64,000 bases of DNA from contig JAUYQQ010000015.1 in assembly GCA_030697165.1 (NCBI GenBank), positions 356,645 to 420,644 of the forward strand, in the 5' to 3' direction. Each line of letters starts with the position of its first letter. Position 1 is the stretch's first letter. The notes under the pieces are model-generated. The model was not told the origin of the DNA. It was given only the letters and a program-made list of their open reading frames with translations, and did not search any database. Shown in pieces: positions 1-64,000 of the stretch. The DNA comes from Acidobacteriota bacterium. GTDB lineage: Bacteria > Acidobacteriota > Vicinamibacteria > Vicinamibacterales > UBA2999. Made by a program: the position numbers and the translations under genes.

Positions 1-250
1 TTCACTGCCCAACTCGCGCATCCTGATTCACCAGCCGTGGATGTCGGGGCTCGGCGGCCAGGCCACCGACATCGACCTAGCGGCGAAGGAAATCATTCGC
101 ATGCGTGCGCGAATCAACGAGATCCTGGTCCAGCACACGGGCCAGGACATGAAGCGCATCCAGGACGACACGGAACGCGACTACATCATGTCGGCCGACC
201 AGGGCAAAGAGTACGGAATTATTGACGATGTCATTCGGAAACGGGTGTAA
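1..250 (+). CDS. clpP: ClpP protease subunit, C-terminal part (5' truncated by window edge)
   Basis: The frame is open from base 2 and ends at a TAA at 248-250, giving about 82 residues of a ClpP C-terminus. It reads through [11 protein letters not shown], then a GGQATDI segment and the [13 protein letters not shown] helix, and closes with a GIIDDVI segment, all standard for the ClpP handle and C-terminal region. ClpP is the serine peptidase core that ClpX or ClpA feeds with unfolded substrates in the cytoplasm. The catalytic Ser and His lie upstream of the window. clpX follows 15 bp downstream, the usual clpP-clpX arrangement. Confidence 0.95.
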
Positions 251-265
251 CCTAGTGGAATCGGC

Positions 266-1516
266 ATGGTAAAAAAAAGCGGCGACAGCGGCGAGATTTT
301 GCGCTGCTCGTTCTGCAATAAAGACCAGAACGATGTCCGGAAATTGATTGCCGGCCCGACGGTATTCATCTGCGATGAATGCGTCGAGGTCTGCAACGAC
401 ATCATTGCCGACGACAACCGGTTCGACAACCGCGGGACGCGCACGTCCCTGCCGGCGCCCCCCGAGATCAAGAAATTCCTCGACGAGTACGTGATCGGCC
501 AGGAACTGACCAAGAAGAAGCTCGCGGTGGCGGTCTACAACCACTACAAGCGTCTCGAGATCCAGAAGCAGCCGCGCAGCCGCCACGACGTCGAGCTGAC
601 CAAGAGCAACATCCTGCTGGTCGGCCCCACTGGCTCGGGCAAGACGCTCCTGGCGCAGACGCTCGCCAAGCTGCTGTCGGTGCCGTTCACCATCGTCGAC
701 GCGACCACCCTCACCGAAGCGGGTTACGTCGGCGAAGACGTCGAGAACATCATCCTCAAGCTGTTGCAGGCCGCCGGCGGCGACATCGAGAAGTGCCAGC
801 AGGGCATTGTCTACATCGACGAGATCGACAAGATCGGCCGCAAGGACGAAAACCCGTCGATCACCCGCGACGTGTCGGGCGAAGGCGTGCAGCAGGCGCT
901 GCTGAAGATCCTGGAAGGCACGGTGGCCAACGTGCCGCCGCAGGGCGGGCGCAAGCATCCGCACCAGGAGTTCTTCCAGATCGACACCACCAACATCCTG
1001 TTCATTTGCGGTGGCGCGTTCGTCGGCCTCGACAAGGTCGTGGAGCGCCGCATCGGCAAGAAGACCCTCGGGTTCAAGGCCGAGATCAAGTCGAACAAGA
1101 ACATCGACGTCGGCGCGATTCTCGAACAGGCCGAGCCCCAGGACCTGATCAAGTTCGGGCTGATTCCTGAATTCGTCGGCCGCCTGCCGGTCATGGGCAC
1201 GTTGCACGAGCTCGACCGTCCGGCGCTCGTCCAGATCCTGACGCAGCCGCGTAACGCGATCACGCGCCAGTACCAGAAGTTGTTCGAGTACGAGAACGTC
1301 AAGTTGCGCTTCACCGATGACTCGCTCGATGCGATCGCCGAGATGGCGCTGGCCCGGAAGATCGGCGCCCGCGGCCTGCGCATGATCATCGAGGACCTGA
1401 TGCTCGACTTGATGTACCAGATGCCCGGCCAGAAGAAGGCCCGTGAAGTCGTCATTACCCGCGAGATGGTTGTCAGCAAGAATACCGGCCTCGAAGTCGT
1501 CGAGAAGGCCGGCTAG
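266..1516 (+). CDS. clpX: ClpX, ATP-dependent unfoldase of the ClpXP protease
   Basis: This 416-residue protein has the normal ClpX length. The N-terminal C4 zinc-binding domain shows CSFC near residue 14 and CDEC near residue 36. The AAA+ module follows: Walker A GPTGSGKT, pore loop GYVG, Walker B VYIDEID and sensor region [12 protein letters not shown]. ClpX hexamers recognise tagged substrates and thread them into ClpP. The ClpP-docking loop, usually IGF, reads LGF here (in KKTLGFKAE), a conservative change. The gene directly follows clpP and precedes lon, so three parts of the proteolysis machinery are encoded together. The ATG start gives the canonical N-terminus. Confidence 0.98.
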
Positions 1517-1521
1517 GAAAC

Positions 1522-1612
1522 ACATGCCGGGAACCGGGAGACGGGAACCGGGAACCGAATTACCAAGCGCCAGCGTCGCGATTTCCCGACTGCCGACTCC
1601 CGACTCCCGATA
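1522..1612 (+). repeat. Intergenic short tandem repeats between clpX and lon
   Basis: Two low-complexity runs lie here. The first is built on GGGAACCG (about 1528-1557), the second on CGACTCC (about 1590-1612). They resemble in style, though not in sequence, the other short tandem repeats found between genes in this window. No ORF or promoter is obvious inside; a TAGAAC hexamer sits 9 nt before the lon ATG. Confidence 0.6.
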
Positions 1613-1625
1613 GAACCCAACAATT

Positions 1626-4007
<2,382 letters not shown>

Positions 4008-4597
4008 GTCTTGAAGGTCGTTTCTGCGTTCGTCACCAGTGCCGCGGGAACCGCGGGGTTCCCGCACGACGGCGTCCCGGAGCTGGCCATGGTCGGCCGC
4101 TCGAACGTCGGCAAGTCGACCCTGATCAACGCCCTGGTCCGGCAGAAACTGGCCCGGACCAGCGCCGCTCCCGGCAAGACGCGCCTGGCGAACTTCTACC
4201 GGGTCGCAGTGGAGAGCAGGCCCCCGTTTTACCTGGTGGACCTCCCCGGCTACGGCTACGCCCGTGGCGGCGAGAAGAGCCGCCAGGAATTCGATGCGCT
4301 GGCGGCTGAGTACTTCAGCAGCCGCCACGCCGAGGCCGTCGAAGAGGCCGGCCAGGGCAAGGCGCCGACCTTCTGCGGCGTCCTCGCGCTGGTCGACAGC
4401 CGGCATCCCGGGCTCGACGCGGATCGGATCGCCTGGACCTGGCTGAGCCGCATGGGCATCGAACGTCATGTCGTCGCGACGAAGTTGGACAAACTGACGC
4501 GTGCCGAGCGGCACCGTCATCTCTCGGAACTGGAACGGCTTTACTCAAGCCCGGTCACGCCCGTGTCGGCGGAGACCGGTGAAGGATTGGATGCACT

Positions 4598-5923
<1,326 letters not shown>

Positions 5924-5982
5924 CAGGAGTTCAAGAGGTCAGAAGTAGCCCTTTTGATCTGTTGATCTCCTGATCTCCTGTT
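5924..5982 (+). repeat. Short intergenic repeats (GATCTCCT / GATCTGTT)
   Basis: Between rho and aguB is a low-complexity run in which TTGATCTGTTGATCTCC is followed by another GATCTCCTG. A related motif (AGGAG, AAGAGGTCA, GATC) recurs at about 63690-63745. No gene is visible here. Confidence 0.5.
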
Positions 5983-5988
5983 TAGAAT
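5983..5988 (+). promoter_or_regulatory. Putative -10 element of a leaderless aguB transcript
   Basis: TAGAAT ends exactly 6 nt before the aguB ATG at 5995. With normal spacing, transcription would start at or next to the A of ATG. No Shine-Dalgarno sequence is present between the hexamer and the start codon. The same hexamer at the same 6-nt distance precedes the RraA-like gene. Confidence 0.5.
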
Positions 5989-5994
5989 AGCGAG

Positions 5995-6903
5995 ATGCCC
6001 GCGTCGACGACGGTAAAAGTGGGCCTCACGCAGATGGCGTGCGGCGACGACCCCAAGAAGAACCTCGCCAAGCAGCTGGTCCTGCTCGAGCGCGCCCTGA
6101 AGAAGGGCGCCAAGATTGTCTGCACGCAGGAACTGTTTCGCTCGCCGTATTTCTGCCAAGTCGAGGATCACCGGTTCTTCGCGCTGGCGGAAAGCATTCC
6201 GGGACCGTCGACCGACGCCTTCAGCAAGCTGGCCAAGAAGTACCGCGCCGTCATTGTCGCGTCGCTGTTCGAGCGGCGCGCGGCCGGCGTCTATCACAAC
6301 ACCGCGGCCATCATCGACGCCGACGGCTCGCTGATGGGGGTGTATCGCAAGATGCACATCCCCGACGACCCGCTGTTTTACGAGAAGTTCTATTTCACGC
6401 CCGGCGACACCGGCTTCCGCGCCTGGAAGACGAAGGTCGCGACGATTGGCGTGCTGATCTGCTGGGACCAGTGGTTCCCCGAGGGCGCCCGGCTCACCGC
6501 GATGCAGGGCGCCGAGATCCTGTTCTACCCCACGGCCATCGGCTGGCACCCGTCCGAGAAGAAGCAGTACGGCGTGGCGCAGCATGACTCGTGGGAATTG
6601 ATTCAACGCAGCCACGCGGTCGCCAACGGCTGCTACGTCTGCGTGCCCAACCGCATTGGCCACGAGTTCATCACCGACCGTAACGGTGCCAAGGTCGACA
6701 AGGACGGGCTCGTGTTCTGGGGCCAGTCGTTCGTCGCCTCGCCCAACGGGCAGGTGGTCGAACGCGCATCGAGCAACCAGGAAACCGTGATGGTCGTGCC
6801 GTGTGACCTGGCGAACGTCGAGTTCAGCCGCACCCACTGGCCGTTCCTCCGCGATCGCCGCATCGACGCCTACGGCGACCTCACCAAGCGCTTCAGCGAT
6901 TAG
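5995..6903 (+). CDS. aguB: N-carbamoylputrescine amidase (nitrilase family)
   Basis: This 302-residue carbon-nitrogen hydrolase carries the Glu-Lys-Cys triad: Glu in CTQELF, Lys in YRKMHIPDD and Cys in ICWDQWFPEGAR. The HIPDDPLFYEKFYFTPGD segment is typical of AguB. It hydrolyses N-carbamoylputrescine to putrescine, CO2 and ammonia. The next gene encodes agmatine deiminase, which makes its substrate, so the two form the agmatine-to-putrescine pathway. The gene has no Shine-Dalgarno sequence but has a -10-like hexamer just upstream. Confidence 0.92.
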   Translation: MPASTTVKVGLTQMACGDDPKKNLAKQLVLLERALKKGAKIVCTQELFRSPYFCQVEDHRFFALAESIPGPSTDAFSKLAKKYRAVIVASLFERRAAGVYHNTAAIIDADGSLMGVYRKMHIPDDPLFYEKFYFTPGDTGFRAWKTKVATIGVLICWDQWFPEGARLTAMQGAEILFYPTAIGWHPSEKKQYGVAQHDSWELIQRSHAVANGCYVCVPNRIGHEFITDRNGAKVDKDGLVFWGQSFVASPNGQVVERASSNQETVMVVPCDLANVEFSRTHWPFLRDRRIDAYGDLTKRFSD

Positions 6904-6908
6904 CACCC

Positions 6909-8021
6909 TTGGCACCTAAGGCACCCGCCCCGAAGGGGACGCCGGCCGACCACGGCTTTTCGTTCCCGGCCGAGTGGTTCCCGCATCGCGGCACCCTGAT
7001 TTCGTGGCCTCGCCCTGAAGGTATTTCCTTCCCCGGGAAGTACCACGAAGCGATCGAGGACATCGCGGGACTGATCAAGGTCCTCGTGACCCTCGAAGAA
7101 GTCCATCTCAACGTCCCCAACGCCAACTACGAGCGGATCGTCCGGGCGTTGCTCACGGCCCGGCGCATTCCGCTGCGGCGCGTGGTCTTTCACCACATCC
7201 CGACCAACGAAGCCTGGGCGCGCGATCACGGTCCCGCATTCGTGTTGCGCACCCGCCGCGGCAAGACCGAGGCCGCAGTTGTCGACTGGGGCTTCAATGC
7301 GTGGGGCGGCAAGTATCCGCCGTGGGATGCCGACGATGCGGTGCCGACGCGGATTGCCGAAGCGCTGAAGCTGCCGGTGTTTTATCCGGGCATTGTCATG
7401 GAGGGCGGCGCGGTCGACTTCAACGGCGCGGGCACCGTGCTGACGACGACGTCGTGCCTGCTGAACAAGAATCGAAACCCCCACCTTCGCCAAGGCTACG
7501 GCGGGCAGGCTCGTGCGAAGACCCGCATCGAGAAGTATTTGCGCGACTACTACGGGCAGCGGCACGTCGTGTGGCTGGGTGAGGGCATCGCGGGCGACGA
7601 CACCGACGGCCACATCGACGACCTTGCCCGCTTCGTGGACGAACGCACGATCGCAATTGGCATTGAGACGGACCAACGCGATCCCAACTACGCGATCCTG
7701 CAGAAGGCCCGGCGCGCCCTCGACAAGGCGCGCGACCAGGACGGCCGGCCCTTCACCATCCTCGAACTGCCCATGCCGAAGCCCCTGGCCTACGAGGGAC
7801 AACGGGTGCCCGCCACCTATGTGAACTTCTATTTCGCGGGCGGCCGGACCACGGCCGCGTTGCTGGTGCCGACCTTTGGGCAACCGGCGCGGGACCGGAA
7901 GGCCATTGCCGTGCTCCAGAAGCACCTGCCCAACCGCAAGGTAATCGGCGTGGATTGCCGGGCCCTAATCTGGGGCTTGGGCGCGATTCACTGTTTTACG
8001 CAGCAAATACCGAAATACTGA
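6909..8021 (+). CDS. aguA: Agmatine deiminase with an in-frame repeat insertion
   Basis: This 370-residue protein is a guanidino-modifying enzyme. It shows PAEWFPHRGTLISWP at the N-terminus, NEAWARDHGP, the GDDTDGHIDDLARF histidine/acid motif and the catalytic Cys in GAIHCFTQQ near the C-terminus. It converts agmatine to N-carbamoylputrescine and ammonia, feeding AguB encoded 5 bp upstream. Two oddities are visible. The TTG start and first codons lie in a GGCACC-type repeat seen elsewhere in the window. After NRNPHL, where related enzymes have only a few residues, there is an insert reading RQGYGGQARA, encoded by a palindromic element at 7481-7520. The catalytic motifs are intact, so the enzyme may still work. 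Confidence 0.9.
   Translation: MAPKAPAPKGTPADHGFSFPAEWFPHRGTLISWPRPEGISFPGKYHEAIEDIAGLIKVLVTLEEVHLNVPNANYERIVRALLTARRIPLRRVVFHHIPTNEAWARDHGPAFVLRTRRGKTEAAVVDWGFNAWGGKYPPWDADDAVPTRIAEALKLPVFYPGIVMEGGAVDFNGAGTVLTTTSCLLNKNRNPHLRQGYGGQARAKTRIEKYLRDYYGQRHVVWLGEGIAGDDTDGHIDDLARFVDERTIAIGIETDQRDPNYAILQKARRALDKARDQDGRPFTILELPMPKPLAYEGQRVPATYVNFYFAGGRTTAALLVPTFGQPARDRKAIAVLQKHLPNRKVIGVDCRALIWGLGAIHCFTQQIPKY
7481..7520 (+). repeat. REP-like palindromic element inserted in aguA
   Basis: CTTCGC at 7485-7490 and GCGAAG at 7515-7520 form inverted ends around CAAGGCTACGGCGGGCAGG. Translated in the aguA frame it gives RQGYGGQA. From memory, this peptide recurs as an insert in unrelated proteins of some metagenome-derived bacteria. 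It stays in frame with no stop, lengthening AguA by roughly 9 residues. Confidence 0.6.
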
Positions 8022-8081
8022 TGTGGCGTCCGGCGTTAGCCGGACCTCCGGGCACGGTCCGCCTAACGGCGGACGCCACAT
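8021..8081 (+). repeat. Near-perfect palindrome (REP/terminator-like), TCCGGC family
   Basis: The two arms (ATGTGGCGTCCGGCGTTAGC... and its inverted partner) match at about 24 of 26 positions around a short loop. The element begins at the last base of the aguA stop codon. It could end aguA transcription or be a REP sequence. A related half-element, with GGTCCGGCTAAAGCCGGACG, lies at 12493-12518. Confidence 0.7.
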
Positions 8082-8154
8082 GGTAGAATCGACGTTTCCC
8101 TAGCGCGCTGGAAAGTGAGCCTACCGCTCCGGATCCAGCAGAAGGACGCTGACG

Positions 8155-8430
8155 ATGAAGCCCGATATTCACCCCGATTACCAAGTGGTCGAAGCCCATT
8201 GCGCGTGTGGCGCGAAGTGGATGACCAAGTCAACGAGCAAGGACCTCCACCTGGACGTCTGCTCGAGCTGCCACCCGTTCTTCACGGGCCGCCAGAAGCT
8301 GCTCGATACCGAAGGCCGCATCACGCGCTTCACCAAGAAGTTCGGTGCGCAGACGGTCGAGAAGGCAAAGACTGCCGCCAAGGCGGTCAAGGAAACCAAG
8401 GCCAAGACGGCCAAGAAGAAGCCGAGCTAA
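8155..8430 (+). CDS. rpmE: 50S ribosomal protein L31 (zinc-binding type)
   Basis: This 91-residue protein starts [10 protein letters not shown] and has CACG and [10 protein letters not shown], the two Cys pairs of the zinc-binding L31 form. It is therefore the RpmE type rather than the zinc-free RpmE2/YkgM type. L31 sits on the large subunit at the subunit interface. The C-terminus carries a Lys/Ala-rich extension of about 25 residues ([20 protein letters not shown]), longer than in many L31 proteins. An AAGGA ribosome-binding site precedes the ATG, and a TAGAAT hexamer lies at 8084-8089 next to the upstream palindrome. Confidence 0.96.
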
Positions 8431-8455
8431 GGCCACCGATTTCACAGATTGGACA

Positions 8456-8479
8456 CAGACGGGCTTACGGGCCCGTCTG
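8456..8479 (+). terminator. Bidirectional hairpin between rpmE and mrfB
   Basis: CAGACGGGC (8456-8464) pairs with GCCCGTCTG (8471-8479) around a 6-nt loop. It lies between two convergent genes and contains the mrfB stop codon, so it could terminate both. A clear T-run is lacking. Confidence 0.55.
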
Positions 8480-9898
8480 CAGAGTTTCGTCCAGGGCGGC
8501 CACCAGGCCGCCCTGGTCGCGTACGGCGATCTTTCGCTCGAGTCGCTGCAGGCGGTGTTCCGCCTCGGTCTTGCGGCGGCCCATCGGGTCGTCGTTGAGC
8601 ACATCCAGCACCAGGGACCGCGCCGTGCCGAGGTCGCGCGAGCGGTGCTCGTGATAGATCGCCAGGGCCTCCTTGGCTTCCCGCCGCAGCGCCGCCGCGC
8701 AGCGCGGCAGCGAGGCCAGTTCCCGCCACGTGTCGGCCGCCTCGTGCACCCGGCCGCTGCGCCGACGGATCCACGCCAGCCGCCGAAGGGCGTCGCCGTG
8801 CACTTCCGGCTCGGTGCCAATTCGCTTCGCCAGGTCGATGCTCCTGAGCAATGCGCCTTCGGCGTGCTCGAGTGCCGCGGCCCGCTCATAGAGCCGGGCC
8901 AGGCCAAAGCACTCGTGCGGATTGGCCGACTCGAGAGGACCGCGGCTGACCAGCGTCAACGCCCGCGCCATCACGGTTGCCAGCGAGATCAGGTCGAGCC
9001 GGTTGTGCTCGAGCACGGCTTCGAGCGGCCGGGCATCGCCGTCGCGAACGAACTGGAAATATCGTGACGGGATCTCGAATCCTGGAACGTCGCCCACGCG
9101 ATGCAAGCCCGCCAGGTGTTTCTCGAGCACCGACAGCGAACAACTGCTCTCATCCGGATCCGGGCCGGCGGTGATGGGGCGGCTGCGCCACAGCCGCCGC
9201 GCGGCGTGCAGCATGTCGAGGTGCGGTGTCTCCGCGAGCGGGAACGGCAGGCGATGAAACAGGAACCGCGTTTCAATCAACGGCACGTCGAAGGTCTTGC
9301 CGTTGTAGGTCACGAGCGCGCCATGTTCGGCGGCCCACGCCGTCAGTTCCGCGAGCACGGCGCGTTCGTGCTCGAAGCCGGGCATCAGGAACTGGCGAAC
9401 GCGAATCGAGTCGCCGTCGATCGCCGCACAGCCCACCAGAAACGCCTGCGTCCCGGCGCCGGTGAACAGCCCGGTGGTCTCGAGGTCGAGGAACAGCAAT
9501 GGTGAAGGAAGGACGACCCGGGGCCTGTCCACCATAGCGCTCGCGGCACTCGCTCCCGGCGCGACGGTGGACCAGGCTCGCGCCAGGGTGGCCAACGCGT
9601 CCTGCTCTTCGTTGATGGTATCGATGACATCGCCAATCCGGCGGTGACCATGCCGGTCGTTGGCGCGATATTCCCGATCGACCACGATGACGGCGCCCTC
9701 GGCGGTTTCGACCACGATGCCGCCAAGGAGGGATGCTGCCCGTGACGTTCGGAGGGCGACGGCTTCAGCCATCGCCGGGCCGGGCAAGCGATGGCTAAAG
9801 CCATCGCTCTCCGAACGCTCGAGCTCCGGCGAGACCACGGGCACGGCGGCAGGCCTGGCGCCCAGGACGATGCCGCGCAGCCGATCGAGTGTCGACAT
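8465..9898 (-). CDS. mrfB: MrfB/YprB-type exonuclease with TPR-like tail
   Basis: This 477-residue protein has a DEDD-type RNase H-fold exonuclease core. It shows LDLETTGLFTGAGT (first acid pair), VTYNGKTFDVPLIETR and LEHNRLDLISLA, as in Bacillus YprB. The C-terminal third is helical with TPR-like periodicity (ARLYERAAALEHAEGALLRS onward). In Bacillus subtilis MrfB is an exonuclease that acts with the MrfA helicase in a mitomycin C repair pathway independent of UvrABC. The gene starts 2 bp after the mrfA stop. The N-terminal segment around residues 27-50 is encoded by an inverted repeat pair (9746-9817) and is unlikely to be ancestral. Confidence 0.85.
   Translation of the reverse strand: MSTLDRLRGIVLGARPAAVPVVSPELERSESDGFSHRLPGPAMAEAVALRTSRAASLLGGIVVETAEGAVIVVDREYRANDRHGHRRIGDVIDTINEEQDALATLARAWSTVAPGASAASAMVDRPRVVLPSPLLFLDLETTGLFTGAGTQAFLVGCAAIDGDSIRVRQFLMPGFEHERAVLAELTAWAAEHGALVTYNGKTFDVPLIETRFLFHRLPFPLAETPHLDMLHAARRLWRSRPITAGPDPDESSCSLSVLEKHLAGLHRVGDVPGFEIPSRYFQFVRDGDARPLEAVLEHNRLDLISLATVMARALTLVSRGPLESANPHECFGLARLYERAAALEHAEGALLRSIDLAKRIGTEPEVHGDALRRLAWIRRRSGRVHEAADTWRELASLPRCAAALRREAKEALAIYHEHRSRDLGTARSLVLDVLNDDPMGRRKTEAEHRLQRLERKIAVRDQGGLVAALDETLQTGP
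9746..9817 (+). repeat. Inverted pair of GCGATGGCTnnAGCCATCGC elements inside mrfB
   Basis: One copy (9746-9776) and an inverted copy (9787-9817) share about 27 of 31 positions (CGTTCGGAG, then GCGATGGCTTTAGCCATCGC). The pair lies within the 5' coding part of mrfB and is translated. A third copy lies at 9933-9963. Confidence 0.75.
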
Positions 9899-9900
9899 GG

Positions 9901-12429
9901 CTAGAAGGGTACCTCGTCTGCCGCTCCGACTTGGCGATGGCTAAAGCCATCGCCCTCCAAACGTCCGGCTCCAACCAGATGTTCGAGCAATCGCAGCGCC
10001 ACCGTCTTGGCCAGCGGCCCGGTTTCGCCGACCGGGCCGACGCACATCGGGCAGCCGGTTTCGCAGTCGCAGCCGGCAATCAGCGCGCTGGTTTTCGAGA
10101 GCAACTCCTGCTGCATGCCCCACAGCGGCGCGCTGAACCCGATGCCGCCAGGATAGGCGTCGTAAATGAAGATGCGCGGCGTATCATCACCATCCGTCTC
10201 GCCGGCATTCACTGATAATCCGACATCGCGCGCGTCGCACATCAGCAGCAACTGCGCGACCTGCTTCATCGCAAACGCCAGTCCCACGACGCCGTCCCGG
10301 CGATCGTCGGTGGCGTACGGCAGCGTCTTCATCACCGCCAGCGGGATCTCGAGCCAGTACGACGTGGTGTGCATCTGTTGTTCGGGCAGGTCGAGCTCAC
10401 CGGAACCGACGTTCTCGTTGGTGTGAAACTTGATCTTCTTGAACCCGACGACCCGCGACACCACGTGCACCTCGCCGTGCAACGCGACACTGGGCGCGTC
10501 GCTCGCGAAGCGATCGAGAATGGTCACCCTGGTATAGGTGATCGCGGTCGTGTAGTAGTCGCAGTCCACTTCCTTGACGTGCGCCTTGCGGCCGACGAAG
10601 TCGAGCTCCTCCACCTGGAAGATCCTGCCCTCGACCATGTAGATGGCCTTGGGATGCAGCGTCGACAGCGCGCTGGTGAAATCGGTTTCACCGATCACTT
10701 TCGCGCCGCTGGTGTGATCGGTGATCACGAAGTTGTCCGACGAAATCGACCGCAGGCTCACCGCGTTGGCCGGGTACGACTCGCTCGTCCAGTGCCACTG
10801 CCCCGCCTCCTCGTCGTGGCCCGAGCGGTGCACGAGGCCTGACTCCTGGAGCACGCCGAGCACTTCCTGCACGTTCACCCCGGGGCCCCCAACGCGCGGA
10901 CTCTGCGCGTTGGGGTGGACCTGGCCGTACGATTCCTCGGTGGTGAACGGCAACTCGAACGCCGCGCACTTCACGTGATCGACCAGGATGTGCAGGTTGT
11001 CGGGATTGACCAGCGCATGCTCGGGCGAGGCGTCGAAGAAGTACGAGGGATGCCGCACCACGAACTGATCGATCGGCGCACTCGACGACACCATGACCGC
11101 GGCCGACTGCCCCGTGCGCCGGCCGGCGCGCCCGGCGCGCTGCCAGGTCGAGGCAATCGTCCCCGGGTACCCGGCCATCACGCAGACATCGAGCGCGCCG
11201 ATGTCGATGCCAAGTTCGAGCGCGTTGGTTGAGACGACGCCGCGCACCTGGCCCGCGCGCAGCCCCTTCTCGATCTCGCGGCGGCGCAGCGGCAGGTAGC
11301 CGCCACGGTAGCCGCGAATGCGCTCGGGCATGCCCGGCACGTCCTCGAAGTCTTCCTTCAGGTAGGTCGTCAGGATCTCGGTGGTCGTCCGGCTCTGCGC
11401 AAACACGATCACCTGCAGGTTGCGCCGCAGGAACTCGCCCGCCACGCGCCGGGATTCCGCCACGTACGACTTGCGAATGCCCAGTTCGCGATTGACGACC
11501 GGCGGGTTCACGAACACGAAGAACTTCTCGCCCCGCGGCGCGCCGCTCCGGCTGACCAGAGAAAACGGCCGCTCCGCCAGCCGCTCCGCCAACTCGGCCG
11601 GATTGGCGATGGTCGCCGACGAGCAGATGAACTGCGGATTCGAGCCGTAGTGCCGGCAAATGCGCTGCAGCCGCCGCAGGACGTTGGCGAGATGGCTGCC
11701 GAACACGCCACGATAGGCGTGCAGTTCGTCGATCACGATGAACTGCAGGTTCTCGAAGAGCTTCGCCCATCGCGGATGGTGCGGCAGGATGCCGGAGTGC
11801 ACCATGTCGGGATTGCTGAGCACGATGTGCGCCTTGGTGCGAATGGTGCGACGCGCGTCCTGCGGCGTGTCGCCATCGTAGGTGTGGACGCCGATCTCCT
11901 CGTGACCGCCCTCTTCGCCGCTGACCTTGCTGATGGCGCCCACCAACTCGTGCAACTCGGCCATCTGGTCTTGCGCCAGGGCTTTGGTCGGAAACAGGTA
12001 CAACGCCCGTGTCGCCGGGTTCTTGAGAATGCGATCAAGGACCGGCAGGTTGTAGCACAGGGTCTTGCCCGACGCCGTGGGCGTGGTGACCACGACCTGC
12101 CGCCCCTCGGAAACGAGCGCGAAGGCTTCGGCCTGGTGCGTGTAGAGCTGCTGGACGCCGCGCGCCTCGAAGGCCGCCCGCAACCGCGGGTCAATGCCCG
12201 GCGGAAACGGTGCGAAGGCAGCCTCGACCGCAGGCAGCCGCCGCACGGCCGTCACGACCTCGTCCGGGGTATCGGGGCGGTCGAGGGCCGAGCCGGAGGC
12301 CAGGACCTGCAGCGCGCTTTGGAGGGCTACCTGTTTATGTTCGAGCGAGCGCCGTGCGGGCAGGGTCGTCCCTCGACCCTGCTCGGGACGACCCTGAGGC
12401 TCTCGAAGGGTCGCAGTGTCTGACGCCAT
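9901..12429 (-). CDS. mrfA: MrfA/YprA-type DEAD/DEAH helicase with DUF1998
   Basis: This 842-residue superfamily 2 helicase has Walker A TPTASGKT, the DEAH-like VIDELH, SATIANP, STNALELGIDIG and QRAGRAGRR motifs, and a C-terminal DUF1998 zinc site CDCETGCPMC. Sequence and layout follow Bacillus YprA (MrfA) closely. MrfA is a 3'-to-5' DNA helicase acting with the exonuclease MrfB, encoded immediately downstream. The DISARM protein DrmB also carries DUF1998, but no other DISARM gene is present. The first 25-30 residues and last 15-20 residues are encoded by repeat elements (12361-12413 and 9933-9963), so the true start may lie further in. Confidence 0.88.
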   Translation of the reverse strand: MASDTATLREPQGRPEQGRGTTLPARRSLEHKQVALQSALQVLASGSALDRPDTPDEVVTAVRRLPAVEAAFAPFPPGIDPRLRAAFEARGVQQLYTHQAEAFALVSEGRQVVVTTPTASGKTLCYNLPVLDRILKNPATRALYLFPTKALAQDQMAELHELVGAISKVSGEEGGHEEIGVHTYDGDTPQDARRTIRTKAHIVLSNPDMVHSGILPHHPRWAKLFENLQFIVIDELHAYRGVFGSHLANVLRRLQRICRHYGSNPQFICSSATIANPAELAERLAERPFSLVSRSGAPRGEKFFVFVNPPVVNRELGIRKSYVAESRRVAGEFLRRNLQVIVFAQSRTTTEILTTYLKEDFEDVPGMPERIRGYRGGYLPLRRREIEKGLRAGQVRGVVSTNALELGIDIGALDVCVMAGYPGTIASTWQRAGRAGRRTGQSAAVMVSSSAPIDQFVVRHPSYFFDASPEHALVNPDNLHILVDHVKCAAFELPFTTEESYGQVHPNAQSPRVGGPGVNVQEVLGVLQESGLVHRSGHDEEAGQWHWTSESYPANAVSLRSISSDNFVITDHTSGAKVIGETDFTSALSTLHPKAIYMVEGRIFQVEELDFVGRKAHVKEVDCDYYTTAITYTRVTILDRFASDAPSVALHGEVHVVSRVVGFKKIKFHTNENVGSGELDLPEQQMHTTSYWLEIPLAVMKTLPYATDDRRDGVVGLAFAMKQVAQLLLMCDARDVGLSVNAGETDGDDTPRIFIYDAYPGGIGFSAPLWGMQQELLSKTSALIAGCDCETGCPMCVGPVGETGPLAKTVALRLLEHLVGAGRLEGDGFSHRQVGAADEVPF
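9933..9963 (+). repeat. Third GCGATGGCTAAAGCCATCGC element, in the mrfA 3' end
   Basis: GGCGATGGCTAAAGCCATCGCCCTCCAAACG matches the copy at 9787-9817 in the same orientation. It encodes a C-terminal piece of MrfA (EGDGFSH). It lies within the last 65 bp of the gene and may have replaced the original terminus. Confidence 0.7.
12361..12413 (+). repeat. CCCTTCGA...CTCAGG-family element at the mrfA 5' end
   Basis: On the minus strand the element begins ACCCTTCGAGAGCCTCAGGG, followed by a second arm rich in GGTCGTCCC/GGGACGACC inverted repeats. It covers the first codons of mrfA. Related elements lie at 20070-20091 and 61669-61720. Confidence 0.6.
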
Positions 12430-12492
12430 AGGTAATCGTGTGCAATGCTACACGATCATTGGACGAAAGGGCGAACAAAGAACAAAAGGGAG

Positions 12493-12518
12493 GGTCCGGC
12501 TAAAGCCGGACGCTACGT
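12493..12518 (+). repeat. TCCGGC-family repeat covering the stop of the OmpA-family gene
   Basis: GGTCCGGCTAAAGCCGGACG followed by CTACGT matches the arms of the palindrome at 8021-8081. The minus-strand TAG stop of the OmpA-family gene (12513-12515) lies inside it, so the repeat supplies that stop codon. Confidence 0.65.
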
Positions 12519-13352
12519 CTTGACGAGCACAACCCGGCGGTTGCGGGCGCGGCCCTCTTCGGTGGCGTTCTCGCCCACGGGTTGGGTATCGCCCAGGCCT
12601 ACGGTCGTCAGGCGCGCCGCGTTGATCCCCTTTGCCGACAACCAGGCCGCCACGGCTACCGCGCGCGCGTTCGAGAGCTTCAAGTTCGCCGCCTGGTCAC
12701 CGACGTTGTCGGTGTGGCCTTCGATCCGCAGCTGCCAATCCGGGTTGGCCGTCAGCACGGCGAGCACGTCGGTCAACACGGCGTCCGACCCGGGCGTGAT
12801 GATCGCCTGACCGGTCGCGAAGGTGACGCCGTACACGTCGAGCTTCCCGCTCTTGGCGATGGCATCCGACATGGCCTGCGCAGTGGCCGACATTTCCTGC
12901 GCCATCTCCTTCACGAGGACCGTCGTCTGCTCGTAGACCGGGAGCTCGTTGAAGTCAGTGAGCTGCACGAACACCCACTGCGCGCCCTTCCGCACCGTGA
13001 TCGCGGCACGTTCGTGGCCCTCGTACCGGCCGTTGAACACCATCTGGTACCCCGCCTTCTGCAGGGCGGCCTCGAGATTGCGTTGCAGCTGCAGGTGCGA
13101 AATCGTCGCCGGGCATGCGAATTTGTTGTGGTCGCCGGCGCCCTCGAGCGTTTTCGTCTCGCCCGCTTTATTGATCACGACTTCCCAAGCGTCGAAGTCC
13201 TTCGCGCTGCATTCATAGATCTGGCATCCGGTCATTCGCGACACCAAGGGGGACGGCTTGCAGCCTTCGACGTCCGGCTCGCCGGGCTCCTGGGCCCAGG
13301 CCGGCCTGCCAAGGGCCAGGGCGAGCAACAGAATCGAAGTCAGCCGCGTCAT
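12513..13352 (-). CDS. OmpA-family protein with C-terminal peptidoglycan-binding domain
   Basis: With the ATG at 13352 the protein has 279 residues. It has a signal peptide (MTRLTSILLLALALG, cleavage near PAWAQ), a middle domain of unknown function with several Cys, and a C-terminal OmpA-like domain. That domain shows IEGHTDNVGDQAANLKLS and ends RARNRRVVLV, the usual peptidoglycan-binding signature. It is probably an outer-membrane or periplasmic protein tethered to the wall. Another ATG lies at 13361. The later start is preferred because a perfect TATAAT ends 7 nt before it, so a leaderless transcript would begin there. Several amino acids and the stop at the C-terminus come from a repeat. 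Confidence 0.85.
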   Translation of the reverse strand: MTRLTSILLLALALGRPAWAQEPGEPDVEGCKPSPLVSRMTGCQIYECSAKDFDAWEVVINKAGETKTLEGAGDHNKFACPATISHLQLQRNLEAALQKAGYQMVFNGRYEGHERAAITVRKGAQWVFVQLTDFNELPVYEQTTVLVKEMAQEMSATAQAMSDAIAKSGKLDVYGVTFATGQAIITPGSDAVLTDVLAVLTANPDWQLRIEGHTDNVGDQAANLKLSNARAVAVAAWLSAKGINAARLTTVGLGDTQPVGENATEEGRARNRRVVLVKT

Positions 13353-13359
13353 GTTTGCC

Positions 13360-13367
13360 ATTATAGT
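13360..13367. promoter_or_regulatory. Overlapping divergent -10 elements (shared core)
   Basis: On the minus strand TATAAT occupies 13365-13360 and ends 7 nt before the ATG at 13352. On the plus strand TATAGT occupies 13362-13367 and ends 8 nt before the permease ATG at 13376. The two hexamers overlap, so one AT-rich core appears to serve both divergent genes. Confidence 0.55.
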
Positions 13368-13375
13368 TCCCCCCA

Positions 13376-14704
13376 ATGCCTACCCTCGTCCGCCGCCTCG
13401 GCCTGTTGAGTTCCATTGGCATCGTCATCGGCATCACCATCGGTGGCGGCATTTTCCGCACGCCGGCCGGCATTGCCACGCGGGTGCCCGATCCCATGCT
13501 GATGATGGCCGTCTGGATCATCGGCGGCATCATCGTGCTCTGTGGCGCGCTCGCCTTCGCGGAACTGTCGGCGGCCATGCCCGAGACGGGCGGCATGTAT
13601 GTGTACCTGCGCGAGGGCTGGGGACGTCCCTTCGGGTTTCTCTACGGCTGGGCGCAGCTGGTGCTCATTCGCGCCGCGGCGCTTGGCGGCATCTCGTCGG
13701 TGTTCGGCGAGTACTTCATGCGGGTCTTCGGCCTCGATCCCATTGCCCACCCGGCGTGGGCCGACTATCTAGCGGCCGGGGCCATCATCTTCGCCGGGGC
13801 CACCAACATCGTCGGGGTCCAGCTGGGCGCATTGTTCGCGGGCATCTCGACCATCACGAAGTTCGGGGCGCTGGCGCTGCTGGTCGCGGCGTCGTTCCTG
13901 CTGGGCGGCGATGCCGGCGCCTCGTTCGGCCACCTTGCCTCCAACGGCGCCGCGGTGGATGCCGGCGTGTTTGGCCTGGCGCTGATCTCGGTGATGTGGG
14001 CGTACGACGGGTTCGCCGACCTGACGTTTGCCAGCGGCGAGGTCAAAGACCCGCAGCGCAATCTGCCGCGGGCGATCATCATCGGCACGGTGATGATCAT
14101 CGCCATCTACCTCCTCGCCAACGCGGCCTACCTGTATGTCAGCCCGATCGAGAAGGTGGCCAGCTCGCCGCTGATTGCCGCCGACACCATGGGCGCGCTG
14201 TTCGGCCAGATCGGCGTCTCGTTCATCGCGGTCGTCGTGATGATCTCCACGTTTGGATCGTTGATGGGCAGCATGCTCGCGTCACCGCGCATCTTCTTCG
14301 CGATGGCCGACGACAAGCTGCTGTTTGCCCCCATCGCCCGGGTCCACCCGACGTGGCACACGCCGTATGTCGCCATTGCGCTGGCCTCGGTGCTGGGCGT
14401 GGCCATGGTGATGACGCAGACCTTCGAGCAGCTGACCGACACGTTCGTGCTCGCGATGTGGCCGTTCTATGCGTTGAGCGTGGCCGCCATTTACACGCTG
14501 CGGAAGTCGCAGCCGAACCTGCATCGGCCCTACAAGGTGGTGGGCTATCCGTTCGTGCCTGCGGTGTTCATCGCCGCCGCACTCTACCTGGTCGTGAATG
14601 CGCTGATCAACGATCCGGTGTGGACCTCGATCACGTTCGGCGTGGTGCTGCTGGGGCTGCCGGTGTACTACATCTGGTTCAAACAGAAGGGTTCAAGCAC
14701 TTAG
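13376..14704 (+). CDS. APC-superfamily amino-acid permease
   Basis: This 442-residue protein has about 12 hydrophobic segments and the APC motif near the N-terminus (SSIGIVIGITIGGGIFRTPAG). It also shows PETGGMYVYLREGWG in the second helix-loop region and a loop with SGEVKDPQRNLPRAI. These features place it with the LAT/SteT-like amino-acid exchangers or permeases of the inner membrane; the substrate cannot be read from sequence. The start codon has no Shine-Dalgarno sequence but a TATAGT ends 8 nt upstream. A second permease of similar type ends at 63902. Confidence 0.9.
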   Translation: MPTLVRRLGLLSSIGIVIGITIGGGIFRTPAGIATRVPDPMLMMAVWIIGGIIVLCGALAFAELSAAMPETGGMYVYLREGWGRPFGFLYGWAQLVLIRAAALGGISSVFGEYFMRVFGLDPIAHPAWADYLAAGAIIFAGATNIVGVQLGALFAGISTITKFGALALLVAASFLLGGDAGASFGHLASNGAAVDAGVFGLALISVMWAYDGFADLTFASGEVKDPQRNLPRAIIIGTVMIIAIYLLANAAYLYVSPIEKVASSPLIAADTMGALFGQIGVSFIAVVVMISTFGSLMGSMLASPRIFFAMADDKLLFAPIARVHPTWHTPYVAIALASVLGVAMVMTQTFEQLTDTFVLAMWPFYALSVAAIYTLRKSQPNLHRPYKVVGYPFVPAVFIAAALYLVVNALINDPVWTSITFGVVLLGLPVYYIWFKQKGSST

Positions 14705-14818
14705 GTTCAATCACGAGGGTTCGAACACGGGGGTTCTCCTGAACCCTCGTGATTGAACCTTCGTGATTGAACCTTCGTGATTGAACCTTCGTGATTGAAC
14801 CCTCGTGATTGAACCTCT
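14704..14818 (+). repeat. 19-bp inverted repeat plus tandem TTCGTGATTGAACC units
   Basis: A perfect 19-bp inverted repeat (14704-14722 with 14741-14759) is followed by about four more tandem copies of a 14-bp unit, CTTCGTGATTGAAC, running up to the SDR gene. It sits between two convergent genes, so the inverted repeat could terminate both. The tandem copies look like slippage expansions of the right arm. Confidence 0.8.
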
Positions 14819-14819
14819 T

Positions 14820-15593
14820 TCAGAACATGCGCGACTGACACCCGTCAACAACCACAGTAGTGCCGCTGACCCAGCTGGCTTTGGGCGACGCCAGAAACGC
14901 GATCGCGGCGCCGATTTCTTCAGGCCGGCCGAACCGGCCGAACGGCAACTCGCGGCTGATGAACTCGGCGATCCCCTGGGGATCCGCCTGCTGGCGCTTC
15001 CACCACGACCCGCCCTCGAACAGGATCGAGCCCGGGGCCACCGAGACCACTCGCACCTGATCTTTTGCCAGTTGTTGGGCCAGCGACTTGGTCAGGCTGA
15101 TCTCCGCCGCCTTCACGGCGTTGTAGGTCATGCGGCCGCCCGACTCGCGCCCGAAGATCGACGACACAATGACTATGACCCCGCCCTGCTTGCGCAGGTG
15201 CGGCACCGCCAGGCGCGAGGCGCGGATGGCTGGAAACAGGGTGTGATCGAACGCTTCGTGCCATTCGGCGTCGCTGGTCGCTTCGAGATCGCCGCCCTTC
15301 GCCACGCCGACGTTGTTGACGAGCACGTCGAGCCGCCCAAACGTCTTGATGGCCGTCTCGATGACCGAGGCCACCCCATGCTGGGTCGAAACATCGGCGG
15401 TCACCGCCTCGGCGCGGGCCCCGTTCGCCGCGGCCGCGCGCAACTGCTCGACGGCGACCTGCAGCTGCTCAGCGCCCCGCGCGCACACCACCACATGCGC
15501 GCCTTCGCCAATCAGCGCTTCCGCCGCCGCCAACCCCAACCCGCGGCTGCCACCGGTCACCACCGCCACTTTTCCCGTCAGTCCTAAATCCAT
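14820..15593 (-). CDS. Short-chain dehydrogenase/reductase
   Basis: This 257-residue classical SDR has the cofactor motif TGGSRGLG, NNVG, the catalytic Ser region SSIFGRE and YNAVK, and ends VSGTTVVVDGCQS. It is probably a 3-oxoacyl-ACP reductase-like NAD(P)H oxidoreductase; the substrate is unknown. The ATG at 15593 has a GGGGAG ribosome-binding site 4-5 nt upstream. The open frame continues further upstream but that part is repeat-derived and not family-like. Confidence 0.88.
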   Translation of the reverse strand: MDLGLTGKVAVVTGGSRGLGLAAAEALIGEGAHVVVCARGAEQLQVAVEQLRAAAANGARAEAVTADVSTQHGVASVIETAIKTFGRLDVLVNNVGVAKGGDLEATSDAEWHEAFDHTLFPAIRASRLAVPHLRKQGGVIVIVSSIFGRESGGRMTYNAVKAAEISLTKSLAQQLAKDQVRVVSVAPGSILFEGGSWWKRQQADPQGIAEFISRELPFGRFGRPEEIGAAIAFLASPKASWVSGTTVVVDGCQSRMF

Positions 15594-15606
15594 ATCTCCC
15601 CAACCC

Positions 15607-15643
15607 GCACCCTGGCACCCTGGCACCTTGGCACCTTGGCACC
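15607..15643 (+). repeat. Tandem GGCACC repeat (TGGCACCT/C units)
   Basis: Four units of about 8 bp (CTGGCACC, TTGGCACC) lie between the DUF547 gene and the SDR gene. The same unit recurs at about 6903-6925, 18097-18126 and 25471-25500. Confidence 0.75.
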
Positions 15644-16477
15644 CTATCTGCCCGTCAAGTCGTTCAGCCGCCAGTCGAACTCGTGAAACACCATGACGAA
15701 CTCGTTCCGGCGAAGGAACTCGGCTTCGTTCGGCACAATCAGCGGCTCGATCAACGCCAGTACCGAGCGTTCCAGTGGGCTGCGGGTCGCGTACATCGCC
15801 GGCGCGCGATTCGCCAGCGTCCGAGTGAACAACGCCTCGCGCCATGAAAACATCGGGTTCACCGACAGCCGGTTGTTACCGGCATCCACTTGCACCAGGA
15901 CTCGCCGTGTCACCAACTCGCTGGTCATCGTCGTCAACTGCTGGTCGAGCCGGTCGGCGGTAAAGGCTTCGCTCTTGAGGCGGCTGCCGCCCATGGCGCC
16001 GCGACCAAGCGCCAGCAGCGCGCGCGGGTCATCGAAGCCGCCGATCACGTCTCGTTCGAGGGCGTCGAGCGTCAACTGGCGCCCGCCGGCGCGGAACGTG
16101 CGGCGTTCGAACGCACCGGGAATCTGCCGGATGCTGTTCGCCGGATAGTCAGGGGCTTTGCCACGAATGGGATAGCTGTCGATTACCGAACGCAGCACAA
16201 AGGCGTTGTAGGCGTTGATCCAATATGCGAGTTGCCGCGGCTGCGACCACCGGGCCACCGTGTCGGCGCCCACCTCGCTGATGGCCTGGACGTAGCGATC
16301 GAACTTGGCGCGCTCCTGCCTGAGCGCGTAGTAATAGACGAGGCCGTCGCGGACGTAGAGATCGAGAATCTCGTCGAACGGCTTGTGCAGGGGATCGACC
16401 GTCGCCGTGACTGGTTCCTGCGCCGCCGGCGGAGCGGCGATCAGGAGCACCAGCAGAGCCGTTACCATCAATCGCAT
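15644..16477 (-). CDS. Secreted DUF547 protein
   Basis: This 277-residue protein has a signal peptide (hydrophobic MRLMVTALLVLLIAAPPAAQ). The DUF547 body includes GLVYYYALRQ, LAYWINAYNAFVLRSV and the late NPMFSWREALFT. DUF547 proteins are widespread, exported in diderms and of unknown biochemical function. The Cys/His catalytic arrangement some authors propose for the family is not obvious here. It lies 5 bp after the alpha/beta hydrolase stop, so the two are probably one operon. Confidence 0.8.
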   Translation of the reverse strand: MRLMVTALLVLLIAAPPAAQEPVTATVDPLHKPFDEILDLYVRDGLVYYYALRQERAKFDRYVQAISEVGADTVARWSQPRQLAYWINAYNAFVLRSVIDSYPIRGKAPDYPANSIRQIPGAFERRTFRAGGRQLTLDALERDVIGGFDDPRALLALGRGAMGGSRLKSEAFTADRLDQQLTTMTSELVTRRVLVQVDAGNNRLSVNPMFSWREALFTRTLANRAPAMYATRSPLERSVLALIEPLIVPNEAEFLRRNEFVMVFHEFDWRLNDLTGR

Positions 16478-16482
16478 CGTCT

Positions 16483-17298
16483 TTAGAGCTTAGCCAAGAA
16501 CGCGGTCAACGCGGCGTTGAATGCGTCGGGCTGCTCGAGATTCGACAGGTGTCCGGCGGCCGGGATGGTGACGAGGGTCGCGCCGGGCACCGCATCCGCA
16601 ATGCGCCGCGAATCCTCTGGCGGCGTCAGTTCGTCTTCCTCGCCGACGATCACCAGCGTGGGCACGGTGACTTGCGCCAGCAGGGCCGTTGAGTCGGGGC
16701 GATGCATCATGCGGTGAATGGCGCCGCGAATCGCGACCGGCGACTGCTGCTTGATCAACCGTCGCACCTGCGCCTCGATGGCCGGATTCAGCTCCAGGGT
16801 CGTCTTGCCGAGCAGCTTGGGCATCATCTCCCGCGCCACGCCGGAGGGGCCTTCGCGGTCGACCAGCGCCAGCATGTTGCGCCGGTTGGCGCGGCCTTCC
16901 GGCGTGTCCGCAGTGGCGCGGGTGTCGGCCAGGATCAGCGCCTCGATGACCTGCGGCGCGCTCTGCAGCAAGGCGAGCGCCGCGTAGCCTCCCATCGACA
17001 GGCCGCCGATCACAACCCGCGAAAGCGACAGCTCGCCCAGCAGGTCAACCACATCGCCGGCGTAATCCGACATGGCCAGCGCGCTCAACGAATCAAGCTC
17101 GGTGGAGCCGCCAAAGCCACGCAGGTCCGGCGTGATCAGACGCCATCCAGCGGGAATGGCGCGCATTTGCGGCTCCCACTGATTCGCGCCGAGCGGAAAG
17201 GCATGCAGCAGCACGTACGTCCGCAGCGCGCTGTCGCCCGGGGCCGAGTCGAGATAGGCAATGGTGCTGGAGCCGATGTGACAGTACTGGCGCGTCAT
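16483..17298 (-). CDS. Alpha/beta hydrolase
   Basis: This protein of about 271 residues (ATG at 17298) has the oxyanion region LLHAFPLG and the nucleophile elbow GGLSMGG (Ser). It also has a late acid in VGEEDELTPP and the catalytic His in PAAGHLSN. It resembles 3-oxoadipate enol-lactonase and related small esterases, but the substrate is not determinable. A TTG-initiated extension to 17328 is possible. A TACAAT lies 15 nt before the ATG. The downstream DUF547 gene follows closely. Confidence 0.87.
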   Translation of the reverse strand: MTRQYCHIGSSTIAYLDSAPGDSALRTYVLLHAFPLGANQWEPQMRAIPAGWRLITPDLRGFGGSTELDSLSALAMSDYAGDVVDLLGELSLSRVVIGGLSMGGYAALALLQSAPQVIEALILADTRATADTPEGRANRRNMLALVDREGPSGVAREMMPKLLGKTTLELNPAIEAQVRRLIKQQSPVAIRGAIHRMMHRPDSTALLAQVTVPTLVIVGEEDELTPPEDSRRIADAVPGATLVTIPAAGHLSNLEQPDAFNAALTAFLAKL

Positions 17299-17330
17299 TG
17301 AGGGGTAGCCGGCATTGTATATCGCCAACC

Positions 17331-17370
17331 GGGTCTGACCCCGAGCAGGTCGTGCCGAGGGGTCTGACCC
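17331..17370 (+). repeat. Paired GGGTCTGACCC motifs
   Basis: GGGTCTGACCCC (17331-17342) and GGGGTCTGACCC (17359-17370) lie in the 90-bp gap between the alpha/beta hydrolase and the RraA-like gene. They form a self-complementary pair and could be a REP element or a terminator for the RraA-like gene. Confidence 0.55.
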
Positions 17371-17388
17371 GAGCGCGGTGGAGAAGCA

Positions 17389-18084
17389 CTAAATCTCGAT
17401 CGCGCCGCCAAATGTCTTCAGATGATCGCGGAACGTATAGGCGGGATTCGACGCGCGCTTGGCGAGGTAGCCGTGCAAATCGAGCTGCGACCGCAACAAC
17501 TCGCCCTTCAGCAGGCGGGTGGCTTGCGCACCCTCGCGAACGGCGATCTCACGTGCCGTCTCGATCACCTCGGCCAGGTGGGTCAGTCCGACGAACACGA
17601 TGCCATCGTCATCGGCAAAGACGACGTCGCCGGACGACACGGTGGCCGCGCCGAACCGGGCGCGGATGAGCGCATCGTCTGCGCGCGACCGCAGTTCGAG
17701 CGGCCCGTTTGGACAGGTGCCGAGGCTCCACACCTTGGCGCCAATGGCGCGAATGGCGGCGGTATCGCGGTGGGCGCCCCAGCAGAGCGTGGCGGCCAGC
17801 CGGCTCATGTGCGCTTCTCCCACCACGAGGTCGCCGATGCAACCCTCGTCGAGGCGGCCGCCGTTATCGATCACCAGGATGTCGCCAGGATTGGCCGAGG
17901 CGATCGCCTCGAGGAAGACATCGGTGCTGCCGGCGTGCCGGGCCGGACAGACCGGACCAGCGATCCGGGAGCCCGGGATGGTGCAGCGCAGTCCCGGAGG
18001 TCCGACGCGAACAGGCAATGACAGTTGCACGCACGCGTCGGCAACGAACGGCGTGCTCCAATCGAATCCGGCAGGAATGGACAT
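17389..18084 (-). CDS. RraA-like protein (aldolase/RNase E-inhibitor fold)
   Basis: This 231-residue protein has the RraA-family core. It shows GDILVIDNGGRLDEGCIGDL, then GAHRDTAAIRAIGAKVW, where Arg and Asp correspond to the usual G-x-x-RD substrate/metal-binding region, and a late SSGDVVFADDDG segment. Members are either regulators of RNase E or metal-dependent aldolases such as 4-hydroxy-4-methyl-2-oxoglutarate aldolase. The latter is likelier in isolation, but the assignment is open. TAGAAT ends 6 nt before the ATG, suggesting a leaderless message. Confidence 0.75.
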   Translation of the reverse strand: MSIPAGFDWSTPFVADACVQLSLPVRVGPPGLRCTIPGSRIAGPVCPARHAGSTDVFLEAIASANPGDILVIDNGGRLDEGCIGDLVVGEAHMSRLAATLCWGAHRDTAAIRAIGAKVWSLGTCPNGPLELRSRADDALIRARFGAATVSSGDVVFADDDGIVFVGLTHLAEVIETAREIAVREGAQATRLLKGELLRSQLDLHGYLAKRASNPAYTFRDHLKTFGGAIEI

Positions 18085-18090
18085 GGGGAC

Positions 18091-18096
18091 ATTCTA
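18091..18096 (-). promoter_or_regulatory. Putative -10 of a leaderless RraA-like gene
   Basis: On the minus strand TAGAAT occupies 18096-18091 and is followed by 6 nt (GTCCCC) and the ATG at 18084. Hexamer and spacing are identical to those before aguB. No Shine-Dalgarno sequence is present. Confidence 0.5.
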
Positions 18097-18126
18097 AGGT
18101 GCCTAGGGTGCCTAAGGTGCCCCAGG
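18097..18126 (+). repeat. Tandem GGTGCC repeat (same unit as GGCACC, other strand)
   Basis: AAGGTGCCTAGGGTGCCTAAGGTGCC contains three 9-bp units between recQ and the RraA-like gene. It is the inverse orientation of the arrays at 15607 and 25471. Confidence 0.75.
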
Positions 18127-19947
18127 TCAAGGGCCGGCAATGATCGACAGGATCAGGTCGCCCAAATCCGAGGCCTTGCGGTCGCCCACGCCCTTGACGT
18201 GACGCAGGCCCTCGATGGTCGCCGGCTTTGTCCGCGCGATCTCGCGCAAGGTCGTGTCGTGGAAGATGACGTACGGCGGCACGCCGCGCTTGCGTGCCAC
18301 CTGCATGCGCATGGCGCGCAGCCGCTCGAACAAGTCGCGATCGACGCCTTCCCAGCCTTCTGTTTCGACGCGGGCACGCTTGGGGAGCCGGCCCTTTTCG
18401 GGCCGCTTCTGGCGTGCCAGCGACAGGTCCGGCTGCGCGCCGGCGTCCTTCAACAGCGCCAGCCCCTCCGACGTCAGCTGCAGGATCGGGTACTCGTCAC
18501 CGCCCTGCTGCAGCAGGCCGTGCGCCAGCAGTTGATCGACGTAGCCGCGCAGCTCGTCGATGGTCGCGTCTTTCATCAGGCCGAACACCGACAGCTCGTG
18601 GTGGCCGCGCGACCGCACCTGCTCGCTGTCGCTGCCGCGCAGCACGTTGCTGACGTGCGCGGCGCCAAAGCGCTGCCCGACGCGCGCGACGCACGACAGC
18701 ACCTTGCGCGCAATGGTTACGGGGTCGGCCACCGTCTCCAGCTCGCCGAGGCAGTAGTCGCAGGCCCCGCAGTCGTCCTTGGTGAAGGTCTCGCCGAAGT
18801 AGCCGACCAGGCGCTTGTGCCGGCAGCCGACGCTGGCGGCGTAGCGCTCCATGTCGCGCAGCAGCGTGCGGCGCGCGTCGGACATCTCGCCGTTCTTCTC
18901 GAGCATGACGCGCCACTTCAGGAAGTCGGCGCCAGAGGCGATCAGCACGCATTCGGCTTCGAGACCGTCACGGCCGGCACGGCCCGATTCCTGCTGGTAG
19001 TGCTCGAGCGACTGCGGCGCGCCCGAGTGGATCACGAACCGCACGTCCGAACGGTCAATGCCCATGCCGAAGGCGACGGTGGCCACCACCAGGTCCACTT
19101 CTTCGTTCAGGAACGCGTCCTGGTTGCGGCTGCGTTCTTCGTCGGGCAGCCCCGCGTGGTACGGCCGCGACCGACAGCCGGTGTCGTTGAGCCACTGCGA
19201 GAGGCTGTCGACCTCCTTGCGCGAGGTGCAGTAGATAATGCCGGCCTGGCCGCGATGGCGCTCGAGCACGTCCAGGATCTGGGCTTTGAGCGTGGCCCGC
19301 GCCAGCACCCGATAGACCAGGTTCGGCCGGTCGAACGAGCCGACCAGCTCGGCGGCGTCGCGCAGGCCCAGCTGCGTGATGATGTCCTTGCGGACGCGAC
19401 CGGTCGCGGTGGCGGTGTAGGCGTGCATGCTCACAGACGGCCACCGCTCGCGCAGGCGTGCCAGCTGGCGATACTCGGTGCGGAAGTCGTGCCCCCACTG
19501 GCTGATGCAGTGCGCCTCGTCCACGGCGATGAAGCTGACCGGCTTCGATTCGAGCAGCTTCAGGAAGCCGTCGCCACCGTCGCCGACCAGCCGCTCCGGC
19601 GCGACGTAGAGCATGCGGTAGCGGCCGTCGCGAATGCCGCGCGTGACCTCGGCCCTCGCCTCCGACGGCATCGAGCTGTTGTAGTACGCCGCCGAGACGC
19701 CGTTGCCAACCAGCGTGTCCACCTGGTCCTTCATCAGCGAAATCAGCGGAGAGACGACAATGGCCAGCCCGTCGCGGGCGATCGCGGGCGCCTGGAAACA
19801 GAGCGACTTGCCGCCGCCGGTCGGCAACACCAGCAACGAGTCGCGGTTGGCCATCACCGCCTCCATGGCTTCGAGTTGAAGTGGCCGGAAGGAGCTGTAG
19901 CCCCAATATTTCTCAAGTATCCCGGTTAACAACTGGACTTTCCGCAA
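18127..19947 (-). CDS. recQ: RecQ ATP-dependent DNA helicase
   Basis: This 606-residue protein is a complete RecQ. It has motif 0 YSSFRPLQ, Walker A LPTGGGKS, the DEAH box VDEAHCISQWGHDFR, motif VI QESGRAGRD, the zinc-binding RecQ-Ct region with DDCGACDYC, and a C-terminal HRDC domain (LFERLRAMR onward). RecQ is a 3'-to-5' helicase in recombination and fork repair. The start is a TTG at 19947, chosen because it gives the normal RecQ N-terminus; no ATG or GTG lies nearby. A hairpin lies about 10 bp upstream, separating it from nrdJ. Confidence 0.95.
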   Translation of the reverse strand: MRKVQLLTGILEKYWGYSSFRPLQLEAMEAVMANRDSLLVLPTGGGKSLCFQAPAIARDGLAIVVSPLISLMKDQVDTLVGNGVSAAYYNSSMPSEARAEVTRGIRDGRYRMLYVAPERLVGDGGDGFLKLLESKPVSFIAVDEAHCISQWGHDFRTEYRQLARLRERWPSVSMHAYTATATGRVRKDIITQLGLRDAAELVGSFDRPNLVYRVLARATLKAQILDVLERHRGQAGIIYCTSRKEVDSLSQWLNDTGCRSRPYHAGLPDEERSRNQDAFLNEEVDLVVATVAFGMGIDRSDVRFVIHSGAPQSLEHYQQESGRAGRDGLEAECVLIASGADFLKWRVMLEKNGEMSDARRTLLRDMERYAASVGCRHKRLVGYFGETFTKDDCGACDYCLGELETVADPVTIARKVLSCVARVGQRFGAAHVSNVLRGSDSEQVRSRGHHELSVFGLMKDATIDELRGYVDQLLAHGLLQQGGDEYPILQLTSEGLALLKDAGAQPDLSLARQKRPEKGRLPKRARVETEGWEGVDRDLFERLRAMRMQVARKRGVPPYVIFHDTTLREIARTKPATIEGLRHVKGVGDRKASDLGDLILSIIAGP

Positions 19948-19958
19948 CCAACGAGAAA

Positions 19959-19980
19959 GGGCCGGGATTGCTCCCGGCCC
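19959..19980 (-). terminator. Strong hairpin between nrdJ and recQ
   Basis: GGGCCGGGA pairs with TCCCGGCCC (9 bp, 4-nt loop). On the minus strand it is followed by TTTCTCGTT, a weak U-tract. It probably ends the nrdJ transcript. Confidence 0.65.
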
Positions 19981-20069
19981 CGCCCCTAGTCAGCCTCTTA
20001 CAAAACTAAACGTCGTGACCGTCGCGTCCTTCGTGGTTGCGTCGGTTACGCACAGCCTGAAGTCGTGCC

Positions 20070-20091
20070 GCCCTTCGACTCCGCTCAGGAC
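20070..20091 (+). repeat. CCCTTCGACTCCGCTCAGG element
   Basis: This single copy of a motif related to the elements at 12361 and 61669 lies just beyond the nrdJ stop codon. It is non-coding here. Confidence 0.55.
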
Positions 20092-20101
20092 TGGAACAAC
20101 G

Positions 20102-22996
<2,895 letters not shown>

Positions 22997-23200
22997 GCTT
23001 CTTCCTCCGAATGGCGACACCCCTCCCCTATGGGGCGGACGCCCTAGCTAATCAAACGTGTTTCTAAAATTGGTTGGTACGCGCGGTCTGACGTTTCTAA
23101 ATCGGCTCTTTTGGTTCTCGAGTTCGGCTCCGATTCAGCCTCAATCGTTGGACGCCGGGAGGTGTCTGACGATTGAAAGTCATCTTCGAGCGCGGAGCCA
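22997..23200 (-). promoter_or_regulatory. Structured 5' leader of nrdJ
   Basis: About 200 nt separate the predicted start of transcription from the nrdJ ATG. On the transcript strand the leader has a stem CAATCGT/ACGATTG (23175-23169 with 23148-23142) whose loop contains CCTCCC, complementary to the GGAGG ribosome-binding site. It also has a second stem around AATCGG/CCGATT and a direct repeat TTTAGAAAC. Such a leader could hold a translational switch. No B12-box consensus is visible. A short open frame (23044-23307) here is not convincing. Confidence 0.35.
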
Positions 23201-23229
23201 AATATGCGCCTGTAACTATTTGTTGTCAA
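23201..23229 (-). promoter_or_regulatory. Sigma-70-type promoter for nrdJ
   Basis: On the minus strand TTGACA (23229-23224) is followed after exactly 17 bp by CATATT (23206-23201). This is a perfect -35 and a good -10 at optimal spacing, in an AT-rich stretch. Confidence 0.65.
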
Positions 23230-23406
23230 GCACTTAGCCACTACATGTTGCGTTTTTCTTTTAGGTCGTCCGCAATATATCGCGGAAACCGGCCAAAAAA
23301 CTTCCATTCGCTATATTTTCGCTTAACGAAAGTTTTTCGGCAAGGTAAACAACGGTTGGGGTGCAGCCGCGTGCAACCGCGACTACTAGAGATTAGATGT
23401 CAGAAG
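23230..23406. other. AT-rich intergenic region upstream of nrdJ
   Basis: This stretch completes the roughly 410 bp gap between nrdJ and the lipoprotein gene. It is visibly lower in G+C than the rest of the window and has T- and A-runs. Apart from the possible NrdR boxes I see no gene, tRNA or further repeat in it. Confidence 0.6.
23270..23322. promoter_or_regulatory. Possible NrdR-like boxes upstream of nrdJ
   Basis: CCGCAATATATCGCGG (23270-23285) fits the core of the NrdR box (C-W-ATATAT-W-G). A weaker match CTATATTTTCG begins at 23311, 38 bp away. NrdR represses reductase genes. Canonical pairs are about 31-32 bp apart and closer to the promoter, so support is partial. Confidence 0.3.
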
Positions 23407-23949
23407 TCAGCGGACGAGCACAGCGGCGATCGTTGCCGCCTTGTCGGCCAGCTTGCCGGCGTAGATGATGTTGCGCGCCTTGAGAGCGTCTTCAGCCTGC
23501 TGCAGGAAGCGGCGGGCTGCGTCCGCCTGGCCGCGGCCATCGGCGTTCAACGCGGCCGGGTTGAGCCGTGCCAGGTCCCGCGATGCCCTGGCCATCAACT
23601 CGCGAATCGCGCCGGCGGTCTGCGCCTCGGTCCCCGGTGACAGGGTGAGGGTCAGCGCTGGCGCTGGCGGCTTGACGGCGTCGGCGACCGGCTCCGTGGC
23701 AGGCGCCGACTCCGGCCTGACGTCGGCCCGCTGGGGCCGCGACGGCGGTCGCGCGGGCACCGCCTCGACCACCGGCGCCACCGGCACCAGGGCCGGCTCG
23801 TCCTGGTAAATCGTCACCACGCGCGGCGGCGGCGGCGGCGGATCGAGCAACGGCAGTTCGACTTCGGTGCGCACCTGTGCCTTCGCCGCGCACGCGCCAA
23901 GCATCGTCGTCAGCAGCACAATCGTCGCCAGCCGGGCCCGTCTCATCAT
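23407..23949 (-). CDS. Lipoprotein, proline-rich, unknown function
   Basis: This 180-residue protein starts at the MM at 23949. It has a lipoprotein signal with lipobox MLGAC (Cys about 20) and a Pro-rich stretch (LLDPPPPPPRVV). A C-terminal helical region follows (MARASRDLARLNPAALNADG...ARRFLQQAEDALKARN) resembling helical-bundle lipoproteins. It is likely anchored to a membrane facing the periplasm. The gene begins 7 bp after the stop of the histidine kinase gene and is probably cotranscribed with it and the response regulator; its role there is unknown. Confidence 0.7.
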   Translation of the reverse strand: MMRRARLATIVLLTTMLGACAAKAQVRTEVELPLLDPPPPPPRVVTIYQDEPALVPVAPVVEAVPARPPSRPQRADVRPESAPATEPVADAVKPPAPALTLTLSPGTEAQTAGAIRELMARASRDLARLNPAALNADGRGQADAARRFLQQAEDALKARNIIYAGKLADKAATIAAVLVR

Positions 23950-23956
23950 CCCGATT

Positions 23957-25447
23957 CTATCCGCCTCCGCTCCCATTCGAGGTGTCGAGCTGCGGCGTGA
24001 CAGGTCGCCCGTCAGGCAGGACCACGATGAACGCAGTCCCCACCCCGACGGTGGATTCCACGTCAATGGTGCCGTTGTGGATCTGCACCGCCCGGAACAC
24101 CAGCGCCAGCCCCATCCCCGATCCGCGATCCTTCGTCGTGAAGTACAGCTCGAAGATGCGCTCCAGATTCTCCGGCGCGATCCCCACCCCGGTATCTTCG
24201 ACGCGCACGCTGACGCGGTGGTCTGGCAAGACGCTGCAGGTCATCGACAGTCGCCCGCCCTTCGGCATGGCCTGGATGGCGTTCTGGGCCAGGTTCAGGA
24301 ACACGTCGCGCAATTGGGCCGGGTCGCCCTCGGCCACCAGCGTCGAATCGCCGCACCCCGCCTGGATGGTGACCCCGGCGCGGTCGGCTTCGGGCCCGAC
24401 GGCGGCCAGCACGTTGCGAATCAGCGGCGCCAGCGGCACCGGGCCGAACGACACCTCTTCGGGCCGCACGAACTTCAGGAACCCCTGGATGCGCTCGTCG
24501 AGCTTGCGGATCTCGCCGGCGATCACGTCAAGGTGCGGGAAAGCCGGACTCGCCGCATCGAGCTTCGCGCGCAGGAGCTCGATGTGGATCGTCATGGCGT
24601 TGAGCGGGTTCTTCATCTCGTGCGCCACCCCGGTGAACAACCGGCCGACGCGCGTGATGCGCCGCGACATCTCGCCCAGCTGCGCCGGCGAGAGCCCGCC
24701 CGGCGACGCCGCCCGCAGTTGCGCGCTCACCTGGTCGAACACATCGCCCAGGTCACGCAGTTCCTCATCGTCGCGCAGGTCCAGGGTGGCGCCCAGGTCA
24801 CCGCGGCCCAGCCGGGTCAGGCTGCTGCGAATGACGTGCATGGGCCGCAGCACCAGCTGGGCCAGCAGCATGGCGACGACGATCGCCACCACCAACGCGC
24901 CCCCCGCGACCAGGGCCGCTGACGTGATCGACGGATTGAGGTAACTGCGCAGCAAGCCGGGCATCAGGCTGACGCGTATCTCGCCGAACGGCTGATCGCC
25001 GAGCGCCATCGGCTGGGTCCACTCGACATTGTTGTCATTGAGATAAATCGCTCGCAGCTTCGCCACGTCGTTGAGCGCGAACAAGTCGTTCAGCTGCGGC
25101 AATCGCGTGACGGTCCTGCCGACTTGCTCTGGATTGCTCGACGCAATCACGACACCGTCCGGATCGACGATCGACGCCTCGATGATATCGTCGGAATACA
25201 GCGCCGCCTGCAACGCGGACTGCACAGCGCGGCTGTTGCGGACGTCCTGGTACGCCGTTTCCGGCGACACGATCGCAATGGCCGCCTGCGAATACACCGA
25301 GCTGCCAAACAGATTCAAACGATCCCGGCTCCCGGCGAGCAGGATGACCACCGTGTTGCCCAGGTGCAGTAGGCTGAGCGCAATGACGATCAGCGCCACC
25401 ATCGCGGTAACGCCCAGCACCTGTTTTTGCTTGATCGACAACCGCAT
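23957..25447 (-). CDS. Membrane sensor histidine kinase
   Basis: This 496-residue protein has an N-terminal membrane helix, an extracytoplasmic sensor of about 130 residues with PAS/Cache-like sequence (IVDPDGVVIASSNPEQVG), a second helix near 175-200 and a HAMP linker. It then has a HisKA domain with H276 in VAHEMKNPLN and a HATPase domain with DTGVGIAPENL and GSGMGLAL. It should autophosphorylate and pass phosphate to the NtrC-type regulator encoded just upstream. Only 33 bp separate the two genes, filled by GGCACC repeats. The ligand is unknown. Confidence 0.9.
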   Translation of the reverse strand: MRLSIKQKQVLGVTAMVALIVIALSLLHLGNTVVILLAGSRDRLNLFGSSVYSQAAIAIVSPETAYQDVRNSRAVQSALQAALYSDDIIEASIVDPDGVVIASSNPEQVGRTVTRLPQLNDLFALNDVAKLRAIYLNDNNVEWTQPMALGDQPFGEIRVSLMPGLLRSYLNPSITSAALVAGGALVVAIVVAMLLAQLVLRPMHVIRSSLTRLGRGDLGATLDLRDDEELRDLGDVFDQVSAQLRAASPGGLSPAQLGEMSRRITRVGRLFTGVAHEMKNPLNAMTIHIELLRAKLDAASPAFPHLDVIAGEIRKLDERIQGFLKFVRPEEVSFGPVPLAPLIRNVLAAVGPEADRAGVTIQAGCGDSTLVAEGDPAQLRDVFLNLAQNAIQAMPKGGRLSMTCSVLPDHRVSVRVEDTGVGIAPENLERIFELYFTTKDRGSGMGLALVFRAVQIHNGTIDVESTVGVGTAFIVVLPDGRPVTPQLDTSNGSGGG

Positions 25448-25480
25448 GCCGGCCCGACCTACCCGCGCACGTTAGGCACC

Positions 25481-26872
<1,392 letters not shown>

Positions 26873-26879
26873 TGGTTCG

Positions 26880-26885
26880 AGTGTA
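26880..26885 (-). promoter_or_regulatory. Putative -10 of the response-regulator gene
   Basis: On the minus strand TACACT (26885-26880) ends 7 nt before the GTG start at 26872, consistent with a leaderless transcript. On the other strand TACCAT (26884-26889) overlaps it but lies 21 nt before the CPBP gene start. Confidence 0.4.
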
Positions 26886-26910
26886 CCATCGGCTAGAGCG
26901 AGAGTGACGC

Positions 26911-27654
26911 GTGCTGCCAGACACCCCGATCGATCCTGAACCGGCCGCGGTCGAGGCAGCGCCCGCGCGCCGACGGTGGCGGGCGTGGGCCGAGATCCTC
27001 CTGTGCTCCGGATATCCGACGCAGTTGCTGCTCGGGGCGGGCCTGCAAGCCGCGGGCATTGCGCCCCTCACGGTCGATGGCACGCTGTCGGCGACGTTCG
27101 TCTTCGCGTTGGCGCTCGGCGATACGGTGGTGCTGCTGTCGCTGATCTGGTGGTTGCTGATTCAGGGCGGCGAGCGGCCGCGCGACGTCTTCCTCGGCCG
27201 GTGTCCCGTGGGCGGCGAAGCCGTCGTGGGGGTGCTGTCAGTGCCGTTCGTGGTGGCGCTGATCGTGGTGCTGTCGCTCGCGATCCGGGCGTTCGTGCCG
27301 TTTCTTCGCAACGTCCCGGTCAACCCATTGGAGGGACTGCTCGGGACTCAGACCGGCCTGCTGGCGTTCCTGTTTGTCGTGATCGTCGCCGGGGGACTGC
27401 GCGAGGAGTTGCAGCGGGCGTTCCTGCTGCATCGGTTCCGGCACAACCTGGGCAGCGCCGGACTCGGACTGGTCGTCACGAGCCTGGCGTTCGGCCTGGG
27501 GCACACCCTACAAGGCTGGGACGCCGCGATCCTGACCGGCGCATTGGGCGCGACGTGGGGCGCGATCTACCTGACCCGTGGCAGTGCGATCGCCTCGATC
27601 GTCAGTCACAGCCTGTTCAATTGCGGCGAGCTGCTGCGCGCGTTCCTGCGCTGA
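26911..27654 (+). CDS. CPBP-family intramembrane metalloprotease
   Basis: This 247-residue membrane protein has about six to seven hydrophobic segments. The CPBP/Abi motifs are present: GLREELQRAFLLHRF (Glu-Glu plus Arg), FGLGHTLQG (His) and a final SHSLFN (His/Asn). Members are related to Rce1-type prenyl-protein proteases; bacterial ones have mostly unknown substrates. The start is a GTG at 26911 with a weak GAGAG upstream. It is divergent from the response-regulator gene, and the short shared intergenic region invites common regulation. Confidence 0.82.
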   Translation: MLPDTPIDPEPAAVEAAPARRRWRAWAEILLCSGYPTQLLLGAGLQAAGIAPLTVDGTLSATFVFALALGDTVVLLSLIWWLLIQGGERPRDVFLGRCPVGGEAVVGVLSVPFVVALIVVLSLAIRAFVPFLRNVPVNPLEGLLGTQTGLLAFLFVVIVAGGLREELQRAFLLHRFRHNLGSAGLGLVVTSLAFGLGHTLQGWDAAILTGALGATWGAIYLTRGSAIASIVSHSLFNCGELLRAFLR

Positions 27655-27660
27655 GTGCTC

Positions 27661-27865
27661 GTGGGGCTCGGCGCTTCGCGCCATTGTCGGGCTCGGCGCT
27701 TCGCGCCGTCGTGCGGCGCCTCGCTCCGCTCGGCGTGGGGAATCCCGCAGGAGGGCCGTGAGGCCCGACCCCCACGAGGGGCGCAAGCCCCAAGCCCCAC
27801 GAAGGCGCGAAGCGCCGAGCCTTACGAGCGCCGGCCTGTCCACCGTAGCGCGTCAGCGCGAAGGT
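27661..27865 (+). repeat. Cluster of GCTCGGCGCTTCGCGCC palindromic repeats
   Basis: GGGCTCGGCGCTTCGCGCC occurs twice as direct repeats (27664-27682, 27689-27707) and once inverted (27804-27821). Between and after them are further short inverted sequences (GCCTCGCTCCGCTCGGCG, AGGGCCGTGAGGCCC, GTAGCGCGTCAGCGCGAAGG). The roughly 230-bp gap between convergent genes holds only this cluster and no ORF. It resembles a BIME (clustered REP sequences). Confidence 0.75.
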
Positions 27866-27883
27866 GGGAGGCGCGAGCCCACA

Positions 27884-28501
27884 CTACTGCGGCAGCAGCA
27901 CGACCGTGGTGCGGCGGCGAAGGTCGGATACCCAGTCGGTGATCAGCTCGCGGCGGCGGGCCTCGACCAGGCGCTCGCGCAGCGCCGGTGCCGCCTGTTC
28001 GAAGGTGATGCCGGCGCGCTCGAAGGCGACCCGCTCCTGCGTAAAGAGCACGGCGACCTCGGCGTCGGTCGGCGTACTGGCCGAGGCAAACCGCTGCGCC
28101 AGGTACGCGACGGTCCGCAGGTCGTCCCGCACCCAGGCGCGCAGGCGCGCCTCGGTGAAGCCGGTGGCCGCGAGAATCCGCGCCCACTCGCCCGGCGCCG
28201 GCAGCTGCTTCCGGAGTTCATCGATCCGCGCCTCGACCGTGCCGTCCGACGGCGCGGGCGGCGCATAGCGCTGGACTTCGCGCAGGACCAATTCCCGATC
28301 CACCAGCACCTGCGTAATCGAAGCCGGATCGGCCCCTGGCGCGGCGGCCACCAGCCCGAGGCGAACCGCCGCCTGCGCATCGCCGAGCGTGATTACCTGC
28401 GTGCCGACGATCGCGAGCGTCCGATCCAGCAGCTCGGCGGGCTGGGCCGCCGCCGCCGGTGCCAGCCACGCCACGAGCACGCCGCATAGTAGGGGTCTCA
28501 T
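27884..28501 (-). CDS. SurA-N-like periplasmic chaperone without a PPIase domain
   Basis: This 205-residue exported protein has a signal peptide (MRPLLCGVLVAWLAPAAAAQ) and a SurA N-terminal-like domain. The usual opening is visible (LLDRTLAIVGTQVITLGDAQ), then several helices. No parvulin PPIase domain follows, so it is about half the length of SurA. It is the last gene of the TamB-Omp85 cluster, suggesting help with folding or delivery of outer-membrane proteins. The assignment rests on motif likeness and context. Confidence 0.6.
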   Translation of the reverse strand: MRPLLCGVLVAWLAPAAAAQPAELLDRTLAIVGTQVITLGDAQAAVRLGLVAAAPGADPASITQVLVDRELVLREVQRYAPPAPSDGTVEARIDELRKQLPAPGEWARILAATGFTEARLRAWVRDDLRTVAYLAQRFASASTPTDAEVAVLFTQERVAFERAGITFEQAAPALRERLVEARRRELITDWVSDLRRRTTVVLLPQ

Positions 28502-28562
28502 CTAGTGGAGCGTATCAGTGATTACGAACGTCCCATCAATCGGCCCATTGAGGCCACTGGGG

Positions 28563-28579
28563 TCGTTCCGAAGGAACGA
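28563..28579 (-). terminator. Hairpin between the Omp85 gene and the SurA-like gene
   Basis: TCGTTCC pairs with GGAACGA around a 3-nt loop. There is no T-run, so it may be an attenuator or a processing site rather than a terminator. It lies in the 105-bp gap inside the cluster. Confidence 0.45.
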
Positions 28580-28606
28580 TCCGCATTCGCTCGAACGGAC
28601 ACTCCG

Positions 28607-31542
<2,936 letters not shown>

Positions 31543-31543
<1 letters not shown>

Positions 31544-34500
31544 CAGAAGGCGTGCCTCTTGCGGACTTCGAGCGCGTAGGTCCGGTCCTCGTTCTGCGAG
31601 AGGACCCACGACAGGGTGTCGCTTTCGTCGAACTCGAGCAGGATGATCTGGTCGTACTCGGCCGACGACAGGCTGCGCGCGTAGGTCAGGAAGACCCGGC
31701 TCGAAATGCGCTTGCCGATGGTGACGCGCGCCGTGGGATTGAGGTTGACCCGAGCCGACTGCTGGTACGGATCATTGAGGAGCGGCGTGATCTGGAAGGT
31801 GTCGACGCCGAAAGTCTGCTCCACCACGCGGCCAACTTCCGCCGAGAGGGCGCCGGTCAGGGCGCGCGTGGCCCGCGCCTCGACCAGGCGCTGCTCCTGT
31901 TCGTTCGGCCGCTGCAACCGCGCCAGCTCCATGTCGCCACTGATCGCCTGATCGCTGAACAGCAGGGTCAGGATGTCAAGCGTCTGCAGTGGCGGATCGG
32001 ACTGGAACTGCGGCTGCAATCGGTCGGTCGTGCCCGCCATGCGCATGGTGATGCGGTAGGTTTGCCCCGGCACCCGGACGCGCGTCTCGGCTTCGATGTC
32101 GAAGAACGGCTGAATTCGTTCGGAGTTCGCGAAGTCGAGGCTGCCGCGCGTCACCTGGTAGCGGCGTCCCTCGAATTCGACATCGCCGCGGACGATCTCG
32201 GCGCTGCCAAAGACCAGCGGCCGGTCCAGCGTTCCGCGCAGGGTCAGGTCCGCGCTGGCAACGATGCGAGCCTGGTCGTTGTCGATGCGGAGCGTCGACG
32301 GCGCCAACAGCCGGACGTCAAACCGCAGCGCCGACGGGGCCGCCACCTGGCCCTCCACGGTTGGCGGCGCCGGGTCGCCGCCGCCGAGGCCGCTGAACAG
32401 GCCGCCGGAGGTATCGATGCCGCGGGTCCAGCTCGCGCTTTTGACGTTGACCGTGCCGGTGACCACCGGCGACGCCGCGGGTCCCTGCAGCGCCAGTGTG
32501 ACGTCCACCAGCGAACGCATCCCTTCGGGATAGCGCAGGCGCATGTCCTGCCCGATTGCCGTCACGTCGAACTCGCTCAGCTGATACGCGGCCAACCCGA
32601 CCCGCCCGCCAAACTGCACCGCCCCGCCGCCGAGCCGCGCGCCGAGCCCGTCCAGGCGCACGCCGCTTGCGTCGAACGTGACGATCCCGTTCACCTCTTC
32701 AAGGGCGTTCGGGAACGACAGCTGGCGGATCCGGCCGCCGGTCAGGAGCGCGTTGCCGGCCACCACCGGTTCGCGCGCCGTGCCGGTAATGCGCGCCGTC
32801 ACCTCGGCGCGGCCCGAGCTGCGGACGTCTGCGACAAACCCCTGCAACACCGCCAGGTTGGCGGCGCCGTTGGCCTGCAGCGCCAGTGACTGATCGCGCA
32901 GGTCGACCGTGCCCGACAGATCCAGCTCGGTGCCGTCGCCGACCATGCGCAGCGAATCCACCACCAGCGACTGCCCCTCGATGCTCAAGCGCATCGGCGC
33001 GGCGTTGCGCAGCTGGTAGTCGACCAGCCGCAGATCCACGGATTCGACCGTCGTGTCGACGCGCAGGGCATCGGGGTTGTACAGCTCACCGACGACGCGA
33101 ATGGTGCCGCTGGCAATGGCGGAGGTAAACGGCGAGAACCCCGGCTGGAGCGCGCGGACGAACGGGTCGAGCGACGAATCGCTGATGCGGAAGGACATCT
33201 CCGCATCCATCTCGTCGTTCAGTTCGATGCGGCCGGTGCTCGACACGGCCAGTCGCGCCGAGGCAACTTCCATCTCGTAGGTCATCAACAGGCCGCGCAT
33301 CGACAACCGCCCCGACATCTGCCCAACGCCCTCGTCGCCGAAGAACAGGTCGCTGGCGCTGAAGCGCACATCGTAGCGAGGCGCCTCGAAGGTGCCGGTG
33401 CCGGTGGCGCTGAAGTCCAGCGACCCGAAAATGGTCGGGTAGCCGGGATAGGTCGTGAGCGCCAGGGTTTCGACGGCGATATTCCGGCCGTCGGCGTCGA
33501 ACGAGTAGGTGCCGCTCCAGCCGACGTAGGCCGCGCCGGTAATCTGTCCGCCGCCTTTCGACATTTGCAGCGCGTCGAGCCGGACCCCGGCGCCCTCGAA
33601 GCGCAACCCGGTTTCGAAGGATGCAAATGGCTCGTCGTAGGCAATGCCGCGGGCAACCGTCATGCGGCCGAAACCGTGCGGCCCCTCGTAGCGGCCAAAG
33701 ACATGAAAGTCGCCAGACAGGGGGCCGTCAACCTCGTAGTCCTGCAGGTCGAAGGCCTCGCGCAAGTCAGCCAGCTCCCTGTCCGTGATGCGAATGCGGG
33801 CGTCAATTTCCTCGCCGCCGTCGGCGCGCGGGTAGCCGAGCGAGAACTGGCCGGTCACGTCCATGCGCGACAAGCCCGAGCGGATCACGGCACGGCTGAC
33901 GTTCGCATACGAGTTCTCGACCACGAAGTCGCCGTCGATCTCGCCCCAGTTCACGTCCCACGCGCGCATCTCCTGGCCGACCAGCCGGCCTTCGATGCGC
34001 GGCCGCCTGAACGCGCCGAGCAGCACGCCCTCGAAGCGGCCCACCCCATCGATCGGGATGGCCTGGGTGGTCGCGCCAAAGGCCGTCATGATGCCGGCCA
34101 GCAGGCGGTCGCTTTCCTGCCAGTCGCGGGTCGTGACACGGAACGGGATCTTCGAGCGTTCGCCGTAGGCGGTGGCGCCCTCAAACGCCACGTAGGTGTC
34201 TTCGGTGAAGACCTGGCTCGGTTCGAAGCGCAGGGCCTCGGGATCAAACGCGTAGGTGAGGTTCCCGGCCACCGGCAGCGGCGCCATCGGCGTGTGGTTG
34301 CTGAATGGGCCCTGGACGAGATAGCGGGCGCGCGCGGCCGCCGCGGCGCCCGCCGGCAGTTGCGGTCCCTGTAACGCCACGCCCGCCGGCGCGGCCAAGG
34401 TCACGGCGCCCTCGCCGGCACGATCGGCAAACCGACCGAGCGTCCACGCCATGGTGTTGTGGCCGCTGGCGCGACCTGCCACCCGCAAGCCGCGCATCTG

Positions 34501-35649
34501 GAACACATCCGACAATGCCGCCAGGTCGACATCCGCGTACTGCGCATCGAACTCGGCGCGCGCCGGCGTCGTCGGATTGCCGAGCGGCGCCATGAGGTAG
34601 CGAAACTGGGTCGTGCCACCGTAAAACCCCGAAGTCGCGTGCGTGACCTCCATGCGATCGCGGACCCAGACCACCGACCCGGCCAGGTTGGGAAAACGGA
34701 AATCGTTGACGCCGGCTTCCACGCTCGAGAAGTCACCTTTCAGTTCACGGCCACCCGTGAACATGTGGAAGGTGCCGTTGAAGAAACCCTCGCCCGACAG
34801 GCTGAACGTGTCATTAGCGAAGAAGATCTCTCGCATGCGCGGGAACTGCATGCGGGACTTCACCTGGTACAACTGCTCGGGCCACTTCGCCGGCTCGATC
34901 ACGCCCGAGATCTGCGAGACCGCGCCATCGGTAATCAGGTCGATGCGATCGAACACGATCTTGCCGTCGGTCAGCTTGAATGCGGCCGCGAGTTCGGCCT
35001 TCATCGGCACGTACTTCTGGATCTTGAGATCGCCGTCATTGAACTTCATCGTGCCGCGGTACGTGCCGACCTTGGCCACCGTGACATCGAGATTCGGGGC
35101 GACCATGAACCAGTCGGAGCCGTAGTCGTTGACGACCAGCTCGCCGCGATGGGCGCGCACGTACTGCAGGGTCGTGACCACCAAACCCGGGCCGGTGCGC
35201 GGCGCCCGGGGCGGCCCGGTAACGCGCGGAAAGGTCTGGCGGCCATCAGGGAACGACTCGATCACCATGCGCCAGTCAGTCATCTCGATCTCGTCGAGCA
35301 GGACCTCGCGGCCGAACAGCGCGCCCCAGGTGAGGGACACCTCGATGCGCTTGGCGGTGAGCCAGGGCGGCTCGCCGGGCAACATGCCGTCGATGCGCAG
35401 GTCTTCGATCACGAACCGGCCGCGCGCCAGGTGCACCCCGAGTCGGCCAATGGTCAGCTTGCGCTCGAGCCAGTTGCCGCCCGCGGTCTCGGCGCGCGCC
35501 CGCAACGCCGGCCCCAGGTCGATGGTCAGCGTCGAGACGACCACGACGGCCACGACGATGCCGATGACCAGGGCAAAGCGGCGTGCCAGGCGATACCCGA
35601 TCGCGAATGCGGAACGCAGCTGGTTACCGATCTGCGTCATCCTGCTCAT
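31543..35649 (-). CDS. tamB: TamB-like translocation/assembly protein (DUF490)
   Basis: This 1368-residue protein has an N-terminal membrane helix (FALVIGIVVAVVVVS) and a long beta-rich AsmA/TamB repeat body. The C-terminal DUF490 region includes VFGSAEIVRGDVEFEGRRYQ, LDILTLLFSDQAIS and GKRISSRVFLTYARSL. TamB spans the periplasm and takes part in outer-membrane protein insertion or lipid transport. Its stop overlaps the start of the Omp85 gene, giving the tamB-tamA partnership in one transcript. Two candidate starts (MSR at 35649, MTQ at 35640) lie close together. It follows the biotin-carrier gene by 9 bp. Confidence 0.9.
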
Positions 35650-35658
35650 CGGCCGCCG

Positions 35659-36186
35659 TTACTCCACGACCAACAGGGTCGCGCCCGCGTCCACCGACTG
35701 CCCTTCGGCCACCGACACCTCGCGCACGCGGCCATCGCGGACCGCGCGCAGCTCGTTCTCCATCTTCATGGCCTCGACCACCACCAGGCCCTGCCGCGCC
35801 GTCACTTCGTCGCCGGCCTTCACCAGCAACCGCACGATCTTGCCGGGCATGGGCGCGAGAATGCGCTGCGGGCCCGCGCCGACGGCGGCGCCGGCCTTCT
35901 TCTGGCGCCCGAACGCGCCGGCCTGCCGGACCTGCACCGGGATGACCCGGCCGGCCACGTGCACGTCAAACTCACCCGCCGCGCGCCGGGTCGCAAGCGA
36001 GGCGTCCACGCTCGTCACCGGCGCCGAGCCGTCGACCGGCCCCACCAGCAGCGACAGCGTCATGTCGCCGACGCGCCGCGCATCGACCACCAGGGTGCGG
36101 CTGCCAATGGCCACGTGCAGCAGCGGGCCCTTGCGCGTCACCGAGACCAGGTGCGCGCCCTGGCCGACGGCAATCTCGTAGGTCAT
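35659..36186 (-). CDS. Biotin carboxyl carrier subunit of an acyl-CoA carboxylase
   Basis: This 175-residue protein ends in a biotinyl domain with the biotinylation site VEAMKMEN and the APMPGKI region. The N-terminal 90 residues resemble the biotin-carboxyl-carrier linker of propionyl/methylcrotonyl-CoA carboxylases. It carries CO2 from the biotin carboxylase to a carboxyltransferase. Its start overlaps the stop of the biotin carboxylase gene by 4 bp. No carboxyltransferase gene is next door; one lies at 57989-59530. Confidence 0.92.
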   Translation of the reverse strand: MTYEIAVGQGAHLVSVTRKGPLLHVAIGSRTLVVDARRVGDMTLSLLVGPVDGSAPVTSVDASLATRRAAGEFDVHVAGRVIPVQVRQAGAFGRQKKAGAAVGAGPQRILAPMPGKIVRLLVKAGDEVTARQGLVVVEAMKMENELRAVRDGRVREVSVAEGQSVDAGATLLVVE

Positions 36187-37691
36187 CGCAGCGCCTCCGC
36201 CCGGCCGGCCTGCTTCCAGACGCTGATCGGTTCGGCGGCCGGTGCGGCCGTGGCTGCACGGGTGAACAGGTGCACGGCGGCGGCCACCATCGCGAGTTCC
36301 TCGTGACTGGCGTCAATCACCTGCAGCGTCCCGCTGCCGGGCGCGCCCATCTTGCGGTCGATAAAGGTGGTGTCGAACCGCCCGGCGATGAAGTCGTCAT
36401 CGTCCAGGATCCACTGGAAGAACGGGATGGTGGTGCGGATGCCGCGCACTTCGTACTCGGAGAGCGCCCGCTTCATGCGGGCAATGGCGTGCTCGCGGTT
36501 CTCGCCCCACGTAATGAGCTTCGAAATCATCGGGTCGTAGAAGATCGGCACTTCGCCGCCTTCGTAGGCGCCGCTGTCGTCACGCACGCCCGGGCCGTGC
36601 GGCACGCGCAAGCCCTGGATGCGGCCGGGTGATGGCAGGAAGCCGTTCTCCGGATCCTCGGCGTAAATGCGGCACTCGATCGCGTGGGCGCGAGGGCTCA
36701 GCAACGCTTCCGGATCGAGATCGAGCCGCTCGCCCCTGGCAATACGAATCTGCCACTGGACCAGGTCCACTCCCGTGACCATCTCGGTGATGGGATGTTC
36801 GACCTGCAGGCGGGTGTTCATCTCGAGGAAATAGAACGAACCGTCGCTGTCGAGCAGGAACTCGATGGTGCCGGCGTTGGTATAGCCGACCGTCCGGGCG
36901 ACGGCGGCCGCGGCCGACGTCATCTGCCGTCGCAGCGCCGGTGAGACCGCAAGCGACGGGCTCTCCTCGACAACTTTCTGGTGCCGCCGCTGGATCGAGC
37001 ATTCGCGCTCGACGAACGGCAGCACGGTGCCGTGGTGATCGCCGAGCAACTGCACTTCGATGTGCCGCGAGGCGAGAATGCGCCGCTCGAGGTAGACGGC
37101 GCCATCGCCGAAGGCCGATTGCGCTTCAGAGCGCGCGGCGCGGAGCGCCGCCGGCAATTCCGCTGGCGACGACACCATGCGCATGCCCTTGCCGCCACCA
37201 CCCGCCACCGCCTTGAGCATGAGCGGGTAGCCAATGCGCTCGGCCACCGTCAACACCTCGGCGTCAGAGGTCTGCTCGCTGAGCGGCTCTTCCGTGCCGG
37301 GCACGACCGGTACGCCGGCCTTGATCGCGGCCTGCCGCGCCGCGGTCTTGCTCCCCATCAGCGCGATCGCTTCCGGCGTTGGGCCGATGAACACGAGGCC
37401 GGCATCGCGGCACGCCGCCGCGAAATCCTCGTTCTCGGCGAGAAAGCCATACCCAGGGTGCACCGCGTCGGCGCCGGACTGCTTCGCCGCGTCGATGATC
37501 GCGTCGATTCGCAGGTAGCTGTCGCGAGGCGCGCTCGGACCCACCGGCCAGGCTTCGTCGGCCAGCCGGACATGCAACGCCGCACGATCACATTCCGAGT
37601 ACACGGCCACGGCGCCAATACCCATGTCGCGACAGGCACGAATCACGCGCACGGCAATCTCGCCGCGATTGGCGATCAGGATCTTCTTCAT
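36183..37691 (-). CDS. Biotin carboxylase subunit of an acyl-CoA carboxylase
   Basis: This 502-residue protein is a complete ATP-grasp biotin carboxylase. It shows KILIANRGEIAVRVIRACR, VHPGYGFLAEN, the glycine-rich AVAGGGGKGMR loop, ERECSIQRRHQKVVEE and FLEMNTRLQVEHP. It carboxylates biotin on the carrier protein using ATP and bicarbonate. The carrier is encoded by the next gene (4-bp overlap), as in propionyl/methylcrotonyl-type carboxylases. TAGAAT lies 18 nt before the ATG. It is divergent from the ABC transporter. Confidence 0.93.
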   Translation of the reverse strand: MKKILIANRGEIAVRVIRACRDMGIGAVAVYSECDRAALHVRLADEAWPVGPSAPRDSYLRIDAIIDAAKQSGADAVHPGYGFLAENEDFAAACRDAGLVFIGPTPEAIALMGSKTAARQAAIKAGVPVVPGTEEPLSEQTSDAEVLTVAERIGYPLMLKAVAGGGGKGMRMVSSPAELPAALRAARSEAQSAFGDGAVYLERRILASRHIEVQLLGDHHGTVLPFVERECSIQRRHQKVVEESPSLAVSPALRRQMTSAAAAVARTVGYTNAGTIEFLLDSDGSFYFLEMNTRLQVEHPITEMVTGVDLVQWQIRIARGERLDLDPEALLSPRAHAIECRIYAEDPENGFLPSPGRIQGLRVPHGPGVRDDSGAYEGGEVPIFYDPMISKLITWGENREHAIARMKRALSEYEVRGIRTTIPFFQWILDDDDFIAGRFDTTFIDRKMGAPGSGTLQVIDASHEELAMVAAAVHLFTRAATAAPAAEPISVWKQAGRAEALR

Positions 37692-37734
37692 TAGACCGAA
37701 CCGCTTACGATTCTATCAGTTACAGGCACTGATG

Positions 37735-37740
37735 TAGTAT
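37735..37740 (+). promoter_or_regulatory. Putative -10 of the ABC-permease gene
   Basis: TAGTAT ends 6 nt before the GTG start at 37747, matching the spacing before aguB and the RraA-like gene. No Shine-Dalgarno sequence is visible. Confidence 0.45.
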
Positions 37741-37746
37741 CGCCTC

Positions 37747-39261
37747 GTGGTCGGGCACAAGGCCGTGACACTCAGTTGGCGCGTGTTCTCTCGCTCGCTT
37801 CAGGAGTCGTCTGGCGGCGTCTGGTTGTTCGTCGCCGTGGCGCTGCTGGCGGCGTCGACCATGGGCCAGTCGTCCGCGCGGATGGGCGAAGCGCTGGCGC
37901 TGAACGAGATCCCACGCAGCCAGGCTCCGCTCGTCCTCGGGCTGTGGCTCTGGGCGACCTTCATGGGGGCGTTTGTCTACGCGGTCGCGGCCGGCGAGTT
38001 GTCGTTCATTCGCGCCCTGCTCGCGGATTTCGCGACGCGCCCGTTGTCGCACTGGCAGGCGTTTCTGGCCGTGCAGGCCGTCACCACGGGCGGTCCACAT
38101 TCGCTGGCTGTGCTCTCGGCCGGCTTGCCCTGGCTCGTGCTCCTTGGCAGCTGGCTGCACGGCACCGCGCTGCTTGCAGCAGTCGCCGCCACGTTGGTAC
38201 TCCTGCGCCTGCCGGTCTCGCTGCTGCTGATCGGTTCGCGAGTGCTCAGCGCTTCGCTGGCCAGCGTAGCCGTGATGGTCGGAGCGACTTGCGCGGTGGT
38301 AACCGCGTTGTGGGTGGCTGCGCCGGACCGGTTGACGGCGTGGTCACCGCCCGGGCTGGTCGTGCGCATCGTGATGAATGAAGCCGCCCTCGGCGCATGG
38401 ACCGGCCTGGTGGTGTGGACATTCGCGCTCGCGGCGATCGAATTTTGGTCGGTACGAATCAAGGCCGCGCCACGAGCGGCACCGGTCGCAACCGCACGTC
38501 CCCTTCCGCCGATATCAGCTTTCCCAGTGTGGCTCGCGCGCCTTTCCGGCTGCCATGCAACGCTGCTCCATGGCGAGTTGGTGCGGCTTAGCCGTTGGCG
38601 CCGATACCAGCTCTCGTGGCTCATGGGCGGGGTGTTGCTCGCGCTTGTGGGGGCGCGCCTGGACGAAAGCCCGGATTTGATACTCCCGCTGGTCTTCTCA
38701 CTCGTGCCGGTCCACGTCGGCACCAGCGTGCTTGCGAACCTGTTCGCCACGGACCGGGCGGGGTTCCACGCCTTCCTGATGGCGCCCCTCGGGATGCGCG
38801 CGGTGGTACGTTCCAAGATCGTCGCCGTCCTGCTCTTCACCCTGGTCGCGCAGGCCGCGGGATCCGCATACTTGGTGGCGCACGCGGTGCCATGGCCGCT
38901 CGTGACGGCCGGCGTGATCCTGGCGGCTGGCCTGTTCATGTGGGCGGCAGCCGTCGGCCTGCTAACCAGCGTGCTCTTTCCGTCGCCGTCGGATCCCCAC
39001 ACGGTGGGCGGTGCCCTGATCGGCACACCGGCGGTTCTCGTGGTCGCGGTCGCCAGCAGCCTGTACCTGGGGCCAAGCCTCTACCTGGCATACGCGCTCC
39101 AGACCGGACGGTGGACTTCGGTCGCATGCGCGTTCGCCGCGCTGGCGCTGGTCGGCGCTGCCGCGGCAGCACTGGCCGCGGGGTCGCGCCTGGTGCCCCG
39201 CTTGATCGCCACACGGCAAGAAGTCATGCTGCAGGCCTTGGCGACCGGAACCCGCGCATGA
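37747..39261 (+). CDS. ABC transporter membrane protein (permease-like)
   Basis: This 504-residue protein has roughly 12 hydrophobic segments. It starts with GTG and overlaps the downstream ATPase gene by 4 bp (ATGA). It has no motif that identifies the substrate. The arrangement of a permease encoded next to a single ATPase resembles ABC-2-type exporters. I read it as the membrane partner of the ATPase at 39258; an internal duplication is possible but not shown. Confidence 0.65.
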   Translation: MVGHKAVTLSWRVFSRSLQESSGGVWLFVAVALLAASTMGQSSARMGEALALNEIPRSQAPLVLGLWLWATFMGAFVYAVAAGELSFIRALLADFATRPLSHWQAFLAVQAVTTGGPHSLAVLSAGLPWLVLLGSWLHGTALLAAVAATLVLLRLPVSLLLIGSRVLSASLASVAVMVGATCAVVTALWVAAPDRLTAWSPPGLVVRIVMNEAALGAWTGLVVWTFALAAIEFWSVRIKAAPRAAPVATARPLPPISAFPVWLARLSGCHATLLHGELVRLSRWRRYQLSWLMGGVLLALVGARLDESPDLILPLVFSLVPVHVGTSVLANLFATDRAGFHAFLMAPLGMRAVVRSKIVAVLLFTLVAQAAGSAYLVAHAVPWPLVTAGVILAAGLFMWAAAVGLLTSVLFPSPSDPHTVGGALIGTPAVLVVAVASSLYLGPSLYLAYALQTGRWTSVACAFAALALVGAAAAALAAGSRLVPRLIATRQEVMLQALATGTRA

Positions 39262-40040
39262 TCGAGGCCCGCGACATTCACAAGAGGTACGCCGACGTAG
39301 CCGCCCTGTCGGGCGTGTCGATCGCGATCGGCGCCCACCAGGCCCTGGGGCTGGTCGGGCCGAACGGCGCGGGAAAGTCGTCGTTGCTGCGCATCCTGTG
39401 CGGCGTGAGTCGTCCCGACGCCGGCTCGGCGCAGCTCGATGGGCACGATCCGGCGCACCATCCACGGCCGGCGCGGCGGCGACTCGGATGTGTCCCGGAG
39501 CAGCCCCCTTTGTTCGATCTGCTCACGGGTGGCGAACACCTGATGTGGGTGGGCCGGGTCTACGACATTCCCGATTCGGTGCTGCGGGCCAGAATCGAAG
39601 AACTGGCGGCGGCGCTGGAACTGACCGATGCGCTGCCACGCCGCATTGCCGGCTACTCGAAGGGCATGCGCCAGAAGCTAGCCTTCGCCGGCGCGCTGCT
39701 CCACGACCCGCGGCTGCTGATGCTGGATGAACCGTTTGAAGGGGTGGATGTGGTCGCGGTCGATGCGATGAAGGCCATCATCCGGCAGTTCGTCGAACAC
39801 GGCGCCGCGGTGCTGCTCAGTTCGCACATCCTCGGCCTGGTCGAGGACGTCTGCACCGAGTTCGCCGTCCTCAACGCCGGCCGGGTTGTCTTTGCAGGCG
39901 ACCGGCCACAACTGGCGCTCGAGGCCGCCAAGCTGAGGCACGAATCGTCGGGCCGGCCGCTCGAGACCGTGTTTCTCGACCGCGTGGCGCGCGATCGGGT
40001 CGCCCGGCGGCTGACAACGGTGGCCAACGGGCCATCTTAG
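39258..40040 (+). CDS. ABC transporter ATP-binding protein
   Basis: This 260-residue ATPase starts at the ATG at 39258. Walker A is GPNGAGKSS, the signature is YSKGMRQKLAFAG and Walker B is LLMLDEPFEGVD, followed by LLSSHILG (H-loop). It resembles ABC-2 export ATPases. The start overlaps the permease stop, indicating coupled translation. It converges with the sortase gene, whose stop overlaps the last bases. Confidence 0.92.
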   Translation: MIEARDIHKRYADVAALSGVSIAIGAHQALGLVGPNGAGKSSLLRILCGVSRPDAGSAQLDGHDPAHHPRPARRRLGCVPEQPPLFDLLTGGEHLMWVGRVYDIPDSVLRARIEELAAALELTDALPRRIAGYSKGMRQKLAFAGALLHDPRLLMLDEPFEGVDVVAVDAMKAIIRQFVEHGAAVLLSSHILGLVEDVCTEFAVLNAGRVVFAGDRPQLALEAAKLRHESSGRPLETVFLDRVARDRVARRLTTVANGPS

Positions 40041-40624
40041 CCGCCGGCACCACCGGGTCGGTTCACCCGCTCGGCATGGACGACGAAGCGCTGCGGCGCG
40101 GGTCCGACATACGAAAAGGGATAACAGGTGATCAGGGTCAGGGTGTCACGCGTTCGCGGAGCCAGCACGCGCAGGTCATCCGGCTGCACGATCGCCGTGC
40201 CGGTCACCTGGTAGTGAAACTCCTCGCGCGTCGTCCGGAACGTGATCGCGTCGCCAACGGTCACGCGCTTGAGCGGCCTGAAGAGGCCGTCGCGGTGGCC
40301 CGCCAGTGCGCTGTTGCCCGGTTGCCAGGGCAGCGGCGTATCGGGCAGGTGTCCCACCGACGCCTGCAACGCCGTTTCGTCATCACCCTCGACGACCGGC
40401 GTCGACAGTCGCAGACGCGGCACTTCCAGCATGCCAACCAGGCTGCCGGCAGCGACGGCCTGCGGCACGTTCGCCGCGGCAGCGCGCTCGAATTGGGCGA
40501 CGTTTTCGCGCCGCAGACGGTTGCCCTCGATCGTGACGTAGCCATACGTGCCCAAGCATCCCAGGCCGACGCCGAGCAGGCCGAACTCGAACGCCGTCGC
40601 GAGCCAACCGCGTGAGCCGGTCAC
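40037..40624 (-). CDS. Sortase (class D-like), membrane-anchored
   Basis: This 195-residue protein has an N-terminal membrane anchor (about 12-32) and a sortase catalytic domain. The His is in SALAGHRDGLF (H110), the Cys in LITCYPF (C167) and the Arg in APQRFVV (R179), all in family order. It is a transpeptidase that would cleave an LPxTx-type signal and attach the protein to a surface amine. The GTG start overlaps the VWA-protein stop by 4 bp. A candidate substrate with an LPATAS signal is encoded two genes upstream. Sortases are uncommon in diderms. Confidence 0.88.
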   Translation of the reverse strand: MTGSRGWLATAFEFGLLGVGLGCLGTYGYVTIEGNRLRRENVAQFERAAAANVPQAVAAGSLVGMLEVPRLRLSTPVVEGDDETALQASVGHLPDTPLPWQPGNSALAGHRDGLFRPLKRVTVGDAITFRTTREEFHYQVTGTAIVQPDDLRVLAPRTRDTLTLITCYPFSYVGPAPQRFVVHAERVNRPGGAGG

Positions 40625-41565
40625 GGCTGGCCCCCACCTGGTTCGGAGAGGTAACCATCGCGAGTCCGTACCCGCAGCACCTGGCCATCCGGTGCGCGAA
40701 CGTAGACGCGGACGGTGCGGCGGCGCGGCCCGGAGGCGTGGCCCGCCCCGGCCGTCGGTGTGTAAGCCAGCGTGTAGGCACTGCGGATATCACGGGCAAT
40801 CCGTTCCAGCGTCGGCGGCACCTCGTTCAGGTTGCGGGGTTGAAACGACTCGCCGCCGGTTTCGCGCGCCAGGCGCCGGAGCAGGCCGGGGTTGCCGTCT
40901 CGGACCAGCGGGTCGATCAGTGCGACGGTGTAGATCACGGCGTCAGCCGCGCGCGCATCCCGCACGATCTGTTCCTGGCTGGTAGTGCTGGCATTGTCGC
41001 CACCGTCGCTCACCAGGATCAGCACCTGCCGGGTGTGCACGCCGCGGCGGAGGCGGCGCAACGCCTCGGCGACGCCGTCATAGAGTGCGGTCATGCCGCG
41101 GGCGGTGATGGCGCTGGCCATGGCGGCCGCGAACTCATCGAGCCGCGTCGTGGCGATCACGGCCGGCGCCCACGCCTCGCGCACGTGCTCGTTGACTGCC
41201 AACGCGAAAACTTCATCTTGTGGGTGGCTGTTGCGGGCCAGCGCGACCGCCGCGGCAACCACGCGTTCGCGGCTGGGGGCCATGCTGTTGCTGTTGTCGA
41301 TCACCAACCCGATGCTGGCGGGCACGTCGACCCCCGAAAACAACGTCACGTCCTGCGGCTGGCCATCGTCGATCACGGTGAACGCATCCCGTGACAGCCC
41401 TGAGACGTAGCGGCCGCCGTCGCGGACAGAGACGTGCAGGACGACGAGCCGCGACTCGGACTTGAACACCGGTTGTTCAACGGGAGCCGGCACCACGACC
41501 TGCGCCGCCGGCATTCCGGCGCAGAGCGCCAGCAGCACGAAGATCGCGGGAGGTGCGTTGGTCAC
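40621..41565 (-). CDS. Exported VWA-domain protein (VWFA-related, Acidobacteriota type)
   Basis: This 314-residue protein has a signal peptide (FVLLALCAGMPAAQ), then an N-terminal segment with YVSGLSRDAFTVIDDGQPQ. A von Willebrand factor A domain follows, with the MIDAS motif DNSNS (D90, S92, S94) and LVSDGGDN later on. The domain order fits the VWFA-related family common in Acidobacteriota. VWA domains bind metal and mediate protein contacts. It is encoded between the sortase and the putative substrate and may assist anchoring or act as a surface partner. It has no sorting signal. GTG start. Confidence 0.78.
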   Translation of the reverse strand: MTNAPPAIFVLLALCAGMPAAQVVVPAPVEQPVFKSESRLVVLHVSVRDGGRYVSGLSRDAFTVIDDGQPQDVTLFSGVDVPASIGLVIDNSNSMAPSRERVVAAAVALARNSHPQDEVFALAVNEHVREAWAPAVIATTRLDEFAAAMASAITARGMTALYDGVAEALRRLRRGVHTRQVLILVSDGGDNASTTSQEQIVRDARAADAVIYTVALIDPLVRDGNPGLLRRLARETGGESFQPRNLNEVPPTLERIARDIRSAYTLAYTPTAGAGHASGPRRRTVRVYVRAPDGQVLRVRTRDGYLSEPGGGQP

Positions 41566-41582
41566 AGTGCAACCAGTGCGCG

Positions 41583-41609
41583 AGGAGCCGGCAGGTGCCG
41601 GCCCCCCTC
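41583..41609 (-). terminator. Hairpin between the sortase substrate and VWA genes
   Basis: GCCGGCA (41587-41593) and TGCCGGC (41596-41602) pair, flanked by GAGG/CCTC. It could attenuate transcription between the substrate gene and the downstream VWA and sortase genes, favouring more substrate than enzyme. Confidence 0.45.
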
Positions 41610-41619
41610 GCAGTATGAA

Positions 41620-42348
41620 CTAGCGGACCCGACGCGCGCGCAGCAGGCGGCTGCCGAGCAGCGAGCCAATGCCGACCAGCGCCAGCAGGGGCAGCAGGCT
41701 GGCGGTTGCGGGAAGCTCCGTGCGTTCGACACGGGCGGCCGCGGTCGGCGCCGTCTGGGCGCGCTCCGTCACCACGGGTTCGGAGGCGCGCTCGGCCACG
41801 ACCGGCGCGGCCTCGGCGGTGATGGCGGCGGGGGCATCGGCACCGGTACGGTCGACGCGCGTCATGTCCTGTTCGGCGACGGTGTCCGCGACGGGGGCTT
41901 CGGTCTTGGTCGTCAAAACCGACTCGCCGGTCCGTGCCGCCAGCTTCATGGCCTGCGATCGCGGATAGAGGAACTCATGCCCGGTCGTGCGGCCGGGATA
42001 GAACCACACCTTGACGGCCTGCGGCCCGGTTTCCGGGCCTTCCATGAAGCGCACCTGCGGCTCGTCCGACGCCTTGTCGAGCGTGTAATTGGGAATCGCC
42101 AACAGGGTCGCGTGTAACGTCTTGCGGTCCTGGCTCATCACTCTGACAACATGCCGATTGGTCGCACCGTCGGCCAACGCGAACAGGTAAGTGCCGGCAG
42201 GCAAGGTCGTGCCCGGCAGCTCAACCGCCTGGCTGAACGTGAAGAAAGTGTCCTGGTTGGGCAGACCGCCTTGCGCGGATGCGGTAAGCGGGAACATGGT
42301 CGCCGCGACGAAGGTGCACGCGAGCGCCACTTTACGAATCGATGTCAT
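41620..42348 (-). CDS. Secreted protein with C-terminal LPATAS sortase-sorting signal
   Basis: This 242-residue protein has an N-terminal signal peptide (cleavage near TASAQ) and a globular part of about 110 residues including FTFSQAVELPGTTLPAGTYLF. A low-complexity Ala/Pro/Thr/Glu linker follows. The C-terminus is a tripartite sorting signal: LPATAS beginning near residue 212, a hydrophobic helix (LLPLLALVGIGSLLG) and a basic tail RARRVR. This is the hallmark of a sortase substrate. The sortase is encoded two genes downstream on the same strand. A strong ribosome-binding site (GAGGAGGA) precedes the ATG. The globular domain is otherwise unrecognised. Confidence 0.82.
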   Translation of the reverse strand: MTSIRKVALACTFVAATMFPLTASAQGGLPNQDTFFTFSQAVELPGTTLPAGTYLFALADGATNRHVVRVMSQDRKTLHATLLAIPNYTLDKASDEPQVRFMEGPETGPQAVKVWFYPGRTTGHEFLYPRSQAMKLAARTGESVLTTKTEAPVADTVAEQDMTRVDRTGADAPAAITAEAAPVVAERASEPVVTERAQTAPTAAARVERTELPATASLLPLLALVGIGSLLGSRLLRARRVR

Positions 42349-42529
42349 CTATCCTCCTCCTCGGCGTACGAATGGTTTAAGAAGAAATGCCGAGTTCTTT
42401 CTCATAGAGAAAGCAAGGATGCGGCCAGCTTTCGGTGGTACTGCGGTGACCAATCTAGGCGAGCGCGTGCGTGATCTTGGTGATCGCGCGATGACAGTGA
42501 GGAGCGAATGACACCAGGGCAGTGGAAGG

Positions 42530-42558
42530 CTGCGCACGTCGGACCAAACCGTGCGCAG
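42530..42558 (-). terminator. Hairpin after the small secreted-protein gene
   Basis: CTGCGCACG (42530-42538) pairs with CGTGCGCAG (42550-42558), a 9-bp stem with an 11-nt loop. It lies just past the stop of the gene at 42567, separating it from the sortase module. No T-run. Confidence 0.5.
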
Positions 42559-42566
42559 CAGCCGAG

Positions 42567-43049
42567 CTAGGGCATTCGTTGCGAATCGTCGAACGTCACC
42601 ACGACCGCGCCCTTGGCGCCCGGGATCACCGCCTCCGGCGCGCCCGTGCTCGACGCATAGATGCCAATCGGCGAACCCGGGGCCGGCGGCGCGTTCCCGC
42701 TCATCCCGCCCTTCTCGTCGTATGCCACCGCAATCCACACCCGCTCCACACCCACCTCGAACGTCGCCGTCGCGCCGTTCTTGTCAACTGACATCTCGGC
42801 AATCGGCATCGAGTCGGCGCCAATGTCGGGCGAATCAAACAGCCACACCCAGACTCGATGGCTGCCATCGACGGTGCCGCTTCCCTTGTAGTTGACCGTC
42901 ACCGCCACTGCGCCTGCGGCCGCGCCGTCCGGGGCCGCGGCGTGAATCCGGACCGTGTCACCGAACACACCTGCGGCCATCATGGCCACGACGGCCAGGG
43001 CGGCCTTGCCCGCCATGGCCCTGGCGAAGGTGGGAATGCTCTTCATCAT
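42567..43049 (-). CDS. Small secreted protein of unknown function
   Basis: This 160-residue protein has a signal peptide (AGKAALAVVAMMAAGVFG). The predicted beta-rich mature part includes VTVNYKGSGTVDGSHRVWVWLFD, AVAYDEKGG and a C-terminal VVVTFDD. I recognise no family. The double ATG allows a start at 43049 or 43046; GGGAG lies a few nt upstream. It is upstream of the sortase module in the same direction, but the 218-bp gap and hairpin suggest a separate transcript. Confidence 0.6.
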   Translation of the reverse strand: MMKSIPTFARAMAGKAALAVVAMMAAGVFGDTVRIHAAAPDGAAAGAVAVTVNYKGSGTVDGSHRVWVWLFDSPDIGADSMPIAEMSVDKNGATATFEVGVERVWIAVAYDEKGGMSGNAPPAPGSPIGIYASSTGAPEAVIPGAKGAVVVTFDDSQRMP

Positions 43050-43180
43050 GGTTAATCTCCCTGTCCGACAATCGTGCGGACACCTTCACAGACGGCGCAC
43101 GCGCGTTCGCTGTTCAGGCCGATGCCTCGACCGGTCGAAGCAACCGGTTGAACGGCCGGGGAGTTCGGGGCAACGGACGG

Positions 43181-43849
43181 TCAGGAACGCTGTCGGTCGA
43201 GGAACTCGTCGAAATCGGCGCAGGTGGCCGACGGCGGCGGCTGTAATGCCGCGAAGTGCCCGGCGCTGAAGCTGGTGGTCAGCGCCACCACGGACATGCC
43301 GGCGGATTGAGCCGCGACAATGCCCATTGGCGCGTCCTCGAACACCAGGCAGTCGCCGGCCTCGACGCCAAGCCGGGCGCCCGCCGCGGTGAACACGTCG
43401 GGCGCGGGCTTGCCCCGTGCCACCTGGTCGCCACGGACGATGATCTGAAAATCCATGACCAGGCCGATCTCGGTAAGGGTGTGCACGACGTTTGGCTCCG
43501 GCGCCGACGTGGCCAGCGCCATGGGCACCGCCGCGGCTCGGTAGTGGGCCAGCAGTCGCAACAGGCCCTTCATGGGCACCAGCCGGCCCCGCGACAACTC
43601 GCGATAGAGACCTTCCTTCTCTTCCTCGTAGGCCTGCCACTCGTCGCGCGCGACGTCACGGCCGAACAGAATCGGAAAGATCTCGCTGTTCCGGCGGCCG
43701 TCGAGGCGGGCGCGGTCCTCCGGCGTCAGCGCCGGCAACTCATGCCGTGCGGCAAACACGGCGAAGGCCTCGGCGTGCAGGGCCATGTTGTCAACGAGGG
43801 TGCCGTCGATGTCGAAGATGACGGCCCCGGGCTCAAACGGCGAGGGCAT
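43181..43849 (-). CDS. HAD-superfamily phosphatase (phosphoglycolate/beta-phosphoglucomutase-like)
   Basis: This 222-residue protein has HAD motif I VIFDIDGTLVDN (D13, D15), a helical cap, motif II ATSAPEPN, a Lys in RGKPAPDVF and motif IV VFEDAPMGI. The cap and motifs fit the beta-phosphoglucomutase/phosphatase subgroup acting on sugar phosphates or phosphoglycolate; the substrate is not determined. It is divergent from the amidinotransferase gene, with overlapping -10-like sequences between them. Confidence 0.85.
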   Translation of the reverse strand: MPSPFEPGAVIFDIDGTLVDNMALHAEAFAVFAARHELPALTPEDRARLDGRRNSEIFPILFGRDVARDEWQAYEEEKEGLYRELSRGRLVPMKGLLRLLAHYRAAAVPMALATSAPEPNVVHTLTEIGLVMDFQIIVRGDQVARGKPAPDVFTAAGARLGVEAGDCLVFEDAPMGIVAAQSAGMSVVALTTSFSAGHFAALQPPPSATCADFDEFLDRQRS

Positions 43850-43853
43850 ACCG

Positions 43854-43860
43854 TATTATC
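43854..43860. promoter_or_regulatory. Overlapping divergent -10 elements (shared core)
   Basis: TATTAT on the plus strand (43854-43859) ends 8 nt before the GTG at 43868. GATAAT on the minus strand (43860-43855) ends 5 nt before the ATG at 43849. The start codons are 19 bp apart, so a single symmetric AT core probably drives both genes as leaderless transcripts. Confidence 0.5.
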
Positions 43861-43867
43861 AGGCACG

Positions 43868-44884
43868 GTGATCCTGAACAGCCACAATGAATGGGGTAAG
43901 TTGCAAACGGTAGTCGTCGGGCGAGCCGACCATGCGCGGGTGCCGGTTGACGACGTCAGCCTGCGCGCGATCAATTACGCTGGTAATCGCCGGCGCGCGG
44001 TTCCGCACGGGCCTTACCCGCAGGCCGTTATCGACGAAGCCAACGAGGATCTTGAGTACCTCTGCGGCGTTTTCGTTAACGCCGGCGTCACCGTCTATCG
44101 CCCCGAGGTGCCCGACACCGTCCTCGAGCACGGCGTCGGCCACTGGCGCAGCGACGGTTATTATGCGTTCTGTCCGCGCGACGGCCTGCTGGTCGTCGGC
44201 GACACCGTTATTGAATCACCCATGGTCTTGCGCGCGCGGTATACCGATGCCTTCCCCTACCGGCGCATCCTGCAGGAAGCGATGCGGGACGGCGCACGCT
44301 GGCTCGCGGCCCCTCGCCCGCAGCTTCCGGACGAAGGCTACGACGAAACCGCAGACCGGGATCACAAGAGCCTGCGCAACCTCGAGCCGGTGTTCGACGC
44401 GGCCAACGTGCTGCGCGCCGACCGGGACCTGCTGTTTCTCGAAAGCAACAGCGGCAACTCCCTGGGCGCACTGTGGCTGCAACGCGCCCTCGGGACAGAG
44501 TACCGGGTGCACCTGTTGTCGGGGATCTACAGCTATATGCATCTTGACAGCACGATCAGCCTGCTGCGGCCGGGCCTGGCGTTGCTCAATCCGGCCCGCC
44601 TCAACGCCGGCAACCTGCCGCCCTTCTTCGCCGGCTGGCGGCTGTTGTGGTGTCCCGACCCCGTCGACATCGGCTTTCATGCCCCGTACGAGCATGCCAG
44701 CCAGTGGGTCGGGATGAACCTCCTGATGCTGGACCCGCAGACGGCGGTCGTCGAACGAAGCCAGTTGCCGCTGATTCGGATGCTCGAGGCCGAAGGCATT
44801 GAGGTCATTCCGGTGCCGATCCGCCACGCGCGGACGATGGGTGGCGCCGTTCACTGCGTGACGCTGGATCTGCATCGCCACTAG
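43868..44884 (+). CDS. Amidinotransferase (glycine/inosamine amidinotransferase-like)
   Basis: This 338-residue protein starts at a GTG. The opening LNSHNEWGKLQTVVVGRAD is characteristic of the family. It has the His-Asp pair in YMHLDSTI and the catalytic Cys near the end in GGAVHCVTLD. Related enzymes transfer an amidino group from arginine to an amine, including to aminocyclitols (StrB-like). Its place at the edge of a glycan gene cluster suggests it adds a guanidino group to an amino sugar; this is inference. The adjacent aminotransferase gene could supply an amine acceptor. Confidence 0.75.
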   Translation: MILNSHNEWGKLQTVVVGRADHARVPVDDVSLRAINYAGNRRRAVPHGPYPQAVIDEANEDLEYLCGVFVNAGVTVYRPEVPDTVLEHGVGHWRSDGYYAFCPRDGLLVVGDTVIESPMVLRARYTDAFPYRRILQEAMRDGARWLAAPRPQLPDEGYDETADRDHKSLRNLEPVFDAANVLRADRDLLFLESNSGNSLGALWLQRALGTEYRVHLLSGIYSYMHLDSTISLLRPGLALLNPARLNAGNLPPFFAGWRLLWCPDPVDIGFHAPYEHASQWVGMNLLMLDPQTAVVERSQLPLIRMLEAEGIEVIPVPIRHARTMGGAVHCVTLDLHRH

Positions 44885-44929
44885 GCCACAGATTCGCACC
44901 AATTACACGCCGATAACTCGGACAGTCTC

Positions 44930-45856
44930 CTAGCGGGACCGGTTGATGCGCGGGCGGTCGCGGCACACTGCCAGCCGCGCCGCGAGGACCCGAACCTGAC
45001 GACTACCCCAGCGCCGCAGCCGCCGTAGGGCCGCATCACCGCCGCCAGCCGTAGCCCTCTCGCGCTGCTCGGCGGCCACGTCTCGCTCCGGTCCCCACGC
45101 CGGGCGGAGATTGGCCAGGTCGAGGTTCGGGTAGTCGGCGATGAACGCGCGCTCGCCGGATGCCGCGATCGCGTAGACGTCGGGCGACTCGCGCAGCCTG
45201 GTTCGATACGACCCGTACCACTGATGCCACACCACTGGCACCTCGCCGTCCTTCAGCAGGTTGCCCAACCCGTACTTGGGCGAGTGGTACGGCCGCAGGT
45301 AATGATGCCGGGCCAGCCGCTGGCCGATGCCGTAGTCGAAGTCGAAGTGCCGGGCGCCAGCCACGGGCGTGCCGAACACGCCACCCAGCCCAAAGCGTGC
45401 CTTGAATGCCTGCCAGTCGATCAGCAGGAAATTGGCGGCGGTACACCCTGGGGCGAACCGAAGCCAGCCATCGGCACCGGGCCACCCGCCGGCGGAACTT
45501 CCCGGCAGGCGAATGCGCTCTTCGATGCCGACGAGATCGCACTGTCCCTCGGCCAGCGTGGCCATCAGCGGATCGAGGCTGGCGAGCAGCACCGTGTCGT
45601 GGTCGGCGATGCAAGCGTAGCGCGTGTCGCAGCGCGCCAACAGCCGCAGGTAGGCGTTGGTGTAGCCGCATTCCTCGATCCAGCCGTCAATGCGGAATTC
45701 GAGCCGATAGGCCGCCAACTCGCTCGCGCCCCCGTCGCGTTTGGAGACGAGGATCGGCGCCTCTGGATAGAAACGGCGAATCGATGCGAGATGAAGCCGC
45801 ATCATGTCGGCGCCTGACCAGTACGGGGTCAGGAACGAGATCGGAGACGTGCCCAT
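44930..45856 (-). CDS. Putative glycosyltransferase
   Basis: This 308-residue protein starts at MGTSPIS (45856) and overlaps the upstream glycosyltransferase gene by 28 bp. It contains DHDTV (a DXD-like acidic motif), ADMMRLHLASIRRFYPEAP at the N-terminus and a C-terminal GNLLKDGEVPVVWHQWYGSY. It fits a GT-A-fold transferase but no close family is clear. The upstream overlap indicates one transcript with the GT2 gene. Confidence 0.65.
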   Translation of the reverse strand: MGTSPISFLTPYWSGADMMRLHLASIRRFYPEAPILVSKRDGGASELAAYRLEFRIDGWIEECGYTNAYLRLLARCDTRYACIADHDTVLLASLDPLMATLAEGQCDLVGIEERIRLPGSSAGGWPGADGWLRFAPGCTAANFLLIDWQAFKARFGLGGVFGTPVAGARHFDFDYGIGQRLARHHYLRPYHSPKYGLGNLLKDGEVPVVWHQWYGSYRTRLRESPDVYAIAASGERAFIADYPNLDLANLRPAWGPERDVAAEQRERATAGGGDAALRRLRRWGSRQVRVLAARLAVCRDRPRINRSR

Positions 45857-46821
45857 TTTCTCAGGAACCAGCCGGGAATCAGCCAATACACCGCCCAGAG
45901 CGGGTGGATGCGCAGGCCCTCTCTCATGAACCGCCAGCCACCGCCCTGCGCGAAGAGCCAGCGGCGAAACCCGAAGCCAAACAGCACCCCGGCGCCCTCG
46001 CGGTTGGCCCGGGCGTCGAGATCCGGAAACTGCCGCTGATAGGGGCGGACGATTTGCACACATTCCCAGACGAACTCGTCACCGTCCTTGACCGACTTGC
46101 AACCGGCGTGATGGCGAATCACCGCCACCGGGAACCGCGGCGTCGTCATGCCGGTCACCGCCAGGAACCGCAGCGTGAAATCGTAGTCCATCAGGAAATG
46201 CAGCGACGTATCGACGGCGCCGACCGCGGCAAGGTGCCGGCTCGGGAAGAACATGCCGGGACCGCCATGGTGTTCGGTGTCCCACCACTGGACGTACGCG
46301 TGCAGGTCATGCGGCTGGGGATAGTGCACCTCGCTCGCGTGGCTGCCTTCCCGCGTGCGAATGACGTCGCCGGCGATGATCTGCCCGGGGTCCCGTGCGT
46401 GCACCCCCGCGACCAGCCCCAGGGCGCCCGGCAGCAGGTAGTCGTCGGTGTCGAGGTGGTTGAACAGCGAGCCGGTCACCCGCGCCATGCCTTTGTTGAG
46501 CGCGTCGGACTGGCCGGCGTCGGGCTCGGACACCCAGTAGCTGAACCATTCCCGGTACTTCGCGATCACGTCCAGCGTCGTCTGGTGGCTGCCGCCGTCG
46601 ATCACGATCAGCTCAAGATCCGGATACCCTTGCAAAAGCACGGAGCGGAGCATTTCCTCAACGTAGCTGCCATGGTTGAACGACGCCACGACCACGCTGA
46701 TGCGGGGCCAGTGGCTGCCGTCGGGAAGCGCCTCTGGAAGCGGCGGCGTCTCGATGGTCCAAGGCCAGCCGCTGCGACCATCGGGCGGCGCCGGCAGTGC
46801 CTTGAGAGACGGGCAACGCAT
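45829..46821 (-). CDS. Family 2 glycosyltransferase
   Basis: This 330-residue GT-A protein has the opening SVVVASFNHGSYVEEMLRSV, then LIVIDGGSHQTT, EPDAGQSDALNKG and the metal-binding NHLDTDDYLLPG. It should transfer a sugar from a nucleotide donor onto a growing glycan. TATGAT ends 5 nt before the ATG at 46821, overlapping a TATCAT on the other strand. It is transcribed divergently from the NodZ-like genes. Confidence 0.88.
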   Translation of the reverse strand: MRCPSLKALPAPPDGRSGWPWTIETPPLPEALPDGSHWPRISVVVASFNHGSYVEEMLRSVLLQGYPDLELIVIDGGSHQTTLDVIAKYREWFSYWVSEPDAGQSDALNKGMARVTGSLFNHLDTDDYLLPGALGLVAGVHARDPGQIIAGDVIRTREGSHASEVHYPQPHDLHAYVQWWDTEHHGGPGMFFPSRHLAAVGAVDTSLHFLMDYDFTLRFLAVTGMTTPRFPVAVIRHHAGCKSVKDGDEFVWECVQIVRPYQRQFPDLDARANREGAGVLFGFGFRRWLFAQGGGWRFMREGLRIHPLWAVYWLIPGWFLRKWARLRSRS

Positions 46822-46825
46822 TGCG

Positions 46826-46832
46826 TATCATA
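46826..46832. promoter_or_regulatory. Overlapping divergent -10-like elements
   Basis: Minus-strand TATGAT (46832-46827) ends 5 nt before the ATG at 46821. Plus-strand TATCAT (46826-46831) overlaps it and faces the NodZ-like genes, leaving a leader of about 30 nt to the ATG at 46869. Confidence 0.45.
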
Positions 46833-46868
46833 CCGTTCGACCCTCGCTTCCATGCCATCCCAGTGTTG

Positions 46869-47801
46869 ATGCCCAGCGCGCCAAGCCCAATCAGACGGTT
46901 GCTCAGCCGCGCCAGGGCCCGGTGGCGTGACAGCCAAGTGCGAGGGCAAGTGGCCGCCGCGCGCCTTGGCCGCGGCCTGCATCTCGGTGCCGTCGCGGCA
47001 CGCATCCGGACGCCGGAGGTCGCGGTGCTCGAATGCCGCAGTGGCGCGGATGAGTCGGGCTTGTTTTCAGAATTCGCGGCGGTGATCGGGCTGCTCGATC
47101 ATTACGAGCGATGGCGGCACCTCTACGCCGGCGTGCGAGTCCAGTTCGGGCACGGCCTGTACTTCGACGCCGCCGTGGGGCCGAATTGGTGGGAGTACTA
47201 CTTCGCACCCATTGACATCCGGGACCGCGCCGAAGCCCGCGCGCGTGCGATCGATCCGCACTATCACGACCTGTGCGCCAACCGGGTCGAGCGGACGATG
47301 GCTCGAGTCCGTGGCGCCGCCCTGGTTCAGCAACACGTGACGGTCAGGCAGGACGTCAACGACATCGTGGACAACTTCATCGGCCAGCATTGGACCGGTC
47401 ACCACGTGATCGGGGTGCACTACCGAGGCACCGACAAGTCAGACGACGCCCGGCGCGTACCGTACGAAGAGGTTGCGTCGGTGGTGCACGAGGCCATGCG
47501 GCGCGCCGGGACGGAGCGCTGCCGCGTGTTCCTGGCCACCGACGAGCAGGCGTTCGTGGATTTCATGCGCACGCGTTTTTCAGCACAGCTGTGTTACCGC
47601 GAGATGTTCCGCTCGATCGACGGCCGCCCGATCGATGTGGTCAACAGCGATGGCAACCACCGCAAAGGCCTCGACGCCGTCGTCGATTGCCTGTTGCTGT
47701 CGCGATCGCACACGTTGATCCGGACCGCCTCCAACCTGAGCCTGTGCGCCACGCTGTTCAACCCACGGGTGCCGGACATGTTACTGAACCCCGAACGATG
47801 A
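46869..47801 (+). CDS. NodZ/FUT8-like fucosyltransferase-fold protein (first of a tandem pair)
   Basis: This protein of about 310 residues has a mid-sequence GVHYRGTDK, the nucleotide-sugar-binding motif of NodZ and alpha-1,6-fucosyltransferases. The first Arg is kept; the second Arg of FUT8 is Gly here. Family-wide WWEYYF and LFLATDEQAFVDF segments are shared with the next gene. I place the start at the ATG at 46869; a TTG at 46821 is also in frame. Donor and acceptor are not readable from sequence. The stop overlaps the start of the next gene (ATGA). Confidence 0.7.
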   Translation: MPSAPSPIRRLLSRARARWRDSQVRGQVAAARLGRGLHLGAVAARIRTPEVAVLECRSGADESGLFSEFAAVIGLLDHYERWRHLYAGVRVQFGHGLYFDAAVGPNWWEYYFAPIDIRDRAEARARAIDPHYHDLCANRVERTMARVRGAALVQQHVTVRQDVNDIVDNFIGQHWTGHHVIGVHYRGTDKSDDARRVPYEEVASVVHEAMRRAGTERCRVFLATDEQAFVDFMRTRFSAQLCYREMFRSIDGRPIDVVNSDGNHRKGLDAVVDCLLLSRSHTLIRTASNLSLCATLFNPRVPDMLLNPER

Positions 47802-48718
47802 GACGGCGTACCGCGATCGCGTTGGTCGAGCGGCTCAGCTCACGGGTGGCCTGGTATGCGCGCCGGACGGGAGGGCGGGCCAGACTTAGGCTGCGCGATG
47901 CCCTGACCTCGGCGGGCGCACGCCTTCAACCGGAGCGGCTGGTGCTCGATTGCGCGAGCGGCGCCGAGGCCTCCGGGCTGTTCTCGGAAGTCGCGGCGGT
48001 CGTCGGCTGCCTGGCGCATTACGAGGCGCGGCCCGAGCTGTACGCCGGGCTGCGGGTCGACTTTCAGGAGCACGGCCTGTACTACGACCCGGCAGCCGGC
48101 GCCAATTGGTGGGAGTATTACTTCGAACCGGTCACGATTGCTTCGTCTCGGAAGGCAATCGATCGCATCGTGCCGCCATGGCAGCATGACGATTTCGCCG
48201 AGTACGTGGAGCTCGATATGCCGCGCGATGTCGCCGCCGGCATCGTCAAACGCCATGTCCGAATCAGGGAATCCATGCGCAACCAGGTTGATCGTTATTG
48301 GGTCGCGCATGCCGATGGCGCCGGCATGATCGGCATCCACTACCGCGGCACCGACAAGTGGGAGGGGGCGCCACCCGTTCCATACGAAGCCGTGGCCGCC
48401 GCGGTGCGGGAGGCATCGGTGGCGGTGGGCGACGCCCACTGCAAGATATTTGTGGCCACCGACGAGCAGGCGTTCCTGGACTACATGCTGACCGCGTACC
48501 CGGGCCAGGTCGTCTATCGACAGATGCCGCGGTCCGTGGACGGTCACCCGATTCACAAAGCGCCGGGCGATGGGTTCCGGAAGGGTGAAGACGCGGTCAT
48601 CGATTGCCTCTTGCTGGCGCGATGCGCGCAACTGGTTCGCACCGACTCCGACCTCGGCCTGTTTGCCACGTTCTTCAATCCGGACCTGCCGGTGAGGCTC
48701 CTGGGTACTCCCTTATGA
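47798..48718 (+). CDS. NodZ/FUT8-like fucosyltransferase-fold protein (second of a tandem pair)
   Basis: This 306-residue paralogue of the preceding protein has GIHYRGTDKWEG, NWWEYYFEP and KIFVATDEQAF, and is alignable over nearly the whole length by eye. The two genes arose by tandem duplication and have diverged, suggesting two different sugar linkages or acceptors. The 4-bp overlaps at both ends (ATGA) show a tightly coupled operon with the SGNH-hydrolase gene. Confidence 0.7.
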   Translation: MRRRTAIALVERLSSRVAWYARRTGGRARLRLRDALTSAGARLQPERLVLDCASGAEASGLFSEVAAVVGCLAHYEARPELYAGLRVDFQEHGLYYDPAAGANWWEYYFEPVTIASSRKAIDRIVPPWQHDDFAEYVELDMPRDVAAGIVKRHVRIRESMRNQVDRYWVAHADGAGMIGIHYRGTDKWEGAPPVPYEAVAAAVREASVAVGDAHCKIFVATDEQAFLDYMLTAYPGQVVYRQMPRSVDGHPIHKAPGDGFRKGEDAVIDCLLLARCAQLVRTDSDLGLFATFFNPDLPVRLLGTPL

Positions 48719-49812
48719 CGCAGCTCCGTTCGATCTACTTCATCGCCGCGAACACCGCCCTCCTGATGTGGATGCTCCAGTTCGGTGCGTGTATCGGCCT
48801 GCGAGCCTACGACCGCATCGTGCCGGCCCTCTTGAATCCCAACTTGTCGGAGGCCGTCAAAGCCAACTACGCCCACATGGCGCCCAACGACCTCGATGAC
48901 CTGCTCCAGACGACAAGGGGCCTGCGCTTCCGCTACGAACCGGTTGTCGGCTTCATGAACGAAGCCACGACCTCGCGGTTTGTGAACATTGATGTCCACG
49001 GCATCCGGGCCAACAGCTCGACGCCTCGGGAGATCTCCGCCCTGCGGGATGCGATTTGGTTCTTCGGCGGCAGCACGGCATTTGGCGATGGGATCGCAGA
49101 TCACGAGACCATCCCCGCGCGGCTCGAGCAAGCGCTGGGGCGGCCAGTTATCAACCTGGGGGTGCGCAATTACGCCAGCACCGAGGAGAACCTGCTGCTC
49201 AATCACTACCTGAGAATTGGCTACCGACCAGCCCTCGCAATTTTCCTTGATGGGATCAACGAGACCTGCGAACCGGACTTGTACCTGGAAGAAATGAACG
49301 TCCTGGTCGGCAGGGCGCAGCATACCTACGTCTGGGACGTCGGCGGTCCCGTCACCTACGCCTTCCGCCGGCTCGGCAGGAAAATCCGGACACTTCGCGG
49401 GCTGGCCTCCGACGATTCCGATCGCCAGAGCCTGACGTGCATCCGGGATGGGCAGCAGAATGCGCTCTCCACGATCCACCGGAGGACACTGGCCGAGCGG
49501 GTGACGCTATGCCGTCTCTACGAGATCGATTGCCGGACGGTCGTCCAGCCCTTTGCGGGAACGCACGGCCGGCGCGACGGCTTCGAGAAGGCCTTCTTGG
49601 ACGGTGACGGGAAGGACCTGCGCGAGCTCTTCTTCCACCTCGAGCCCGGCTGGCGCGCAGCAGGGGCCACCTTCGTGACCGATGCCCTGGACCATTACGA
49701 TCGTCATGCCTTCATCGACGAAGTGCACTACAGCGCGGCCGCCAGCCGGGTGATCGCGGAGACCATCGCGAAACGGCTGAATCTAACGGGCACCGCGGCA
49801 CTGGCGCCCTGA
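48715..49812 (+). CDS. Membrane-anchored SGNH/GDSL-like hydrolase
   Basis: This 365-residue protein has an N-terminal hydrophobic helix (FIAANTALLMWMLQFGACIG) and an SGNH-type fold. Block I is FFGGSTAFGDGI (Ser), block III LDGINE (Asn) and block V DEVHYS (Asp/His). Such proteins in glycan clusters often add or remove acyl groups on polysaccharides. It is transcribed with the two NodZ-like genes, so its substrate may be their product. Confidence 0.72.
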   Translation: MTQLRSIYFIAANTALLMWMLQFGACIGLRAYDRIVPALLNPNLSEAVKANYAHMAPNDLDDLLQTTRGLRFRYEPVVGFMNEATTSRFVNIDVHGIRANSSTPREISALRDAIWFFGGSTAFGDGIADHETIPARLEQALGRPVINLGVRNYASTEENLLLNHYLRIGYRPALAIFLDGINETCEPDLYLEEMNVLVGRAQHTYVWDVGGPVTYAFRRLGRKIRTLRGLASDDSDRQSLTCIRDGQQNALSTIHRRTLAERVTLCRLYEIDCRTVVQPFAGTHGRRDGFEKAFLDGDGKDLRELFFHLEPGWRAAGATFVTDALDHYDRHAFIDEVHYSAAASRVIAETIAKRLNLTGTAALAP

Positions 49813-49813
49813 G

Positions 49814-50908
49814 TCAGCGCCCCAGGAAGCCGCGGATCAACCCGCAGATCGAGGCGATCTGGCCGTCTTCGAGCCGCAGCGATGACGGCAGCCACAAACC
49901 GCGTCGTGACAGGTCGGTCGCCACTGGATACGAGCCCGCGCTCGCAAACGCCGGCTCGGCATGAAGCGGCGGATACACCAGCCGGCTGCCCACACCATTG
50001 GCGTGCAAGTGAGCCATTAGCGCCGGCTTCAGGTCCCCGTCGACCAGCACATCGACAAACCACGGCGTCACACTGGAAAGGTCGGTGTGCGGCACCTCGA
50101 GGCCATCCAGGCCCGCCAGCCGCTCGCGATATTGCGCGAAGATCTCCTTCTTGCGTGCGATGAGCGCGGGCAGCCGCCCCATCTGAGCCACGCCGACGAC
50201 GGCCTGCAGGTCGGTGAACTTCAGGTTCCAGCCGACGCTCAGGTAGTGGTCGCTGCCCCCTTCGAGCCGGCCGAAGTCCCGGAGTTGATTCATCCGCTGG
50301 TAGACCGCCTCGTCGCTAGTGATGACGGCGCCGCCCTGGCCGGTCGTCACCAGCTTCTGCGAGCTGAACGACAGGCACCCGCACGCACCGAGGGTGCCAA
50401 GGTGCCGGCCGCCGATCCAAGACCCGAGCGACTGGGCGGCGTCTTCAATGACGGCAATGCCACGGTCGCGGCACCGATCGACGAAACCGGGGAGGGCGCC
50501 GGGCGCCCTTCCATTCAGGCTCACGAACATCAGGGCCTTGGTGCGGGACGAGATGCGCCGCTCGGCGTCGGCGAGGTCCAGGCACAGCGTCTGGCTGTCG
50601 ACGTCGGCAAAGACCACCGTGGCCCCGGCCAGGATCACGGCCGTGGCACTTGCCGCCATCGTCAGATCGGGAACGATAACCTCATCGCCGGGGCCAATCC
50701 CCATCCCTTTGAGCGCCAGGAACAGGGCCAGCGTCCCGCTTGGGGCCGCAAGGCAGTAGCGCGCCCCGGTGTAATCACAGATCATGCGCTCGAACGTGCG
50801 GGTCTCTCGGAATTCGGTGAGCCAGCCGCCCGAGCGAAGATAGCGGTCCACCGCCTGGGCGTCCGCAGCAGTCACCACCGGCTCCATTTGCGGAATGAAG
50901 GCCGTCAC
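49814..50908 (-). CDS. DegT/DnrJ/EryC1/StrS sugar aminotransferase
   Basis: This 364-residue PLP enzyme has APSGTLALFLALKGMGIGPGDEV, DAAQSLGS and the cofactor-binding Lys in SFSSQKLVTTGQGG (K185). DegT-family enzymes convert keto sugars to amino sugars for cell-surface glycans. Its stop overlaps nothing, but it follows the epimerase gene with a 4-bp overlap. It converges with the SGNH gene at 49812. Confidence 0.9.
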   Translation of the reverse strand: MTAFIPQMEPVVTAADAQAVDRYLRSGGWLTEFRETRTFERMICDYTGARYCLAAPSGTLALFLALKGMGIGPGDEVIVPDLTMAASATAVILAGATVVFADVDSQTLCLDLADAERRISSRTKALMFVSLNGRAPGALPGFVDRCRDRGIAVIEDAAQSLGSWIGGRHLGTLGACGCLSFSSQKLVTTGQGGAVITSDEAVYQRMNQLRDFGRLEGGSDHYLSVGWNLKFTDLQAVVGVAQMGRLPALIARKKEIFAQYRERLAGLDGLEVPHTDLSSVTPWFVDVLVDGDLKPALMAHLHANGVGSRLVYPPLHAEPAFASAGSYPVATDLSRRGLWLPSSLRLEDGQIASICGLIRGFLGR

Positions 50909-51873
50909 GCGATCACCGTGCGAGTGTTCTGGTACCAGTCAATCGTGCGGCGCAGACCTTCGTCCAGCGACACCAGCGGCGAGAAGCCGAGCAGCGCATC
51001 GGCGCGCGTGGTCGAGGCGACGCGGCGCTGGTCGCCGCCTGGGCGGGAGGCGTCGAACACCACCCGCCTGCGAAATCCGCTCAGCGTGGCGATCAGCGTG
51101 ACCAGCTCGCGAATGGACACTTCCGTGCCGGAGGCGATGTTCACAAGCCCCGCCGGCTCCAGCTCCGCTCCTGCCTGCAGAAGGCCACGGGCCAGATCGT
51201 CGACGAAGAGAAAGTCCCGGGTCGGCGAGCCATCACCCCACACTACGAGGTCTTCGTCGCGAAAACACTTCACAATCGTGGCCGGAATCACGTGCGCCTG
51301 CACCCCGTCGAAATGGTCGTGCGGGCCGTACGCGTTGGCCCCCAGCACGTTGACCACGTGAAATCCGTACTCGGCACGGTACATCTCCGCCAGGTTGATC
51401 AAGTCCCGCTTCGACTGGCCGATGCCCAGATACGCGGGCGGAACCGGTCCGACATGCACCTTCTCTTCGCGGTATGGCACGTCCGCATCGGCCGGATAGG
51501 CCAACAGGTTGCCGAGCGCAATCACCCGCTCGACGCCGGCCGCGCGGGCGGCCGCCAGCAGGTTCAGGTTGATCAGCATGCAGTCGTGATACTGCGACGC
51601 CGGATGCGACCGGCTGAACGCGATGCTGCCGGTCGGCGCGGCCAGGTGGATGACCACATCGCAGCCGGCCACGGCGGCACGGCACCGGTCGGGATCGCGC
51701 AGGTCGTGGGTCGAGGATCGCGGCACGACGAGGTCCCCCCCCGTGACGCCCTCGCCGCGCAAAGCGGCCACCACGGCATGGCCGATGAATCCGCCGCCGC
51801 CGGTCACCAGCACGCGCTTGCCGGTCCAGAATGTCGGTGCCGGCACACTGGCGTTCATGCGCGGGGTCGCCAT
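50905..51873 (-). CDS. NAD-dependent epimerase/dehydratase, SDR extended type (Tyr displaced)
   Basis: This 322-residue protein has the N-terminal Rossmann motif VLVTGGGGFIGHAV and resembles GDP-fucose synthase and UDP-glucose 4-epimerase-like enzymes (NVYGP-like NAYGPHDHFDG). The catalytic Tyr-x-x-x-Lys is not normal: the Lys is in GQSKRD, but the Tyr lies seven residues before it (YLGIGQSK). It may be a modified or inactive enzyme, or the alignment may shift locally. It makes or modifies a nucleotide sugar for the glycan cluster. Confidence 0.78.
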   Translation of the reverse strand: MATPRMNASVPAPTFWTGKRVLVTGGGGFIGHAVVAALRGEGVTGGDLVVPRSSTHDLRDPDRCRAAVAGCDVVIHLAAPTGSIAFSRSHPASQYHDCMLINLNLLAAARAAGVERVIALGNLLAYPADADVPYREEKVHVGPVPPAYLGIGQSKRDLINLAEMYRAEYGFHVVNVLGANAYGPHDHFDGVQAHVIPATIVKCFRDEDLVVWGDGSPTRDFLFVDDLARGLLQAGAELEPAGLVNIASGTEVSIRELVTLIATLSGFRRRVVFDASRPGGDQRRVASTTRADALLGFSPLVSLDEGLRRTIDWYQNTRTVIA

Positions 51874-51876
51874 GGC

Positions 51877-52845
51877 CTAACGGAGCGTCACAACGCGGGG
51901 CGTGGCCGTGACGGCCCTCGGCGTGGCGCCGGGCCGCGTCCACTCCTGGCGGGCCTCGAGATAGACGCGAAGGCCATCCCATGCCGCCACGATGGCCTGA
52001 GCAGTGGTCAGCCCGGTCGCCGCCGGCGCCGGTACCCGGGTCCTTAGAACCCGTTTCCGCATTGCCTCCCCGAGAAAACGAATGATGTCGCCACGATGTC
52101 CTGGGAACTGGAGCCAGAGAAACAGCATGTACGCCACCGAAGCCCGGAGGTCCCGGGCGCGTTTGGCATGGCGCCGTTCGGGCTCGGCCGGCATGGGATG
52201 ACGCACAACAGCGTCGGGCGCGTGAATCACCCGGTAGCCGTCTGAAATCAACGACATGAAGGCGACGTGTTCGTCGCCGCTCTCGATCAGGCGCCCGCGT
52301 CCCAGGCGCTCGTCGAACCGAACCGCATCGATCAACCGGTGACGCCGGAAGGCCATGGTGTTGCCGTCACCGATCTGGCCGAAGCACGCGAGCGCAAACC
52401 AGCCGGCGGCGCCCCGGTCGAAGGCCTGGCGCGGCCGCGGCCCCGGTTCGCCCGGCGCCTCGTCTTCGCTCATCGGCTGGTCTCCCCATGCCTTCATGTA
52501 GCGGGTCCGGCCTACTACGGCGGCGACGCGCGCATCGGCGAATTCCCGTGCGAGTGATTCGAGCCACCGCGGTTCGGCGACGGCATCGTCATCGATGTAA
52601 GCCACCAGTTCGGTGCGCGCGGCTCGCGCGCCGAGATTCCGCGCGCGGGTGAGGCCGGGAAGAGGTTCGCGAATGCAGGCGACGCCCCGCTGCCGGCAGA
52701 TGTCGGCGACGCGGCCGGTGGCGCCGTTATCGACGACCAGGATCTCAAAACGGGGGTAGGCTTGGGCCGCGAGCGCAGCGAGGCACGCCTCGAGTTGGGC
52801 CGGACGATCGCGCGTGCAGACTACAACCGTGGTGTCGGGAACCAT
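51877..52845 (-). CDS. Family 2 glycosyltransferase
   Basis: This 322-residue GT-A transferase has the opening DTTVVVCTRDRPAQLEACLAAL, ILVVDNGATG, GLTRARNLGA and the metal-binding VAYIDDDAVAEP. It is followed by a region with two aspartates and a C-terminal hydrophobic part. It precedes the epimerase gene by 3 bp and should belong to the same operon. A TACACT lies 20 nt before the ATG. Confidence 0.88.
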   Translation of the reverse strand: MVPDTTVVVCTRDRPAQLEACLAALAAQAYPRFEILVVDNGATGRVADICRQRGVACIREPLPGLTRARNLGARAARTELVAYIDDDAVAEPRWLESLAREFADARVAAVVGRTRYMKAWGDQPMSEDEAPGEPGPRPRQAFDRGAAGWFALACFGQIGDGNTMAFRRHRLIDAVRFDERLGRGRLIESGDEHVAFMSLISDGYRVIHAPDAVVRHPMPAEPERRHAKRARDLRASVAYMLFLWLQFPGHRGDIIRFLGEAMRKRVLRTRVPAPAATGLTTAQAIVAAWDGLRVYLEARQEWTRPGATPRAVTATPRVVTLR

Positions 52846-52878
52846 GATGGGTCGGTAGTCGAGCGAGTGTACCGAATC

Positions 52879-52907
52879 GACCCCACCCGCGCAAGGCGGG
52901 CGGGGTC
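52879..52907 (-). terminator. Hairpin after the giant repeat-protein gene
   Basis: GACCCC (52879-52884) pairs with GGGGTC (52902-52907), with an inner CCGC/GCGG stem. It lies 26 bp past the stop of the giant gene, before the glycosyltransferase gene. No T-run. Confidence 0.5.
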
Positions 52908-52932
52908 CCAGAGCATGCGCGCCAGTCGGCGG

Positions 52933-55900
52933 CTAACCCGTGACCGTAATCGTGACCGTGGCCGTCGCCGTGCCGCCGTAAATATCAGTGATGCGGTAGG
53001 TGAAGCTCATGGTGCCGGTCGACTTCGACGCCTTGTAGGTAATCGTGCCGTCGGCGTTCACCGTCGCGGTGCCGGTGCCCTTGGCGGGCTTGCTGACGAG
53101 TGTCACCGTGAGCGGCGAGCCGTTGGCGACATCGTTCGACAGCACCGCGATGGTCACGCTCTGGCGCGTGGCCACAGTCGCCGCATCGTTAGCGGCGACC
53201 GGGGCGGGCGGTGGTAACACCGGCTGACCGTCCAGCGAGTTCCAGCGGCCGGGGCTGAGGACCGGCGGCGTGCCGCGTTGATCGTGAGGCACGCCGACGC
53301 TAACCTGCCCCGAGCACGACAGTGCTCCGTCGCTCGCGGTGTAGTCAATCAAGTAGACGCGACCATCGCCGAGGCCACTGCGTTCCGCGCGGACCCATGC
53401 CGTGGCGCCATTAGACTCGATGCCGCCATCCTGCATGGTGTTGCCCTGGCCGAGGCCATCCGTTGGCTCGTCCTGCCAAATCGAGGTAAAGCGAATGGTC
53501 AGCGGTTGGCCGTCGGGATCGGTAATGCCCGACAGCGTCACGTAGACCTTCCGGTGGTTCGGCGGCCACTGCAACAGGGCAGGCGAAACCGTCGCTGAAC
53601 ACACCGGGGGCAAGTTGCTCGGGACCACCGTGATCGTCACTGTCGCCGAGTTACTCGAGATGAGGGTATCGTGCGCCCGGTAAGTGAACGAGTCGCTGCC
53701 GTAGTAGCCAGGGTCCGGCGTGTAGACGAACGAGCCGTCCGGATTGAGCAACAGCGTGCCGTGGTTCGGTCCGGTCAGAAGGCTGGCCGTCAATGTCGCG
53801 TGGTCGACATCGCTGTCGCCGGCCAGCACGCCGGGCGCGGCCACCGTCAGCGTCCCGTCCTGACCGATGCTGAAGGCGTCGTTGACCGCCACCGGCGCGT
53901 CGTTCACGGCGGTGACGGTGATGGTCAAGGTTTGTGGCTCGCTGGTGTCCACGCCGCCATCGGCAACCCCGCCGTTGTCCTTCAGCAGCACGGTAATGGT
54001 CGCGGTGCCGAAGGCGTTGGCGGCCGGCGTATAGGTCAACGTGCCGCTGGCGGAGATCGCCGGCTGAACCGAGAACAGCGAGGGGTTCGGGTTGACCAGC
54101 TGGAACGTAACAGTCTGCGACGACTCGCCAGGTCCCGGACTGATCGCGGTCGCCCAGCTCATGCTCTGGGCTCCGGAATCTTCATCAACCGTCTGGGCCG
54201 CGCCACCGGTGAAGCTCGGGACGTCGTTCACGCCGGTCACCGTGATCGTGAAGGTCTGTGGCGCACTGGTATTGCTGCCACCGTTGAGCGTGCCGCCGTC
54301 GTCTGCGAGCAGAACCGTGACGGAGGCGGTGCCGAAGGCGTCGGGGGCAGGTTGGAAGGTCAAGGTGCCGTCAGCGGCCAACGCCGGCTGCGCGACAAAC
54401 AACGCGGTGTTCGTGTTCGTCACCGTGAAGGCGACGACCTGCGCCGACTCATCCACCGGGCCGGCCGTGATCGCCGTGGCCCACCCGACAAAGGTCTGCG
54501 CCCCGGAATCCTCGAGCACGGTGGGTGCGTTCCCGCGCGTGAAGCTGGGCGGGTCGTTGACCGGCGTGACGGTGATGGTGAACGTCTGGGGCGTGCTCGT
54601 GTCGACGCCGCCATTGGCCGTACCACCGTTGTCCTGAGCACTGACGGTCACGGTTGCTGAGCCGTTCGCGTTGGGTGACGGGGTGTAGCTCAACGTGCCG
54701 GTCGCGGATACCTGGGGTTGGCCTCCGGCCGTGAACAAGGTGCTGTTATCGTTCGACACGACGAACGACACCGTCTGCGTCTCGCCCGCTCCTGCGCTGA
54801 TCGCCGTCGCCCAATTGGCGACGTTCTGCGCGGCGGCATCTTCGGCCACCGTCTGATCCGGCCCCTTGGTAAAGCTCGGGGCATCGTTCACGCCGTCCAC
54901 CGTAATGGTGAACGTCTTGGCGGTACTGGTGTTGGTGGTGCCGCCGCCATCGTCTTGGGCCCGTACCGTCACCAGCGCCGTACCGGAGGTGTTGGCGGCC
55001 GGCTGATACGTCAGCGTGCCGTTGGCCGTAATGGCCGGCGCCACGGCGAACAAGGCGGGGTTGTCGTTCGAGACGAGGAAGGTCACCGTCTGCCCCGACT
55101 CGTCGGCAGGACCGGGGCTGATGCCCGTGGCCCAACCCGCCAGGGTTTGCAACGGGGCGTCCTCGATCACGGTCGGAGGCGCGCCGAGGGTGAAGCTCGG
55201 GGGATCGTTCACCGCGGTCACGGTAATCGTCACGGTGGCCTGGAGGCCGGACACCGAACCGTCATTCGCCCAGTAAGTGAAGGTGTCGGTGCCGTTAAAA
55301 TCGGCGTGAGGCGTGTAGTCAAACGAGCCGTCCGCGTTGAGCAGGAGCGTGCCGTGCGAAGGCGCCCAATCCATGGTCGCCGTCAGCGTGTCCCCGTCCG
55401 CGTCCGCGTCGTTGGCCAGGACGCCGCCGAGGGCTGCGACCGTGAGTTTGGTGTCCTCGCTGATCGTAAACGCATCAGGCATCGCCGTCGGCGGCCGGTT
55501 GAAGTTGTTAACGCGCCAGGTGAACGTCCACGAACTGGAGCTCGTAGAATCCGATTCAGTAACGCGGACCTGATGGCTTCCCTCGGACTCAAACGACAGC
55601 GTCCCGATAATCTTCCGGCCCGTGGGGTCGGTCGGATCGACCATGGCGCCGTCAGGCAGATCCGTCACGGTGTAGGTGAAGCCGGGCTGACCTGGGAGGA
55701 AGAACGGGACCAGGACGTCGCCCTCGGTGTTTTGACGGTTCGCGAAGCCCACCAATTCGATCGTGATGCGCCCGGTCCACCGTTTGGGCAGGGCCTCGTC
55801 GCGGGCAGACCAGACCCCGGCCTCGCTCTGGGTCCGGTAGTAGATCGTCGTGACGCCCGGTTGGCGTAAGGTCACGACCGCGCGTTGCGTCGGGGGCAAC

Positions 55901-57696
55901 GGGTCGCCCGTGTTGAGCACCGCCAGAAGGTCATTGCCGGTCTCATTGGTACCGACAATCTCGTACTCAATCTGCTGGATTCCGCCGGCATCACCCTCTG
56001 ATACGGCCGCATCCAGGTAGACGTCGAACTGGTAGTCGTTCGGGCCCACCTGCAGCATCGTCGTCACGCCCGATACCTGTGGCTCGTCACTCGGCGTTGC
56101 CGTGATGACCGGCGGCGGAGCCGAACAGTCCGCGATCTCGACTACTGTCTGAATCGGCTGTACGTCGGTCGTCTGCGGCGCCGTGGCGGTGGCCAGGACG
56201 GACACATTGCCCGGGGTCGTCGGTGCTGTCAGCGAGTAGGTATAAGCATAGGTCTCGAGTTCCTCGAGATCGACCGGCCCCGTGTTGGGACCCGTAATCA
56301 CCTGACCGCCGACCGTCAATGACGGTGTCGCACCCTCGACAGGCGGGCGGGTCGCCGGCACCGTCAAGCTGAACCGAAGCTGGTAAGGATCGCCAGCGCA
56401 AACGCCCGGCACCACCACGCCGCTGGCGTCCAGCACCTCGAGATTGTAAGCAACCAGGTTGCGCGTCTGCAGGACCCAGGCGCGGTAGAGGGTGACCGTA
56501 CCATCTTCGTTCGAGGCGTCATCCGAAACGGCAAGTTTCCCGGATGACGGCTCGACCGCGACGCCGTACGGCTGGCCTTTCAGCCCACCAGATTCTGATT
56601 CCGGTAGCGCAATCGAAAACAACGGATCAAGGGTGCTCTCGTCCGCACGCAGGCGATAGGCCACCACGCGGTTGTTCAGCGCGTCGGCCACGAACAGCCG
56701 GCCGCCAGCCGGATCGCCGCCGTCAGGTTGGAATGCGATGCCGAACGGCTCCGTGAATCTTTCGGTCTCGCCGCCGGCCGAGTCGCCAAACGTGAACAGC
56801 GAAGTCGGCTCCAAATCCGGTCCGTACGCGGTGATGTTGAACTCAAAGGTGTCAACCAGGAACAGGCGCGACCCGGACACGGGCGTCCCGGCATCGAATG
56901 CGACGCCAAAGGCTTCCCTCGTCCGACCATTGTTCGTCAACTGGCGGAACGGCGCCGATTCGGTGAAGTACCCCGTGCTCGAATCGAACTCGAAATCCTG
57001 ATTCCGGTACGCGAGGAGGGCGCCCGGATACTGCTGGCCAAACCCAACCGCCCAAGCGGCGGCAAACGTTCCCACGACGCTCAGGGTTGGGTCGGCGGTA
57101 TCGTCGGTCGTCAGACGGAATTTCGAACCGGGCGCCATGGACATCCCGTTGATGACCGCGATCTGACCTTCCGTGAGCTCGGGCGGTGTGGGATTTTCGG
57201 GCCAGTCGAGGAGCATCGTGAAGAGATGGCCCGCATCGACAGGGGTGCCCAGCGTGTCACAGGCGGGAATGTCGAACGCCATCACCCGGTTGACACTCGA
57301 ATCCGACACCAGGAGTGCTTGCTTCGTCACCGTCGTGGTGCCCGTGACTTCATCAACGTCGACCACCTCGAGGTCAACGACAGCCAGCTGATTTGGCACC
57401 AGTCCTTCGGAGTTGAGCAGCGTCACGGTGCAGCCGGGCGACGAGTCATCGGCGTACGCGATCAAGTTGCCCAAGTCGGCCTGGGCGGCATAGAGGGTCC
57501 CATTGGCATACGCGACGCCGCCCAGGAACCCAGGCAATTGGGACTCGCGACGCACACCGTACAGTTCGCCTTCGTACTTCTCCTGGAAGGTGCCGGCTTG
57601 AGCGGCCACGATAACGGCGACCAGCATCGCGACCACGGAGGCGCCTGCCAAGCTCCTCCCGAATCGGCTCGATAGATACCGTGATGGGGTTTTCAT
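52933..57696 (-). CDS. Giant secreted protein with cadherin-like (tandem) domains
   Basis: This protein of about 1587 residues (ATG at 57696; an ATG at 57717 is possible) has a signal peptide (SLAGASVVAMLVAVIVAAQA). An NHL/beta-propeller-like N-terminal half follows (GVAYANGTLYAAQADLGN; LFVADALNNRVVAYRL). Then come a cadherin-like block with LANDADADGDTLTATM, four near-identical modules of about 105-110 residues (VTAVNDPPSFT type), another cadherin-like block, a Cys-containing region and a last cadherin-like block. Such proteins are usually secreted adhesins or matrix proteins. There is no C-terminal sortase, PEP-CTERM or type I secretion signal I recognise. Confidence 0.8.
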   Translation of the reverse strand: MKTPSRYLSSRFGRSLAGASVVAMLVAVIVAAQAGTFQEKYEGELYGVRRESQLPGFLGGVAYANGTLYAAQADLGNLIAYADDSSPGCTVTLLNSEGLVPNQLAVVDLEVVDVDEVTGTTTVTKQALLVSDSSVNRVMAFDIPACDTLGTPVDAGHLFTMLLDWPENPTPPELTEGQIAVINGMSMAPGSKFRLTTDDTADPTLSVVGTFAAAWAVGFGQQYPGALLAYRNQDFEFDSSTGYFTESAPFRQLTNNGRTREAFGVAFDAGTPVSGSRLFLVDTFEFNITAYGPDLEPTSLFTFGDSAGGETERFTEPFGIAFQPDGGDPAGGRLFVADALNNRVVAYRLRADESTLDPLFSIALPESESGGLKGQPYGVAVEPSSGKLAVSDDASNEDGTVTLYRAWVLQTRNLVAYNLEVLDASGVVVPGVCAGDPYQLRFSLTVPATRPPVEGATPSLTVGGQVITGPNTGPVDLEELETYAYTYSLTAPTTPGNVSVLATATAPQTTDVQPIQTVVEIADCSAPPPVITATPSDEPQVSGVTTMLQVGPNDYQFDVYLDAAVSEGDAGGIQQIEYEIVGTNETGNDLLAVLNTGDPLPPTQRAVVTLRQPGVTTIYYRTQSEAGVWSARDEALPKRWTGRITIELVGFANRQNTEGDVLVPFFLPGQPGFTYTVTDLPDGAMVDPTDPTGRKIIGTLSFESEGSHQVRVTESDSTSSSSWTFTWRVNNFNRPPTAMPDAFTISEDTKLTVAALGGVLANDADADGDTLTATMDWAPSHGTLLLNADGSFDYTPHADFNGTDTFTYWANDGSVSGLQATVTITVTAVNDPPSFTLGAPPTVIEDAPLQTLAGWATGISPGPADESGQTVTFLVSNDNPALFAVAPAITANGTLTYQPAANTSGTALVTVRAQDDGGGTTNTSTAKTFTITVDGVNDAPSFTKGPDQTVAEDAAAQNVANWATAISAGAGETQTVSFVVSNDNSTLFTAGGQPQVSATGTLSYTPSPNANGSATVTVSAQDNGGTANGGVDTSTPQTFTITVTPVNDPPSFTRGNAPTVLEDSGAQTFVGWATAITAGPVDESAQVVAFTVTNTNTALFVAQPALAADGTLTFQPAPDAFGTASVTVLLADDGGTLNGGSNTSAPQTFTITVTGVNDVPSFTGGAAQTVDEDSGAQSMSWATAISPGPGESSQTVTFQLVNPNPSLFSVQPAISASGTLTYTPAANAFGTATITVLLKDNGGVADGGVDTSEPQTLTITVTAVNDAPVAVNDAFSIGQDGTLTVAAPGVLAGDSDVDHATLTASLLTGPNHGTLLLNPDGSFVYTPDPGYYGSDSFTYRAHDTLISSNSATVTITVVPSNLPPVCSATVSPALLQWPPNHRKVYVTLSGITDPDGQPLTIRFTSIWQDEPTDGLGQGNTMQDGGIESNGATAWVRAERSGLGDGRVYLIDYTASDGALSCSGQVSVGVPHDQRGTPPVLSPGRWNSLDGQPVLPPPAPVAANDAATVATRQSVTIAVLSNDVANGSPLTVTLVSKPAKGTGTATVNADGTITYKASKSTGTMSFTYRITDIYGGTATATVTITVTG
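53899..55230 (-). repeat. Four tandem ~325-bp coding modules in the giant gene
   Basis: The junction sequence encoding VTGVND or VTAVND recurs at about 53899, 54221, 54551, 54880 and 55202. This defines four units of 322-330 bp with high nucleotide similarity. They may expand or contract by recombination. Confidence 0.75.
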
Positions 57697-57803
57697 CGGC
57701 GTACTTTCATGACTCATCGCCTGACCCAGAGAAACAGCTCTGAGGAGGCCATCGCGTAGCCCATGTGTTCTTCTAGGCCAAATTGTCATATAGAGTCATG
57801 CAA

Positions 57804-57833
57804 AGTATTGCTGAACTCTCGCTAAATCGTCAA
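57804..57833 (-). promoter_or_regulatory. Possible promoter of the giant gene
   Basis: TTGACG (57833-57828) and AATACT (57809-57804) are 18 bp apart on the minus strand, leaving a leader of about 100 nt. The -10 is weak. The whole 57697-57988 gap is AT-richer than its flanks and holds no other convincing gene. Confidence 0.35.
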
Positions 57834-57949
57834 GGGAAAAGGAGATTTGAACCGATAGCGGGGAGGCACATGTGTCACAAAATTAGACAACCGTGGCGCG
57901 TATGCGCTAAGACTGAGAGCTAAACTACAGAAATACAAACACTTACACC

Positions 57950-57968
57950 CTGTATGCGAACCATACAG
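57950..57968 (-). terminator. Hairpin with T-rich tail after the carboxyltransferase gene
   Basis: CTGTATG (57950-57956) and CATACAG (57962-57968) pair around a 5-nt loop. On the minus strand the downstream sequence is T-rich (GTAAGTGTTTGTATTT). It is a good candidate intrinsic terminator for the carboxyltransferase operon. Confidence 0.6.
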
Positions 57969-57988
57969 TGGTTGGTTCTTGAATATCA

Positions 57989-59530
57989 CTAAAGCGGAAT
58001 GTTGCCGTGCTTCTTTGGCGGATTCTTGTCGCGCTTGTGGTCGAGCGTCGCCAGCGCCTGTACCAGTTTGGCCCGCGTCATCCTCGGCAGGATCACTTCG
58101 TCGATATAACCGCGTTCGGCGGCGACGTAGGGGCTGGCAAAGCGCTCGCGGAACTCGGCGATCTTCTGCGCCCGCATGGCGGCCGGGTCGGCCGCCTTGT
58201 CAATCTCGCGCTTGTAGAGAATGTTGACCGCGCCTTCGGCACCCATCACGGCAATTTCGGCGCTCGGCCACGCGTAGTTGAAGTCGGTGCGGATGTGCTT
58301 GCTCGACATCACACAGTAGGCGCCGCCGTAGGCCTTCCGCGTGATCACCGTGATCTTCGGCACCGTCGCCTCGGCAAACGCATAGAGCAGCTTGGCGCCG
58401 TGGCGAATAATGCCGCCGTACTCCTGCACCGTGCCAGGCAGGAACCCGGGCACGTCCTCGAAGGTAACCAGTGGGATGTTGAAGGCGTCGCAGAAGCGGA
58501 CGAAGCGCGCGCCCTTCACCGACGCGTTGATATCGAGCGTGCCGGCGAGGTAGGCCGGCTGGTTGGCGACGATGCCCACGGGCCGGCCGCCGAGCCGGGC
58601 AAAGCCCACGAGCAGGTTACGCGCGTAGTGCTGGTGCACCTCGAGGAAGTACCCGTCATCCGCAATCGTGTGGATGAGGTCGAGCATGTCGTACGGCTGG
58701 TTTGGTGACGCCGGCACCAGCGTGTCGAGGGCGGCGTCCTCGCGATCGCCGGGATCGTCGCTCTGCCGGCGCGGCGGGTCGTCGAGGTTGTTGCCGGGCA
58801 TGAACGACAGCAGCTCGCGGATCACCGCCAGGCACTCGGCGTCGTCTTCGACGGCGAAGTGGGCGACGCCGCTCTTTTCGTTGTGCGTCATCGCGCCGCC
58901 AAGGTCTTCCTTGGTGACGTCCTCGTGCGTGACCGTCTTGATCACGTCGGGGCCGGTGACGAACATGTAGCTGGTCTGCTTGACCATCACGATGAAGTCG
59001 GTGATGGCCGGCGAGTAGACCGCGCCGCCGGCGCAGGGACCCATGATCGCCGAGATCTGCGGCACCACGCCCGACGCCAGGGTGTTGCGCAGGAAAATGT
59101 CCGAGTAGCCGCCGAGCGAAACGACGCCCTCCTGGATACGAGCGCCGCCTGAATCGTTGAGCCCGATGACCGGGGCGCCATTGCGCACCGCCATGTCCAT
59201 CACCTTGCAAATCTTGGCGGCGTTGGTTTCCGACAGCGACCCGCCGAACACGGTGAAGTCCTGCGCGAAGGCGTAGGCGACGCGGCCGTGGATGCGGCCG
59301 TGACCGGTGACCACGCCATCACCCGGCACGATCTGCTCGGCCATGCCGAAATCCTGGCAGCGGTGCGTGACCAGCTTGTCGACCTCCTCGAAGGTGCCGG
59401 GGTCGAACAGCCGCGTCATGCGCTCGCGTGCAGTGAGCTTGCCTTGCTCGTGGTGTTTCTGCAGCCGCGCCTCGCCGCCGCCCAGTTCCGCAAGCCGCTC
59501 GCGTTCTCGAAGACGCTCGATGGGGTTCAT
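57989..59530 (-). CDS. Acyl-CoA carboxylase carboxyltransferase (propionyl-CoA carboxylase beta-like)
   Basis: This 513-residue protein (start [10 protein letters not shown] at 59530) is a carboxyltransferase. It shows [52 protein letters not shown] and the C-terminal [14 protein letters not shown] and [13 protein letters not shown]. It transfers CO2 from biotin to propionyl-CoA or a related acyl-CoA. No biotin carrier is next door; biotin carboxylase and carrier genes lie 20 kb away (35659-37691) and may supply the rest of the enzyme. An alternative is the carboxyltransferase of a sodium-pumping decarboxylase. Confidence 0.92.
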
Positions 59531-59544
59531 CGACACAGGCACCC

Positions 59545-60312
59545 CTAAAGGGTTGCCTCCACGCATGGGTTGCTGAGCGAGCCCACGCCTGCGAGCTTGA
59601 CCATCATGCGGTCGCCGGGCACGAGCGGCCCGACGCCGGACGGCGTACCGGTGGTGATCACATCACCCGGCTGCAGCGTCATGAAGCGCGACACGTGCTC
59701 GACCAGGTACGGCACCGGGAAGATCAACTCACGCGTGTTCGAATGATGGCGTTTCTCGCCGTTCACCCAGCCCTCGATGTCGAGCGCCGAGGGGTCGAGG
59801 CCGACCGCGATGCACGGCCCGATCGGCGCGAAGGTGTCAAATCCCTTGGCGCGCGAGTACTGCACGTCCTTGACCTGGAGTTCGCGCGCGGTCACGTCGC
59901 ACAGGCAGGTGACGCCGAGAATGTAGTCCATGGCGTCGGCGGCCTTGACCTGCGAGGCGCGCTTGCCGATCACCACCGCCATTTCGGCCTCGTGCTCGAT
60001 GCGGCCGGCCCACATCGGCAGCCGGATGGGCTCGTCCGGGCCAATCACCGTGGACGCGGGTTTCAGGAACACCAGCGGCTCCTCGGGCAACTTCTTGTTC
60101 ATTTCCGCGGCGTGGTCCTTGTAGTTCAGGCCGATGCACACGACGATCGATGGCTGCACCGGCGCCATGAACTTCAAGGCGGTCCCCGGCGCAATTTCTT
60201 CCCCGGGCTCGTAGGTGCCGAACACGTCGCCCCGCAACCAGAACAAGTTGCCACCGCGTTCAACGGCGTAGCGCCCGCCCATCCCCTGCTTCACTCGATA
60301 AATGCGATCCAT
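59545..60312 (-). CDS. Fumarylacetoacetate hydrolase-family protein
   Basis: This 255-residue FAH-domain protein has [31 protein letters not shown], the metal-binding [13 protein letters not shown] and the [14 protein letters not shown] segment, and ends near [18 protein letters not shown]-fold enzymes act on 2-oxo acids or acylpyruvates; the exact reaction is not determined. It lies 14 bp upstream of the carboxyltransferase gene in the same direction and may be cotranscribed. Its ATG begins right beside a GATCCCT tandem repeat that offers an AGGGA ribosome-binding site. Confidence 0.85.
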
Positions 60313-60352
60313 CCCTGATCCCTGATCCCTGATCCCTGATCCCTGATTCCCT
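60311..60352 (+). repeat. Tandem GATCCCT repeat
   Basis: About six 7-bp units (GATCCCT) fill the gap between the lipoprotein and FAH genes. On the minus strand each unit reads AGGGATC, which can act as a Shine-Dalgarno sequence for the FAH gene. Confidence 0.75.
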
Positions 60353-61720
60353 ATCGCGCGGTCTCTTCGACCCGGTTCGACTGCGGGCTGACGTTTTGCG
60401 GAGTGGCGCGATCGACCGCGACCACGACGTAGACATAGCGCGCGCCGGTGCGGGCCGTGGTGTCGCGATAGGTCGTCGCGGTCACCGGCTCCGGGGTAAT
60501 GGCCCGAAGTGTGTCACCGGGCGCGTCGCCACGCAAGACCAGGTAGCCGGCGAGGTCGGCTTCGGTGTTCGCTTCCCAGATCAGGCTGATCACACCTTCG
60601 CCGGCAATCGCGGCGAGCGACCGCGGCGCGGCCGGCGGGAACGTGTCGGCCGGTGTCACGCACGTTCGCGGCGAGGCCGGGCCTGTCACCACCGCGCCCG
60701 CAATGCGGTCCACCGGCCGCACGACGAAGCAGCGTTCGACGCCGAAGGTCACGCCCTGGATCGCGTGCTCAGTCACCGCCAGCGGCTGCGGCGTCAACGG
60801 CGTGGGCAAAGGAATCGCGAACGGATTCTCGGCGGCCGCAGTGGAGGGCACCTCGAAGAGGTGGTAGGTCGTCGCTTCGGACTGGAACCCCAGCGACTTG
60901 GCGGGCAGCGGCGGCACGACCGGCACCGGCGGCGTCACATTGGCGGGCGGCGGCGGCTCCCCGAACGCGGCCGAGCGCGCATCTGGGGAGGGCGCCCACG
61001 TGATGGTCATGGCCGATTCGGTCACGGCGATTTGCGGGGCCCCGGGCGCGGAACTGGCTGGCTCAAGCGGAACGGCGACGGGCACCGAGGCCGGCGCCTT
61101 GCGGCCACGGGCGCTGACGCCAATCACGAAGTAGTACCGGCGCGGCAACTCCGTCGGCGAAGGCGCGACCAGCGGCCCGGGCAACGGCTCCTGATCGGGA
61201 GACGCGACCCGCGCCAGGGTGGCGGGGTTTGGCGGCAGTTCAATCGCGATACGTTGTTCGGCCGTCAGGGTTTCCCTGACCACGGCCGGCACTGCCCGGT
61301 CAACGCCTGGCAGCACGGGAACCGGTGGCACCTCGACGCCAGCCGCCGGCGGCGGCAATTCGGGGAGGATGGGTTGCACCGGCACCGTCGCGACCAGCGT
61401 GGCCAGTTCGCGCTGTTCGTCGGTCTCCGGAGGACTGGCCGCCGTAATGGCGTAGACCTCGAGCGACCCGATATCGGCCGGCTGCTGGCCATCGACGTTG
61501 GCCTTCGGCACCGGGAACGACACGTACACGTCGTCGCCAATCCGCTGCGCGGTCACGGTGTCGACCGTCGCCGGCACGCGCACGAACGGCGCCAGCGGCG
61601 GCCCCTTCTTGCCGCAGGCAGCGACCGCCACGACCAGCACGAATACTGCCGCGCGAGTTGGATGGCTTGCCCTGAGCGAGAGTCGGCGCGGTGGCACCGC
61701 GCCGACGCGAGTCGAAGGGG

Positions 61721-61724
<4 letters not shown>
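60351..61724 (-). CDS. Fn3-containing lipoprotein with CGKKGPP lipobox context
   Basis: This 457-residue protein has a lipobox-type signal ending AVAAC (Cys about 37) followed by GKKGPPLAP, the LptM/YifL-like start. The middle and C-terminal parts contain fibronectin type III-like sequence ([36 protein letters not shown]...). Pro-rich linkers separate them. It is probably an outer-membrane or periplasmic lipoprotein of unknown role. The GTG start overlaps the hslU stop. Its first codons lie in a repeat element (61669-61720), so the start is uncertain. Confidence 0.7.
61669..61720 (+). repeat. CCCTGAGCGAGAGTCGGC...GTCGAAGGG element
   Basis: It includes the perfect inverted repeat TCGGCGCGGTG/CACCGCGCCGA and flanks related to the elements at 12361 and 20070. 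It lies at the 5' end of the lipoprotein gene and encodes its first residues ([16 protein letters not shown]). Confidence 0.65.
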
Positions 61725-63097
<1,373 letters not shown>

Positions 63098-63634
63098 CTA
63101 GAGTTCTTCGATCGTGAGGTTACTGTTCGTGTAGATGCAGATTTGCGAGGCGATGGTCATCGCCCGCTCGGCAATCTCGCGGGGTGTCAGCGTGGTGTTC
63201 TGCACCAGCGCCTGGGCGGCCGCCTGCGCAAACGCGCCGCCCGAGCCGATGCCGATCACGCCGTCATCGGGCTCGATCAGGTCGCCGGTGCCCGACAGCA
63301 GGAACATCGACTTGCGGTCGAGCACGATCAACATGGCTTCGAGCCGCCGCAACGCGCGATCGGTGCGCCAGTCCTTGGCCAGCTCCACCGCCGAGCGGTC
63401 GAGGTTGCCGCGGTACTGCTCGAGCTTGGCTTCGAACCGTGCGAACAGCGCGAACGAATCGGCGGCCGAACCGGCGAAACCGGCCAGGATGCTGTCGTTG
63501 TAAAGGCGGCGGATCTTGCGGGCGTTCTGCTTTACGACGGTGTTGCCGAGCGTGACCTGCCCGTCCCCGGCCAGCACCGCCCGACCCTCGCGGCGCACCG
63601 CCAGGATGGTCGTGGCGTGGAACGTCGAATCCAT
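63098..63634 (-). CDS. hslV: HslV threonine peptidase of the HslUV protease
   Basis: This 178-residue protein has a short propeptide MDSTFHA, then the catalytic Thr at [31 protein letters not shown] and [10 protein letters not shown] are typical. It is a proteasome-like peptidase that forms the HslUV complex with the downstream HslU. No clear ribosome-binding site is seen; the upstream region has a GACACT-like hexamer close to the ATG. Confidence 0.97.
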
Positions 63635-63689
63635 CCCTGTAGTGTCTCACACCCGATGTCGGCGGACGGTAGCCGGGGCCAACGCGGTC

Positions 63690-63745
63690 ACAAGAGGTCA
63701 CGAGATCAGGAGAACCCCAGGTTGCGGCTCCTCACCTCTCGAACT
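63690..63745 (+). repeat. Short intergenic repeats upstream of hslV
   Basis: AAGAGGTCACGAGATCAGGAGAA and CTCACCTCTCGAACTTCTCG are low-complexity sequences related in style to the region at 5924-5982. They overlap the end of a small interrupted frame (63732-63905). No regulatory element is certain. Confidence 0.45.
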
Positions 63746-63905
63746 TCTCGTGTTGACTGGGGCCGCCCTGTGTCGCGTACTGCCCTTGCAGGAAGGCCGC
63801 AAAGGTCTGCGGTGGCCGCGGTACCGCCGGCGCTTACGCCCGCACCGAAGAGGCTGCCACTGCAACCACTGCCGCTGCCATGGCCATCACGCGAATCGTC
63901 TTCAT
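63732..63905 (-). pseudogene. Signal-peptide fragment interrupted by an in-frame stop
   Basis: A 23-residue ORF (63905-63834) reads MKTIRVMAMAAAVVAVAASSVRA, then TAA. It is a complete-looking signal peptide with no mature protein. The same frame continues after the stop for another 33 codons (QTFAAFLQGQYATQGGPSQ) to a TGA at 63732. The start overlaps the permease stop by 4 bp (ATGA). It is either a decayed secreted-peptide gene, a sequencing error at the TAA, or chance. Confidence 0.4.
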
Positions 63906-64000
63906 TTCATCTCTCCGGGCTTCCGGCTCGTCGCCACGAAGTAGAAGTACAGTGGGATGCCCGCCGCCATCACGGCGACTCCGGCCAGTGTCGTCATCGG
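63902..64000 (-). CDS. C-terminal end of an amino-acid permease (truncated by window edge)
   Basis: The last 32 codons of a minus-strand gene read MTTLAGVAVMAAGIPLYFYFVATSRK and stop at 63902. The hydrophobic helix and charged tail look like the end of an APC permease, as in the gene at 13376-14704. Only the terminus is visible, so identity is tentative. Confidence 0.55.
   Translation of the reverse strand, partial: PMTTLAGVAVMAAGIPLYFYFVATSRKPGEMK

Follow-up and report, generated by a model that had tools for sequence, protein, structure and literature searches.

Sortases and related anchoring systems

Sortases are usually taught as a feature of monoderm bacteria, and the known enzymes are mainly transpeptidases. 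Among the class D enzymes of bacilli, sortase C from Bacillus anthracis cleaves LPNTA between threonine and alanine and uses m-Dpm (PMC3297441, in the portion available). In Gram-negatives, the class GN sortases of marine proteobacteria (TIGR03784) are dedicated enzymes with a single adjacent target of the VWA type, TIGR03788 (PMC3237569, in extract). PEP-CTERM/exosortase, GlyGly-CTERM/rhombosortase and MYXO-CTERM/myxosortase likewise pair a three-part C-terminal tag with an enzyme of its own (PMC3237569; PMC11980579), and the tag described below is of the same general design; however, these three enzymes are polytopic membrane proteins, whereas the enzyme considered here is a classical cysteine sortase.

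According to an extract of a 2020 paper, no strictly negibacterial phylum was known to possess sortase (PMC7203096). A table in the available part of PMC3174227 has a row "Sortase 6 1 6.0" for Solibacter. No title or abstract beginning in the open PMC literature, among the matches listed, concerned a sortase-substrate pairing in Acidobacteriota, and covalent anchoring of this sort has hardly been described before in the group.

The locus and its envelope context

The window, a stretch of 64,000 nucleotides from an Acidobacteriota genome, contains a three-gene locus. The phylum is also indicated by the TIGR03436 match, by the two best sortase relatives that bear a name, and by the tail of a phylum member (G484) that is close to one in Granulicella aggregans. 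The initial annotation had described a sortase, a VWA gene in the middle and an LPATAS substrate, with GTGA coupling of the VWA gene to the sortase and a hairpin 3' of the substrate gene. The open reading frames were found where it had placed them, and the shared bases and the hairpin were recovered as well. The features are as follows.

40037-42348, minus strand: three-gene sortase locus (substrate, VWA protein, sortase)
41620..42348, minus strand: substrate gene, 242 aa, with a signal peptide (judged by eye), an N-terminal domain, an Ala/Thr/Glu/Val-rich linker and the LPATAS sorting signal
41929..42273, minus strand: substrate N-terminal domain, residues about 26-140, perhaps distantly DUF2911-like, aligned in 24 homologues
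41698..41715, minus strand: LPATAS motif, predicted cleavage Thr215/Ala216
41623..41697, minus strand: hydrophobic helix of the sorting signal and basic tail RARRVR
about 41580..41611, minus strand: strong RNA hairpin between the substrate and VWA genes (computed -39.4 kcal/mol, z -4.57)
40621..41565, minus strand: secreted VWA protein (TIGR03436, 155.4 bits against a cut-off of 81.25) with a MIDAS metal-site pattern
40621..40624, minus strand: GTGA, where the VWA stop overlaps the sortase start
40037..40624, minus strand: sortase, 195 aa, with an N-terminal hydrophobic helix (PF04203)
40295..40297, minus strand: catalytic His110
40124..40126, minus strand: catalytic Cys167
40088..40090, minus strand: catalytic Arg179

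No T-run follows the hairpin, which is therefore not a textbook intrinsic terminator.

Two markers of a diderm host lie in the window: an Omp85 gene (PF01103, 28607-31609) and a TamB gene (PF04357, 31543-35649), the latter also found in genome G005. LptD (PF04453), a marker of the LPS-type outer membrane, gave no match in the window's own genome. MurE carries DNPR, which we take to be the mark of a DAP-adding enzyme, and the DAP amine is thus predicted from sequence to be available as an acceptor. A wall-linked product in a diderm would by default be periplasmic.

The sortase

The window sortase matches PF04203 at 8.2e-34 (116.5 bits, against a Pfam gathering cut-off of 26.6). The three residues named in the initial annotation, His110, Cys167 and Arg179, align with those of B. 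anthracis SrtD (2ln7) and are identical in all 55 aligned sortase domains (the window sortase together with 54 relatives, among them Paenibacillus; L050 was removed because of its short length, and L052 and L107-L109 did not enter the alignment).

The enzyme had been called class D-like, and this is right, though borderline by curated cut-offs. Sequence profiles give 1.3e-41 for class D versus 1.1e-22 for class C. The profile of the LPxTATN-specific class D enzymes, NF058671, is passed marginally (142.3 bits over the full length and 140.8 for the domain, cut-off 140), and the class D subfamily NF033746 scores 135.4 bits, under its cut-off of 165. Membership of class GN was rejected, TIGR03784 giving 83.4 bits where 158.25 are needed.

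An AlphaFold2 model of the sortase (pLDDT 88.4) gave 138 matches in the PDB at 0.001 or better with Foldseek, and the best 50 of these 138 are all sortases. The first is sortase D5 from C. perfringens (4d70, 9.7e-14); those after it, among the same best 50, are mostly pilus-type class C enzymes, with B. anthracis SrtD at rank 26. The modelled fold does not discriminate between classes C and D.

The substrate and its sorting signal

The substrate (P0003) matches no NCBIfam or Pfam family above its cut-off. Its N-terminal domain matches DUF2911 at 0.0017, below the cut-off, as do 8 of 24 family members at 0.1. The fold model of this domain is unreliable (pLDDT 56.8, from a two-row alignment), and the substrate profile, run against PDB sequences, gave one match only, at 1.7. 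The LPXTG cell wall anchor families PF00746 and TIGR01167 do not match P0003; at 0.1 they match 5 and 6 of its 24 homologues, respectively, and two of the seven tagged proteins given (L087 and L211) pass the PF00746 cut-off. Tails of this type also occur on other N-terminal domains (DUF6152 in L198; also L087, L096 and L195-L197). In addition, the tail L221, from the phylum member G484, nearly equals that of Granulicella aggregans (L006), a species with the motif LPQTAS in which the substrate gene comes immediately before the sortase gene.

The LPATAS motif is conserved among orthologues, a point on which the initial annotation had made its proposal depend. All 27 signals and all 24 substrates have the Leu, Pro and Thr, with Ser in 90% or more of the latter, but these rows were chosen for having the motif pattern, so the invariance is partly circular. 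Less circular is the presence of LPxT near the C-terminus in 26 of the 28 ORFs that match the substrate in the sortase loci read (of the other two, one is a fragment of a gene and one a remnant cut off by a contig end), together with the co-occurrence described below. These two results rule out a chance motif. There is one exception elsewhere, L191, a substrate homologue directly before a sortase and devoid of any LPxT tail, although a different contig of its genome (G498) does contain a signal match.

Co-occurrence of sortase and signal

A signal profile was built from motif-bearing neighbours of sortases in the order, so that matches within the order are circular. It was applied to 396 genomes of the phylum, drawn evenly from a larger group, and to the order, and a substrate profile was applied to the genus, with first-look candidates scored per genome (at most 19, 47 and 16, respectively).

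A sortase is present in 80 of the 396 phylum genomes; the system is no isolated oddity within the phylum. The signal occurs in 58 genomes (at most 19 candidates scored in each), all 58 of which carry a sortase, compared to none of the 316 sortase-less genomes (Fisher, 1e-51). When the order that supplied the profile is set aside, the sortase is found in 47 of 47 signal-bearing genomes. The co-occurrence of class D-like sortases with LPxTA-type tails that the initial annotation expected in related genomes is therefore observed.

Within the order (162 genomes), 29 of the 30 signal-bearing genomes have a sortase. In the exception, G084, the contig ends 173 bases past the VWA gene, where the sortase would be. 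The tagged substrate is thus not common without a sortase. No genome of the genus has a sortase without the substrate or the reverse, and seven of nine have neither a sortase nor a substrate-profile match. Similarly, all five proteins read with a substrate-type N-terminal domain in sortase-free genomes are without a tail.

Most signal matches (61 of 74) are no more than 5 kb away from a sortase. The other 13, farther away or on another contig, are in 10 genomes, all sortase-bearing. For some of those on another contig, an assembly break may have split what are in fact neighbours.

At the thresholds used, there is no signal in 22 of 80 sortase-bearing genomes of the phylum sample and in 10 of 39 of the order. 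Some sortase neighbours have divergent MPxT[AG] tails, and no substrate-like tail was seen in the same-strand ORFs near the sortases L038, L043, L094, L104, L088 and L050. The window genome has one sortase only and, among the 47 of its 55 candidates that were scored, a single signal match at 0.1 or better; this fits the compact, autonomous module that had been claimed.

Proposed mechanism and alternatives

The sortase and the tagged protein are very probably enzyme and substrate, judging from comparative genomics. Of the surface-anchoring module proposed initially, this pairing is upheld by motif conservation and co-occurrence; anchoring itself is less firm, and a position at the surface is conjectural. 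The signal peptide would export the substrate, which the C-terminal helix would hold in the inner membrane. There, Cys167 of the membrane-bound sortase would attack the Thr-Ala bond of LPAT|AS and form a thioester (cleavage site and thioester are predicted by analogy with the family), from which the substrate would pass to an amine. The likeliest amine would be the one left free on meso-diaminopimelate in a peptidoglycan precursor. The product would then be a protein bound to the wall, with its N-terminal domain held at a distance by the flexible linker. Given the pairing, meso-DAP peptidoglycan is a reasonably likely acceptor, and we favour, with some reserve, a dedicated sortase system of a diderm in which one enzyme attaches one detected substrate to peptidoglycan. 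The VWA protein has no sorting signal and is therefore probably not a substrate. The MIDAS pattern is present in 25 of 29 VWA ORFs of sortase loci, including that of the window, and the protein may well be a partner that binds by way of this metal site, its role being a guess.

Instead of peptidoglycan, the sortase may use a second protein as acceptor, or a lipid or outer-membrane component, possibly producing conjugates with the VWA partner. We consider this unlikely, although several observations point to it. A VWA gene adjoins 27 of 44 sortase loci by an automated rule, and two more (L100 and L101) by reading; pilus-type class C sortases prevail among the structural matches after the first; and the TamB and Omp85 genes are nearby. 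On the other hand, in six of the 29 cases where a sortase adjoins a signal protein there is no neighbouring VWA gene, and the sequence profiles favour class D over class C.

The sortase could also be limited to clipping, with water resolving the thioester and the domain freed into the periplasm or the medium. The acceptor is indeed a prediction, but the mainly transpeptidase nature of known sortases and the predicted availability of the DAP amine make this improbable.

That LPATAS and the helix form an ordinary membrane anchor, unrelated to the neighbouring sortase, is very hard to maintain: tripartite tails can be simple anchors, P0003 matches no anchor family and L191 is a sortase neighbour without a tail, but LPxT is kept next to a linker that has no fixed sequence among homologues, and the signal is confined to sortase-bearing genomes (58/58 versus 0/316).

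More speculatively, and with considerable doubt, class D-like sortases and LPxT[AG]S tags might be a widespread route for covalent attachment of proteins to the envelope in Acidobacteriota. Flexible linkers would let wall-bound domains and VWA partners tether the envelope or reach the outer membrane, as a functional counterpart of Braun's lipoprotein by a different chemistry.

Comparison with known systems

In one phylum, inferred to be diderm, 80 of the 396 genomes sampled, or a fifth, encode a sortase, and 58 of these 80 also have a matching tag. What a sortase fastens proteins to beneath an outer membrane is now a testable question, and the tag profile yields candidate substrates; P0003 itself reaches the cut-off of no curated family.

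The locus resembles the class D systems of bacilli (B. cellulosilyticus, and B. anthracis sortase C with BasI and BasH) in its sortase fold, its residues, its LPxTA motif and a substrate gene that is often adjacent (PMC3617157 and PMC3297441, in the parts available). Indeed, the protein just upstream of the sortase in 13 Paenibacillus loci has LPxTA in 12 cases and LPxTG in one (L007). It differs from them in its diderm host, its VWA partner and a substrate domain of no named family. The signals are mostly LPxT[AG]S here, versus LPxTATN or LPxTAEPWYN in bacilli, and the Acidobacteriota and Paenibacillus sortases separate on a tree of poor resolution (support 94, not starred).

Like the class GN systems, the locus combines a dedicated sortase, a single adjacent target and a VWA domain. 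However, the VWA domain and the sorting signal are on separate proteins here, the VWA protein matching TIGR03788 (marine sortase target) with 23 bits, under the cut-off of 551.65, and the sortase falling below that of TIGR03784. The closest known systems are thus the class D sortases of bacilli with their LPxTA substrates and the proteobacterial class GN, of which the present locus is a variant in a diderm phylum.

Organization of the module and its genomic site

The module consists of three minus-strand genes; these and the surrounding features are:

41620-42348, minus strand: secreted substrate, 242 aa, ending in LPATAS, a hydrophobic helix and RARRVR; first in transcription order
40621-41565, minus strand: secreted VWA protein, 314 aa; second in transcription order
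40037-40624, minus strand: sortase, 195 aa; last of the three, with a GTGA overlap with the VWA gene
42567-43049, minus strand: 160-aa protein with no family match
37747-40040, plus strand: ABC permease and ATPase pair, opposed to the module, between the sortase and accC
28607-37691, minus strand: Omp85, TamB, BCCP and accC in a row
52933-57789, minus strand: 1618-aa protein that carries Big_9 and cadherin-like repeats and, at its end, matches CshA weakly

The 54-base gap between the substrate and VWA genes holds a strong hairpin. The VWA protein matches the NCBIfam model TIGR03436, and a MIDAS pattern is found in 25 of the 29 VWA ORFs of sortase loci (the window's own counted), the other four (L005, L048, L051, L086) being short or cut. 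The window's own genome contains one sortase and one match to A1, the profile of sorting signals (LPxT-type motif, hydrophobic helix and basic end). The 1618-aa protein has no LPxT tail at its C-terminus. At L085 (4703-5858), a tandem pair of tagged proteins precedes a single VWA-sortase pair.

The sortase is present in two of the nine genomes of the genus, and the substrate profile matches nothing in the other seven. The window has, in succession, a HAD phosphatase, the 160-aa protein, the module, the ABC transporter and accC. G006 and G004 lack the module, and there the 160-aa protein lies immediately before accC; in G002, G003 and G008 no marker closer than the HAD gene was found ahead of accC, G007 has about 2.6 kb of other DNA in between, and G001 is cut. 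In G005 the module is next to accC, with no ABC permease/ATPase pair between them, and the order accC, BCCP, TamB is conserved. These gene orders suggest that the module is a cassette acquired or lost at a single site.

Classification of the sortase

The window sortase passes the PF04203 cut-off and its highest model scores are for class D, but it reaches the threshold of one class D model and misses that of another, and its membership of this class is marginal. Its fold is predicted with confidence as that of a sortase whose N-terminus forms a long helix. The top PDB match of the model is C. perfringens sortase D5, but many class C sortases come next, so that the fold alone leaves the class unfixed. 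His110, Cys167 and Arg179 are invariant in all 55 aligned domains (an alignment which leaves out L050 as short and does not include L052 and L107-L109). In the tree, Acidobacteriota and Paenibacillus rows stand apart with a support of 94, short of the starred level, in a topology with many unresolved forks. The sortase of L038 (4911-5792) is 51% identical to that of the window; no substrate or VWA gene adjoins it, and its genome, G023, has no signal match.

Association of sorting signals with the sortase

Sortase loci were collected at the level of the family (43 genomes, 14 of them with a sortase match) and of the order (162 genomes, 39 of them matching and 38 above the cut-off), and from two named relatives, and their neighbourhoods were read. 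A signal-bearing protein adjoins the sortase in 29 of 44 loci, a set that excludes L107 and L108, neither of which matched the sortase of the window. In seven of the remaining 15, a contig ends within 750 bases upstream. At L038, L043, L094, L104, L088 and L050 (the last a 111-aa frame), the nearby same-strand ORFs have no substrate-like tail; the motifs present are stray ones, in frames unlike those of substrates. Some sortases of signal-less genomes have neighbours with MPxT[AG] tails (L186, L189, L190).

The 24 homologous substrates share a domain, followed by a linker variable in length and sequence and by LPxT in all 24, rows which were chosen for having the motif. In an unselected count, LPxT lies near the end of 26 of the 28 substrate-matching ORFs of these loci; of the remaining two, L092 is a fragment and L003 a remnant in which the contig ends inside the motif. 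L191 (1468-2673; G498, outside the order) is a true exception to this rule: a substrate homologue directly 5' of a sortase, with no LPxT tail at all. A signal match is present on another contig of G498.

The A1 profile (37 positions, 27 signals, built within the order) gives matches below 1e-5 in 30 of the 162 order genomes, the next matches coming only at 0.004, and 29 of these 30 have a sortase. In the exception, G084, the contig with the substrate and VWA genes stops 173 bases past the VWA gene. In a sample of 396 phylum genomes, evenly drawn from a larger group, 80 have a sortase and 58 a signal at 0.001 or better (at most 19 candidates per genome scored); all 58 are among the 80, and the association holds in 47 of 47 when A1's source order is excluded. 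Gene linkage seems not to explain it entirely, since 13 of 74 signal matches, spread over 10 genomes, lie on a different contig from any sortase or at a distance above 5 kb, although a few of these may adjoin a sortase across an assembly break. Against the association, 22 of the 80 sortase-bearing phylum genomes lack a signal match at 0.001, and 10 of the 39 in the order lack one below 1e-5.

The substrate domain is less tied to the sortase. A2, the profile of the full-length substrate, matches 42 of the 162 order genomes, including 13 without a detected sortase (at most 16 candidates per genome scored), and some matches span the tail alone. Five substrate-domain proteins of sortase-less genomes (L205-L209) have no LPxT tail, and the matches in G021, G040, G042, G069, G104 and G140, also sortase-less, span the front or middle of the profile and not its tail; G075, whose matches run off contig ends, is set aside, and G084 is the contig-end case. 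The tail thus tracks the sortase more than the domain does. Similar tails occur on other proteins: sortase neighbours with different N-terminal domains (L087, L096) and, in sortase-bearing genomes but remote from the sortase, three mutually similar proteins (by eye; L195-L197), one that resembles the window's substrate (L199), and a DUF6152 protein of G035 with an LPSTAS tail (L198, 5222-5845), on a contig other than the sortase's.

Proposed function

By general sortase chemistry, the substrate would be exported and retained by its tail helix, Cys167 would attack the Thr-Ala bond, and the cleaved substrate would be passed to an amine. The MurE of the window's genome contains DNPR, a sign of DAP-adding enzymes. 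PMC3297441 describes sortase C of B. anthracis as cutting LPNTA and using m-Dpm. Together, these two points favour peptidoglycan as the putative acceptor. A dedicated sortase that transfers the substrate, most likely to peptidoglycan, is overall the probable explanation, with appreciable room for doubt. The sortase might instead only cut the substrate and release the product; L191, and a fold search that gives class D no preference over class C, slightly weaken the transfer reading and slightly strengthen this one, which we nevertheless consider improbable.

The host is taken as a diderm because the window encodes Omp85 and TamB, although its own genome has no match to LptD (PF04453). If the substrate is transferred to the wall, the product would lie in the periplasm, unless it is brought outward by the linker, and the "surface" location proposed in the initial annotation is putative.

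Comparison with known systems

No description of this sortase-substrate pairing was found in the literature searched. Of two papers on evolution, PMC1586193 confines sortases to monoderms, apart from a small group of Proteobacteria and one Chloroflexus protein that has a sortase-like region, and PMC7203096 gives sortase as unknown in strictly negibacterial phyla; the sortase counts obtained here (80 of 396 phylum genomes) do not fit this monoderm-only picture. Closest in setting is TIGR03784, a sortase of Gram-negative bacteria whose VWA-type LPXTG target is encoded alongside it (PMC3237569), but the window sortase fails the TIGR03784 model. The nearest enzyme-substrate match is that of the class D sortases with LPxTA substrates of bacilli, as described in PMC3617157.
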